A DNA stretch of 38,962 bases from assembly GCA_003564185.1 (NCBI GenBank), contig PXFS01000015.1, forward strand, positions 1-38,962, read 5' to 3'. The notes below the pieces were generated by a model that made no database searches, was not told the DNA's origin, and worked only from the letters and a program-made list of their open reading frames with translations. Source of the DNA: Flavobacteriaceae bacterium (GTDB taxonomy: Bacteria; Bacteroidota; Bacteroidia; Flavobacteriales; Flavobacteriaceae). The stretch's first letter is position 1; every line of letters starts with the position of its first letter. The position numbers and the translations under genes were made by a program. This document shows, one piece after another, positions 1 through 38,962 of this stretch.

Positions 1-1109
1 CCTTCAAATTTATCAAAGTTCCAACGTGGAATTTTCACAATCACGTAATCTAAAGTCGGTTCAAAAAAGGCAGAAGTGGTTTTGGTGATTTGGTTGTCTA
101 ATTCGTCTAAGTGATAGCCCATTGCCAATTTAGTTGCAATCTTAGCAATTGGGTAACCTGTAGCTTTTGAAGCCAAGGCCGAAGAGCGCGAAACCCTTGG
201 GTTAATTTCAATAGCTATAATATCTTCTTTTTCGTCTGGGCTAACGGCAAATTGTACGTTACAACCACCCGCAAAATCGCCTATGCTGCGCATCATTTTG
301 ATGGCCAAGTCACGCATTTTTTGGTAGGTGCGATCGCTTAAAGTCATGGCTGGAGCTACGGTGATGGAATCTCCAGTATGAATTCCCATGGGATCCATAT
401 TTTCTATACTACAAATAATGGCCACGTTATCGTTGGCATCTCTAAGTAGTTCTAATTCGTATTCTTTCCAACCCAAGAGCGCTTTATCAATAAGGACTTC
501 ATGAATGGGAGAAGCCTCTAATCCACGCGTTAGCAGCTCGTCAAATTCGTCTTCAGAATGAACAAAAGAAGCTCCTGTACCACCAAGAGTAAACGAAGCG
601 CGAATCACTAAAGGAAATCCAAATTCCTGAGCTACTTCTTTTCCTTGTAAAAATGAAGTTACCGTTTTGGAGGGCGCTACTGGCACTCCTATTTTTTCCA
701 TGAGTAATCTGAACTTCTCACGGTCTTCAGTTATGTTGATGGCATCAATATCAACACCGATAATTTTCACACCAAAGTCTTCCCAAATGCCTTTATCGTC
801 TGCTTCAATACAAAGGTTTAAAGCCGTTTGTCCTCCCATAGTAGGTAAGACAGCATCAATATTGGGGTGTTTTTTTAAGATTTCTATAATGGATTTGGTA
901 GTAAGCGGTTTTAAGTAAACATGATTGGCCATACTTGGGTCTGTCATGATGGTGGCTGGGTTAGAGTTGATCAACACAGTTTCTACGCCATCTTCTCTAA
1001 GTGAGCGAAGCGACTGCGAACCCGAATAGTCAAATTCACAAGCTTGACCTATGACAATAGGTCCAGAACCAATTAAAAGTATGGATTTAAGGTTGTTATT
1101 TTTTGGCAT
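1..1109 (-). CDS. carB: Carbamoyl-phosphate synthase large subunit, 5' part (cut by window edge)
   Basis: Reading from the ATG at 1109 to the window edge gives 369 codons of the N-terminal half of CarB, which makes carbamoyl phosphate from glutamine-derived ammonia, bicarbonate and ATP for pyrimidine and arginine synthesis. The start MPKNNNLKSILLIGSGP is followed by IGQACEFDYSG and then by the first ATP-grasp domain (LPTMGGQTALNL, RASFTLGGTGASF, EINPRVSRSSALASK). These are diagnostic CarB motifs. The family is about 950 residues, so roughly 60% of the gene lies outside the window. carA is not seen. rpmH lies just upstream on the same strand, with its terminator hairpin only about 23 bases before this start, so carB either depends on read-through or has a promoter overlapping the hairpin. 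Confidence 0.97.
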   Translation of the reverse strand, partial: MPKNNNLKSILLIGSGPIVIGQACEFDYSGSQSLRSLREDGVETVLINSNPATIMTDPSMANHVYLKPLTTKSIIEILKKHPNIDAVLPTMGGQTALNLCIEADDKGIWEDFGVKIIGVDIDAINITEDREKFRLLMEKIGVPVAPSKTVTSFLQGKEVAQEFGFPLVIRASFTLGGTGASFVHSEDEFDELLTRGLEASPIHEVLIDKALLGWKEYELELLRDANDNVAIICSIENMDPMGIHTGDSITVAPAMTLSDRTYQKMRDLAIKMMRSIGDFAGGCNVQFAVSPDEKEDIIAIEINPRVSRSSALASKATGYPIAKIATKLAMGYHLDELDNQITKTTSAFFEPTLDYVIVKIPRWNFDKFE

Positions 1110-1132
1110 GATGCGGTGTTTTATTTGGGTAT

Positions 1133-1167
1133 AAAAAAAGGTGTTACTGTTAGAGTAACACCTTTTT
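1133..1167 (-). terminator. Rho-independent terminator downstream of rpmH
   Basis: There is a perfect 14-bp stem (1135-1148 with 1154-1167) around a 5-base loop. On the minus strand it ends in a T run. It sits between the rpmH stop and the carB start. Confidence 0.85.
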
Positions 1168-1197
1168 AGAAATTATATTTTTAAGCAATTGTCATGT

Positions 1198-1359
1198 TTA
1201 TTTTCTACGTAAACTTGCTTCAGTAGAAACGCTAAGCTTCTTTCTTCCTTTTGCTCTTCTTCTCGACAAAACTTTTCTGCCGTTTGCACTAGCCATACGC
1301 TCTCTAAAACCGTGCTTGTTTCTTCTCTTTTTCTTTGATGGTTGAAAGGTTCTTTTCAT
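1198..1359 (-). CDS. rpmH: 50S ribosomal protein L34
   Basis: This is a 53-residue, strongly basic protein beginning [18 protein letters not shown] and continuing with [13 protein letters not shown] and [12 protein letters not shown], the unmistakable L34 pattern. It is a structural component of the large ribosomal subunit that binds 23S rRNA. The length is normal for the family (44-54 residues). In many bacteria rpmH is next to rnpA and dnaA. Here its downstream neighbour is carB and it faces away from a TPR membrane protein. A consensus Bacteroidetes promoter lies about 40 bases upstream and a strong terminator follows the stop. Confidence 0.98.
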
Positions 1360-1401
1360 TTCAAATATCTTTAGTGTGTTCTCTTCTGTTTAAATCGGGT
1401 G

Positions 1402-1431
1402 CAAATATACAATAAGTTTTTGTTGAAGCAA
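1402..1431 (-). promoter_or_regulatory. Consensus Bacteroidetes promoter for rpmH
   Basis: On the minus strand this reads TTG, 19 bases, then TATATTTG. It is an exact match to the TTG / TAnnTTTG promoter of the Bacteroidetes primary sigma factor, placed about 43 bases before the rpmH start. It is the best promoter in the window. Confidence 0.8.
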
Positions 1432-1464
1432 CAAAAATAAGCAAAGTTTTTATTCATTTTTTTG

Positions 1465-1472
1465 TAAGTTTG
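1465..1472 (+). promoter_or_regulatory. Probable -7 element for the TPR membrane protein gene
   Basis: TAAGTTTG matches TAnnTTTG and lies 22 bases before the ATG at 1495. No good TTG element is seen at the usual distance upstream, so the call rests on the -7 box alone. Confidence 0.45.
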
Positions 1473-1494
1473 CATACTTAAAATTTAATCAAGT

Positions 1495-2010
1495 ATGTAC
1501 AACAAAATATTTAAACTTATTATAGCTGGACTTATTATAGCTTATGCCATTTATCAATTTACATTAACCAACATTGGTAATGGAATATCCTTGATTCTTT
1601 TTTCTGGTATTTTTATTTTGTTGTATTTTAAAAACGAATTTATCCTCCTTTCTTTTTGGAAATTACGAAAGCAAGATTTTGAAGGGGCTAAAAAATGGCT
1701 AGATAAAATAAAGAATCCAGAGACTGCACTTACACAGAAACAACAGGGGTATTATAACTACTTACACGGATTAATGCTTTCGCAAGAAAACATGACACAA
1801 GCGGAGAAATACTTTAAAAAAGCGATTAAATTAGGTTTGTCAATGGACCAAGATTTAGCCATGGCGAAATTGAATTTAGCTGGAATTGCCATGACTAAAA
1901 GGCGAAAAAGAGAGGCACAAATGCTGTTAAAAGAGGCTAACAAGTTAGACAAGCACGGAATGTTGAAGGATCAAATTAGAATGATCAAACAACAGATGAA
2001 GAAGATATAG
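1495..2010 (+). CDS. Membrane protein with two N-terminal helices and a TPR-like domain
   Basis: The 171-residue protein has two hydrophobic segments at about residues 5-22 and 29-52, then a basic, helical cytoplasmic domain. The helical part holds TPR-like repeats: KQQGYYNYLHGLMLSQ with AEKYFKKAIKLGL, then LAMAKLNLAGIAMTKRRKREAQMLLKEA. TPR domains are protein-protein interaction scaffolds, and the partner here is unknown. It is divergent from rpmH with its own probable promoter and is followed by a hairpin terminator, so it looks monocistronic. Small membrane TPR proteins of this shape are widespread in Flavobacteriaceae; no enzymatic function is suggested. Confidence 0.85.
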   Translation: MYNKIFKLIIAGLIIAYAIYQFTLTNIGNGISLILFSGIFILLYFKNEFILLSFWKLRKQDFEGAKKWLDKIKNPETALTQKQQGYYNYLHGLMLSQENMTQAEKYFKKAIKLGLSMDQDLAMAKLNLAGIAMTKRRKREAQMLLKEANKLDKHGMLKDQIRMIKQQMKKI

Positions 2011-2030
2011 GATTTCAATACCATTTATTA

Positions 2031-2067
2031 CAAAAAGCTGATTTTTAACTTAAAAGCCAGCTTTTTG
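2031..2067 (+). terminator. Probable terminator after the TPR membrane protein
   Basis: CAAAAAGCTG (2031-2040) pairs exactly with CAGCTTTTTG (2058-2067) around a 17-base loop. A T-rich stretch follows. The loop is long, so the call is moderate. Confidence 0.6.
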
Positions 2068-2103
2068 CATTAATTTTTTATAATTTTATATAAAATTAAT
2101 GCA

Positions 2104-2793
2104 TTGAGAAAAACATTACTCCTTTTATTGGTATTGACTACTATGTCCCTTTTGGCTCAAGATGAAGCAGAACAAGAGGTGAGAGTATTTTTTTCTGAAC
2201 AAATCCGAAGTCATTACAAATCCCATATTAAAAAAATAGAAGCTTTAGAGTTAGCTCAAAAATATAAAGAAGCCGAAAATTTGGCGAATGACTTTATTCA
2301 AGAACATATTGTTGGTAGTTATATGGATAATTTCAGCTTGAAATGCCTAAAATCTGGACAGTGTTTTATTGATGATTATAAAAAGCCCATGATTATTCTA
2401 ACCTATGCTTCTTGGAGTGTACCCACCAATGGGGAAGTGAAAGCAGTAAATGCGTTAGCCAAGGAATATCATAAGGAAATAGATTTGGTGATTTTATATT
2501 GGGATAATCGAAAAAACGCGAGAAGAAATGCTAGAAAATTTAACTCTAAAGTCGAAATCTTATACGTTGATGAATTAACCAATCGCTACGCTTCCACCAT
2601 TAAAATGCTCAAGCACACATTTGGCATCCCTACAACTTATGTTATTGCTAGTGATAAACGGGTGTTGAATGTGCAAACCAATATCCAAAACCCTATCCAT
2701 TTGGAAGAAGAAGAAGCTATTGAAAACTGTATTAAATCTATAGAACAACACATCAAAAAGCTTAGGGAGTATGCATCAACTTCAACTTATTAA
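2104..2793 (+). CDS. Secreted thioredoxin-fold protein lacking the CxxC active site
   Basis: The 229-residue protein starts at a TTG. The nearby ATG at 2099 runs straight into a stop, and only the TTG gives the full signal peptide (MRKTLLLLLVLTTMSLLAQ, cleavage near residue 19). The middle resembles TlpA/thioredoxin: KPMIILTYASWSVPT, a Lys/Asn-rich helix, then FGIPTTYVI with the expected cis-proline. In thioredoxins the residues after the Trp are CGPC; here they are SVPT (about residues 105-108), so neither redox cysteine is present. Cys81 and Cys87 lie before the fold and could not act as the usual pair. A role as a non-catalytic periplasmic adaptor or chaperone is an inference. Confidence 0.75.
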   Translation: MRKTLLLLLVLTTMSLLAQDEAEQEVRVFFSEQIRSHYKSHIKKIEALELAQKYKEAENLANDFIQEHIVGSYMDNFSLKCLKSGQCFIDDYKKPMIILTYASWSVPTNGEVKAVNALAKEYHKEIDLVILYWDNRKNARRNARKFNSKVEILYVDELTNRYASTIKMLKHTFGIPTTYVIASDKRVLNVQTNIQNPIHLEEEEAIENCIKSIEQHIKKLREYASTSTY

Positions 2794-3022
2794 TCTGAGT
2801 TTGATGATTCTCAACTATATTTTCTGATCAAATCAAAATTAAAGGTTTCCGCTTCAAGATTTAAATCCACTCCTTATACCTTTTATCAATTGAAAATACC
2901 GTCATAAAAGAATTTCAAAGGTTAAACACGCTTACGCGTTAGAAAATCTATTACATGACATCCCAAAAAAATACAAGATAAAATCAAACACTTTGTTGAC
3001 TTTTGAGAAATAACCATACGAG

Positions 3023-3982
3023 TTAATTTTCCTCAACATTTGTATGAATAGGATATTGTGAAGGTTCAGGAATTTGAATGGTATATATTTTTCCTGAATT
3101 ATTAATTAAAGAGTTATCTCGTAACCAAGGATTATAGCGTTTTAAAGTTTTGTAACTAATAGCATTTTCTTTAGCAAAATCTGCTAAGTTTTCTATTGCC
3201 GAATCTACTATAACTGGGGTTGTTTTAATGGGTTTATAAAAGTGGTTAGAATCAATGGCAAACCCATAATTTTCGTAATTCGTATACAACTCTTTTAAAG
3301 CAAGGATTCGAAATACATACCTAGAAGTCTCTTCAACTAAGAGTAAATCGTAATAATTTTCTACCTCCTGTCTTTTTTGTTGCCTAGAGATCCCTGTATT
3401 TCCAGCATTATATGCGGCAGCTGCTAAGGTCCAAGAACCAAATTTATCCTTCGACTTTTGTAAGTACTTACAAGCTGCGTGAGTAGATAACTCAATATGA
3501 TAACGTTCATCTACATTCGCATTAACTTCAAGCCCATAATCTTTAGCCGTGCCTTTCATCAACTGCCAAAATCCAGTTGCCCCCGCAGGTGAAACTACTT
3601 GCAAAAAACCACTTTCAGCAAGAGCTAAATATTTAAAATCATCTGGAATACCATATTCTTCTAAAATAGGTTCAATGATGGGAAAATATTTTTGACTTCG
3701 TTTTATCAGCATGATAGCATTAGATTGCCAATACGTATTGACTAAAAGCTCCCTATCTAAACGCTCAAATACATCAGGATCCTCTAGAGGCACATCTTCA
3801 CCTGCAAAATTAATTTGCTCAGGAAGGTCTAAAGAAGTTACCTTGGTTATAGCTTTTTGATTCACTTTTTCATCTTCTACAGATGCTTCTGTGAAACCAA
3901 AAGCTGAAATAAGAATACTAGCACCAATAAGGGCAGAAACTCCTAGAAAAACAATATTTTTTTTTGAATTATTTTTTCCCAT
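3023..3982 (-). CDS. Membrane-anchored lytic transglycosylase (MltD-like)
   Basis: The 319-residue protein is predicted to cleave the MurNAc-GlcNAc bond of peptidoglycan, releasing anhydro-muropeptides. An N-terminal hydrophobic segment (about residues 9-30) acts as signal or anchor. The SLT domain carries the catalytic Glu123 in LALAESGF, followed by SPAGATGFWQLM, and later LAAAAYNAGN. The C-terminus (ENLADFAKENAISYKTLKRYNPWL) looks like one LysM-type wall-binding repeat, a common layout for MltD. Its start overlaps the end of the upstream alpha/beta hydrolase gene by 14 bases, so the two are probably co-transcribed and translationally coupled. Confidence 0.92.
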   Translation of the reverse strand: MGKNNSKKNIVFLGVSALIGASILISAFGFTEASVEDEKVNQKAITKVTSLDLPEQINFAGEDVPLEDPDVFERLDRELLVNTYWQSNAIMLIKRSQKYFPIIEPILEEYGIPDDFKYLALAESGFLQVVSPAGATGFWQLMKGTAKDYGLEVNANVDERYHIELSTHAACKYLQKSKDKFGSWTLAAAAYNAGNTGISRQQKRQEVENYYDLLLVEETSRYVFRILALKELYTNYENYGFAIDSNHFYKPIKTTPVIVDSAIENLADFAKENAISYKTLKRYNPWLRDNSLINNSGKIYTIQIPEPSQYPIHTNVEEN

Positions 3983-4652
3983 GTAAAATATAATTTGGCA
4001 GATGTTTATTCAACCATTTGTACTTGTTAATTATCATAATATGTGTTCCTCCTGGAACAAGCTCAAAATCAGAAATAAATTCTATTGGAAAGACATTATC
4101 CTTATCCCCATGAATATGAATTACATTTGGATCAGGACATTTTTGCTGCCAACAGATTATATTTTCAATAGACCAATCTAAATAATACTTATCAGTTACA
4201 AACATATATTTTTTATACAATTGCAATCTTTTCTTTACGGTTTTTCCCAAAGGGAAATTCATCATTTGCTCAAAATAATTTACCATCCCTGTAGGTAAAA
4301 TTTTATAGGCTTTTGTTTTTTTTGCCAATTTCATCCGCGTTGGCAATTCAAAATAACTCTTTACACTAGAAATAATAATGACTCGTTGAACTGAAATTAG
4401 TCGAGCTATTTCCTGAACTAAAATACCACCAAAAGAAACACCGATCAAAACAGGATTTTTATGCCTAATTAATTGACTCATGCGTTTTGCATATGCTTGC
4501 AAACTTTCCCCTTTATGTGGTACTTGCCACGATAAGTAAACTACTTCAAAAATATTATCATCTAACTTAATATGCTCAAAAATACTTGGATTTGCTGCCA
4601 TTCCTGGCATCATGTAAACTGGTATTTTATTGGATATTGGTTCAGAATTCAT
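3969..4652 (-). CDS. Alpha/beta-hydrolase family protein
   Basis: The 227-residue protein has no signal peptide, so it is probably cytoplasmic. The nucleophile elbow is GVSFGG with Ser73. A likely acid is the Asp in HIHGDKDNVFP and the catalytic His is in GGTHIMI near the C-terminus, which completes a Ser-Asp-His triad. The order and spacing fit a small esterase or thioesterase-like alpha/beta hydrolase, but the substrate cannot be read from sequence. It is first in a two-gene unit with the lytic transglycosylase, and a good promoter lies about 55 bases upstream. Confidence 0.85.
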   Translation of the reverse strand: MNSEPISNKIPVYMMPGMAANPSIFEHIKLDDNIFEVVYLSWQVPHKGESLQAYAKRMSQLIRHKNPVLIGVSFGGILVQEIARLISVQRVIIISSVKSYFELPTRMKLAKKTKAYKILPTGMVNYFEQMMNFPLGKTVKKRLQLYKKYMFVTDKYYLDWSIENIICWQQKCPDPNVIHIHGDKDNVFPIEFISDFELVPGGTHIMIINKYKWLNKHLPNYILHGKK

Positions 4653-4703
4653 TTATAATTAAGCAATTAAACTTTTTTCTATCTTTATAGTCTTATCAAA
4701 GTG

Positions 4704-4732
4704 CAAATATAGTATTCCATTTTGCTCTACAA
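4704..4732 (-). promoter_or_regulatory. Bacteroidetes-type promoter for the hydrolase/transglycosylase pair
   Basis: The minus strand reads TTG, 18 bases, TATATTTG, close to the ideal TTG-N19-TAnnTTTG. The -7 box is about 52 bases before the start at 4652. Confidence 0.7.
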
Positions 4733-4775
4733 TAAAATTGAATTGAAAAGGTTGTAAATATAAATAATAGGTGGT

Positions 4776-5072
4776 ATGCAGGAGCTTGATGTAAAAAAAA
4801 ATGAGTTTTTAAGACAGTTTGAAACTACAGTTGATAATGAATTAATCACTATTGAATTTGCTGAGCAAGAACGAAAGATTTTCTTAACGAAAATGGTAAT
4901 TAGTGAACACCTTACAGAAGATGGCTACAAGGACAAATTCATTCAGTTGGTATTAGATTATATAAGAGCTCAGGAAATTAAAGTAGTTCCAACCTGCAAG
5001 GAAGTAAAAAGCTTTATGCGAATAAACCGCATGCAATACAAGGATTTACTACCCGTTGGAATAGCTCTATAG
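4776..5072 (+). CDS. Small GNAT-like N-acetyltransferase domain protein
   Basis: The 98-residue protein matches the short GCN5-related acetyltransferase-like family (Acetyltransf_CG type). It has a short strand region, a central LTKMVISEHLTEDGYKDKFI segment, a helix (VLDYIRAQEI), then KVVPTCKEVKSFMRIN and YKDLLPVG. The V-P-x-C-x-x-V-x-x-F-x-R signature near the end is typical. These proteins keep the acetyl-CoA binding half of the fold, but substrates are mostly unknown. Its own ATG follows an AT-rich spacer divergent from the hydrolase gene, and the next gene starts 161 bases downstream with its own promoter. Confidence 0.75.
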   Translation: MQELDVKKNEFLRQFETTVDNELITIEFAEQERKIFLTKMVISEHLTEDGYKDKFIQLVLDYIRAQEIKVVPTCKEVKSFMRINRMQYKDLLPVGIAL

Positions 5073-5180
5073 TTTGAATTATTGACTACTGAAATATCAA
5101 AATTTTAAAAATTTATCAATTCAATATTTTAATTGCTCATATTATTTGATAATATGACATTTATTTAACTTTTCTACAGC

Positions 5181-5211
5181 TTGAAAAAGTTGGCTATTTT
5201 TAGTATCTTCG
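5181..5211 (+). promoter_or_regulatory. Probable promoter for the fused E1 gene
   Basis: TTG, 20 bases, then TATCTTCG, one mismatch from TAnnTTTG, ending 22 bases before the ATG at 5234. Confidence 0.55.
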
Positions 5212-5233
5212 CAAACATTCAAAACCTGTTACA

Positions 5234-7645
5234 ATGCAAGAACTTATTGATAAAAAACAAGATATTTCATTTGACGACTTCAAATCCGAAGTGATTAACG
5301 ACTATAAAATAGCAGTAACCAGTAGAGAATGTAGTCTATTAGGGCGTCGTGAAGTTCTCACTGGAAAAGCTAAGTTTGGTATTTTTGGAGACGGAAAAGA
5401 AGTTCCTCAGCTAGCTTGGGCTAAATCCTTTAAAAATGGTGATTTTAGATCTGGCTATTACCGTGATCAAACCTTTATGATGGCTATTGGTCAACTGAAT
5501 ATTCAAGAATTTTTTGCAGGTTTATACGCCAACACCGATATTGAGCAAGAACCTATGTCTGCTGGTCGCCAAATGGGCGGTCACTTTATGACGCATAGTT
5601 TAAACGAAGACGGTACGTGGAAAAACCTAACTCAACAGAAAAACTCTAGTGCAGACATCTCTCCTACTGCTGGCCAAATGCCCAGACTTTTGGGGCTTGC
5701 TCAAGCTTCTAAAGTATACAGGCATGAAAAAAACATAGATAGTACTAATTTTTCAAACAATGGTGATGAAATTGCTTGGGGAACCATTGGTAATGCTAGT
5801 ACTTCAGAGGGTTTATTTTGGGAAACTTTTAATGCCGCAGGAGTTTTAAAGGTACCTATGGTAATTAATGTATGGGATGATGATTATGGAATTTCGGTTC
5901 ATGCAAGACATCAAACTACCAAAGAAAATATTTCTGAAATTCTGAAAGGATTTCAGCGTGAAGATGGCACCAATGGATACGAAATCATTAAAGTGAAAGG
6001 CTGGGATTATGTGGCGCTTATTGAAGCTTACCAAAAAGCTGAAGAATTTGCGCGTAAAGAACACGTTCCTGTTCTTATTCATGTAGATGAATTAACGCAA
6101 CCACAAGGACATTCTACCTCTGGGTCTCATGAACGTTACAAATCTAAAGAGCGATTAGAATGGGAAAAGGAATACGACTGTAATGCTCAGTTAAGAAAGT
6201 GGATGATTGAAAATAATATCGCTACCGATGAAGAGCTTAGTCAGTTAGAAAAAGAAATTAAAAAAGAAGTTAGAACCAGTAAGCAAAAAGCTTGGAAAGC
6301 TTTTGGTGAAACCGCTAAAAAAGAGAGCAAAGTCCTTGCAAAATTATTGCAAGATTTAGCTAACTCAAGCGAAAACAAGGCGTTTATTCAACCTTATGTA
6401 GACGAAGTTAAAAATGTTGGCGAACCCCTTAAATCAGCTCTTTTAGCCACGGCTAGAAAAGCTATTCGCCAAGTACGATTTGAAAATTCTGATGCTAAAC
6501 AAGCTTTGCTTCAATGGATAAAAGATTTTTCGGGAAGAACACAGCCGCAGTACAGCAGTCACTTGTTTAATGAAACAGCTCAACAAGCCATCAATATTGA
6601 TGAAGTGCTACCTGAATACAATGAGGATAGCAACGAAGTTGATGCACGATTAATCTTACGAGATAATTTTGATAAAATTTTTGAAACTCTACCTGAAACC
6701 CTAATTTTTGGAGAAGATGCTGGAGAAATTGGAGATGTGAACCAAGGACTTGAAGGACTTCAGAAAAAATATGGTAAAATTAGAGTTGCTGATGCTGGAA
6801 TTAGAGAGGCTACCATTCTTGGTCAGGGGATTGGAATGGCATTAAGAGGCCTACGCCCTATTGCTGAAATTCAATACTTGGACTATTTATTGTATGCGCT
6901 TCAAATTATGAGTGACGATTTAGCAACAACTGCTTATCGTTCTGCTGGAAAACAAAAAGCACCACTAATTGTAAGAACTAGAGGTCATCGCCTAGAAGGG
7001 ATTTGGCATTCCGGTTCACCAATGGGTGGAATTTTAAATTTAATTAGAGGTATTCATGTATTGGTACCAAGAAATATGACCAAAGCTGCTGGCTTTTACA
7101 ACACCTTGTTAGCAAGTGATGAACCTGCATTAATTGTAGAATGTTTGAATGGCTACCGATTAAAAGAAAAAATGCCAGCCAACTTAGGTGAATTTAAAAC
7201 TCCTGTTGGTCAGGTTGAAACTATTAGAGAAGGAACTGACTTAACAGTTGTTTCTTACGGTTCAACACTTCGCATTATAGAACAAGCAGCAAAAGAACTT
7301 ACAGAAGTTGGAATTTCCATAGAAATTATTGATATACAGTCCCTTTTACCTTTCGATTTAAATCATAAAATTGTTGAAAGCATTAAGAAAACAAATCGTT
7401 TGTTAGTAGTTGACGAAGATGTACCAGGTGGAGCTTCGGCCTTCATTCTTCAGAAAATTGTTGAAGAGCAAAATGCCTATCAATATTTAGATAGTCAGCC
7501 TCAGACGTTAACGGCAAAAGCTCACCGCCCTGCCTATGGTACAGATGGAGATTATTTCTCAAAGCCATCAGCTGAAGATGTTTTTGAGAAGGCCTATGCG
7601 ATTATGCATGAGTTTAAACCTGATGAATTCCCAAAATTAATGTAG
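5234..7645 (+). CDS. 2-oxoacid dehydrogenase E1, alpha and beta subunits fused (branched-chain type)
   Basis: The 803-residue protein is a thiamine-diphosphate-dependent E1 that decarboxylates a 2-oxoacid and passes the acyl group to a lipoyl-E2. The alpha half (about 1-360) has the ThDP motif GDE at 177-179 in GDEIAWGTIGNASTSEG, ending in INVWDDDYGIS. The beta half (about 470-803) has IFGEDAGEIGDVNQG, VADAGIREATILGQGIGMA, and RTRGHRLEGIWHSGSPMGG. The family in Flavobacteriia is thought to act on branched-chain oxoacids, supplying precursors of the iso-fatty acids typical of the phylum; that substrate is inference from family knowledge. E2 and E3 are not adjacent. The gene has its own promoter and a strong terminator, so it is monocistronic. 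Confidence 0.93.
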   Translation: MQELIDKKQDISFDDFKSEVINDYKIAVTSRECSLLGRREVLTGKAKFGIFGDGKEVPQLAWAKSFKNGDFRSGYYRDQTFMMAIGQLNIQEFFAGLYANTDIEQEPMSAGRQMGGHFMTHSLNEDGTWKNLTQQKNSSADISPTAGQMPRLLGLAQASKVYRHEKNIDSTNFSNNGDEIAWGTIGNASTSEGLFWETFNAAGVLKVPMVINVWDDDYGISVHARHQTTKENISEILKGFQREDGTNGYEIIKVKGWDYVALIEAYQKAEEFARKEHVPVLIHVDELTQPQGHSTSGSHERYKSKERLEWEKEYDCNAQLRKWMIENNIATDEELSQLEKEIKKEVRTSKQKAWKAFGETAKKESKVLAKLLQDLANSSENKAFIQPYVDEVKNVGEPLKSALLATARKAIRQVRFENSDAKQALLQWIKDFSGRTQPQYSSHLFNETAQQAINIDEVLPEYNEDSNEVDARLILRDNFDKIFETLPETLIFGEDAGEIGDVNQGLEGLQKKYGKIRVADAGIREATILGQGIGMALRGLRPIAEIQYLDYLLYALQIMSDDLATTAYRSAGKQKAPLIVRTRGHRLEGIWHSGSPMGGILNLIRGIHVLVPRNMTKAAGFYNTLLASDEPALIVECLNGYRLKEKMPANLGEFKTPVGQVETIREGTDLTVVSYGSTLRIIEQAAKELTEVGISIEIIDIQSLLPFDLNHKIVESIKKTNRLLVVDEDVPGGASAFILQKIVEEQNAYQYLDSQPQTLTAKAHRPAYGTDGDYFSKPSAEDVFEKAYAIMHEFKPDEFPKLM

Positions 7646-7666
7646 TTTAGTTAAGCACATAAATCA

Positions 7667-7705
7667 AAAACCGTTTCATATAATTTTGAAACGGTTTTAT
7701 TTTTT
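7667..7705 (+). terminator. Terminator of the fused E1 gene
   Basis: A perfect 12-bp stem (7667-7678 with 7687-7698) around an 8-base loop is followed by a T-rich run to 7705. It starts 22 bases after the stop. Confidence 0.88.
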
Positions 7706-7764
7706 AAGATAATTGATTTCACCATTAAATAAACTCTTATATTTACCCACAATAAATAGTCAAA

Positions 7765-8745
7765 ATGAAGCTTTTTGAAAAAAAAATACTGTTTTCATTA
7801 TTCCTTTTTACCGTGGTAAATTTAATCACACAAGCACAGTATACACAAACCATCAACTCTAATCGCCCAGGATTAACGCAAGGAGCTTATGCGGTAGGTG
7901 AAAACGTCTTTCAATTAGAAACGGGCTTAAGTTACGGAAACGATAAACATCGTTTACGAAGAGCTGACGCAGATATTTTTGGAGTAAATTACCAATTGCG
8001 CTATGGGTTTAAAAGTTCACGATTTGAATTTGTTTTTGATGGAACTTTTATAGCTCAAAACGAAAAAATATTGGTTGGACCAAGCTTTCGAAATTTTCAA
8101 ACAGCAGCATTTCAACAAAATACAATTGGAGGTAAGTATTTGGTATATGACCCATGGATCAATCGGGAAATGGAAGGCCCTAACCTAAGAAGCTGGAAGC
8201 AAAACAACACCTTTCAATGGTGGCATTTGATTCCTGCTGTATCTGGTTATCTGGGAGTCAATACAAATTTTGAATCAAGTGTTCTTATGCCTCCAGGAGA
8301 CCCATTTGCAAGTTCTCGTATGGCTTTAATTACGCAGCACAACTACAAAAGATGGGTTTTAGTTTCAAATTTTATTATGGATAGAGTGGAAACTGATTTT
8401 AGAAGCTTTATAGGAATATTTACGTTAACTCATACCCTTAATTATGACTGGTCTATCTTTGGGGAATTTCAGAGTATTATTGGAGACTTTTACAGTGATG
8501 AGTTGCTTCGTGGAGGGGCCGCTTATTTAATCAATAGAAATTTACAAGTAGATGTTAGCGGACTTGTCAATTTTAAAGATACTCCACAGCGCTGGCAAGT
8601 AGCAGCTGGAATATCCTACAGATTTGATAAATACCTGAAAGAAGATTATATTTTTGAATCAAAAGAAAAGAAAGAAGAGTACGAAAGACAAAAAGAAATA
8701 GAAAAAATTAAATCTGAAAGAGAAAAGAAATTCAATATACCTTAG
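7765..8745 (+). CDS. Outer-membrane transporter-like beta-barrel protein
   Basis: The 326-residue protein has a signal peptide ending near residue 24 (...NLITQAQ). The opening INSNRPGLTQGAYAVGENVFQLETG is characteristic of the Bacteroidetes proteins grouped with the Phenol_MetA_deg/transporter outer-membrane family. Alternating hydrophobic strands with aromatic residues run through FGVNYQLRYGFKSSRFEFVF, LTHTLNYDWSIFGEFQS and WQVAAGISYRF, consistent with a barrel of about 12 strands. The C-terminal 35 residues are a highly charged Lys/Glu helix after the last strand, which is unusual for a barrel. Substrate unknown. It converges tightly (6 bases) on the T9SS phospholipase-D gene. Confidence 0.75.
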   Translation: MKLFEKKILFSLFLFTVVNLITQAQYTQTINSNRPGLTQGAYAVGENVFQLETGLSYGNDKHRLRRADADIFGVNYQLRYGFKSSRFEFVFDGTFIAQNEKILVGPSFRNFQTAAFQQNTIGGKYLVYDPWINREMEGPNLRSWKQNNTFQWWHLIPAVSGYLGVNTNFESSVLMPPGDPFASSRMALITQHNYKRWVLVSNFIMDRVETDFRSFIGIFTLTHTLNYDWSIFGEFQSIIGDFYSDELLRGGAAYLINRNLQVDVSGLVNFKDTPQRWQVAAGISYRFDKYLKEDYIFESKEKKEEYERQKEIEKIKSEREKKFNIP

Positions 8746-8751
8746 TCTAAT

Positions 8752-10407
8752 TTAATTTTTTATCACTTTAAATTGTGTAAAACTTGCTTTCGATTTCAAA
8801 TGAATCATATACATCCCAGATTTAAAACTGCTAAAGTCAATAGCCTTCTTTGTAGTTGAATGAGGTACTTGAGCGCTATATACTTTTTTTCCAAGTACAT
8901 CATACACCTCAACTACATCTACTGCATGGCTAAAATTTAAATAAAGCTGGTCATTAACGGGATTGGGGTAAAATGTAAATTCGGGTTCTTTAAAATTAGC
9001 TTCAGTTAAGGTTCCATCTACATCTTGATACAATTGAGAAATGGCTTGATAATATTGATTGGCTAAGGCTTGATCCTTTATGATTAGGGTATTTTCATCA
9101 TTTCTATTTTCAGCAGAAAAACTCCAATTGTGAGATCCAGTAAGCACCGTAGCATTTGGAGTTCCATGGTCTACAACCATCATTTTATGATGCATGATGC
9201 CTTCAGCTGTATATTCATAATAATTATTATCTCCTAAATTAGCTTCTAACAACTCTTTTTGTTGTCCTGTGTAATCTTCTGTATCAATTAAAAATGCTAA
9301 TTCATTAATCCCTCCTGTAAATTGATCTATGATAGCTTGTGCTAAATTTTGCCTGGTAATTAACATTGTAGCTATTACTAAACTTTCTTGAGCCTGTTCT
9401 ATTAAATTTTGAATTTGCTGCTGAGTTCCATCTGTTGGACTAAAATAACACTCCACTTCTATTCCTCCAATACTAAATTCTTTTGGGGTATTGTCTTCTT
9501 TTGTATTACCGAATTTTATGTTTTGGAAATTGGGCTGTGGCCCTGTACTCCCCCACATCTCATCAAATTCCATTTTAAAAGTTTGGGCTAAAGTCTGGTC
9601 TTGTAAAATAATTACGTTGTTTTTGTCGGGACCATTAATTTGACCTGTAGTCCAATTGGTTGCACCAGTCCAAACAACAGACTTGGTGGCGTCTGCATGT
9701 TCTGCATCAACAATCATAAATTTATGATGCATGATCCCTGGAAAATTTGGATCATCTTGACGTTGTATTACAGGAATACTAGAATTCAATACGCTAATCA
9801 TCGAACTACTTGTACTACCGTCATGTATAACTCTAACTTGCACACCATCTACAAATGCTTGATTGATTGCTCCTGCAATTCCAGAAGCTGGATTATTCCC
9901 AAATGAATTGTAAATAGCAATATCAATACTTTCCTCTGCTCTACCAATGTAATTGATTAAAGTGTCTCTAGTAGCGTCTTCAATAAAATGGGCTATATTA
10001 TTATCTGATGAAGCTACTTCTTCATTGATGCTATGATTAAAATAGGCAATTATTTCACCTTCTTGAATAGAGCTTGTGGCATAAGTTTTTGTCAAATATA
10101 AGGTATCCTTGGTTGCATCAAATAATTTAAATTCAGCTCTATAAAAAGAAGAAGGAGATAAGTTTCTAAGATTGACTTCATGTGAACGTCTTTTTGATGA
10201 ATTACTTTCAAAATACAATGTATCTATTGCATTTTTAATAGGTATGAATGAAATTTGATAATCGCTTTTACGCTCTGTTTCGAAAAAAATATCAAAGCCT
10301 GTGGAACGTATATTTTTGGCCTTTATATTTTTATCTTTTAATTGAGGTTGCGCAAAGCTAACAAAGCCGAAGAACAAAGCTAGCAAAAATAAAAAATTAA
10401 ATTTCAT
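8752..10407 (-). CDS. Secreted phospholipase-D-fold enzyme with T9SS sorting tail
   Basis: The 551-residue protein starts at the ATG at 10407, which gives a clean signal peptide (MKFNFLFLLALFFGFVSFAQ). The open frame continues upstream to 10533 but that part contains a promoter box. After the signal is a fibronectin-III-like region (about 22-112), then two PLD domains. HKD motif 1 is His227-x-Lys229-x4-Asp234 with WTGATNW after it, and motif 2 is His406-x-Lys408-x4-Asp413 with LTGSHNW after it. Residues from about 477 (FTFYPNPVNDQLYL to the end) form a type A T9SS sorting domain, so the enzyme is exported through the outer membrane and probably cell-surface attached or released. It could hydrolyse phospholipids or nucleic acids; two HKD motifs in one chain fit either. 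Confidence 0.93.
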   Translation of the reverse strand: MKFNFLFLLALFFGFVSFAQPQLKDKNIKAKNIRSTGFDIFFETERKSDYQISFIPIKNAIDTLYFESNSSKRRSHEVNLRNLSPSSFYRAEFKLFDATKDTLYLTKTYATSSIQEGEIIAYFNHSINEEVASSDNNIAHFIEDATRDTLINYIGRAEESIDIAIYNSFGNNPASGIAGAINQAFVDGVQVRVIHDGSTSSSMISVLNSSIPVIQRQDDPNFPGIMHHKFMIVDAEHADATKSVVWTGATNWTTGQINGPDKNNVIILQDQTLAQTFKMEFDEMWGSTGPQPNFQNIKFGNTKEDNTPKEFSIGGIEVECYFSPTDGTQQQIQNLIEQAQESLVIATMLITRQNLAQAIIDQFTGGINELAFLIDTEDYTGQQKELLEANLGDNNYYEYTAEGIMHHKMMVVDHGTPNATVLTGSHNWSFSAENRNDENTLIIKDQALANQYYQAISQLYQDVDGTLTEANFKEPEFTFYPNPVNDQLYLNFSHAVDVVEVYDVLGKKVYSAQVPHSTTKKAIDFSSFKSGMYMIHLKSKASFTQFKVIKN

Positions 10408-10506
10408 CTTCTTTATTATTCTATGAGGTAAGTGTATACTCATTGTTTTTATGACATCATCAGATGAAAAATATAGGGGTATTTCATCTATTATTAATTT
10501 GAATTG

Positions 10507-10514
10507 CAAATATA
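10507..10514 (-). promoter_or_regulatory. -7 promoter element for the secreted PLD gene
   Basis: The minus strand reads TATATTTG, a perfect -7 box. The nearest TTG is only 16 bases upstream, shorter than ideal. The box lies about 100 bases before the chosen start and inside the open extension of the frame, which argues that the extension is not translated. Confidence 0.5.
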
Positions 10515-10647
10515 ACCTTATTTTATCTAACAAAATTTAAACTAAAGTTATATAACTTCAGCTTATCACTTAATCTTTTCAATTTAATAACCTTATATAA
10601 ACCTAGGAATACATTGACTTTGGTAATTTTACAATAAACATATCAAT

Positions 10648-11568
10648 ATGAATTTACTATCTTTAAAAAGAAATAAGAAAAACATCAATACATTGAACAT
10701 TAATCGTTTTTTTAAATTTAAAAAACTAAACCAGACTAATTTTTTGGTAATAGGTCATAGGGGTGCACGAGGTTTAGCACCAGAAAACACTATTGCTTCC
10801 TTTGAAAAAGCTATTGAGTTAGAGGTTGATGCTATTGAGTTGGATGTAGTAATTTCTAAAGATAAAAAAGTAGTTGTTTCTCATGAAGCTTGGATGAATC
10901 ATGAAATTTGCTTAAAAGAAAATGGAAAGAGAATTAGTCATGAGGAAGAAAAACTGCACAACTTATTCCAGATGGATTATTCAAAGATTAAGAAATATAA
11001 TTGCGGCTCTTTAAAACATCCTTCTTTTGATGATCAGGAAACAGAAGAAACCTATAAACCACTGCTTAAAGATGCTTTACAGATGATTGAATTTGTTTCT
11101 AAAATTCATGAGCAAGATGTAGCCTGTACTATTGAAATTAAATCTGATAGTAGTACAGATCATATCTTTCATCCACCTCCACAGGAGTTTGTTGAATTGG
11201 TAATCAATAGTATTTCTGGGTTTCCAAAAGAGAAAATAAATCTAAGAAGTTTTGATTACAGAGTTTTAAAAGAGATTAAATCAAGATATCCTGAATATTC
11301 AACTTGCTTAATTTCAGACACTGGTAAGCTACAAGAAGAATTAAATTTACTTGGCTACACTCCAGAGATTTACAGTCCAAATTTTAAAGTTCTTACGAAA
11401 TCCTTGATAAAAAAATGTAAAAAAAAGAAAATGCAGGTACTTCCTTGGACAGTAAATGAATTTGAAGAACTCAGAGAAATTTTACTACTGGGTGTAGATG
11501 GTGTAATAACAGACTACCCAAATAAAGCAATTCGGTTGAGAAATAGATATCAAAAGCTCAAAAGCTAA
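10648..11568 (+). CDS. Glycerophosphodiester phosphodiesterase family protein
   Basis: The 306-residue protein should hydrolyse deacylated phospholipids (glycerophosphodiesters) to sn-glycerol-3-phosphate and an alcohol. It carries the GDPD core: VIGHRGARGLAPENT (catalytic His and Arg), AIELDVVISKD (metal-binding Glu and Asp), VVVSHE (second His), the lysine/glutamate strand TIEIKSD, and the C-terminal LPWTVNEFEE and GVDGVITDYPN. A 34-residue basic leader without a signal peptide precedes the domain, so the protein is probably cytoplasmic, or the true start may be internal. Its 3' end overlaps the stop of the 50-residue membrane protein on the other strand. It lies divergent from the secreted PLD; both act on phosphodiesters, but a shared pathway is only an inference. 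Confidence 0.92.
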   Translation: MNLLSLKRNKKNINTLNINRFFKFKKLNQTNFLVIGHRGARGLAPENTIASFEKAIELEVDAIELDVVISKDKKVVVSHEAWMNHEICLKENGKRISHEEEKLHNLFQMDYSKIKKYNCGSLKHPSFDDQETEETYKPLLKDALQMIEFVSKIHEQDVACTIEIKSDSSTDHIFHPPPQEFVELVINSISGFPKEKINLRSFDYRVLKEIKSRYPEYSTCLISDTGKLQEELNLLGYTPEIYSPNFKVLTKSLIKKCKKKKMQVLPWTVNEFEELREILLLGVDGVITDYPNKAIRLRNRYQKLKS

Positions 11569-11717
11569 TTACAATCTTCTTTTAATTGCTCAATTTGTGC
11601 CTTTAATTGATTAATTTCCTTGGCTTGAGCTTCGTAACTTTTTTTAGAATTAAAATAGGTTAATAATGCAATTAGACTTGCAAAAACAAACCCATACATA
11701 TAGAATTTTGATTTCAT
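11565..11717 (-). CDS. 50-residue single-pass membrane protein with coiled-coil tail
   Basis: A complete short gene on the minus strand encodes 50 residues. It has a basic N-terminus (MKSKFYMYG), one hydrophobic helix (about residues 8-22, FVFASLIALLTYF), then a polar helix with heptad-like spacing (YEAQAKEINQLKAQIEQLKE) and a final Cys. Its ATG shares a base with the stop of the upstream metallo-hydrolase (TAATG), a classical arrangement for translational coupling, so it is very likely real although it is below usual length cut-offs. Its stop overlaps the end of the phosphodiesterase gene on the other strand by 4 bases. The architecture resembles FtsL/FtsB-like or other small coiled-coil membrane proteins in general shape only; no family is recognised. 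Confidence 0.7.
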   Translation of the reverse strand: MKSKFYMYGFVFASLIALLTYFNSKKSYEAQAKEINQLKAQIEQLKEDCN

Positions 11718-12478
11718 TAAATACTTATTTGTAAGTTATCATAGGCTAAGAAAACTCCTTCGGGTAATTCCTTTTCAACTTCATCATGAAAACCTAAATG
11801 ATGACTAATATGTGTAAAATAGGCACGTTCAGGCTGAATTTCCTCAACTATAGCTAAAGCTTGTTTAAGATTAAGGTGAGATCTGTGCTCTTCTTTACGC
11901 AAAGCGTTTAGAACTAAAACTTTAACTCCTTTTAATTTTTCTTTTTCTTCCTCTGGAAAAACTTTAGCATCGGTTACATAGGCAAAATCTCCAAACCGAA
12001 AACCATAAACTTGGAGTTCTGGGTGATAAACATTGATAGGAATAACCTCTAAATCACCTAGCTTAAAAGGCTCATCATTGATAATATGTTGATTTAATGT
12101 TGGTGCACCTGGATATTTATTTTCAACTTGAAAAACATATTCAAATCTTTTTTTAAGTTCTCCTAGCACTCGTGAATGACAGTAGATAGAAATATTTCCT
12201 TGCCTAAAATAAAACGGCCTAATATCATCTAAACCAATCACATGATCATTATGTTCATGAGTAAACAAAATACCATCTATTCGTTGTACATTGTTTGTGA
12301 TCATTTGCTGCCTAAAGTCTGGACCGCAGTCAATTACAAATTTATAATCATCCCATTCTAATAATACTGAAACACGAAGTCTTTTATCTTTTGGATTTGT
12401 GCTTAAACAAACTGGATGGTTACTTCCTATGATAGGAATTCCCTGCGAAGTGCCTGTTCCTAAAAATGTAACTTTCAA
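11717..12478 (-). CDS. Metallo-beta-lactamase-fold hydrolase (PhnP-like)
   Basis: The 253-residue cytoplasmic protein begins MKVTFLGTGTSQGIPIIG, the standard first strand of this subfamily. The metal-binding motif is THEHNDH (His74-x-His76-x-Asp78-His79), followed by a strand-loop with VTDAKVFPEEE (bridging Asp) and a final FTHISHHLGFH. This layout matches PhnP-like phosphodiesterases, which cleave cyclic phosphodiesters such as ribosyl-1,2-cyclic phosphate or 2',3'-cyclic nucleotides. No phosphonate genes are present, so the physiological substrate is unclear. It is the first gene of a two-gene unit with the 50-residue membrane protein and is divergent from the 489-residue unknown. Confidence 0.88.
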   Translation of the reverse strand: MKVTFLGTGTSQGIPIIGSNHPVCLSTNPKDKRLRVSVLLEWDDYKFVIDCGPDFRQQMITNNVQRIDGILFTHEHNDHVIGLDDIRPFYFRQGNISIYCHSRVLGELKKRFEYVFQVENKYPGAPTLNQHIINDEPFKLGDLEVIPINVYHPELQVYGFRFGDFAYVTDAKVFPEEEKEKLKGVKVLVLNALRKEEHRSHLNLKQALAIVEEIQPERAYFTHISHHLGFHDEVEKELPEGVFLAYDNLQISI

Positions 12479-12493
12479 ACTGTTTTTTTAACA

Positions 12494-12501
12494 CAAATGT
12501 A
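12494..12501 (-). promoter_or_regulatory. -7 promoter element for the metallo-hydrolase
   Basis: The minus strand reads TACATTTG, matching TAnnTTTG, 16 bases before the start at 12478. No clear TTG lies at the expected distance. Confidence 0.5.
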
Positions 12502-12534
12502 GGTATAAATATTTCATTTCGCTAAGCTTTTCCG

Positions 12535-12542
12535 TATATTTG
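12535..12542 (+). promoter_or_regulatory. -7 promoter element for the 489-residue protein gene
   Basis: TATATTTG, a perfect -7 box, 45 bases before the ATG at 12587. The -33 region is weak (TTC rather than TTG). It is divergent from the element at 12494. Confidence 0.55.
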
Positions 12543-12586
12543 TAAATCAACATTAGTAAAAGAAAAGCTAACAAAAATCAGGTTGT

Positions 12587-14056
12587 ATGTCGATTAAGAT
12601 AATGGGTGATAAGGATTTTCAAAGCGCCAAATCCATTAAAGATAAAGCATTGAGAATCAATCTAAATGAAAACATTTACGGAACTTTTGCAGAAATTGGT
12701 GCAGGCCAAGAAACCGTAAGGAACTTTTTTAGAGCTGGAGGGTCTTCTGGAACTATAGCTAAAACTATGAGTGCCTATGACAAAGACTTTTCTGATGCTG
12801 TTTATGGAATAGAAGAAGATCGTAGGTATGTAACTGAAAATCGTCTTCAAAAAATGCTTGATCATGAAACTCGACTTATAGAAGAGCGAATTATTCGTTC
12901 TAAACACCCCAACAAGCTATTTTTTACTTACGCCAATACTGTTGCTACGATTGATTTTGCTAAACGGTACAAAGGTCATGGCTGGGTAGGAATCAAATAC
13001 CAACTAGAACCTAAAGGAGAATACAATAAAATTGTATTACACATCAGATTTAAAGAAAATGATGCACGTTTACAACAAAATACATTGGGTATATTAGGTA
13101 CTAACTTAATTTACGCTGCGTTTTATGCCCATAATAATGCTAAGCAAATCCTAAAAGATTTGTACGATCATATTGATAAAGATCAAATTGAAATTGATAC
13201 CATCAACTTTTCAGGACCAGTTTTTAAAGATGTTGACAACCGATTAATTAGTCTTCAATTAGTAAAAAATGGAATGACTGATGCAGTAATGTTTGATACC
13301 AATGCAAAAAATGTTCTTCCAGCTAAAGTTCTTTATAAAAAAAATATTCTAACCTTACGCGGAAGTTTTAGACCAGTAACAAAGGTTAATGAGGATATTT
13401 ATGAAAAAACCCTAGAACTTTTTTCACATGAAAATAAAGTTAAAAAAGAAAATATTGAAGTAATTTTTGAAATCACCCTTTCTAATTTGAGGTCTGAGGG
13501 TGAAATAGATGAAGAAGACTTCATGGATAGAGCTAAACTATTGTGTGATTTAGGACATACTGTAATGATATCAAATTTCCAAGAATATTACAAATTGGTA
13601 GAATATTATTCAAATTACACCAAAGAAAGAATGGCCTTATCTATGGGTGTGAATAACCTTATAGATGTGTTTGATGAAAAATATTATAGACACCTAAGTG
13701 GTGGTATACTTGAAGCCTTTGGGAAATTGTTCTATAAAGATTTAAAAGTTTATTTATATCCATATAAAAACCCTGATACTGGTGAGATAACTACAAGTGA
13801 TAACCTTAAAGTCCACCCACGGATGAAAGAATTATATAAATTCTTTAAAATTAATGGACGAGTAGTTGATGTTGAAAATTACGATCCAGATGTGATGAAT
13901 ATCTTTTCAAGAGAAGTTTTACACATGATTGCCAATGATGTAGATGGATGGGAAGAAATGCTACCTAAAAAAACAGCAGAGCGTATTAAAAAGGAAGGGC
14001 TATTCAAAAGAGAATATACTAAACCTGAAAAAGTTGGGTTTTATGTCCAAAAATAA
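12587..14056 (+). CDS. Conserved 489-residue cytoplasmic protein of unknown function
   Basis: The protein has no signal peptide and no membrane segment. Conserved-looking blocks are NLNENIYGTFAEIGAGQET, FFRAGGSSGTIAKTMSAYDK, HPNKLFFTYANTVATIDF, LGILGTNLIYAAFY and ISNFQEYYKLVEYYSNYT. I recall close relatives with the EIGAGQE...GTIAKTMSAYDK block across Bacteroidetes and beyond, often carrying misleading names such as TonB-dependent receptor or nicotinate-nucleotide adenylyltransferase. Nothing here supports a barrel or a nucleotidyltransferase HxGH motif. The gene has its own promoter box and a strong terminator, so it is a single-gene unit. The Gly-rich AEIGAGQ and RAGGSSGT stretches might bind a nucleotide or cofactor, but that is speculation. 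Confidence 0.85.
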   Translation: MSIKIMGDKDFQSAKSIKDKALRINLNENIYGTFAEIGAGQETVRNFFRAGGSSGTIAKTMSAYDKDFSDAVYGIEEDRRYVTENRLQKMLDHETRLIEERIIRSKHPNKLFFTYANTVATIDFAKRYKGHGWVGIKYQLEPKGEYNKIVLHIRFKENDARLQQNTLGILGTNLIYAAFYAHNNAKQILKDLYDHIDKDQIEIDTINFSGPVFKDVDNRLISLQLVKNGMTDAVMFDTNAKNVLPAKVLYKKNILTLRGSFRPVTKVNEDIYEKTLELFSHENKVKKENIEVIFEITLSNLRSEGEIDEEDFMDRAKLLCDLGHTVMISNFQEYYKLVEYYSNYTKERMALSMGVNNLIDVFDEKYYRHLSGGILEAFGKLFYKDLKVYLYPYKNPDTGEITTSDNLKVHPRMKELYKFFKINGRVVDVENYDPDVMNIFSREVLHMIANDVDGWEEMLPKKTAERIKKEGLFKREYTKPEKVGFYVQK

Positions 14057-14062
14057 GATTTT

Positions 14063-14088
14063 AAACGCCTCAAAATTGAGGCGTTTTT
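14063..14088 (+). terminator. Terminator of the 489-residue protein gene
   Basis: AAACGCCTCA pairs with TGAGGCGTTT, a stem of at least 10 bp with a minimal loop, followed by TTTTT. It begins 7 bases after the stop. Confidence 0.88.
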
Positions 14089-14090
14089 GA

Positions 14091-14098
14091 TATATTTG
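14091..14098 (+). promoter_or_regulatory. -7 promoter element for the small Cys-motif protein
   Basis: TATATTTG directly follows the terminator of the preceding gene and lies 21 bases before the GTG start at 14119. Any -33 element would fall inside the terminator stem; no TTG is seen there. Confidence 0.5.
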
Positions 14099-14118
14099 CA
14101 ATTCTTATTTTAAGAGTC

Positions 14119-14493
14119 GTGAGAAAATTTTTAAGCCTAATTATTCTAGTTTCCTTTACAGCTAAGCCAGCTGTAAACTTTAGTATTATTGCTTATTACC
14201 AGACCAATATCTCACAAATAATTGAAGACTTTTGTGTTAATAAAGACAAGCCAGAGCTTAATTGTGATGGTAAATGTTATTTGGCTCAAAAATTAGATCA
14301 ATCTGCAACAAATTCAGATGAAGTTGATACCAGTTTTGAAATCGCAGAAAGCTTTACACTTGTTTTCTTTTCTCTATTAAATTACGAATCAACAAACTCA
14401 AATTCATTTATCCATAAAGAAATCAATCAAAATTATAAGAACAATTATTCTTACTTATTTTCTTCAAATTTCTTTGTCCCACCCAATGTTTAA
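14119..14493 (+). CDS. Small secreted protein with FCVNKxxPxLxCxGKCYL cysteine motif
   Basis: The 124-residue protein starts at a GTG. A hydrophobic N-terminus (MRKFLSLIILVSFTAKPAV) is a likely signal or anchor. The hallmark is FCVNKDKPELNCDGKCYL with Cys39, Cys49 and Cys53. I recall short Bacteroidetes proteins with this C-x-N-x4-P-x2-x-C-x-G-K-C-Y-L pattern, found near metal (copper or iron) uptake and resistance genes; that is family recollection, not shown here. The three cysteines suit thiol coordination of a soft metal. The rest is polar and poorly conserved looking, ending in aromatic-rich YLFSSNFFVPP. It precedes the MbnP/MbnH genes on the same strand, separated by a 397-base gap with a weak terminator, so membership in the same locus is likely but co-transcription is uncertain. 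Confidence 0.72.
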   Translation: MRKFLSLIILVSFTAKPAVNFSIIAYYQTNISQIIEDFCVNKDKPELNCDGKCYLAQKLDQSATNSDEVDTSFEIAESFTLVFFSLLNYESTNSNSFIHKEINQNYKNNYSYLFSSNFFVPPNV

Positions 14494-14890
14494 GTAATAC
14501 CAATTAGCCATTAGATGCTAATTTTTAGGTAGTAGATTTTTCTTTTATTCTTAATTCTGTTGAGAATCTGGGTATAAAAAGTTTCATGGCAATAGCCACA
14601 ATCAAAATCAAAACTACCTTATTAAAAGCATTTAATCGTCAAATTGGTGTAACTCTATTGACTATTCAGTTGTGTACTAATCACTAATTGAAATCACGGG
14701 TATTACCTCCAATTTTTAGCTTTGAAGTTGTGTTTTTGAATCTAATCAAGAGCTTTAACTTAAAAGTTATAATGTGATATAGTCAAATTTATTTTTAGAA
14801 AATTACAAATCAAACAATTACTATTAAAGTGCATTGTTACGCAATTATACTAGACGTAACCATAGCACAGAACATTTAAATTACTTAAAC
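14494..14890 (+). other. 397-base gap before the MbnP gene
   Basis: The gap holds a weak terminator at 14502-14526 and otherwise AT-rich sequence. A 33-codon ATG frame at 14586-14687 has no recognisable features and is not called. No methanobactin-like Cys-containing precursor peptide, riboswitch or clear TAnnTTTG promoter was found. A promoter for the MbnP gene must be here, or transcripts must read through from the small Cys-motif gene. Confidence 0.6.
14502..14526 (+). terminator. Weak terminator after the small Cys-motif gene
   Basis: AATTAGC (14502-14508) pairs with GCTAATT (14517-14523) around an 8-base loop, followed by a short T run. The stem is AT-rich, so termination may be partial. 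Confidence 0.45.
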
Positions 14891-15712
14891 ATGAAAAATT
14901 ATTTTAAATTATTAAGCTTATTTTTTGTAGCCATACTATTTACTAACTGTTCATCAGATGATGATAACACAACTTCAGCTGAAATTGAAGGTGAAGGGAA
15001 TATTGAATTTTTCTTTGACAACTCATTTAATAACGATGATTTATTATTAGGCGCTAGTACTTATGTCAATTCATTGGGAGAAACCTTTAAGGTAAATAGA
15101 ATGAGTTATATTGTGAGTAATTTTAGTCTAACTGACGAGGAAGGTAATGTATTCACCTATCCAGAAGAGGACAGCTATTTTATTATAAGTGAAGAAGATC
15201 AAGAGTTAAAAGTAGTGCTTGAAAACGTTCCAGCAGGAAATTATACCAGCATGAAATTTGGTGTTGGTGTTCCCATGGAAAGATACTTACAAGGTGAAAC
15301 TTCACAGCAAGAATTTTGGGATTTTGCAGCAACAAGAAACATGACTTGGGCGTGGATTGTAGGCTACAAATTTGTGAATTTTGAAGGAGAATTTACCTCA
15401 GATGAATTAGATGATATGCACGATTTTAAAATTCATATTGGAAGTCATGGTGAAGCATTAGACAATTATAGAGAAGTTGAATTGAGTTTTCCAAGAACTG
15501 CTCAAGTAAGAACAGACAGAACCCCTGATGTTCACTTAGTTGTGGATGCCAATAAAATATTGGATGGAACAAACCAATTTGAATTAACTCCACTCTTAAA
15601 CGACGGTGGATCAAGTCAGATTATGGTTGATGCAGAAAGAGCTCCTTTGGTAGCTGACAATTTTATGGAAATGTTCGTAGTTGATCATATCCACTCTAAT
15701 ACATCTCATTAA
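14891..15712 (+). CDS. mbnP: MbnP-family copper-binding lipoprotein
   Basis: The start at 14891 gives a 273-residue lipoprotein with lipobox LFTNC (Cys20) and an acidic SSDDD spacer; the frame is open further upstream but that part looks untranslated. The body matches the MbnP family: IEFFFDNSFNND, VNRMSYIVSNFSLTDEEGN, a LENVPAGNYTSMKFGVGV strand, then MTWAWIVGYKFVNFEGEF and FKIHIGSHG. In characterised MbnP a tryptophan is oxidised to kynurenine by the diheme partner MbnH and helps bind copper. Trp153 and Trp155 in MTWAW are the obvious candidates, with His182 and His186 nearby. The C-terminus is His-rich (VDHIHSNTSH). The MbnH gene follows after a terminator-like hairpin, which supports the pairing. 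Confidence 0.85.
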   Translation: MKNYFKLLSLFFVAILFTNCSSDDDNTTSAEIEGEGNIEFFFDNSFNNDDLLLGASTYVNSLGETFKVNRMSYIVSNFSLTDEEGNVFTYPEEDSYFIISEEDQELKVVLENVPAGNYTSMKFGVGVPMERYLQGETSQQEFWDFAATRNMTWAWIVGYKFVNFEGEFTSDELDDMHDFKIHIGSHGEALDNYREVELSFPRTAQVRTDRTPDVHLVVDANKILDGTNQFELTPLLNDGGSSQIMVDAERAPLVADNFMEMFVVDHIHSNTSH

Positions 15713-15720
15713 ACCCAATT

Positions 15721-15756
15721 TCCGCCTTGACAAAATAATTGTTAAGGCGGATTTTT
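15721..15756 (+). terminator. Strong terminator-like hairpin between the mbnP and mbnH genes
   Basis: A 13-bp stem (15721-15733 with 15739-15751, one G-T wobble) with a 5-base loop is followed by TTTTT. It lies between the two partner genes, 13 bases before the ATG at 15769, so it probably reduces but does not abolish downstream transcription. Confidence 0.8.
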
Positions 15757-15768
15757 AATCTTTAAGCA

Positions 15769-16818
15769 ATGCAAAAGATTTTTTCTTTATTCATTTTACT
15801 GGTACTAATCTCCTGTAAAAATGATGATTTTGAAAGTGTCTATGAAGATGTCAACGAACCTTATTCGTTTGAAATCCCAAGCAACTTTCCAGAAATGCAC
15901 TATAACCTAGAACACAATCCGCTTACTACTAAAGGAGTTGAATTAGGTAGAAAATTATTCTATGATGGTAGATTGTCTTCAACCAATATTGTGTCTTGTG
16001 CATTTTGTCACGAACAACCTCATGCATTTACACATCACAACCATAACCTAAGTCATGGCGTACATGATCGTGTAGGAAGAAGAAACACCTCGGCGACACA
16101 AAATTTAGCTTTTCAGCCCTGGTTTTTCTTTGATGGTGCTACTTCAAATTTAGATACAGTTTCTATTCTACCTATTCATGATGAAAATGAAATGGACGAA
16201 ACCATTCCTAATATCATTGAAAAGCTAAGCGAAGATTCAGCCTATCAAAAATTATTTCATCAAGCCTTTGAAGATGGTGAAGTCAATTCTACCAACATGA
16301 TGCTGGCACTTTCTCAATTTATGGTAATCATGACTTCTTCAGATTCAAAATACGACAAATATGTAAGAGGCGAACCTGGTGGTGAGCTCACTCCAAAAGA
16401 AGCTTATGGTCTAGAACTTTTTAACGATAAATGTAGAAGTTGCCATGCCACCGATTTATTTACAGATCATCAGTTTAGGAATAACGGCTTGCCTGTTAAT
16501 CCTAATTTGAATGATAAAGGTAGAGCTGAAGTCTCTGGCAATCCAAATGACGATTATAAATTTAAAGTTCCCAGCTTAAGAAATATTGAACTTACTTGGC
16601 CCTACATGCATGATGGCCGATTTGGAAGTTTAGAATCGGTGCTTCTTCATTATAGAAACAACGTACAAGATTATCCAAATTTAGATCCTATTTTAAGAAC
16701 TGAAAATGGACTTGGTATTGAAATGACTGATGAAGAAATGGAAGCCATTATTGAATTTTTAAAAACACTCACAGATTATGAATTTATCACTAATGATGAA
16801 TTATATTTTAGAACGTAG
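15769..16818 (+). CDS. mbnH: Diheme MbnH / cytochrome-c-peroxidase family lipoprotein
   Basis: The 349-residue protein has a lipobox (VLISC, Cys16), so it is exported and lipid-anchored. It has two heme c motifs, CAFCH (77-81) and CRSCH (222-226), in the spacing of the MauG/CCP/MbnH superfamily. Other family marks are LGRKLFYDGRLSSTN just before heme 1, GRRNTSATQNLAFQPWFFFDG, and VPSLRNIELTWPYMHDGRFGSLESVLLHY near the C-terminus (19-residue blocks or shorter given separately: VPSLRNIELTWPYMHDGRF). It may detoxify peroxide as a classical CCP, but next to an MbnP gene it more likely oxidises the MbnP tryptophan. Its end overlaps the next gene by 23 bases, so the two are coupled. Heme attachment requires the cytochrome c maturation system encoded elsewhere. 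Confidence 0.9.
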   Translation: MQKIFSLFILLVLISCKNDDFESVYEDVNEPYSFEIPSNFPEMHYNLEHNPLTTKGVELGRKLFYDGRLSSTNIVSCAFCHEQPHAFTHHNHNLSHGVHDRVGRRNTSATQNLAFQPWFFFDGATSNLDTVSILPIHDENEMDETIPNIIEKLSEDSAYQKLFHQAFEDGEVNSTNMMLALSQFMVIMTSSDSKYDKYVRGEPGGELTPKEAYGLELFNDKCRSCHATDLFTDHQFRNNGLPVNPNLNDKGRAEVSGNPNDDYKFKVPSLRNIELTWPYMHDGRFGSLESVLLHYRNNVQDYPNLDPILRTENGLGIEMTDEEMEAIIEFLKTLTDYEFITNDELYFRT

Positions 16819-17782
16819 ATTAATTCTAACAGTTAGTCTTTTCATGGTACTAAATCCTTCAATTGATGCCTTATACGCAAATGCGTATGATGATTTATTA
16901 TGGGAAGACTGTGATTTATGTGGCTGTGCTACATCAAGTGGTGGTGTTGGATTCACCAATCTAAATAATACTGATTTTATCGGAATTAGAGGTATTTATC
17001 AATCTTTTGAATCAAGAGATGGTATTTTTAATAATTCGCCTAAAATAAAAGAGCAGTTTTACACCTATCAAATTTGGGGTAAAAAGCAGGTTACAGACTT
17101 TTTTAGTGTTTCTGGTGTGATTCCATTTTTAGATTTAAACCGAAGATTTGAAGACGGTCAAACTCAAGGAGTAAATGGTTTAGGAGATATTAGCTTAATT
17201 GGTTGGTATCATTTTAATTTCAAAAAAAAGAAATCCAATGACCAAACTGTATTTGAAGAACCCATGCCTTCCAATCACAGTTTACAATTAGGACTCGGAC
17301 TTAAATTACCCACTGGCGATTTCAAACAAGAGTTAGCTGAAAATCAAGTTAACCCTGGCTTTCAAGTAGGAACAGGAAGTTTAGATTATATAGCAAGTGC
17401 ATTTCACAGTTACACCAGAGAAAAGTGGGGATTAAGCACCAATCTCACCTATTTTTTTAAAACTGAAAACAGTGAGAATTATAGGTTTGGAAATCAGGTT
17501 AGTCTTTCTACCCGAGCATTTACTTTTTTTGAATTCAAAAAGACCGTTTGGATGCCATTTATAGGAATCACTTTTGATCACTTTAATGAAATTGAAGAAT
17601 TTGGGCAAGTCATTCCAAATACTGATGGCTATATAGCCAACGCAATGCTGGGAACCGAGGTGAGTTTAAGCGAAATGTTTACGCTTGGAAGTAATTTTTC
17701 ATTACCCATCCAACAAGAATTGGTGGGCGGTGATGTAAAAGCTGAATACCGATTTTCACTTTACTTAAATTACAGATTTTAA
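16796..17782 (+). CDS. Outer-membrane barrel protein with N-terminal CxxCxC motif
   Basis: The likely start is the ATG at 16796 (328 residues), since MNYILERRLILTVSLFMV gives a signal peptide; the frame is open slightly further upstream. After the signal is WEDCDLCGCATSSGG with Cys39, Cys42 and Cys44, a compact possible metal-binding or disulfide site at the periplasmic N-terminus. The rest has a barrel pattern: alternating strands with QIWGKKQVTDFFSVSGVIPF, LGLGLKLPTGDFK, WGLSTNLTYFF and a final aromatic YRFSLYLNYRF, typical of the transporter-like outer-membrane family. It is translationally coupled to the MbnH gene, so it probably serves the same copper-related pathway, for example in passage across the outer membrane. 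That role is inference. Confidence 0.8.
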   Translation: MNYILERRLILTVSLFMVLNPSIDALYANAYDDLLWEDCDLCGCATSSGGVGFTNLNNTDFIGIRGIYQSFESRDGIFNNSPKIKEQFYTYQIWGKKQVTDFFSVSGVIPFLDLNRRFEDGQTQGVNGLGDISLIGWYHFNFKKKKSNDQTVFEEPMPSNHSLQLGLGLKLPTGDFKQELAENQVNPGFQVGTGSLDYIASAFHSYTREKWGLSTNLTYFFKTENSENYRFGNQVSLSTRAFTFFEFKKTVWMPFIGITFDHFNEIEEFGQVIPNTDGYIANAMLGTEVSLSEMFTLGSNFSLPIQQELVGGDVKAEYRFSLYLNYRF

Positions 17783-17789
17783 CATATAC

Positions 17790-18227
17790 CTATTTCACAA
17801 CCTGCATACTAAATGCACTTTGCGTGTTTGCAATATAGGGGATTTTTGTCAGTTTTTTGACAATAAATTCCCGGTATGCATTCATGTCTTTTACACGCAC
17901 TTTTAATAAATAATCGTAATTACCACTAACGTGGTTACACTCCACAACCGCATCTAATTGATTGACTTCTTTCTCAAATATAGATAAATATTCTTGGGTA
18001 TGTTTTTCTAATTGAACCATACAAAAAGCTAAGAATGAAAGTTCAACTTTAGTGGGGTTAATTTTAGCCTGATACCCTGAAACTACTTGATTTCTTTCTA
18101 ACTTTTTAATTCGTTCAAAAACTGCGGTTGGTGATAAATTTACTTGCAATGCTAGAAATTTAGTCGTTAACTTGGCGTCTTCTTCTAAATACTTCAAAAG
18201 TTTTAAATCGGTAGCATCTAACTTCAT
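17790..18227 (-). CDS. Lrp/AsnC-family transcriptional regulator
   Basis: The 145-residue protein has an N-terminal winged helix-turn-helix (LLKYLEEDAKLTTKFLALQ, NLSPTAVFERIKKLE, VVSGYQAKINP) and a C-terminal RAM/AsnC ligand-binding domain (VVECNHVSGNYDYLLKVRV, IANTQSAFSM). Members form dimers and octamers, bind an amino-acid effector and act on adjacent promoters. It is divergent from a PLP-dependent Met/Cys lyase-type gene, an arrangement like mdeR-mdeA of Pseudomonas, so the neighbour is the probable target and a sulfur amino acid the probable effector. The two share a 187-base spacer with a tandem repeat. It converges on the barrel gene with 7 bases between stops and no hairpin. Confidence 0.92.
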   Translation of the reverse strand: MKLDATDLKLLKYLEEDAKLTTKFLALQVNLSPTAVFERIKKLERNQVVSGYQAKINPTKVELSFLAFCMVQLEKHTQEYLSIFEKEVNQLDAVVECNHVSGNYDYLLKVRVKDMNAYREFIVKKLTKIPYIANTQSAFSMQVVK

Positions 18228-18303
18228 TTGAATTATTTTATGGATATTTATTTTTTACTACTGAAAAATATTCGTTTTAGAATAATTAGGAAGTAAAAAT
18301 AAT

Positions 18304-18363
18304 GAATATTCATCTAAATAAAATCAATTGTTAGAAATTTCATCTAAATACAATTAATACTAT
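18304..18363. repeat. Two tandem imperfect 30-bp repeats, candidate Lrp-family operator
   Basis: Two 30-base units (18304-18333 and 18334-18363) each begin GAA and share the exact core TTCATCTAAATA, then an AAT-x-AAT segment. They are about three helical turns apart centre to centre, so both cores face the same side of the DNA. They lie between the regulator and the lyase gene, 52-111 bases before the lyase ATG. A diverged third copy may start near 18267 (AATATTCGTTTTAGAATAAT). Confidence 0.6.
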
Positions 18364-18414
18364 TGAATCATATTCGCAATCAACTTATTTTTATAGAAAT
18401 AAAATTCAAATATC

Positions 18415-19635
18415 ATGAAAAAATCTAGCGCAGCAAAAAGCATACAAGATCTACAATTTTTTGGCGAATTTGGAGGAGTGAATCCTTCTATTTCAGATTC
18501 TTCTACTTATACTTTTTTATCGGCTCAATCTATGGCTGATACTTTTGAAGGTAAAGGTGAAGGCTGTTATTTGTATTCGCGTCACACTTCCCCTAGCGGT
18601 TTATATTTAAGCGAAGCCTTAGCCAAAATGGAAGCTACGGAGTCCGCTCACGTTTTTGCTTCTGGCATGGGTGCAATTACTTCTGTTATTCTTCAATTGT
18701 GTAAAGCTGGAGATCATATAGTTTCAAGCCGAACAGTGTATGGAGGAACCTATGCCTTCATGAAAAACTTTACCCCAAAATTTCAGATAGAATCTAATTT
18801 TGTTGACATCACAGATTTAAATTCGGTAGAGAACGCAATTCAGAAAAACACCAAAGTATTGTATTGTGAAACCGTGAGTAACCCATTAATGGAAGTAGCA
18901 AATATTCAAGCCTTATCTAAAATTGCTCAAAAACACAAGGTAACCTTAGTGGTGGACAATACATTTACGCCATTAATTCTTAGGCCAAAAGAATTAGGAG
19001 CTGATGTTGTTATTCACAGCTTAACAAAGTTTATTAATGGAAGTTCAGATACCGTTGGCGGAGCAGTTTGTGCTTCAGAAGAGTTTATCAACGCCTTAAA
19101 AGATGTGAATGACGGAGCGGCCATGCTACTTGGACAAACCTTAGATAGTTTACGTGCTTCTTCTGTTTTGAAAAATTTACGCACGCTTCCTATCCGAATG
19201 AAACAACATTCAGCCAATGCATTATACTTGGCAAATGCTTTTCAGGAATTAGGATTCCGCGTAATTTATCCAGGTCTAGAAAAAGCCAAATCGCATGAAA
19301 TCATGAAAAATCAGATGGATAAAAACATTGGTTTTGGTGGGCTTTTCTGTTTGGATTTAGGAAGCTTAGAAAAAGCAAACCTATTTATGGAAATGCTTCA
19401 ACATAAAAATTTAGGTTATTTAGCTGTTAGTTTAGGTTTTTATAAAACATTATTTAGTGCGCCAGGAAGTTCAACATCTTCCGAAATCGCCGAAGAAGAA
19501 CAAGCAACAATGGGACTTTCTGAAGGCTTGGTTCGATTTTCAATTGGGTTAGATTATGCCATTGAAGACACCTTCAACGAAATGAAAAAATGCTTAGAAA
19601 TTCTTGACATTAAGCCTTCTAATGTATTGATTTAA
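18415..19635 (+). CDS. PLP-dependent Cys/Met metabolism enzyme (methionine gamma-lyase-like)
   Basis: The 406-residue protein belongs to the trans-sulfuration family (methionine gamma-lyase, cystathionine gamma-synthase and cystathionine gamma-lyase). Visible motifs are YLYSRHTSPSG, FASGMGAITSVILQL (phosphate-binding), SRTVYGGTYAF (Tyr109 stacking on PLP), VVDNTFTPLI (Asp181), and HSLTKFINGSSDTVGG with Lys205 as the PLP Schiff-base lysine. The C-terminus (LVRFSIGLDYAIEDTFNEM) is typical. Sequence alone does not separate lyase from synthase. The divergent Lrp-type regulator favours a catabolic methionine/cysteine lyase. Flavobacterial copies are often labelled only as PLP-dependent enzyme. Confidence 0.88.
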   Translation: MKKSSAAKSIQDLQFFGEFGGVNPSISDSSTYTFLSAQSMADTFEGKGEGCYLYSRHTSPSGLYLSEALAKMEATESAHVFASGMGAITSVILQLCKAGDHIVSSRTVYGGTYAFMKNFTPKFQIESNFVDITDLNSVENAIQKNTKVLYCETVSNPLMEVANIQALSKIAQKHKVTLVVDNTFTPLILRPKELGADVVIHSLTKFINGSSDTVGGAVCASEEFINALKDVNDGAAMLLGQTLDSLRASSVLKNLRTLPIRMKQHSANALYLANAFQELGFRVIYPGLEKAKSHEIMKNQMDKNIGFGGLFCLDLGSLEKANLFMEMLQHKNLGYLAVSLGFYKTLFSAPGSSTSSEIAEEEQATMGLSEGLVRFSIGLDYAIEDTFNEMKKCLEILDIKPSNVLI

Positions 19636-19647
19636 AAAAGTTTAGTT

Positions 19648-19855
19648 CATGACAAAAAAAAGATTATCAAAATTCCTTGATTTTTGCCCCGGCCTTCAAC
19701 CCTATTAAATACGCTTTGCGTAATGCGTTGCATTATTTATCAGGGCAAAGGGAGAAATCAAGGAAAATAAGGCTTGCCTCTTGTCCCATGAAATACAAAG
19801 TAAATTTATAAGGGATAGAGCAGAACTGATTTGACAAATATTCATTTTTGTCATG
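19648..19855. repeat. Possible MITE-like element with 11-bp terminal inverted repeats
   Basis: CATGACAAAAA (19648-19658) is exactly repeated in inverted orientation at 19845-19855, bounding 208 bases. Inside, CCTTGATTT (19675-19683) pairs with AAATCAAGG (19755-19763), TGCCC with GGGCA nearby, and ACGCTTTGCGT is a small hairpin in the centre. GC content of the inner part is higher than its surroundings. No clear target-site duplication is seen, although a similar A-rich AAAAAAGTTTA string flanks both sides. Confidence 0.4.
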
Positions 19856-20056
19856 TACTTTAATAAAAGTTAAAAGGAAAAAAAGTTTACTTACACCAGT
19901 TATTATTTGAAATTACTTGAAAAGAAAACTATGATTTTTTTCTTTATGTGAATTGGAAAAATAAAGCATAGACTAAGCTACGGTTTCTTTTTATAATAAA
20001 ACAGAAAGGAAAAAAGGGAGTTTTATTACGGTAATTTCAATTGATAAATGGTATTA

Positions 20057-20085
20057 CTTCACTGAAACCAATTGTTTCAGTGAAG
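20057..20085. other. Perfect 12-bp hairpin upstream of the flippase gene
   Basis: CTTCACTGAAAC pairs perfectly with GTTTCAGTGAAG around a 5-base loop (CAATT). It lies 96 bases before the flippase ATG and is followed by a TTATTTTT stretch, so it could be a terminator of a short transcript or an attenuator. It could also be a dyad operator. Confidence 0.55.
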
Positions 20086-20181
20086 AAGTTATTTTTGGTC
20101 TTGCCATTTGAAAGGGTTAACTTAGCCCGTTGATAGGAATAAGCTTATTTTAAAATAGTTCAAGTAGGTAGCAGATATTCA

Positions 20182-21486
20182 ATGCAAAAAAGACTAAAAA
20201 AAATTTTAAGTAACTCTCCCCTACTCAAAGTCACTTCTTTGAATTCGGTTTCTATTGTTATTAAAATGATTACGGGTTTTATTGTAACTAAGCTTTCTGC
20301 TAAGTTTTTAGGTCCTCAGGGAATTGCGCTTATTGGTAACTTAAGAGATTTTCAAACGCTTATCACCAACCTTGCCTCTGGTGGTCTTGAAAAAGCTATT
20401 ATAAAATATAGCGCTGAATACCGAAAAAATGAAAAAGACCTTAGTACATTTTACAGTACCATTACCTATAGCACACTGCTTCTTTTAGTTATTTTTTCTG
20501 GTCTATCTTTATTTTTTGCAGAAGAAATAAACAATTACATTTTTCAAAAAAGAGATTTTACATACCTCATTCAAATTTTAGCTATTGTTCTTCCATTACA
20601 TGTTTTTAATGCTTTTCTCACTAATCTATTAAAGGGTTTTGCTGAATTTAAAAAGGTAATTCGGATTGAAGTAGCTAGTCATTTTCTCAATTTAGGGCTG
20701 TTTTTATTGCTGTTTTATTTATTTGATTTAGAAGGAGCCTTACTCAATTTGATTTTGCTTCCCGTTACTGTTCTTCTTTACGCTTTATATCAAGCACGAG
20801 ATTTTCTGGGTCAATTTTTTAATTTTAAAAAACTAGATTTTAGCACTATTTTGCTTGGTAATTTGGGGCAATATGCATTAATGGCTTTAATTTCAAGCAT
20901 TTGCTTTCCCTTTGCTTATTTAGGAATTAGAAACTTAATTATAGAACAATTAAGTGAAAGTGATGCTGGATATTGGGATGCCATGAATCGACTTGCAAAT
21001 TATTATATGCTATTTATTTTATCCCTTCTCAATCTTTATATCTTACCAAAATTAGCTTCAGCTGAAGGAGCAAATGAGTTTAGAGCAATAGTATTTGACT
21101 TTTATAAAAAAATTATTCCACTTTTTACCTTAGGACTTGTATTTGTTTATTTGCTGCGAGAAATAGTAATAAAAATAGTTTTTTCTGAGGAGTTTATACC
21201 TGCTACACAGCTCTTCTTCTGGCAGTTATCGGGCGACTTTTTTAGGGTCTTAGCCTTGGTTTTAGCTTATCAATTTCACGCTAAAAAAATGGTAATTCAT
21301 TTTATTGTAACTGATGTTATTTTGGCCTTGGCACTTTATCTATTTAGTCTTTTATTTTTACCCATAATGAGTCTTGAAGGAATAGTGTTTGCACATTTTT
21401 TAGCCTACTTTATTTACTTTTTGCTAGTTTTATTTATTTTCAGGAAAATTATATTTACTAAAACAACTCATTTTGATGGAGTTTAG
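20182..21486 (+). CDS. Polysaccharide (O-antigen-type) flippase
   Basis: The 434-residue protein has about 12 hydrophobic helices (for example LLLLVIFSGLSLFFAEEI, HFLNLGLFLLLFYLF, LVFVYLLREIVIKIVF and VIFIFRK-like C-terminal segments). The N-terminus VTSLNSVSIVIKMITGFIVT followed by SAKFLGPQGIALIGN matches the O-antigen translocase branch of the MVF/MATE-like superfamily (WzxE type), which moves lipid-linked sugar units across the inner membrane. It is the first gene of a tight three-gene set: the glycosyltransferase overlaps its 3' end by 11 bases and a phosphoethanolamine transferase follows. The sugar unit transported cannot be told from sequence. Confidence 0.9.
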   Translation: MQKRLKKILSNSPLLKVTSLNSVSIVIKMITGFIVTKLSAKFLGPQGIALIGNLRDFQTLITNLASGGLEKAIIKYSAEYRKNEKDLSTFYSTITYSTLLLLVIFSGLSLFFAEEINNYIFQKRDFTYLIQILAIVLPLHVFNAFLTNLLKGFAEFKKVIRIEVASHFLNLGLFLLLFYLFDLEGALLNLILLPVTVLLYALYQARDFLGQFFNFKKLDFSTILLGNLGQYALMALISSICFPFAYLGIRNLIIEQLSESDAGYWDAMNRLANYYMLFILSLLNLYILPKLASAEGANEFRAIVFDFYKKIIPLFTLGLVFVYLLREIVIKIVFSEEFIPATQLFFWQLSGDFFRVLALVLAYQFHAKKMVIHFIVTDVILALALYLFSLLFLPIMSLEGIVFAHFLAYFIYFLLVLFIFRKIIFTKTTHFDGV

Positions 21487-22273
21487 CATCTTAATTTCAA
21501 CCATAAATCGAACTGATTTGAAATTTCTTAATCAGATGTTTCCTGGTCAGGACTTATCCAAATTGAAGTTGGTTATTGTTAATCAGACTTCAAAAGATAA
21601 GCAAATAGAGAGCTCTTCTTCAACTATAAAGGTGATCAATTCTTTTGAAATGGGACTAAGTAAAAGCAGAAACTTAGCTCTTAGCAACTGTACAACAAAA
21701 TATGGATTGATTGCAGATGATGATTTGATTTATGAATCCAATTTCTATTCAGTAATAAAACAAGCAATAAACAACTATCAAAATTATGCTTTGCTTTGCT
21801 TTGAACTAACTTATAATGGCAAGCCTTTTTCTAACTATGCCCCAAATGCACAAAAAATAAAATCCAAGAAACAAATCAATGCTATAGCTTCTGCAGAAAT
21901 GTTAGTGAATGTGGATTTGCTCAAAAAAAATAAGTTGAAATTTAATCCAAAATTTGGGTTGAATGCAATTTTCCCTATGGGTGAAGAACAGGTGTTAGCC
22001 TTAGAGCTTCAAAGGAAAGGGCTGCATATGCAACGAGTAAATCAAGTCATTGCACAACACAATAGTAAAAGTAGTGGTCATGATCCTATAGGAGAAGATT
22101 TTATCAAAACAGCTATAGCAATCAGATATTTATATTTCAAGGATTTCATTTACCTTTGGATAGTAAAATATTTGTTTTTTTTATGGCGAAAAAAATACAT
22201 TACCACAAAACAAGTTGGTAGTAGATTTATTCAAATGAAAAAACACTTAAATTTTGTAAAAAAACATCTTTGA
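21476..22273 (+). CDS. Family 2 glycosyltransferase
   Basis: The ATG at 21476 gives 265 residues beginning MEFSILISTINR; a TTG just before it is less likely. The GT-A fold shows the nucleotide-binding opening strand, then GLSKSRNLALSNCTTKYGL and the metal-binding triad ADDDLIYES. A later segment (PMGEEQVLALELQRKG) resembles the acceptor-site E/D region. The C-terminus has one hydrophobic stretch (YLYFKDFIYLWIVKYLFFLW) that may tether it to the membrane. It overlaps the flippase gene and ends 2 bases before the next ATG, so the three genes are one operon. It probably adds a sugar to the unit the flippase exports. Confidence 0.85.
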   Translation: MEFSILISTINRTDLKFLNQMFPGQDLSKLKLVIVNQTSKDKQIESSSSTIKVINSFEMGLSKSRNLALSNCTTKYGLIADDDLIYESNFYSVIKQAINNYQNYALLCFELTYNGKPFSNYAPNAQKIKSKKQINAIASAEMLVNVDLLKKNKLKFNPKFGLNAIFPMGEEQVLALELQRKGLHMQRVNQVIAQHNSKSSGHDPIGEDFIKTAIAIRYLYFKDFIYLWIVKYLFFLWRKKYITTKQVGSRFIQMKKHLNFVKKHL

Positions 22274-22275
22274 AT

Positions 22276-23859
22276 ATGAAGATTCAAGTGAAATCATCCA
22301 TTTTTTGGTGGCTAATCCCTATCTACTTCAATTTTGGTTTTGAAGTACTTAAATGTGATTTCAGAGCTGAACGCTGGATTAACTTCTTAGAAAATCATAT
22401 TTTTCTTTTTATTTTAATGGTGTTTTTCAATCTCCATTCTTTTTTGGAAAAAAAAATCATTCTCCGTTTATTTCACTTTGGGTTTGTCCTATCCTGCACT
22501 ATTGAAAGCCTTTATTTTTATTGGTTTGGTACAAATTTTTCAGCATCAGCCATCTTTGTTTTGTTAGAAACAAATTTTGCTGAAGCCAAAGAATTCCTTA
22601 GCTTTTATTTTAATTCGCCAAGCTTGGTTTTAATGTTATTAAACCTTTTGTGGTTGATTAGCTTTCAAATGCGGAGAAAAGTAACTTTACCTCTAGATAT
22701 AATTTGGATTAAAAAGTGGATTCCCCTACCCTTTTTTATTCTATTATTAGTGTTTTTTAAATTCTCTCAATTAATCGATCAAAATTTTCCTTACGCCTTT
22801 ACAAGAGGAATAATCGTTTATAATTATGAGCAATTTCAGCTGAAGGATTTACCTTTAGACCAAAAAGAAAGCTTTTTAACCAAGGTAAAGCATCATGGAA
22901 AGGATCAAGCAACATATGTTTTGGTAATAGGAGAATCAGCCAGCAGAAACCATTTAGGTGTATATGGATATGAGCGAGAAACAACTCCTTTTCTTTCTAG
23001 TAAAAAAAATGAATTTGCTGTATTTACAAATGTAATTAGTAATAGCGCATACACTATAGGTTCATTACGCAATGCACTAAGCTTTAATCACTTCAAAGAA
23101 AAAAAGGAAGCCAGCTTAGTACAATTAATGAATCAAGCGGGATTTACTACATTTTGGATTTCTAATCAACGCCCTGTGGGGCCTTATGAAAGTTTAGTGA
23201 CTAAAATGTCTAAGGCAAGTGATTACATTCATTATACAAATACAGCTATTGCGGGTGGTGTAACGCCTTATGATGAAATCCTTTTACCCTATTTTCAAAA
23301 AGCACTTGAGCACGAAGATCATAAAAAGTTTATTGTTCTTCATTTATTGGGCAGTCATCATGAATATAAAAATCGGTATCCCAAAGAATTCGATCTTTTT
23401 GAAGGAAAACCTGAACCTTTTCTTGGGACTACCAAAGCTGACGTTCAGCGTAGAAATGAATACGATAATTCTATTGCATATACGGATTATATACTAAAAA
23501 ATATATTTGATTTTTTAAAGCAAGAAAAAGGCGAAAAACACCTTCTTTATTTTTCGGATCATGGAGAGGAGGTTTATCAAACACGGGATTTCTCTGGTCA
23601 TTACGAAGAGAATCCTAGTAAACCTATGTTTCAAGTTCCTTTTCTATTTTGGACATCCACAGATTACTTCACCAATTATCCTGTAAGAATAGATGAAACT
23701 CGACCCTTTATGCTCAATCACTTTTTTGACACTTATGCCGATTTCTCAAAAATACAATTTGATCAATTTAAATCAGAAAGAAGTTTATTTTCTGAAGATT
23801 ATCCGCAGGGCAAAAGAAAATTGAATTCAGGTAGCCTTTTTGAAGATTTAGATGATTAA
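22276..23859 (+). CDS. Phosphoethanolamine transferase (EptA/sulfatase-fold)
   Basis: From the ATG at 22276 the protein has 527 residues. The N-terminal 170 or so hold about five membrane helices (IFWWLIPIYFNFGF, IFLFILMVFFNLH, LVLMLLNLLWLISF, LPFFILLLVFFKF). A periplasmic alkaline-phosphatase/sulfatase-fold domain follows: VLVIGESASRNHLGVYGYE, NVISNSAYTIGSLRNAL with the probable nucleophile Thr, VLHLLGSHHEY, NSIAYTDYILK, and FSDHGEEVYQ. These proteins move phosphoethanolamine from phosphatidylethanolamine to lipid A or surface glycans; relatives confer polymyxin resistance. The linkage to a flippase and a GT suggests it decorates a surface polysaccharide or lipid. It converges on ndh with a 4-base overlap. 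Confidence 0.88.
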   Translation: MKIQVKSSIFWWLIPIYFNFGFEVLKCDFRAERWINFLENHIFLFILMVFFNLHSFLEKKIILRLFHFGFVLSCTIESLYFYWFGTNFSASAIFVLLETNFAEAKEFLSFYFNSPSLVLMLLNLLWLISFQMRRKVTLPLDIIWIKKWIPLPFFILLLVFFKFSQLIDQNFPYAFTRGIIVYNYEQFQLKDLPLDQKESFLTKVKHHGKDQATYVLVIGESASRNHLGVYGYERETTPFLSSKKNEFAVFTNVISNSAYTIGSLRNALSFNHFKEKKEASLVQLMNQAGFTTFWISNQRPVGPYESLVTKMSKASDYIHYTNTAIAGGVTPYDEILLPYFQKALEHEDHKKFIVLHLLGSHHEYKNRYPKEFDLFEGKPEPFLGTTKADVQRRNEYDNSIAYTDYILKNIFDFLKQEKGEKHLLYFSDHGEEVYQTRDFSGHYEENPSKPMFQVPFLFWTSTDYFTNYPVRIDETRPFMLNHFFDTYADFSKIQFDQFKSERSLFSEDYPQGKRKLNSGSLFEDLDD

Positions 23860-25154
23860 TCAGCATCATACATTTCTACCTTTTTGGTTTTGAACGGTCT
23901 AACAATAATTCGCGCAGCGCGGTCATAATTAATGTAATTGTACACCCAATTCATAAAAGTCACTAATCGGTTTCTAAAGCCAACCAAAAACCAGAGATGT
24001 ACAAACATCCAGATAAACCAGGCAAAAGCTCCTCCAAACTTAAGTTGATGTAAATCTACAACAGCTTTATTTCTACCTACGGTAGCCATGGTACCTTTGT
24101 CAAAATAAGAAAATGGAATAAATTCCTTATTATTCAATTTTCGTTTTAGGTTTTTGGCTAAATGTCTTCCTTGCTGAATAGCAGGTTGAGCAACCATAGG
24201 ATGTCCATCTGGCCAATCTTCAGTTTCCATCAAAGCGATATCACCAAGAGCAAAAATATGTTCGTAACCCTTTACTTGATTAAACTCATTGACTTTGTAA
24301 CGCTTAAAATTCTCTACTAAACTTTCGCCTTTTAATCCATCAACTGGAGCTCCACTCACACCTGCTGACCAAATAAAAGTCTCGGTTTCAAAAGTTTTTC
24401 CAGATTTTGTTTCGACTATAAAATCATTATAATCCTCTACAAAAGTATTGGTATGAATATGTACCCCTAATTTTCTTAAAAATTTCTCTGCATTTTTAGA
24501 TGCTTTTTTGCTCATAGGTGGCAACACACGATCTTCTCCCTCAATTAAATGCACCTGTATTTCATCTAAATTTAAATCGGGAAAGTCCCTTACAACTACA
24601 TGGTTTTTCAACTCAGCTAAAGCACCGCTTAATTCTACCCCTGTAGGTCCCGCACCCGCTACAACAAAATTAAGCAGGCGTCTCCTTTTCTGCTCATCGT
24701 AAGTAATACTGGCCTCCTCAAGATTTTCTAAAATTAAACTTCTTAAATTAAGCGCTTGGGGAACTGATTTCATGCTCATTGCATTTTGCTCTATGTTTTT
24801 ATTCCCAAAAAAATTGGTTTTAGAACCTGTAGCAATTGCTAAATAATCAAAATCAATTTTCCCTATTGAGGTTTCTATATAATTCTCCTGATCGTTTATT
24901 GAAAGCACTTCACCTAACCTAAAATAAATATTTTCGCTTTTATTAAAAATTTTTCGAATAGGATAAGCTATGGAGTCAGGCTCTAAACCAGAAGTAGATA
25001 CTTGATAAAGTAAAGGTTGAAAAGTATGGTAATTACGCTTGTCTACCATAACCACTTGAATAGGCAGATCAATAAGATTTCTTGCCAAACTTATTCCAGC
25101 AAAACCACCACCAATAATGACTAGTCTTGGGTGTTCAGATTTCGGTAAATTCAT
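23856..25154 (-). CDS. ndh: Type II NADH:quinone oxidoreductase
   Basis: The 432-residue flavoprotein transfers electrons from NADH to quinone without pumping protons. The N-terminal FAD-binding motif is VIIGGGFAGISLARNL (GGGFAG at 15-20) with VDKRNYHTFQPLLYQVS, the conserved NDH-2 quinone-side segment. The NADH motif is VVAGAGPTGVELSGALAEL. The second FAD-binding segment is IFALGDIALME and AQPAIQQGRHLAKN. The C-terminus has the hydrophobic membrane-association region (AFAWFIWMFVHLWFLVGF, LVTFMNWVYNYINYDRAARI). It is convergent with the phosphoethanolamine transferase and divergent from the sigma factor gene. Confidence 0.93.
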   Translation of the reverse strand: MNLPKSEHPRLVIIGGGFAGISLARNLIDLPIQVVMVDKRNYHTFQPLLYQVSTSGLEPDSIAYPIRKIFNKSENIYFRLGEVLSINDQENYIETSIGKIDFDYLAIATGSKTNFFGNKNIEQNAMSMKSVPQALNLRSLILENLEEASITYDEQKRRRLLNFVVAGAGPTGVELSGALAELKNHVVVRDFPDLNLDEIQVHLIEGEDRVLPPMSKKASKNAEKFLRKLGVHIHTNTFVEDYNDFIVETKSGKTFETETFIWSAGVSGAPVDGLKGESLVENFKRYKVNEFNQVKGYEHIFALGDIALMETEDWPDGHPMVAQPAIQQGRHLAKNLKRKLNNKEFIPFSYFDKGTMATVGRNKAVVDLHQLKFGGAFAWFIWMFVHLWFLVGFRNRLVTFMNWVYNYINYDRAARIIVRPFKTKKVEMYDAD

Positions 25155-25245
25155 TATATTCGTTTGATGTTAAAATTAGAAAATACATCAACAATTTTTG
25201 TAACATTAAGAAAAATTTACTACTAACTATTTAGAACAATTTGAT

Positions 25246-25740
25246 GTGAACAAGGAAGTAGAAAAAGAGTTTATTAACTTACTTGAAAAAAATCAAAATA
25301 TAATGCATAAAATCTGTAGAATTTATGCCTTTGATGAAGCTTCTCACAAAGACTTGTTTCAAGAAATTAGCATTCAATTATGGAAAGCCTATCCCAAATT
25401 TAGAGGCGATGCTAAATTTAGCACATGGATGTACCGCGTAGCTTTAAATACTGCAATTAGTTTATACCGTAAGAAAAAAAGAAGTATTAGCACTTCCAGT
25501 ATTTCAGAATTTGAATTCAAAATATCTAGCGAAACATACGATGATCAAACCGAAGCTAATTTGAAATTGATGTATCAAGCTATTAAGGAGTTAAACGATA
25601 TTGACAAGGCATTGGTATTCCTCTATTTAGAAGAAAGAAACTATAAGGAAATAGCTGATACTTTAGGTATTTCTGAAGTAAATGCTAGGGTAAAAATGAA
25701 TAGGGTAAAAAAGAAATTAAAAGAGCTTATCAATATTTAG
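25246..25740 (+). CDS. ECF-type RNA polymerase sigma factor
   Basis: The 164-residue protein starts at a GTG, since no ATG in frame gives a better N-terminus. Region 2 is visible as KDLFQEISIQLWKAYPKF with FSTWMYRVALNTAISLYR (-10 recognition and melting), and region 4 as KALVFLYLEERNYKEIADTL followed by VNARVKMNRVKKKLKELI, a helix-turn-helix for the -35 element. The intervening linker is short and Ser-rich, the usual ECF layout. The next gene starts 3 bases after its stop and encodes a membrane protein, a common arrangement for a sigma factor and its membrane regulator. Confidence 0.93.
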   Translation: MNKEVEKEFINLLEKNQNIMHKICRIYAFDEASHKDLFQEISIQLWKAYPKFRGDAKFSTWMYRVALNTAISLYRKKKRSISTSSISEFEFKISSETYDDQTEANLKLMYQAIKELNDIDKALVFLYLEERNYKEIADTLGISEVNARVKMNRVKKKLKELINI

Positions 25741-25743
25741 GAT

Positions 25744-26352
25744 ATGGAGGATGGATTGGATTTATTGAAGAAAGAATGGAAGAAACAGGATAGCAATCTT
25801 CCTACCTATAATCAGAAAGAGTTATATAAGATGATTCAAAAGAAGTCTACTTCTATTGTAAAGTGGATTTTCATTATAAGTGTTTTAGAGTTTATATTCT
25901 GGATTGGACTTGAGATTGTATCCTTTATCTACGATTTTAACGACATCATTGATGAAGCTAATCTCACCATTTTTTATAGAACAACGCTAATTATAAATCA
26001 TATCGTTATCATAGGTTTTATACTATTGTTCTTTATTCGATATAAAAAAATTAATGTTACAGACGACTCAAAAAAATTGATGAAATCTATAATTAAAACT
26101 AGAAATACGGTAAAAGCCTATGTTTGGTTTAATGTGATATTTTTTGCTTTAACTTTTATTATCACAAATTATTATACCGTATTGTATCTAGAAGTGGATA
26201 CCAAAGACTTTATATGGGCTTATTTAATAGGTGTATTTTTGGTGATGTTAGTCTTTATTGGTTTATTATTACTATTTTACAGGTTGATTTACGGTACTTT
26301 AATAAGAAGATTATACAAAAATTATGAACAACTTAAAAAATTAGAATTATGA
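25744..26352 (+). CDS. Four-helix membrane protein, putative anti-sigma regulator
   Basis: The 202-residue protein has a 38-residue soluble N-terminus (MEDGLDLLKKEWKKQDSN...) and four membrane helices (about residues 40-65, 78-98, 123-147 and 156-181), ending in a basic helix. The acidic, helical N-terminus facing the cytoplasm could bind the sigma factor encoded 3 bases upstream, as in other one-pass or multi-pass anti-sigma proteins, but no zinc-binding ZAS motif is present. I recall relatives misnamed beta-carotene monooxygenase. Its stop overlaps the next start (ATGA), so it is coupled to the TraB-family gene. Function is inferred from context only. Confidence 0.7.
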   Translation: MEDGLDLLKKEWKKQDSNLPTYNQKELYKMIQKKSTSIVKWIFIISVLEFIFWIGLEIVSFIYDFNDIIDEANLTIFYRTTLIINHIVIIGFILLFFIRYKKINVTDDSKKLMKSIIKTRNTVKAYVWFNVIFFALTFIITNYYTVLYLEVDTKDFIWAYLIGVFLVMLVFIGLLLLFYRLIYGTLIRRLYKNYEQLKKLEL

Positions 26353-27215
26353 ATTTGAACATTAAATTTACAGTTATTCTTCTTGCAATCAGCAATTTAC
26401 TATTGGCTCAGGAAATTGAAAATGCGTTACTCTGGAAAGTTGAAAATGATAACCAAAAAGTTTCATACATATACGGTACTATGCATGCAGGTTGTGATAT
26501 TGAACTTGATAGTGAACTTCAACGGGCAGCTGAAATGGCTGAATTTATCATTCTTGAAATTGATTTGAATGATCCTAATTTAGCCATAGAAATGATGAAG
26601 CACATGTATATGAAAGATGAGCAAAAATTGATGGATTTTATTACTGAAGAAGAATTTAAAACACTATCTGAATATATAAATCCCAGGATAGCAAATCGTG
26701 GTATGAGTCTAGATATGCTTCAAAATATGAAGCCAATTCTTCTAAGTTCAATGTTAATTCCAAGTATGCTTGAATGTGAAGTGATGGATGCTTATGATGA
26801 AAAACTAGCTTCTATAGCACAAAAAAAAGGAATTAATGTCATTGGACTTGAAAGTGTAGAAGAGCAAATGCAAGTTTTTGATAGAATTCCAATTGAAAAA
26901 CAAGTGAGCACATTGTTAGAATCTGCTAAGGACCAAGGTGAAAAAGACCTGAAGCAATTGCAAGATATGATCAATGCCTACCAGAACAATGATTTAAAAA
27001 CATTAGAAAATATTGCCAATGAAGACCATGGCATTTTTATTGAATATGAGAATGATTTATTAATAAAAAGAAATTTAAATTGGATGCCAGCTTTAAAAAA
27101 GTACTTGAGTCAACATCAAGTATTAATTGGTGTTGGCGCACTTCACCTTGTAGGCGAAAAAGGTTTAATTAATTTACTTAGAGAAGAGGGATTTACAGTT
27201 ACACCTATAAAATAA
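26349..27215 (+). CDS. TraB/GumN-family secreted protein
   Basis: The 288-residue protein has a signal peptide (MNLNIKFTVILLAISNLLLAQ) so it is periplasmic or lipid-side. It has the TraB/PrgY/GumN family signatures: LLWKVENDNQKVSYIYGTMH near the start, the internal EMAEFIILEIDL, IGLESVEEQMQVF, and IGVGALHLVGEKGLINLLR at the end. The family includes proposed metal-dependent proteases of the Tiki type, with the GTMH/GALH histidines and the LEID/GLESVEEQ acids as probable metal ligands. That catalytic reading is family knowledge and not proved here. It is the last gene of a sigma / membrane protein / TraB operon (ATGA overlap), so it is a candidate effector of the response. Confidence 0.82.
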   Translation: MNLNIKFTVILLAISNLLLAQEIENALLWKVENDNQKVSYIYGTMHAGCDIELDSELQRAAEMAEFIILEIDLNDPNLAIEMMKHMYMKDEQKLMDFITEEEFKTLSEYINPRIANRGMSLDMLQNMKPILLSSMLIPSMLECEVMDAYDEKLASIAQKKGINVIGLESVEEQMQVFDRIPIEKQVSTLLESAKDQGEKDLKQLQDMINAYQNNDLKTLENIANEDHGIFIEYENDLLIKRNLNWMPALKKYLSQHQVLIGVGALHLVGEKGLINLLREEGFTVTPIK

Positions 27216-27221
27216 AATGAT

Positions 27222-27253
27222 AAAACTAAACTAAAAAAATTTGTTTTAGTTTT
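27222..27253 (+). terminator. Possible terminator after the sigma-factor operon
   Basis: AAAACTAAA (27222-27230) pairs with TTTAGTTTT (27245-27253) around a 14-base A/T loop. The stem is almost all A-T and the loop long, so confidence is limited. Confidence 0.4.
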
Positions 27254-27332
27254 CTAATAATATTCCTTTGTTTTTAGTGAAAATAATCTCATTAGGGGGA
27301 GATATTATATCTTTACTCCAAAAAATATTCAT

Positions 27333-29594
27333 TTGAAAAAAGTATTTAAATTTGTTTGTTTTTTAGGTGTGCTTTTGGCTTTACTCATTGGTACATTTTA
27401 TTTTGCTGTTCTTTTTGGAGCATTTGGAAGTTTACCTAAAACTGAGGATTTTAAGCGTTTAAAGCAAGCTGAGGCAACTCAAATTTTAGATTACAAGGGT
27501 AAATTAGTTGGCAAAATTTATCAATATGACCGTCAAAAAATCAACTATACAAAATTACCTAGTCATTTAATTGATGCCTTATTGGCTACAGAAGATATTC
27601 GGTTTTTTGAACATAATGGAGTTGATAATGAAAGCTTATTGCGTGTGCTTTTTAAAACTTTAATTCTTGGTAATTCATCCGCTGGAGGAGGAAGTACCAT
27701 CACTCAACAACTTATCAAAAACACCTATGGAAGGAAAGATTACGGGTTTTTAACAACAGCTACAGTAAAAACCAAAGAAATCATTTTAGCCAAACGAATT
27801 GAAAAAACACTTTCCAAAGAAGAAATACTGGAGCTATACCTAAATACCGTCCCATTTAGTGGAAATACATACGGTATTGAAAGTGCTAGTCAAAAGTTTT
27901 TTAATAAATCGGCATCTCTATTGCAATTACATGAGTCAGCTACCCTGATTGGCACTTTAAAAGCTAATCATTCATACAACCCAAAGCTTTTTCCTGAGCG
28001 AAGCAAGTTAAGAAGAGACGTAGTTTTAACACAATTACAGAAATACGAATTCATTGATCAAAAAACACTTGAAGAAAATCTTCAAAAGGAATTAGATTTA
28101 GATTTAAGACAATATAATGACCGAAGCTTTGCCAAGTATTTTCTAAAGGAAGTTGAAAAACAAACTACTGAACTATTGGCTCAAAAAGAGCTGTCTAATT
28201 ATGACTTGAAAACAGATGGATTGATTATTCACACAACTTTAGATGCTAAGCTTCAAGCGTATGTTGAAGATGCTATGACATCACATCTAAAACAACTGCA
28301 AAATACTTTTGAAAATCAATATGCTAACTCTCAGCCTTGGAAAAATAAAAAATTTCTCAATCAGCAAATAGTAAAGACTCATCAATACAAAAAAATAAAA
28401 TCCTTAGGGCTTGATGAGAAAAATATTGAAGACTCACTTAATGCTATTTCTAATCGAGTTATTTTTGACTGGGAGGGCGCAAGGTCTGAACAAATTTCAG
28501 TTGTTGATAGCTTAGCCCATCAGCTAAAGTTCCTAACTACAGCTCAGTTAGCAATCCATCCTCAAACAGGTGAAGTTAGGGCCTACGTAGGTGGAATTAA
28601 CCAGCAATTTTTCCCTCAGGACAATGTCAAGAAAGCAAAACGACAAATTGGATCAACATTTAAGCCAATACTTTACGCTGCAGCCTTAGAAAATGGCTTT
28701 TCTCCTTGTGATTATATTTCAAATAAACCCATTACGTATACAGATTTAGACGATTGGTCTCCCAAAAATGCATCTAATGAAGATACAGATGCCAGTACAA
28801 ATTTTGCTCTCAAAGAGGCTTTAGCTAAATCAATGAACACCATATCTGTAAGATTGATTGAAGAAATTGGAATTTCAAAAACTATTGAAATAGCTAAATC
28901 TATGGGACTTGATGAAGACATGCCTTCATCTCCATCATTAGCACTTGGTGTATTAGAAACTACAGTATTTGAATTAGCAAAAGTTTATACTAGTATAGCT
29001 GACGAAAACCGTGTTAAAGATGTTGTTTTAATAACGAAAATTGAAAATCAAAATGGAGAAACTATCTACAAAAAACCCGAAACTTCATTTAAAAAAAGTA
29101 AATTATCTGAAAAAAGTAGAATTCAACTTATCGAATTAATGAAAGGAGTAACCCAACATGGAACTGCATCTCGACTAAAATCTACTTATGGATTAAATTA
29201 TGATATCGCATCAAAAACAGGTACTACACAAAAAAATAGAGATGGTTGGTTTGTTGGAGTAATGCCCGAATTGGTATATATAAGCTGGGTAGGTCATCCT
29301 TATGAATTTGGATTTACTTCTACAGCTGTAGGCCAAGGGGCTAATTCTGCACTACCTGTTTTTGCTAAAACACTTCAAAAAATGAGTAATGATCAGGAAT
29401 ATACTCAACTATTAAATCAAAGCTTCCCTCCTATTTCAAAAGAAATTCAAGACGAATTTGACTGCCCTCCAGAAAAGAAAGGTAGCTGGCTAAAGCGAGT
29501 ATTCAGTAAGGATGAAGAAGAGCGAGAGTTTAATAATGAGGAAAAAAAGAAAAAGAAAAAAGGACTTTTCTCTATCTTTAAAAAGAAAGATTAA
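27333..29594 (+). CDS. Bifunctional peptidoglycan glycosyltransferase/transpeptidase (PBP1A type)
   Basis: The 753-residue protein starts at a TTG, which is needed to include the single N-terminal membrane anchor (about 6-31). The GT51 domain polymerises lipid II and shows LLATEDIRFFEHNGV (catalytic Glu87), GGGSTITQQLIKNTYGR and KEEILELYLNTVPFSGNTYG. The transpeptidase domain cross-links stem peptides: Ser441-x-x-Lys444 in RQIGSTFKP, SMN at 500-502, and KTG at 628-630. A Lys-rich C-terminal tail (EEKKKKKKGLFSIFKKKD) is common in flavobacterial copies. It is convergent with the NlpC/P60 peptidase gene (4-base overlap), so two wall enzymes face each other, though not co-transcribed. Confidence 0.94.
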   Translation: MKKVFKFVCFLGVLLALLIGTFYFAVLFGAFGSLPKTEDFKRLKQAEATQILDYKGKLVGKIYQYDRQKINYTKLPSHLIDALLATEDIRFFEHNGVDNESLLRVLFKTLILGNSSAGGGSTITQQLIKNTYGRKDYGFLTTATVKTKEIILAKRIEKTLSKEEILELYLNTVPFSGNTYGIESASQKFFNKSASLLQLHESATLIGTLKANHSYNPKLFPERSKLRRDVVLTQLQKYEFIDQKTLEENLQKELDLDLRQYNDRSFAKYFLKEVEKQTTELLAQKELSNYDLKTDGLIIHTTLDAKLQAYVEDAMTSHLKQLQNTFENQYANSQPWKNKKFLNQQIVKTHQYKKIKSLGLDEKNIEDSLNAISNRVIFDWEGARSEQISVVDSLAHQLKFLTTAQLAIHPQTGEVRAYVGGINQQFFPQDNVKKAKRQIGSTFKPILYAAALENGFSPCDYISNKPITYTDLDDWSPKNASNEDTDASTNFALKEALAKSMNTISVRLIEEIGISKTIEIAKSMGLDEDMPSSPSLALGVLETTVFELAKVYTSIADENRVKDVVLITKIENQNGETIYKKPETSFKKSKLSEKSRIQLIELMKGVTQHGTASRLKSTYGLNYDIASKTGTTQKNRDGWFVGVMPELVYISWVGHPYEFGFTSTAVGQGANSALPVFAKTLQKMSNDQEYTQLLNQSFPPISKEIQDEFDCPPEKKGSWLKRVFSKDEEEREFNNEEKKKKKKGLFSIFKKKD

Positions 29595-30343
29595 ATAATT
29601 TTTTTAATCACACGTAATTGATGTGAATAATTCTTTGTGTCTACGTTAAAAATTCCAGTGTGGTCAATTCTATCAACTCTTACATGCCCATGAGCATGAA
29701 TGATGTAATTATCTTTTAGCATTATGCCTACATGGATAATATGTCCTTCTTCATTATCAAAAAAAGCTAAATCACCTGGCTCGCTTTCTTCAATAAAACT
29801 TAAGGCTTCGCCCATTTTTGCCTGCTGATAAGCATCTCTTGGAAGTACGTAGCCATGAAGCTTGTAGACCATTTGCGATAAACCACTACAGTCAATTCCA
29901 AAAGGGGTTTTACCTCCCCACAAATAAGGAGCATTAAGGTACAAAAATGCAGTTTCTGGAATTTTAGCCTTTTGGTCTAATAGAGGCTTATTTTTAGTTC
30001 CTTCAAAGTGATGTTTAAAGATGGATAAACCTACCAAAGAACTCCCTAAAGGAACTGCCATCAAGCTTTGGTCTGGGTGTTGTACGTACTCAATTAATTC
30101 ATTAGAACAATTGAAAAAATCATTTGAGCAGATTTCGAAATTTTCAAAACTGATTTCTAAAATTTGTTTTTCATCTATCCAACCCTCATATTGATCAAAT
30201 GCAATACGAATTTGCAACCAATTTTTTTGTTTAGTTAAAACCTCAAAATGATCCCCATATATAAGTTGAGTGACCATTTCTGATGAATCGCTTGGCGATT
30301 TTCTAACTGGTACAATTCCAAGCCTGCAAATTCCGTATTGCAT
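29591..30343 (-). CDS. NlpC/P60 (C40) cell-wall peptidase with SH3 domain
   Basis: The 250-residue protein has an SH3b-type domain at about 1-65 (VPVRKSPSDSSEMVTQLIYG, WLQIRIAFDQYEGWIDE), a linker, and an NlpC/P60 domain from about 135. Catalytic residues are Cys152 in IDCSGLSQMVY, His204 in HVGIML and the polar His in IHAHGHVRVD. These enzymes cleave between gamma-D-Glu and meso-diaminopimelate in stem peptides, often in recycling when cytoplasmic. There is no obvious signal peptide, so a cytoplasmic recycling role like YkfC is plausible. The thiolase gene ends 21 bases upstream on the same strand, so the two may share a transcript, without an evident functional link. Confidence 0.88.
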   Translation of the reverse strand: MQYGICRLGIVPVRKSPSDSSEMVTQLIYGDHFEVLTKQKNWLQIRIAFDQYEGWIDEKQILEISFENFEICSNDFFNCSNELIEYVQHPDQSLMAVPLGSSLVGLSIFKHHFEGTKNKPLLDQKAKIPETAFLYLNAPYLWGGKTPFGIDCSGLSQMVYKLHGYVLPRDAYQQAKMGEALSFIEESEPGDLAFFDNEEGHIIHVGIMLKDNYIIHAHGHVRVDRIDHTGIFNVDTKNYSHQLRVIKKII

Positions 30344-30364
30344 GATTAACCTAATAAGTTTATA

Positions 30365-31537
30365 TTAACGTTGCATCACCAAAGCTGAAGCACCGCCACC
30401 ACCATTACAGATAGCAGCTGCACCAATTTTAGCGTCATTTTGTTGTAAAACATTTAGCAAAGTAATTAAAATTCTAACTCCTGAGCAACCCAAAGGATGA
30501 CCTAATGAAACTGCTCCACCGTTTACATTTACTTGTTTAGGGTCTAGACCCAATAATTTAATGTTAGCTAAGCCTACAACAGAAAAAGCTTCATTAAATT
30601 CAAAGAAGTCAACTTCTTCTTGCTTTATCCCCGCTTTATGCAAAGCTTTAGGTAAAGCCAAGGCGGGAGCTGTAGTAAACCATTTTGGCTCTTGAGCAGC
30701 ATCAGCGAAACCGGTAATAGTTGCCAAAACTTCAATTCCTAGCTCGTTAGCTTTTTCCTTACTCATTAAAACAATAGCACCTGCACCATCGTTAATGGTA
30801 GAAGAATTGGCTGCAGTTGCGCTTCCTTCTTTTGAAAAAGCTGGTCTTAACTGAGGAATTTTATCTAATTTAATGTTTTTGTATTCTTCGTCTTCAGAAA
30901 CTACTACAGGCTCTCCCCTTCTTTGTGGAACTTCAACAGGAACAACTTCATTGGCAAATTTTCCTTCTTTCCAAGCGGCAGCTGATCTTTTGTAAGACTC
31001 AACAGCAAACTCATCTTGTTCCTCTCTAGAGATTTTATGCTCAGTAGCGCACAAGTCTGCACAAGTTCCCATAGCTTCATGCGAATACGCATCAACCAAA
31101 CCATCCTTCTGCATCCCATCTACTAGCTGAGCTGGGCCAAATTTTTGTCCTTTTCTAAGTGGAAGGTAATGAGGAATCATACTCATGTTTTCCATACCAC
31201 CAGCCACAACGATTTGTGCATCACCCAAGGCAATAGCTTGAGCGCCTTGCATTACTGCTTTCATACCGCTTGCACAAACTTTATTCACCGTAGTACAGGG
31301 TACATTCTCTCCAATACCAGCACCAAGTGCTGCTTGACGTGCAGGGGCTTGTCCATTGTTAGCTTGCACTACATTTCCCATGAGCACCTCATTAACTAAA
31401 TTGGGATCTAAGTTTATTTTATCTAAAGCACCTTTTATAGCAATACTTCCTAATTGAGTGGCTGGTATGGTAGATAAACTACCTAAAAAGCTCCCTATTG
31501 GGGTTCTTGCCGCACTTACTATAACTACTTCTTTCAT
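30365..31537 (-). CDS. Acetyl-CoA C-acyltransferase (thiolase)
   Basis: The 390-residue protein catalyses reversible condensation or cleavage of acetyl-CoA / 3-ketoacyl-CoA. The nucleophile is Cys88 in NKVCASGMKAVMQGAQ. The second signature is VNGGAVSLGHPLGCSGVRI (active His), and the C-terminal one is CNGGGGASALVMQ with Cys377. FNEAFSVV is also present. The short length and motif set fit either a biosynthetic acetoacetyl-CoA thiolase or a beta-oxidation thiolase; no beta-oxidation gene is adjacent to decide. It lies 21 bases upstream of the NlpC/P60 gene on the same strand. Confidence 0.94.
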   Translation of the reverse strand: MKEVVIVSAARTPIGSFLGSLSTIPATQLGSIAIKGALDKINLDPNLVNEVLMGNVVQANNGQAPARQAALGAGIGENVPCTTVNKVCASGMKAVMQGAQAIALGDAQIVVAGGMENMSMIPHYLPLRKGQKFGPAQLVDGMQKDGLVDAYSHEAMGTCADLCATEHKISREEQDEFAVESYKRSAAAWKEGKFANEVVPVEVPQRRGEPVVVSEDEEYKNIKLDKIPQLRPAFSKEGSATAANSSTINDGAGAIVLMSKEKANELGIEVLATITGFADAAQEPKWFTTAPALALPKALHKAGIKQEEVDFFEFNEAFSVVGLANIKLLGLDPKQVNVNGGAVSLGHPLGCSGVRILITLLNVLQQNDAKIGAAAICNGGGGASALVMQR

Positions 31538-31615
31538 ATACCTATTTTTAAATTCATTGCTAAATTAATAATTTTGAATGATTGTGAAAAAAAATTGTAT
31601 CATTTTAAGAATAAT

Positions 31616-31648
31616 AAAAAAACTACCTTATTTACATAAGGTAGTTTC
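31616..31648 (-). terminator. Terminator of the T9SS protease gene
   Basis: A 12-bp stem (31620-31631 with 31636-31647) with a 4-base loop. On the minus strand it ends in TTTTT. It starts 21 bases after the protease stop. Confidence 0.85.
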
Positions 31649-31668
31649 ATAATTATTTAATGTTTAAT

Positions 31669-34596
31669 TTATCTTACTATTAATTTTTGAGTCGATTTTT
31701 TCCCTCCAGATGTAATTTCTACCAAGTAGATTCCAGTTGAAAAATCACTAACTTCAACTTGTACCGAACGATCAAAAGAACTCGCTTTCACTTGCTTTAC
31801 TAATCGGCCGTTCATATCAAAGAATTTTACCATTGAATCAGAACTTGCCTGATTAAAATCGATGGTTACGTTGTTTTGAGCTGGATTAGGGTATATAGAA
31901 AAACTTGTTTCTTCAAACTCTTGATTTGCCAGTGTTCCTGAACCATCACAAATTTCAATAGAGAATGAGTTTATTACCCCACCATCATCTTCAAAGGTAT
32001 CATCAACAATCAAAGTCCATTCTCCTTCCCAATCGTCATTAATAAAATTATTAAGTGGATTTTGTGGTTGAATTGTACCTGCTAAAACAGGTGTTTCTGG
32101 GTTACAGCTGAACGCTTCCCCAGCATCATCAAAAATTACGTTTATATCCTGACCTTCTGCACAAACCTGATCCATTAAAACAACTGATGTTCCTGATGGA
32201 CTAACCAATGTTAAAATCAAATCTCCAACAAAAGTATGTTCTATATCTATAGCTACTCTTAACTTAGAAATTTGCTCTACATGATCACCCACTACCTCAA
32301 TAGTACTTTCATAAACGCCTGGTTCATCATCATCTATTGTAATCGGTAAATCAGATGCAAATAATTCATCTTGACAATCTAAAATTTCTGTTGTAAATGT
32401 TTGAATTTCTGGTTCACCCTCTAAACAATCATTGATTGGAGTTACACTCCAAAAATATGTTGTAGCAGGTTGTAGCTCAGGCGATTGTAAAGTGAGTTCT
32501 GAAGTTGTTTGAGAAAACAACAACGCATCAAATGAATCGTCTTCAGATAATTGAACTAGGTATTCTTGTGCAGTTGGAACACGTTGCCATCCAAATATAG
32601 GGTTCAATAAAATATCTTCTTGCTCATCCTCTGGAAAATTATAACGAACATCGTCAAACTCAACATCCTCAAGTACAATTAAAGTAAATTGTTCAGAAAC
32701 ACTTGAGTCTTCCGTACTAGCAACTACATTGAAATCATACGAACCAGTATCTAAACTTTGTAGATTACTAAGCGTAAGTTCTACTTCACCGCTTTCAGAT
32801 AATTCGGTTGGAGAAAATGAATCAACTACATTTTCTGGTAAACCGCTTATTGAAAATTCCACTATTTCATCAAAAGAAGGGATAGCCTGATAGTTAAACA
32901 AATACTCTGCGTTATCATCTGGACAAACTTCTTGAAGTGTTTCTGTAGCTAAAATATTAAAATCTCCATCGCCAAAACCTGTAACTACAATCGCAAAATC
33001 TTGACTTCCATTCTGAAGACTACCTTTATGATTAACCTGGATAGTATATTCACCTTCAGGAGCTTCTACAGTAATTTTCTCAATATTATCCACATTGTTA
33101 TCCCCTACTCCCGTGTTATGTTGGAAGGTAAAGGTTCTGATGAATGAAGGTAAAAATTCATTTCCGTTCTCATCAAAAATTCTCAAGTCTAAATCATTAA
33201 CTAGCCTAGGCTCATCAAAATCCACAACACCATTAGGCTGTGTATCAGCTGCTGGATCATTCCAAGCAATAGTTACTTCTAATGGAATATCACCTCCTAG
33301 AGCAGAAAATTCTTCTGTATACGTAGAACCATCCGTTAAGGTAATATCATCAAAAAAAGAGGTAAAACCATTGTTTAATATTGCTGATGCGGCTGCTTCT
33401 GCATTCATCAAACCAAAACCAAACCGTACATCAGGACGTGGTCCAGAAGGTCCAGCTCCTAGTGTTGTACCACATAATAGTGCTTTTACTTGATGAGACT
33501 TCATGTAATCACCTTCAAAGTCAAAATATAATTCTTGCAATAAGGCTACTGTCCCAGCCACTACTGGAGAAGCCATTGAAGTTCCACTCGTTGAGCCATA
33601 GGCACTATCCGATCCAGGGAAAGTAGAAAGCACATTGGTACCTTTTGCGGCTATATCAGGCTTAATCCGTAAATCGTCAGTTGGTCCATAACTACTACTG
33701 CTGTTGATTTGAACACTCGCATTATTTTCATATTCATCTACCTGAAGAACATTAGCCACGACTAAGCCGTTTTTGGAAACTTGTCTTCCTGTGATTAAAT
33801 CAAATCCATTTTTATTAGGATTGTTGGCTGGTGTATTATTTCTAGAATTTCCAGCCGCCATTACTGGTAAATAATAGGGAGCTGAATTCATTATCAAATC
33901 CATACTTCTAGATAAATTAATATAGGCTCCAAACTGCCACTCACTTAATTGACTAGGCTGTAAACCATAAGAGTGATTTGAAACAATCATACCCTGGCCT
34001 GCCTCACTTTGAATCTCAGAAATATCATTAAAAAAATCATATCCGCTAACCGTAGCTTCAAAGGCCATTCCTTGTGCTAATGAATTAAATTCTCCAGATG
34101 CAATAACGGTTCCAGTAACGTGTGTGGTATGTTGTAGCGGTGTTGCAGGGGCATTATCCTTATGTATAATTCTTCCTGCTAAAGCTTCATGTGTTAAACG
34201 TGCTCTACCATCGTCCCATACTCCAACGTCTATACCCTCTCCAGTAAGATCTAGGTTAAGTGAACCTCCAGCATATAATTCGTTTACATTAGAGGTAGTG
34301 GCAGCACCAGCATTATATACGGTAATGTAATAAAGACTACCATCCTCTTCAATACCATCAAGATAGGACTTAGTTCCGTCTTCATTTTCAATCTCTAAAG
34401 GAATATTGTTTTCAGCAGCAAATTTTAAAGCTGCTTCCTTCTTAGCAATGTAGTCCTTATGAAAAGTTTTTGCCTGCTGCTTAATTAAAGATTGATCATA
34501 ATTTCTTGTTACATCAACAGTTGGCTTATTTTGTCCAAATAAAAAACCTGTCATAAATAGGCTTAAAGACAATATAAAGTAAGTTTTAAAATGCAT
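31669..34596 (-). CDS. Secreted subtilisin-like (S8) protease with P-domain and T9SS sorting tail
   Basis: The 975-residue protein has a signal peptide (MHFKTYFILSLSLFMTGFLFG) and a propeptide-like region to about 110. The S8 catalytic domain carries Asp128 (DVGVWDDG), His159 (HTTHVTGT), the oxyanion Asn250 (AAGN) and Ser340 (SGTSMASPVVAG). A beta-sandwich region follows, then a fibronectin-III-like domain (ATTYFWSVTPIN), a proprotein-convertase P-domain (KLRVAIDIEHTFVGDLILTL, WEGEWTLIVDDTFEDDGG) and a type A T9SS tail (FSIYPNPAQNNVTIDF to the end). It is exported to the cell surface or medium to degrade proteins. It has its own terminator and is divergent from dnaN. Residues DVGVWDDG replace the more usual DTG after the catalytic Asp. 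Confidence 0.95.
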   Translation of the reverse strand: MHFKTYFILSLSLFMTGFLFGQNKPTVDVTRNYDQSLIKQQAKTFHKDYIAKKEAALKFAAENNIPLEIENEDGTKSYLDGIEEDGSLYYITVYNAGAATTSNVNELYAGGSLNLDLTGEGIDVGVWDDGRARLTHEALAGRIIHKDNAPATPLQHTTHVTGTVIASGEFNSLAQGMAFEATVSGYDFFNDISEIQSEAGQGMIVSNHSYGLQPSQLSEWQFGAYINLSRSMDLIMNSAPYYLPVMAAGNSRNNTPANNPNKNGFDLITGRQVSKNGLVVANVLQVDEYENNASVQINSSSSYGPTDDLRIKPDIAAKGTNVLSTFPGSDSAYGSTSGTSMASPVVAGTVALLQELYFDFEGDYMKSHQVKALLCGTTLGAGPSGPRPDVRFGFGLMNAEAAASAILNNGFTSFFDDITLTDGSTYTEEFSALGGDIPLEVTIAWNDPAADTQPNGVVDFDEPRLVNDLDLRIFDENGNEFLPSFIRTFTFQHNTGVGDNNVDNIEKITVEAPEGEYTIQVNHKGSLQNGSQDFAIVVTGFGDGDFNILATETLQEVCPDDNAEYLFNYQAIPSFDEIVEFSISGLPENVVDSFSPTELSESGEVELTLSNLQSLDTGSYDFNVVASTEDSSVSEQFTLIVLEDVEFDDVRYNFPEDEQEDILLNPIFGWQRVPTAQEYLVQLSEDDSFDALLFSQTTSELTLQSPELQPATTYFWSVTPINDCLEGEPEIQTFTTEILDCQDELFASDLPITIDDDEPGVYESTIEVVGDHVEQISKLRVAIDIEHTFVGDLILTLVSPSGTSVVLMDQVCAEGQDINVIFDDAGEAFSCNPETPVLAGTIQPQNPLNNFINDDWEGEWTLIVDDTFEDDGGVINSFSIEICDGSGTLANQEFEETSFSIYPNPAQNNVTIDFNQASSDSMVKFFDMNGRLVKQVKASSFDRSVQVEVSDFSTGIYLVEITSGGKKSTQKLIVR

Positions 34597-34642
34597 ATAT
34601 TTAATTTTTTGGCAATTTAGTAAAAAAATGGGTTTAAATATG

Positions 34643-34650
34643 TATTTTTG
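34643..34650 (+). promoter_or_regulatory. -7 promoter element for dnaN
   Basis: TATTTTTG matches TAnnTTTG and lies 48 bases before the dnaN ATG. No TTG at the expected distance is seen. Confidence 0.45.
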
Positions 34651-34698
34651 CGTTTTTAAAACTAATTTTAAGAATTCAAAAATAAATAGCCTTAAAAT

Positions 34699-35817
34699 AT
34701 GAAGTTTATTGCATCAAGCTCAGAAATGTTGAAAAAACTCAAATTACTTGGAGGTGTTATCAACAACAATAACACAATGCCAATTTTGGATCACTTCCTA
34801 TTTGAATTAAATGAAAATGAGCTTCAAGTTTCTGCTTCTGATTTAGAAACTAACATGTCTGTAAAAATTAATGTAGAATCCGACAATACTGGTGAAATTG
34901 CAGTTCAAGCAAAACTGTTACTCAATATTTTAAAAGAATTTCCTGAACAACCTTTAACCTTCTTGGTGATGGATAATCAAACTATTGAAATCAGTTCTGA
35001 TTTTGGTAAGTATGCACTAGCTTATGCCAGCGCAGAAGACTTCCCTAAAGCAGTTGATGTGGAAGAACCAAGCAGTACGCTAATTGAAGCTGATGTACTT
35101 GCTACTGCAATCAACAAAACCATATTTGCTACTGGAAATGATGATTTAAGACCAGTTATGAATGGTATATTTTTTGAATTTTCTTCCGAGGAGATCAAAT
35201 TTGTTGGAACGGATGCTCATAAATTAGTAAAGTATAGTAGGTCTGATATTTCAGCTTCAGAAGAAGCTAATTTTATCATGCCTAAAAAACCACTTAACCT
35301 TTTAAAAAATATTTTAGCGGGTGAAGAAAGTGAAGTATTAATAGAGTATAACGACTCAAACGCAAGATTCAGCTTTGAAAATTTTGATTTGATTTGTCGA
35401 TTAATCGATGGAAAGTATCCAAATTATGAAGCTGTTATTCCAAAGGAAAATCCAAATGTTTTGGTAATTGACCGAATGCAGTTTTTGAATTCAGTTAGAA
35501 GGGTTTCCATCTTTTCGAATAAAACGACACACCAGATTAGAATGAAAATTGCTGGAACAGAACTCAAAATTTCAGCTGAAGATATTGATTACTCAAACAA
35601 GGCTGAAGAAAGATTGGTGTGTGATTATCAAGGCGATGATATGGAAATTGGATTCAATTCTAAATTTCTCTTAGAAATGCTCAATAACCTTAACTCCGAC
35701 GAAGTACAACTGGCTATGAGTTTACCAAATAGAGCAGGAATACTAACTCCTATAGATGGATTAGAAGAAGGAGAAAAAGTCACCATGTTAGTGATGCCAG
35801 TAATGCTAGGTAGGTAA
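34699..35817 (+). CDS. dnaN: DNA polymerase III sliding clamp, beta subunit
   Basis: The 372-residue protein forms the ring-shaped clamp that tethers the replicative polymerase to DNA. It begins MKFIASSSEMLKKLKLLGGV and shows three clamp domains: domain 1 with ASDLETNMSVKI, domain 2 with LRPVMNGIFFEFSSEEIKFV and GTDAHKLVKY, and domain 3 with LICRLIDGKYPNYEAVIP and a C-terminal MLVMPVML. The length and order are normal. It is not next to dnaA, gyrB or recF, which often surround it elsewhere. It is monocistronic, with a strong terminator. Confidence 0.97.
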   Translation: MKFIASSSEMLKKLKLLGGVINNNNTMPILDHFLFELNENELQVSASDLETNMSVKINVESDNTGEIAVQAKLLLNILKEFPEQPLTFLVMDNQTIEISSDFGKYALAYASAEDFPKAVDVEEPSSTLIEADVLATAINKTIFATGNDDLRPVMNGIFFEFSSEEIKFVGTDAHKLVKYSRSDISASEEANFIMPKKPLNLLKNILAGEESEVLIEYNDSNARFSFENFDLICRLIDGKYPNYEAVIPKENPNVLVIDRMQFLNSVRRVSIFSNKTTHQIRMKIAGTELKISAEDIDYSNKAEERLVCDYQGDDMEIGFNSKFLLEMLNNLNSDEVQLAMSLPNRAGILTPIDGLEEGEKVTMLVMPVMLGR

Positions 35818-35834
35818 AAGTTTTTAAAATTTTC

Positions 35835-35870
35835 AAATGCCGTTTCAAAAACAATGAAACGGCATTTTTT
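35835..35870 (+). terminator. Terminator of dnaN
   Basis: A perfect 13-bp stem (35835-35847 with 35855-35867) around a 7-base loop is followed by TTT and more Ts. It starts 18 bases after the stop. Its core resembles the E1 terminator stem (CCGTTTCA / TGAAACGG). Confidence 0.9.
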
Positions 35871-35973
35871 ATTTTTCTCTTTTATAAGTCTTTTCAACAT
35901 CTGATTTCTATTGTTTAGAAACATAATGAAGGTTTTCAATTTTAAAAACAAATTAGAATTATTTTTTAGTACT

Positions 35974-36624
35974 ATGACTTATAAAATCTCGTTTTTAATT
36001 ATAGTTTTAACTTTAATTTCATGTACTGAAACTAGGGTTAATTTTGAGGAAAACAAAAAGAAATCTACTCCAAGCAATGAAATAAGTACAATTCAAAAAG
36101 ATTCACATGCTGAAGAAACTTCTGGAAATCATGAATTGTGGAAATCATTATCTAAACATTGTGGTCATACTTATAAAGGCGAAATAACAAGTAAAAGTCC
36201 AGGAGCAGATTTTGAAGGCAAAGAGCTTATCATGCATGTGTTAGAATGTTCTGATAACCAAATTTTAATTCCATTTAATGTTGGTGATAATAGATCTAGA
36301 ACTTGGATTTTTAGTCTTAAAAATGATTTAATAACATTGAAACATGACCACCGTAAAGAAAATGGTAAAGCGGATACTATCACCATGTATGGTGGAACTA
36401 CGCCAAACAAAGGGCTTCAAAACATAGCACTATTTCCAGCTGACCAAGAAACTCAAAACCTTATTAAATATGCTTCAACCAACCTTTGGTGGATTACACT
36501 AAACGATAATGAATTTACTTATAATCTTAAAAGAATTGGTCATCAAGGAACTTTTACTATTACTTTTGATCTCACCCAAAAAATAAAAAAACCAGAGCCT
36601 TCTTGGGGTTGGGAAGAATATTAA
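35974..36624 (+). CDS. Conserved secreted lipoprotein of unknown function
   Basis: The start at 35974 gives a 216-residue lipoprotein with a lipobox (LTLISC, Cys17); the frame is open 21 codons further upstream but that would spoil the signal. The mature part has ELWKSLSKHCGHTYKGE, then GKELIMHVLEC, LIPFNVGDNRSRTWIF, the striking KHDHRKENGKADTITMYGG, and a final FTITFDLTQ strand. I recall relatives with the pattern CG-x2-F/Y-x-G, MHV-x3-C, PF-x-VG-x-(D/N)RSRTW and KHDHR-x-E in several phyla. Function is unknown; the conserved His/Asp/Arg cluster could be an active or ligand site. It converges with the next gene on the other strand (4-base overlap). Confidence 0.82.
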   Translation: MTYKISFLIIVLTLISCTETRVNFEENKKKSTPSNEISTIQKDSHAEETSGNHELWKSLSKHCGHTYKGEITSKSPGADFEGKELIMHVLECSDNQILIPFNVGDNRSRTWIFSLKNDLITLKHDHRKENGKADTITMYGGTTPNKGLQNIALFPADQETQNLIKYASTNLWWITLNDNEFTYNLKRIGHQGTFTITFDLTQKIKKPEPSWGWEEY

Positions 36625-37238
36625 ATTTCTACACTTCCTTTTCCCTCTCTAATTAAAGTGGGCTCATCAGTAGTTAAATCTATGATGGTTGAGCCAATAT
36701 TTCCACCAAAGCCACCATCAATAACAATATCTACCAACTTATCCCATTTTTCTTTAATCAATTCTGGGTCGGTAGTATATTCAATGACTTCATCTTCATC
36801 TTTGATAGAGGTTGAAATTATAGGGTTTCCCAATTGAGCAACTATGGCTTGTGCTATTGTGTTATCAGGGACACGAATACCAACAGTTTTTTTCTTTTTA
36901 AAAACAGCAGGTAGATTATTATTTCCTGGTAAAATAAAGGTGTAAGGCCCCGGCAAATTTCGCTTCAAAACCTTAAAGGTACTGGAGTTTATTTGTGCCA
37001 CATATTCAGACAAGTTACTTAAATCTTCACAAATGAATGAAAAATTAGCTTTATCTAACTTTACACCCTTCAGTCGTGCAACTTTTTCTAAAGCGGATGT
37101 ATTATTTATATCACATCCTAAACCATATACAGTATCTGTTGGATAAATTACCAATCCACCACTTTTTAAAACCTTTACTACTTTTCTGATTTCTTTTTCG
37201 GAAGGATTTTCCTCGTAAATTTTTATTAGTTCTGCCAT
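36621..37238 (-). CDS. Sua5/YciO/YrdC-family protein (threonylcarbamoyl-AMP synthase type)
   Basis: The 205-residue protein has the YrdC-like fold: LKSGGLVIYPTDTVYGLGCD, then LKGVKLDKANFSFICEDLS (Lys/Ser nucleotide-binding region), LPGPYTFILPG, TVGIRVPDN and GNPIISTSIK, and GSTIIDLTTDEPTLIREGKG at the end. Enzymes of this family make threonylcarbamoyl-AMP for the t6A modification of tRNA. The KxxNFSFICEDLS variant is closer to YciO-type paralogues than to the minimal TsaC, so it may be a paralogue or the genuine enzyme. The rest of the genome would decide. Confidence 0.88.
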   Translation of the reverse strand: MAELIKIYEENPSEKEIRKVVKVLKSGGLVIYPTDTVYGLGCDINNTSALEKVARLKGVKLDKANFSFICEDLSNLSEYVAQINSSTFKVLKRNLPGPYTFILPGNNNLPAVFKKKKTVGIRVPDNTIAQAIVAQLGNPIISTSIKDEDEVIEYTTDPELIKEKWDKLVDIVIDGGFGGNIGSTIIDLTTDEPTLIREGKGSVEI

Positions 37239-37369
37239 AGATTTTTAATATTAGGCTAATTTAATTATTAAAACTTGGTTATTAAATTAAAAAACATAAA
37301 ATATTAAAATACAATAACATATTTTTACCTTAAAAAATCATTTTAAAAACTTAAATCAATATTCACAAG

Positions 37370-37401
37370 TTGTAAATTATTCAATCAATTTTATATCTTT
37401 A
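37370..37401 (+). promoter_or_regulatory. Possible promoter for the 186-residue secreted protein gene
   Basis: TTG, 21 bases, then TATCTTTA, one mismatch from TAnnTTTG. It ends 46 bases before the ATG at 37448. Confidence 0.4.
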
Positions 37402-37447
37402 CTACATAATATTAAATTGTCTTTAAAAAATTATTCAAACTCTACTT

Positions 37448-38008
37448 ATGAAAAAGGTTTGCTTTTTTAAAATTTGTAAATTTATATGTATATTTTTTGC
37501 TATATCCCAGTATAGTTTTTCTCAAACACAACTTTTCCTTTCCTTACATGAGGGTATGACAAAAGCTGATTTTGAAAAAGAATTAAATGAAAACAAAGAC
37601 AAATACAGTAAGATTTCTTTTGGAAAAGACGTAATTTGGGAAATTGATAGTGATTTTTGTGTTTTTAAAGAAGACCAACTTCTGGTAGTTGTAATGAAAC
37701 CAGCTGGAAATAAAAACGGGATTAATTATATCAAAACCGTGAATCACCTTAAAACAAGTAGAGAGTATTTAACGAATAGAAATTACAAAGTTATCAATGA
37801 ACATCAACTTTGGTATAGTCCACAACGATTTGTGACTGAAGATTATCCTTACGCTATCTTGTTTGAAGGACCTAAGAATGAAGTTTTAGTTAAATTGAAC
37901 ACAGAGCGTTTTAAAGGAAATTATATGCCTAGTATTAGTATTACAAATATTAAAAATAGGGATTTATTTGAACTGAAAGAAGAGTTGTATTCTGAAAGTG
38001 GATTTTAA
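37448..38008 (+). CDS. Secreted protein of unknown function
   Basis: The 186-residue protein begins with a signal peptide (MKKVCFFKICKFICIFFAIS, cleavage near residue 26 after YSFSQ). The mature protein is a mix of short strands and helices with no transmembrane part. The opening SLHEGMTKADFEKELNEN weakly recalls the GMT-x2-E/D-V-x3-L motif of the SmpA/BamE fold, but the rest does not clearly continue that match. No family is recognised. It has a probable promoter of its own and converges on the gamma-carbonic anhydrase gene with 40 bases between stops. Confidence 0.75.
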   Translation: MKKVCFFKICKFICIFFAISQYSFSQTQLFLSLHEGMTKADFEKELNENKDKYSKISFGKDVIWEIDSDFCVFKEDQLLVVVMKPAGNKNGINYIKTVNHLKTSREYLTNRNYKVINEHQLWYSPQRFVTEDYPYAILFEGPKNEVLVKLNTERFKGNYMPSISITNIKNRDLFELKEELYSESGF

Positions 38009-38048
38009 TTTTATCTCCCTAAATGTTCATATAAAAGCTAAACCTTTA

Positions 38049-38561
38049 CTATTTATACCAACTAGAATAAGTAATATATGCCTCAGAAATTCGTTTCACC
38101 TCATCTTGCATGAGTTCAGGACTAACAGTTTTGACTTTTTTAGCAGGGACACCTGCATAAATACTCCCTTTTTCTACCACTGTATTTTCTAAAACCACAG
38201 CTCCGGCTGCTACTACACTTCCTTCTTCAACCACAACACCATCCATAACAATAGCTCCCATACCTATTAACACATGGTCTTGAATTTCACAACCGTGGAT
38301 AATAGCTCTATGTCCTATAGAAACATGGTTGCCAATTTTAGTAAATGCCTTTTGGTAAGTACAATGTATCATTACTTGATCTTGAATATTGACTGCATCA
38401 CCTATTTCTACACTATTAACATCTCCTCTAACCACAGCATTATACCAAACACTACATTGATTACCCATAATTACCTCACCTATTACAGTAGCATTCTCAG
38501 CTAAAAAACAATCTTTACCAAACTTGGGTTGATTTCCTTTAAGCGATTTTATTAAAGCCAT
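38049..38561 (-). CDS. Gamma-class carbonic anhydrase-like hexapeptide-repeat protein
   Basis: From the ATG at 38561 the protein has 170 residues beginning MALIKSLKGNQPKFGKDCF, the usual family start. The frame is open 21 codons further upstream, but a promoter box sits just before 38561. The left-handed beta-helix shows the family blocks VWYNAVVRGDVNSVEIGD, IQDQVMIHCTYQ, IGHRAIIHGCEIQDHV and IGMGAIVMDGVVVEEGSVV; the three histidines in MIHC, IGHRA and IIHGC match the zinc/iron ligands of gamma-CA. YrdA-like members often have weak or no carbonic anhydrase activity, so the biochemical role is uncertain. Confidence 0.92.
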   Translation of the reverse strand: MALIKSLKGNQPKFGKDCFLAENATVIGEVIMGNQCSVWYNAVVRGDVNSVEIGDAVNIQDQVMIHCTYQKAFTKIGNHVSIGHRAIIHGCEIQDHVLIGMGAIVMDGVVVEEGSVVAAGAVVLENTVVEKGSIYAGVPAKKVKTVSPELMQDEVKRISEAYITYSSWYK

Positions 38562-38578
38562 ATTCTTGAGTTTATTCC

Positions 38579-38586
38579 CAAATATA
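38579..38586 (-). promoter_or_regulatory. -7 promoter element for the gamma-carbonic anhydrase gene
   Basis: The minus strand reads TATATTTG, 17 bases before the ATG at 38561. The -33 position reads TTC at the ideal 19-base spacing. This supports the shorter start. Confidence 0.55.
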
Positions 38587-38738
38587 ACTTTTTTTATGAT
38601 GTCATGAAATCTCTGAAATAGCAATTTCTAGATTTTCTTAAAAGCATAATCCACTTTACAAACATAGGATGACAGGTCAACGAGGGTGAAGGGAAATTTC
38701 ATTTAAAAGTGTGTGACGTTATAATCTTGTTTTAGCAT

Positions 38739-38825
38739 CGAGCCCTTCGACTAACGCTCAGGATAAACTTAGTCGAGATGTGAATGGTTCTCGACAGAGT
38801 TTATCCTGAAGAAGTGAAGGGCTCG
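38739..38825. repeat. Nested three-arm palindrome of intergenic-repeat type
   Basis: CGAGCCCTTC (38739-38748) pairs with GAAGGGCTCG (38816-38825), AGGATAAACT (38760-38769) pairs with AGTTTATCCT (38798-38807), and GTCGAG (38772-38777) with CTCGAC (38790-38795). Together they form one long interrupted stem. The GCCCTTCGAC-TNCGCTCAGG core resembles a repeat that I recall in many genomes, so a multi-copy element is likely. Confidence 0.6.
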
Positions 38826-38926
38826 AACCTGAAACAAAATACTGATAATCATTAATTTACAGAAAAACGTCATTGGTAGGAACGAGGTGTCCCACCCAGC
38901 TAATCACGTCCTGTTTATAAAAGTCT

Positions 38927-38962
38927 CCCCTTCGGGGGTTAGGGGGCTTAGTCCCCTCCCCA
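38927..38962. repeat. GC-rich hairpins at the window edge
   Basis: CCCCTTCGGGG (38927-38937) is a hairpin with a TTC loop, followed by GGGG-CTTAGT-CCCC (38942-38956). The string resembles a C-run/G-run intergenic repeat common in Bacteroidetes. It is cut by the window end. Confidence 0.5.

Follow-up and report, generated by a model that had tools for sequence, protein, structure and literature searches.

The window, i.e. the whole stretch of 38,962 nucleotides analyzed here (contig PXFS01000015.1 of the Flavobacteriaceae bacterium assembly GCA_003564185.1), carries at positions 14119-17782 four genes in the order SCYS, mbnP, mbnH and channel, which confirms the original observation of the locus. 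All features described lie on the + strand. SCYS (14119..14493, GTG start) codes for a 124-aa candidate copper-sensing leader peptide. It is followed by a 397-nt intergenic stretch (14494..14890); a mobile element in this gap was rejected, because its first 249 nt occur only once in the assembly. The mbnP gene (14891..15712) encodes a 273-aa MbnP-like lipoprotein of the PF20243 family from an ATG at 14891, although the ORF tool extended the frame to an upstream TTG at 14834. The mbnP/mbnH gap contains a strong hairpin (15721..15751) with a 13-bp stem and a T-rich stretch after it. The mbnH gene (15769..16818) encodes a 349-aa MbnH/MauG-like diheme lipoprotein, and the last gene (16796..17782) a 328-aa outer-membrane channel of the COG4313/PF13557 type with 12 strands. 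The 23-base overlap described earlier for the last two genes holds if translation of the channel begins at the ATG at 16796; its longest ORF starts at 16778. Upstream of SCYS, a pattern search located a promoter-like TAnnTTTG (14091..14098), which fits the -7 type element of Bacteroidota. It lies just 3′ of a terminator-like repeat spotted by eye at ∼14063-14089.

The MbnP-like protein has the MbnP fold and scored 150.9 bits to PF20243 (Pfam gathering cut-off 27), and reached 48.1 of the 140 bits set for the NCBIfam equivalog TIGR04052. A phmmer search of the PDB with the protein gave no match; with its profile, 7l6g was recovered at E 1.6e-4. MbnH scored 162.8 bits to PF03150 and 199.6 of the 362.85 bits set for TIGR04039, a hypothetical equivalog. 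It carries the two CxxCH heme motifs of MauG and cytochrome c peroxidases (CAFCH at residues 77-81 and CRSCH at 222-226), and a plain sequence comparison places it nearest, among solved structures, to cytochrome c peroxidases. In a profile alignment, however, the conserved Tyr295 aligned with a Tyr of 6e1c, the structure of BthA, and a Met of 3o5c; the aligned residues are presumably the axial ligands, with Tyr replacing the Met of peroxidases. A plain peroxidase was rejected, since the position of this Tyr and the best-matching named profiles favor an MbnH/MauG/BthA-type enzyme.

Both proteins differ from the known MbnP/MbnH pair (Methylosinus; TIGR04052/TIGR04039, PF20243; structure 7l6g) in more than the missed NCBIfam cut-offs. 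They are lipoproteins with an acidic stretch that resembles a surface-export signal (lipid Cys contexts TNC-SSDDD in MbnP, where the stretch reads CSSDDD, and ISC-KNDD in MbnH), and MbnP is probably flipped to the cell surface. MbnP ends in a C-terminal HxH, and the pair is accompanied by SCYS and by a channel with a CDxCGC motif. Unlike at methanobactin loci, MbnB (PF05114) was not matched anywhere in the ∼90% complete assembly that holds the window. A lack of methanobactin genes is not unusual, because PMC3621798 describes the MbnP/MbnH pair as conserved "far beyond" the producers of methanobactin; its occurrence outside methanobactin loci is already in print. The candidate kynurenine site, a WxW (15347..15355) formed by Trp153 and Trp155 as numbered in the original prediction, was invariant in 41/41 aligned channel-type MbnPs.

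The channel scored above the Pfam cut-off (COG4313/PF13557) and is a COG4313/FapF-like barrel. Its CDLCGC (16910..16927, residues 39-44) precedes the first barrel strand, in an N-terminal segment (residues 24-55) modeled with pLDDT < 50 and near 30 at the motif itself. CDxC(G/S/A)C was found in 46/46 channels of the cassette; COG4313 channels (PF13557; 4rl8) and FapF have neither this invariant N-terminal motif nor the operonic link to MbnP. The C-terminal HxH of MbnP (His266 and His268; 15686..15694) is specific to channel-linked MbnPs: it ended 49/49 MbnPs whose MbnH precedes a channel and 1/35 other MbnPs, kinship being ignored. The outer-membrane barrel predicted at the locus is therefore supported as a channel that goes with one MbnP subtype, and the tie between HxH and channel is a link new to us.

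The four genes were kept in order in 46/80 MbnH-anchored loci, kinship being ignored; these 80 were the top-ranking ones among 582 confirmed relatives of an MbnH alignment and hence favor the MbnH type of the window. A channel was present somewhere in 51 of the 80, whereas the count of 46 takes only loci whose best MbnH sits in the complete ordered set of four. The same order was seen in 20 of the 40 loci with the highest MbnP scores in the family sample. Counts in the phylum sample are lower bounds, because the typed set comprised 86 MbnP matches over the cut-off, 37/59 channel matches and all but ∼20 weak SCYS matches. The genes occur together more than chance would allow, and the locus looks like a four-gene copper-handling operon common to many Bacteroidota.

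SCYS has an export-type N-terminus and three cysteines, Cys39, Cys49 and Cys53, the last two forming a CDGKC (CxxxC) motif (14263..14277, residues 49-53); all three were invariant in 31/31 aligned members. Two residues ahead of the stop lie two Pro codons (14479..14484). The distance from CxxxC to the terminal Pro-Pro is nearly fixed, at 68.3 ± 2.1 residues (range 64-74; 196/199 proteins), and the terminal motif of the family is mostly [H/R/K/Q/P]PP rather than RAPP. The member in the window is off-type: Val precedes its PP, as in 0/196 relatives, and its gap to mbnP is 397 nt, as against 43-281 nt in 24 other cases and up to 446 nt in MbnH-anchored loci. pN/pS was < 1 across the whole frame, and the part between the Cys pair and Pro-Pro evolves fastest. 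No Pfam or NCBIfam family was matched better than E 0.01 by 31 scanned members; weak matches (E 0.01 to 1) were to unrelated families, each in ≤3 of the 31. The gaps between SCYS and the next gene were no more structured than controls (mean z −2.52 for 63 gaps, −2.20 for 110 control intergenic stretches, p 0.27), and a conserved RNA attenuator in this gap was rejected for that reason. A larger set of 106 SCYS gaps had a mean of −2.16, a value that is meaningless alone since it came without controls.

In all, 124 SCYS genes were drawn from 131 loci, two SCYS matches at contig edges being left out. In 115/124 cases the next genes were for a TonB receptor, a YtkA-like protein, MbnP, a His/Met-rich barrel or cytochrome bd. 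The denominator includes unplaced and contig-end loci (4) and kinship was ignored; the MbnP share is inflated, because 40 of the 131 loci were chosen for lying at MbnP. Genes were labeled TonB, YtkA-like, barrel or CydA when phmmer matched them (E≤1e-5) to one of nine reference proteins, only some of these being Pfam-scanned. The TonB-type (uptake) receptor was the commonest client, PepSY_TM came next in 12/124, and one SCYS stands before cytochrome bd. Among the SCYS-linked receptors, 66/82 had C...M within the first 330 residues, a loose pattern taken without a control, and those of two scanned loci resemble TIGR01778.

This anatomy and position resemble those of CruR (Bordetella) and CutF (Rhodobacter), copper-responsive upstream ORFs of the DUF2946 type. 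These are likewise short exported peptides with a Cys pair (CXXC or CxxxC) and a Pro-rich C-terminus, and they and SCYS stand before genes for TonB receptors, PepSY_TM, Sco or MbnPH-like proteins (PMC9426467, PMC9973294); the copper-related client families of DUF2946 leaders given in section 10 of PMC9426467 are the same as those of SCYS. A Cys motif and a C-terminal Pro-Pro at conserved spacing were found in 196/199 SCYS proteins, though not the RAPP letters, and SCYS has an extra upstream Cys, a Cys-to-PP distance of 64-74 residues against 45 intervening residues in CruR, and hosts in Bacteroidota. Homology to DUF2946 was rejected on the Pfam scan, in which PF11162 matched 0/31 members at E up to 1. 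DUF2946 exceeded its cut-off in 3/247 sampled Bacteroidota genomes (6/247 at E≤0.001), whereas SCYS was found at E≤0.001 in 94/247. CruR leaders have TonB-dependent copper receptors of the OprC/NosA type (TIGR01778) and CrtA among their clients, and the SCYS-linked receptors of the two scanned loci resemble TIGR01778; the operon in the window has a channel of another fold in place of such a receptor.

Because of its anatomy and its position before many other copper-type genes, SCYS is most likely a copper-responsive leader peptide like CruR and CutF and not a carrier. The original interpretation thus stands for the identities of MbnP and MbnH, their joint conservation with the other genes, the channel and the copper context, but its reading of the first Cys protein as a partner that handles metal is not supported. 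The copper link itself is supported by SCO1-like and YHS-like genes near the loci of relatives. Two SCO1 matches were found in the window's own assembly; COX2 had no match there, and TIGR01778 none over its cut-off. A leader of this kind before copper-capture genes is a link new to us, and literature searches outside subscription journals and supplements turned up no description of SCYS-like leaders in front of MbnP in this phylum. CutF-like proteins of Bacteroidota are already in print, and SCYS may be in the supplementary list of the CutF paper, since PMC9973294 has Bacteroidota among its CutF-like proteins.

As judged from sequence, the best explanation, and one that we consider probable, is an operon for copper acquisition under starvation whose leader peptide responds to copper. 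The CxxxC of nascent SCYS, threaded through the Sec channel, would probe copper on the far side of the inner membrane. Under copper scarcity the ribosome would pause at the terminal PP and expression would continue through the three genes behind SCYS; bound copper would relieve the pause and shut the operon off. This is the CruR logic, but the sign could also be reversed, as it is in CutF. MbnH would turn Trp153 or Trp155 of the adjacent MbnP, a lipoprotein probably at the cell surface, into kynurenine and so complete a copper site, and the strong hairpin 3′ of mbnP may set the carrier-to-enzyme ratio. The C-terminal HxH could then pass copper to the COG4313-type channel, whose CDxCGC, perhaps at or in the periplasmic mouth, would take it over. 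Against this explanation stand the off-type SCYS of the window (Val-PP and the 397-nt gap) and a terminal motif other than RAPP, the missed TIGR04052 and TIGR04039 cut-offs, the COX2 and TIGR01778 results for the assembly, the lack of a conserved attenuator among the gaps compared, the low pLDDT (near 30) of the modeled CDxCGC segment, and the hydrophobic substrates proposed for COG4313 channels.

That SCYS is instead a small periplasmic or inner-membrane copper-binding chaperone or relay, working with MbnP and the channel, is doubtful. Its invariant cysteines, export-type N-terminus, pN/pS and adjoining copper-type genes would suit such a protein, but it would have no obvious need for a Pro-Pro close to the stop whose spacing from the cysteines hardly varies, the stretch in between is the fastest to evolve, and the genes behind SCYS are many and different, not one constant partner. 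We think it unlikely that the module serves copper defense, with surface sequestration by MbnP, export through the channel and expression rising with copper. CutF does activate a copper oxidase in the presence of copper (PMC9973294), and near some Chryseobacterium loci there are a SOD, whose best NCBIfam match is to the Mn type and falls below the cut-off, and a P-type ATPase recognized by eye only. Yet an uptake receptor is the commonest SCYS client, with PepSY_TM and one cytochrome bd besides, the neighbor SCO1 is a copper-delivery protein, and the operon has no energy-coupled efflux partner. A role other than copper entry, for instance one in which MbnP carries a hydrophobic or peptide ligand that the channel takes up or exports, appears quite improbable: the channel does belong with COG4313/FapF-like families, which have been connected with hydrophobic molecules or with amyloid secretion, but the cysteine motif in every cassette channel, the HxH of the linked MbnPs and the copper context speak against it.

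Beyond the acquisition operon, and more tentatively, at somewhat less than even confidence, SCYS may be a Bacteroidota-wide family of copper-sensing nascent peptides, separate from DUF2946 by sequence, in which the 64-74-residue tether times the periplasmic emergence of CxxxC to the arrival of Pro-Pro in the catalytic center of the ribosome. It would govern, in this phylum, a copper-uptake regulon of OprC-like TonB receptors, YtkA-like lipoproteins, MbnPH-channel and cytochrome bd, and MbnP(HxH), MbnH and the CDxCGC channel would provide a TonB-independent entry of copper via a kynurenine-containing surface carrier. If this is true, a major phylum's missing copper regulator would be named, and numerous small exported proteins that have no known role would become markers for copper-regulated operons. 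MbnP and MbnH would gain a concrete membrane partner, and HxH together with CDxCGC would provide a one-motif test for the use of kynurenine-type copper sites outside methanobactin biology.

ORF reading of the window places four genes on one strand between positions 14119 and 17782. The short first gene, which we call SCYS, starts with GTG at 14119 and codes for 124 amino acids; it is followed by the genes for the lipoprotein MbnP (273 aa, ATG at 14891), the diheme lipoprotein MbnH (349 aa) and an outer-membrane channel (328 aa, ATG at 16796), the last two overlapping by 23 bases. Translation and pattern searches recovered the motifs that the original prediction had listed for the four products. 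The window is one whole contig of a 2.63-Mb assembly (173 contigs, completeness 90.4), in which a profile search matched SCO1 twice and gave no match to COX2, a point against the reading proposed below. A pattern search found a promoter candidate, graded fair, at 14091 (TAnnTTTG, which we take to be a promoter consensus element). By eye, a terminator-like inverted repeat lies at 14063-14089, ∼30 bases before the SCYS start; this leaves room for a very short promoter at most, unless the operon promoter sits inside the repeat or upstream of it.

The four genes, which the original prediction had grouped as one module, are kept together in many Bacteroidota. The order SCYS-MbnP-MbnH-channel was found in 46 of 80 MbnH-anchored loci (the named loci, which scored best among 582 relatives found with the MbnH alignment), and genera with the full set include Flavobacterium, Flagellimonas, Chryseobacterium, Weeksella, Pedobacter, Chitinophaga, Hymenobacter and Dyadobacter. 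All 46 channels of these complete loci carry CDxC(G/S/A)C. SCYS without channel was found in seven named loci (one at a contig end), channel without SCYS in two, while 25 had neither of them beside their best MbnH; a channel was present somewhere in 51. In a family sample of 149 genomes, a single-sequence search matched MbnP in 57. Among the 40 best-scoring MbnP loci of this sample, 20 had the four-gene order, seven had a lipoprotein and a TonB-type receptor gene ahead of MbnP-MbnH and SCYS farther upstream, and 13 lacked both SCYS and channel. Of these 13, L052 is truncated at a contig end, and the other 12 (L050, L053-L055, L064-L071) showed, by eye, downstream genes of suf iron-sulfur operon sizes; at L053, HesB/IscA-, SufB- and SufC-like sequences, also judged by eye, adjoin the MbnP/MbnH pair. 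In 247 Bacteroidota genomes (phylum sample), 66 had MbnP over the cut-off, with 86 matches; a channel lay within 4 kb of at least 26 matches, SCYS within 1.5 kb of at least 36, and both accompanied at least 24.

An HxH motif in the last 45 residues of MbnP follows the presence of the channel. It was found in 49/49 named MbnPs whose MbnH precedes a channel, and in 1/35 of the others (suf-type 0/6, the rest 1/29), the sole exception standing at a contig end. In the family sample the figures were 20/20 for channel-type MbnPs versus 0/20 (the Fisher p values ignore kinship), and the 12 suf-adjoining MbnPs were without the C-terminal HxH. At loci with two MbnPs (L203, L215, L226, L235 and L237), only the MbnP whose MbnH precedes the channel carries HxH. 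This association is our strongest sign that MbnP and the channel work together. Downstream of the lipid cysteine, 34 of the 49 named channel-type MbnPs carry an acidic stretch, by a loose pattern, which resembles the surface export signals SDDDD and SDDFE described for Bacteroidetes in PMC5080379; MbnH copies are less regular here.

The window has a hairpin at 15721-15751, in the gap from mbnP to mbnH (z -4.4). Among relatives, 35 whose gap measures 35-120 nt gave a mean folding z of -4.28 versus -1.26 in 120 control gaps (p 7e-12), and a 9-bp stem was present in 30/35 versus 47/120. Stem presence is conserved with no evident common sequence; L178, one of the 35, has practically no stem, and in Chryseobacterium, where mbnP and mbnH overlap, there is no room for one. 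The hairpin is likely a partial terminator or 3′ guard that would yield more MbnP than MbnH. Between SCYS and the gene behind it (its client), no conserved structure was found when intergenic folding was compared with control gaps.

Alignment of 31 SCYS proteins revealed a hydrophobic N-terminal segment, C-x9-C-x3-C (x8 instead of x9 in 16 cases) and a Pro-Pro end. In a set of 199 (75 from named and 124 from other loci), 196 combined CxxxC with a PP that falls in the last 14 residues. Of the exceptions, one carries its PP 15 residues before the end; the other two, short frames of 70 and 85 aa, lack it. PP fell in the last 8 residues of 185/199 SCYS proteins versus 8/1159 other genes. The stretch from the last Cys to the first Pro measures 64-74 residues (mean 68.3, sd 2.1), and is almost unconserved in sequence despite this narrow range. 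For sets of 11 Chryseobacterium and 9 sequences of the Flavobacterium group, respectively, pN/pS was 0.34 and 0.48 in the Cys part, 0.51 and 0.74 in the middle, and 0.23 and 0.22 in the five codons around PP; therefore the frame is translated and its middle is loose. To span the path between the peptidyl-transferase centre and the far side of the Sec channel, a nascent chain needs ∼65-70 residues; a tether of about that length suits periplasmic sensing. Scans of the 31 members against Pfam and NCBIfam gave no family better than E 0.01, and no DUF2946 match whatever. The SCYS copy in the window may be drifting, since Val precedes its PP (0/196 relatives) and its gap to MbnP is 397 nt (43-281 in 24 cases from other loci; named loci reach 446). 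At L033 and L034, an exported lipoprotein of 145 aa with a coiled look is encoded upstream of the cassette, with an SCYS gene on either side; L037 has the same layout by gene sizes.

SCYS is not confined to this operon. At E≤0.001 it was matched in 94/247 phylum and 91/149 family genomes (the weakest being partial matches), compared with 67 and 57 for MbnP, the latter from the less sensitive single-sequence search. The next gene after 124 SCYS genes was a TonB receptor (52), MbnP (24), a YtkA-like lipoprotein (21), a His/Met-rich PF13557 barrel (17), another SCYS (5) or CydA (1), with two unplaced and two at contig ends; counting receptor, MbnP, YtkA-like, barrel and CydA, 115/124 have copper-type clients. 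Among the remaining same-strand gene pairs at the named loci, such receptors were the next gene in 1/634. Of three SCYS-linked receptors scanned, two were best matched by the TonB-copper model TIGR01778, at 256 and 139 bits against a cut-off of 472, and the third by a siderophore model. Pfam confirmed one YtkA, two PepSY_TM, one barrel and a cytochrome bd subunit I at SCYS loci. The barrel, a second PF13557 type (RPDGHAP...; behind SCYS at L257 and L266), is likely a copper-related outer-membrane protein. At L324 (322-2442), the gene directly behind SCYS codes for subunit I of cytochrome bd oxidase, a copper-free oxidase type.

Known copper-responsive leaders offer a comparison. According to PMC9426467, CruR heads cruR-bfrG-bp2921, where it is followed by a TonB receptor and PepSY_TM; its CXXC is the copper sensor, and it acts via RAPP with conserved spacing. 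Its homologues stand first in operons that also contain OprC-type receptor, Sco, PCuAC and MbnPH-like genes, and those listed there come from Proteobacteria, with a few from Planctomycetes, Firmicutes and Deinococcus. PMC12914433 places PepSY_TM after CrtA-type receptor genes in >75% of loci and cruR at the head of >40% of operons. Arrest by CruR was later demonstrated in vitro (PMC12992588), and the survey in that source finds copper-related RAPP/RGPP leaders across many lineages, Bacillota and Bacteroidota being among the exceptions, and TonB-related ones throughout Gram-negatives. In Bacteroidota, other Pro-ending leaders precede secDF and secA (PMC10987492). CutF has CxxxC, a proline-rich end, Sec export and a sign opposite to CruR, and CutF-like proteins occur in Bacteroidota also, 40% after normalisation (PMC9973294); 'Mbn' is absent from the main text of that paper. 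In our phylum sample, DUF2946 exceeded the cut-off in 3/247 genomes (6/247 at E≤0.001). One of the three, G384, had no SCYS match in the phylum-sample search. At its locus L343 (1387-1863, then 2006-2962), a DUF2946-type peptide ending in RGPPGLLA stands directly before MbnP, in the usual place of SCYS. This is a natural exchange of one leader type for the other. Because of this swap and the comparison with CruR and CutF, we read SCYS as a peptide that would function like them yet lie outside DUF2946.

We read the operon as a widespread copper-type MbnPH-channel set of Bacteroidota, headed by a candidate copper-sensing leader peptide whose family has no name; the direction proposed for copper flow is based on the accompanying TonB receptors. 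The component kinds, MbnPH, the COG4313 channel and a CruR/CutF-type leader, are already known. In searches of the open literature, supplements apart, we did not find the gene combination, the HxH-channel link or SCYS as a regulon marker.
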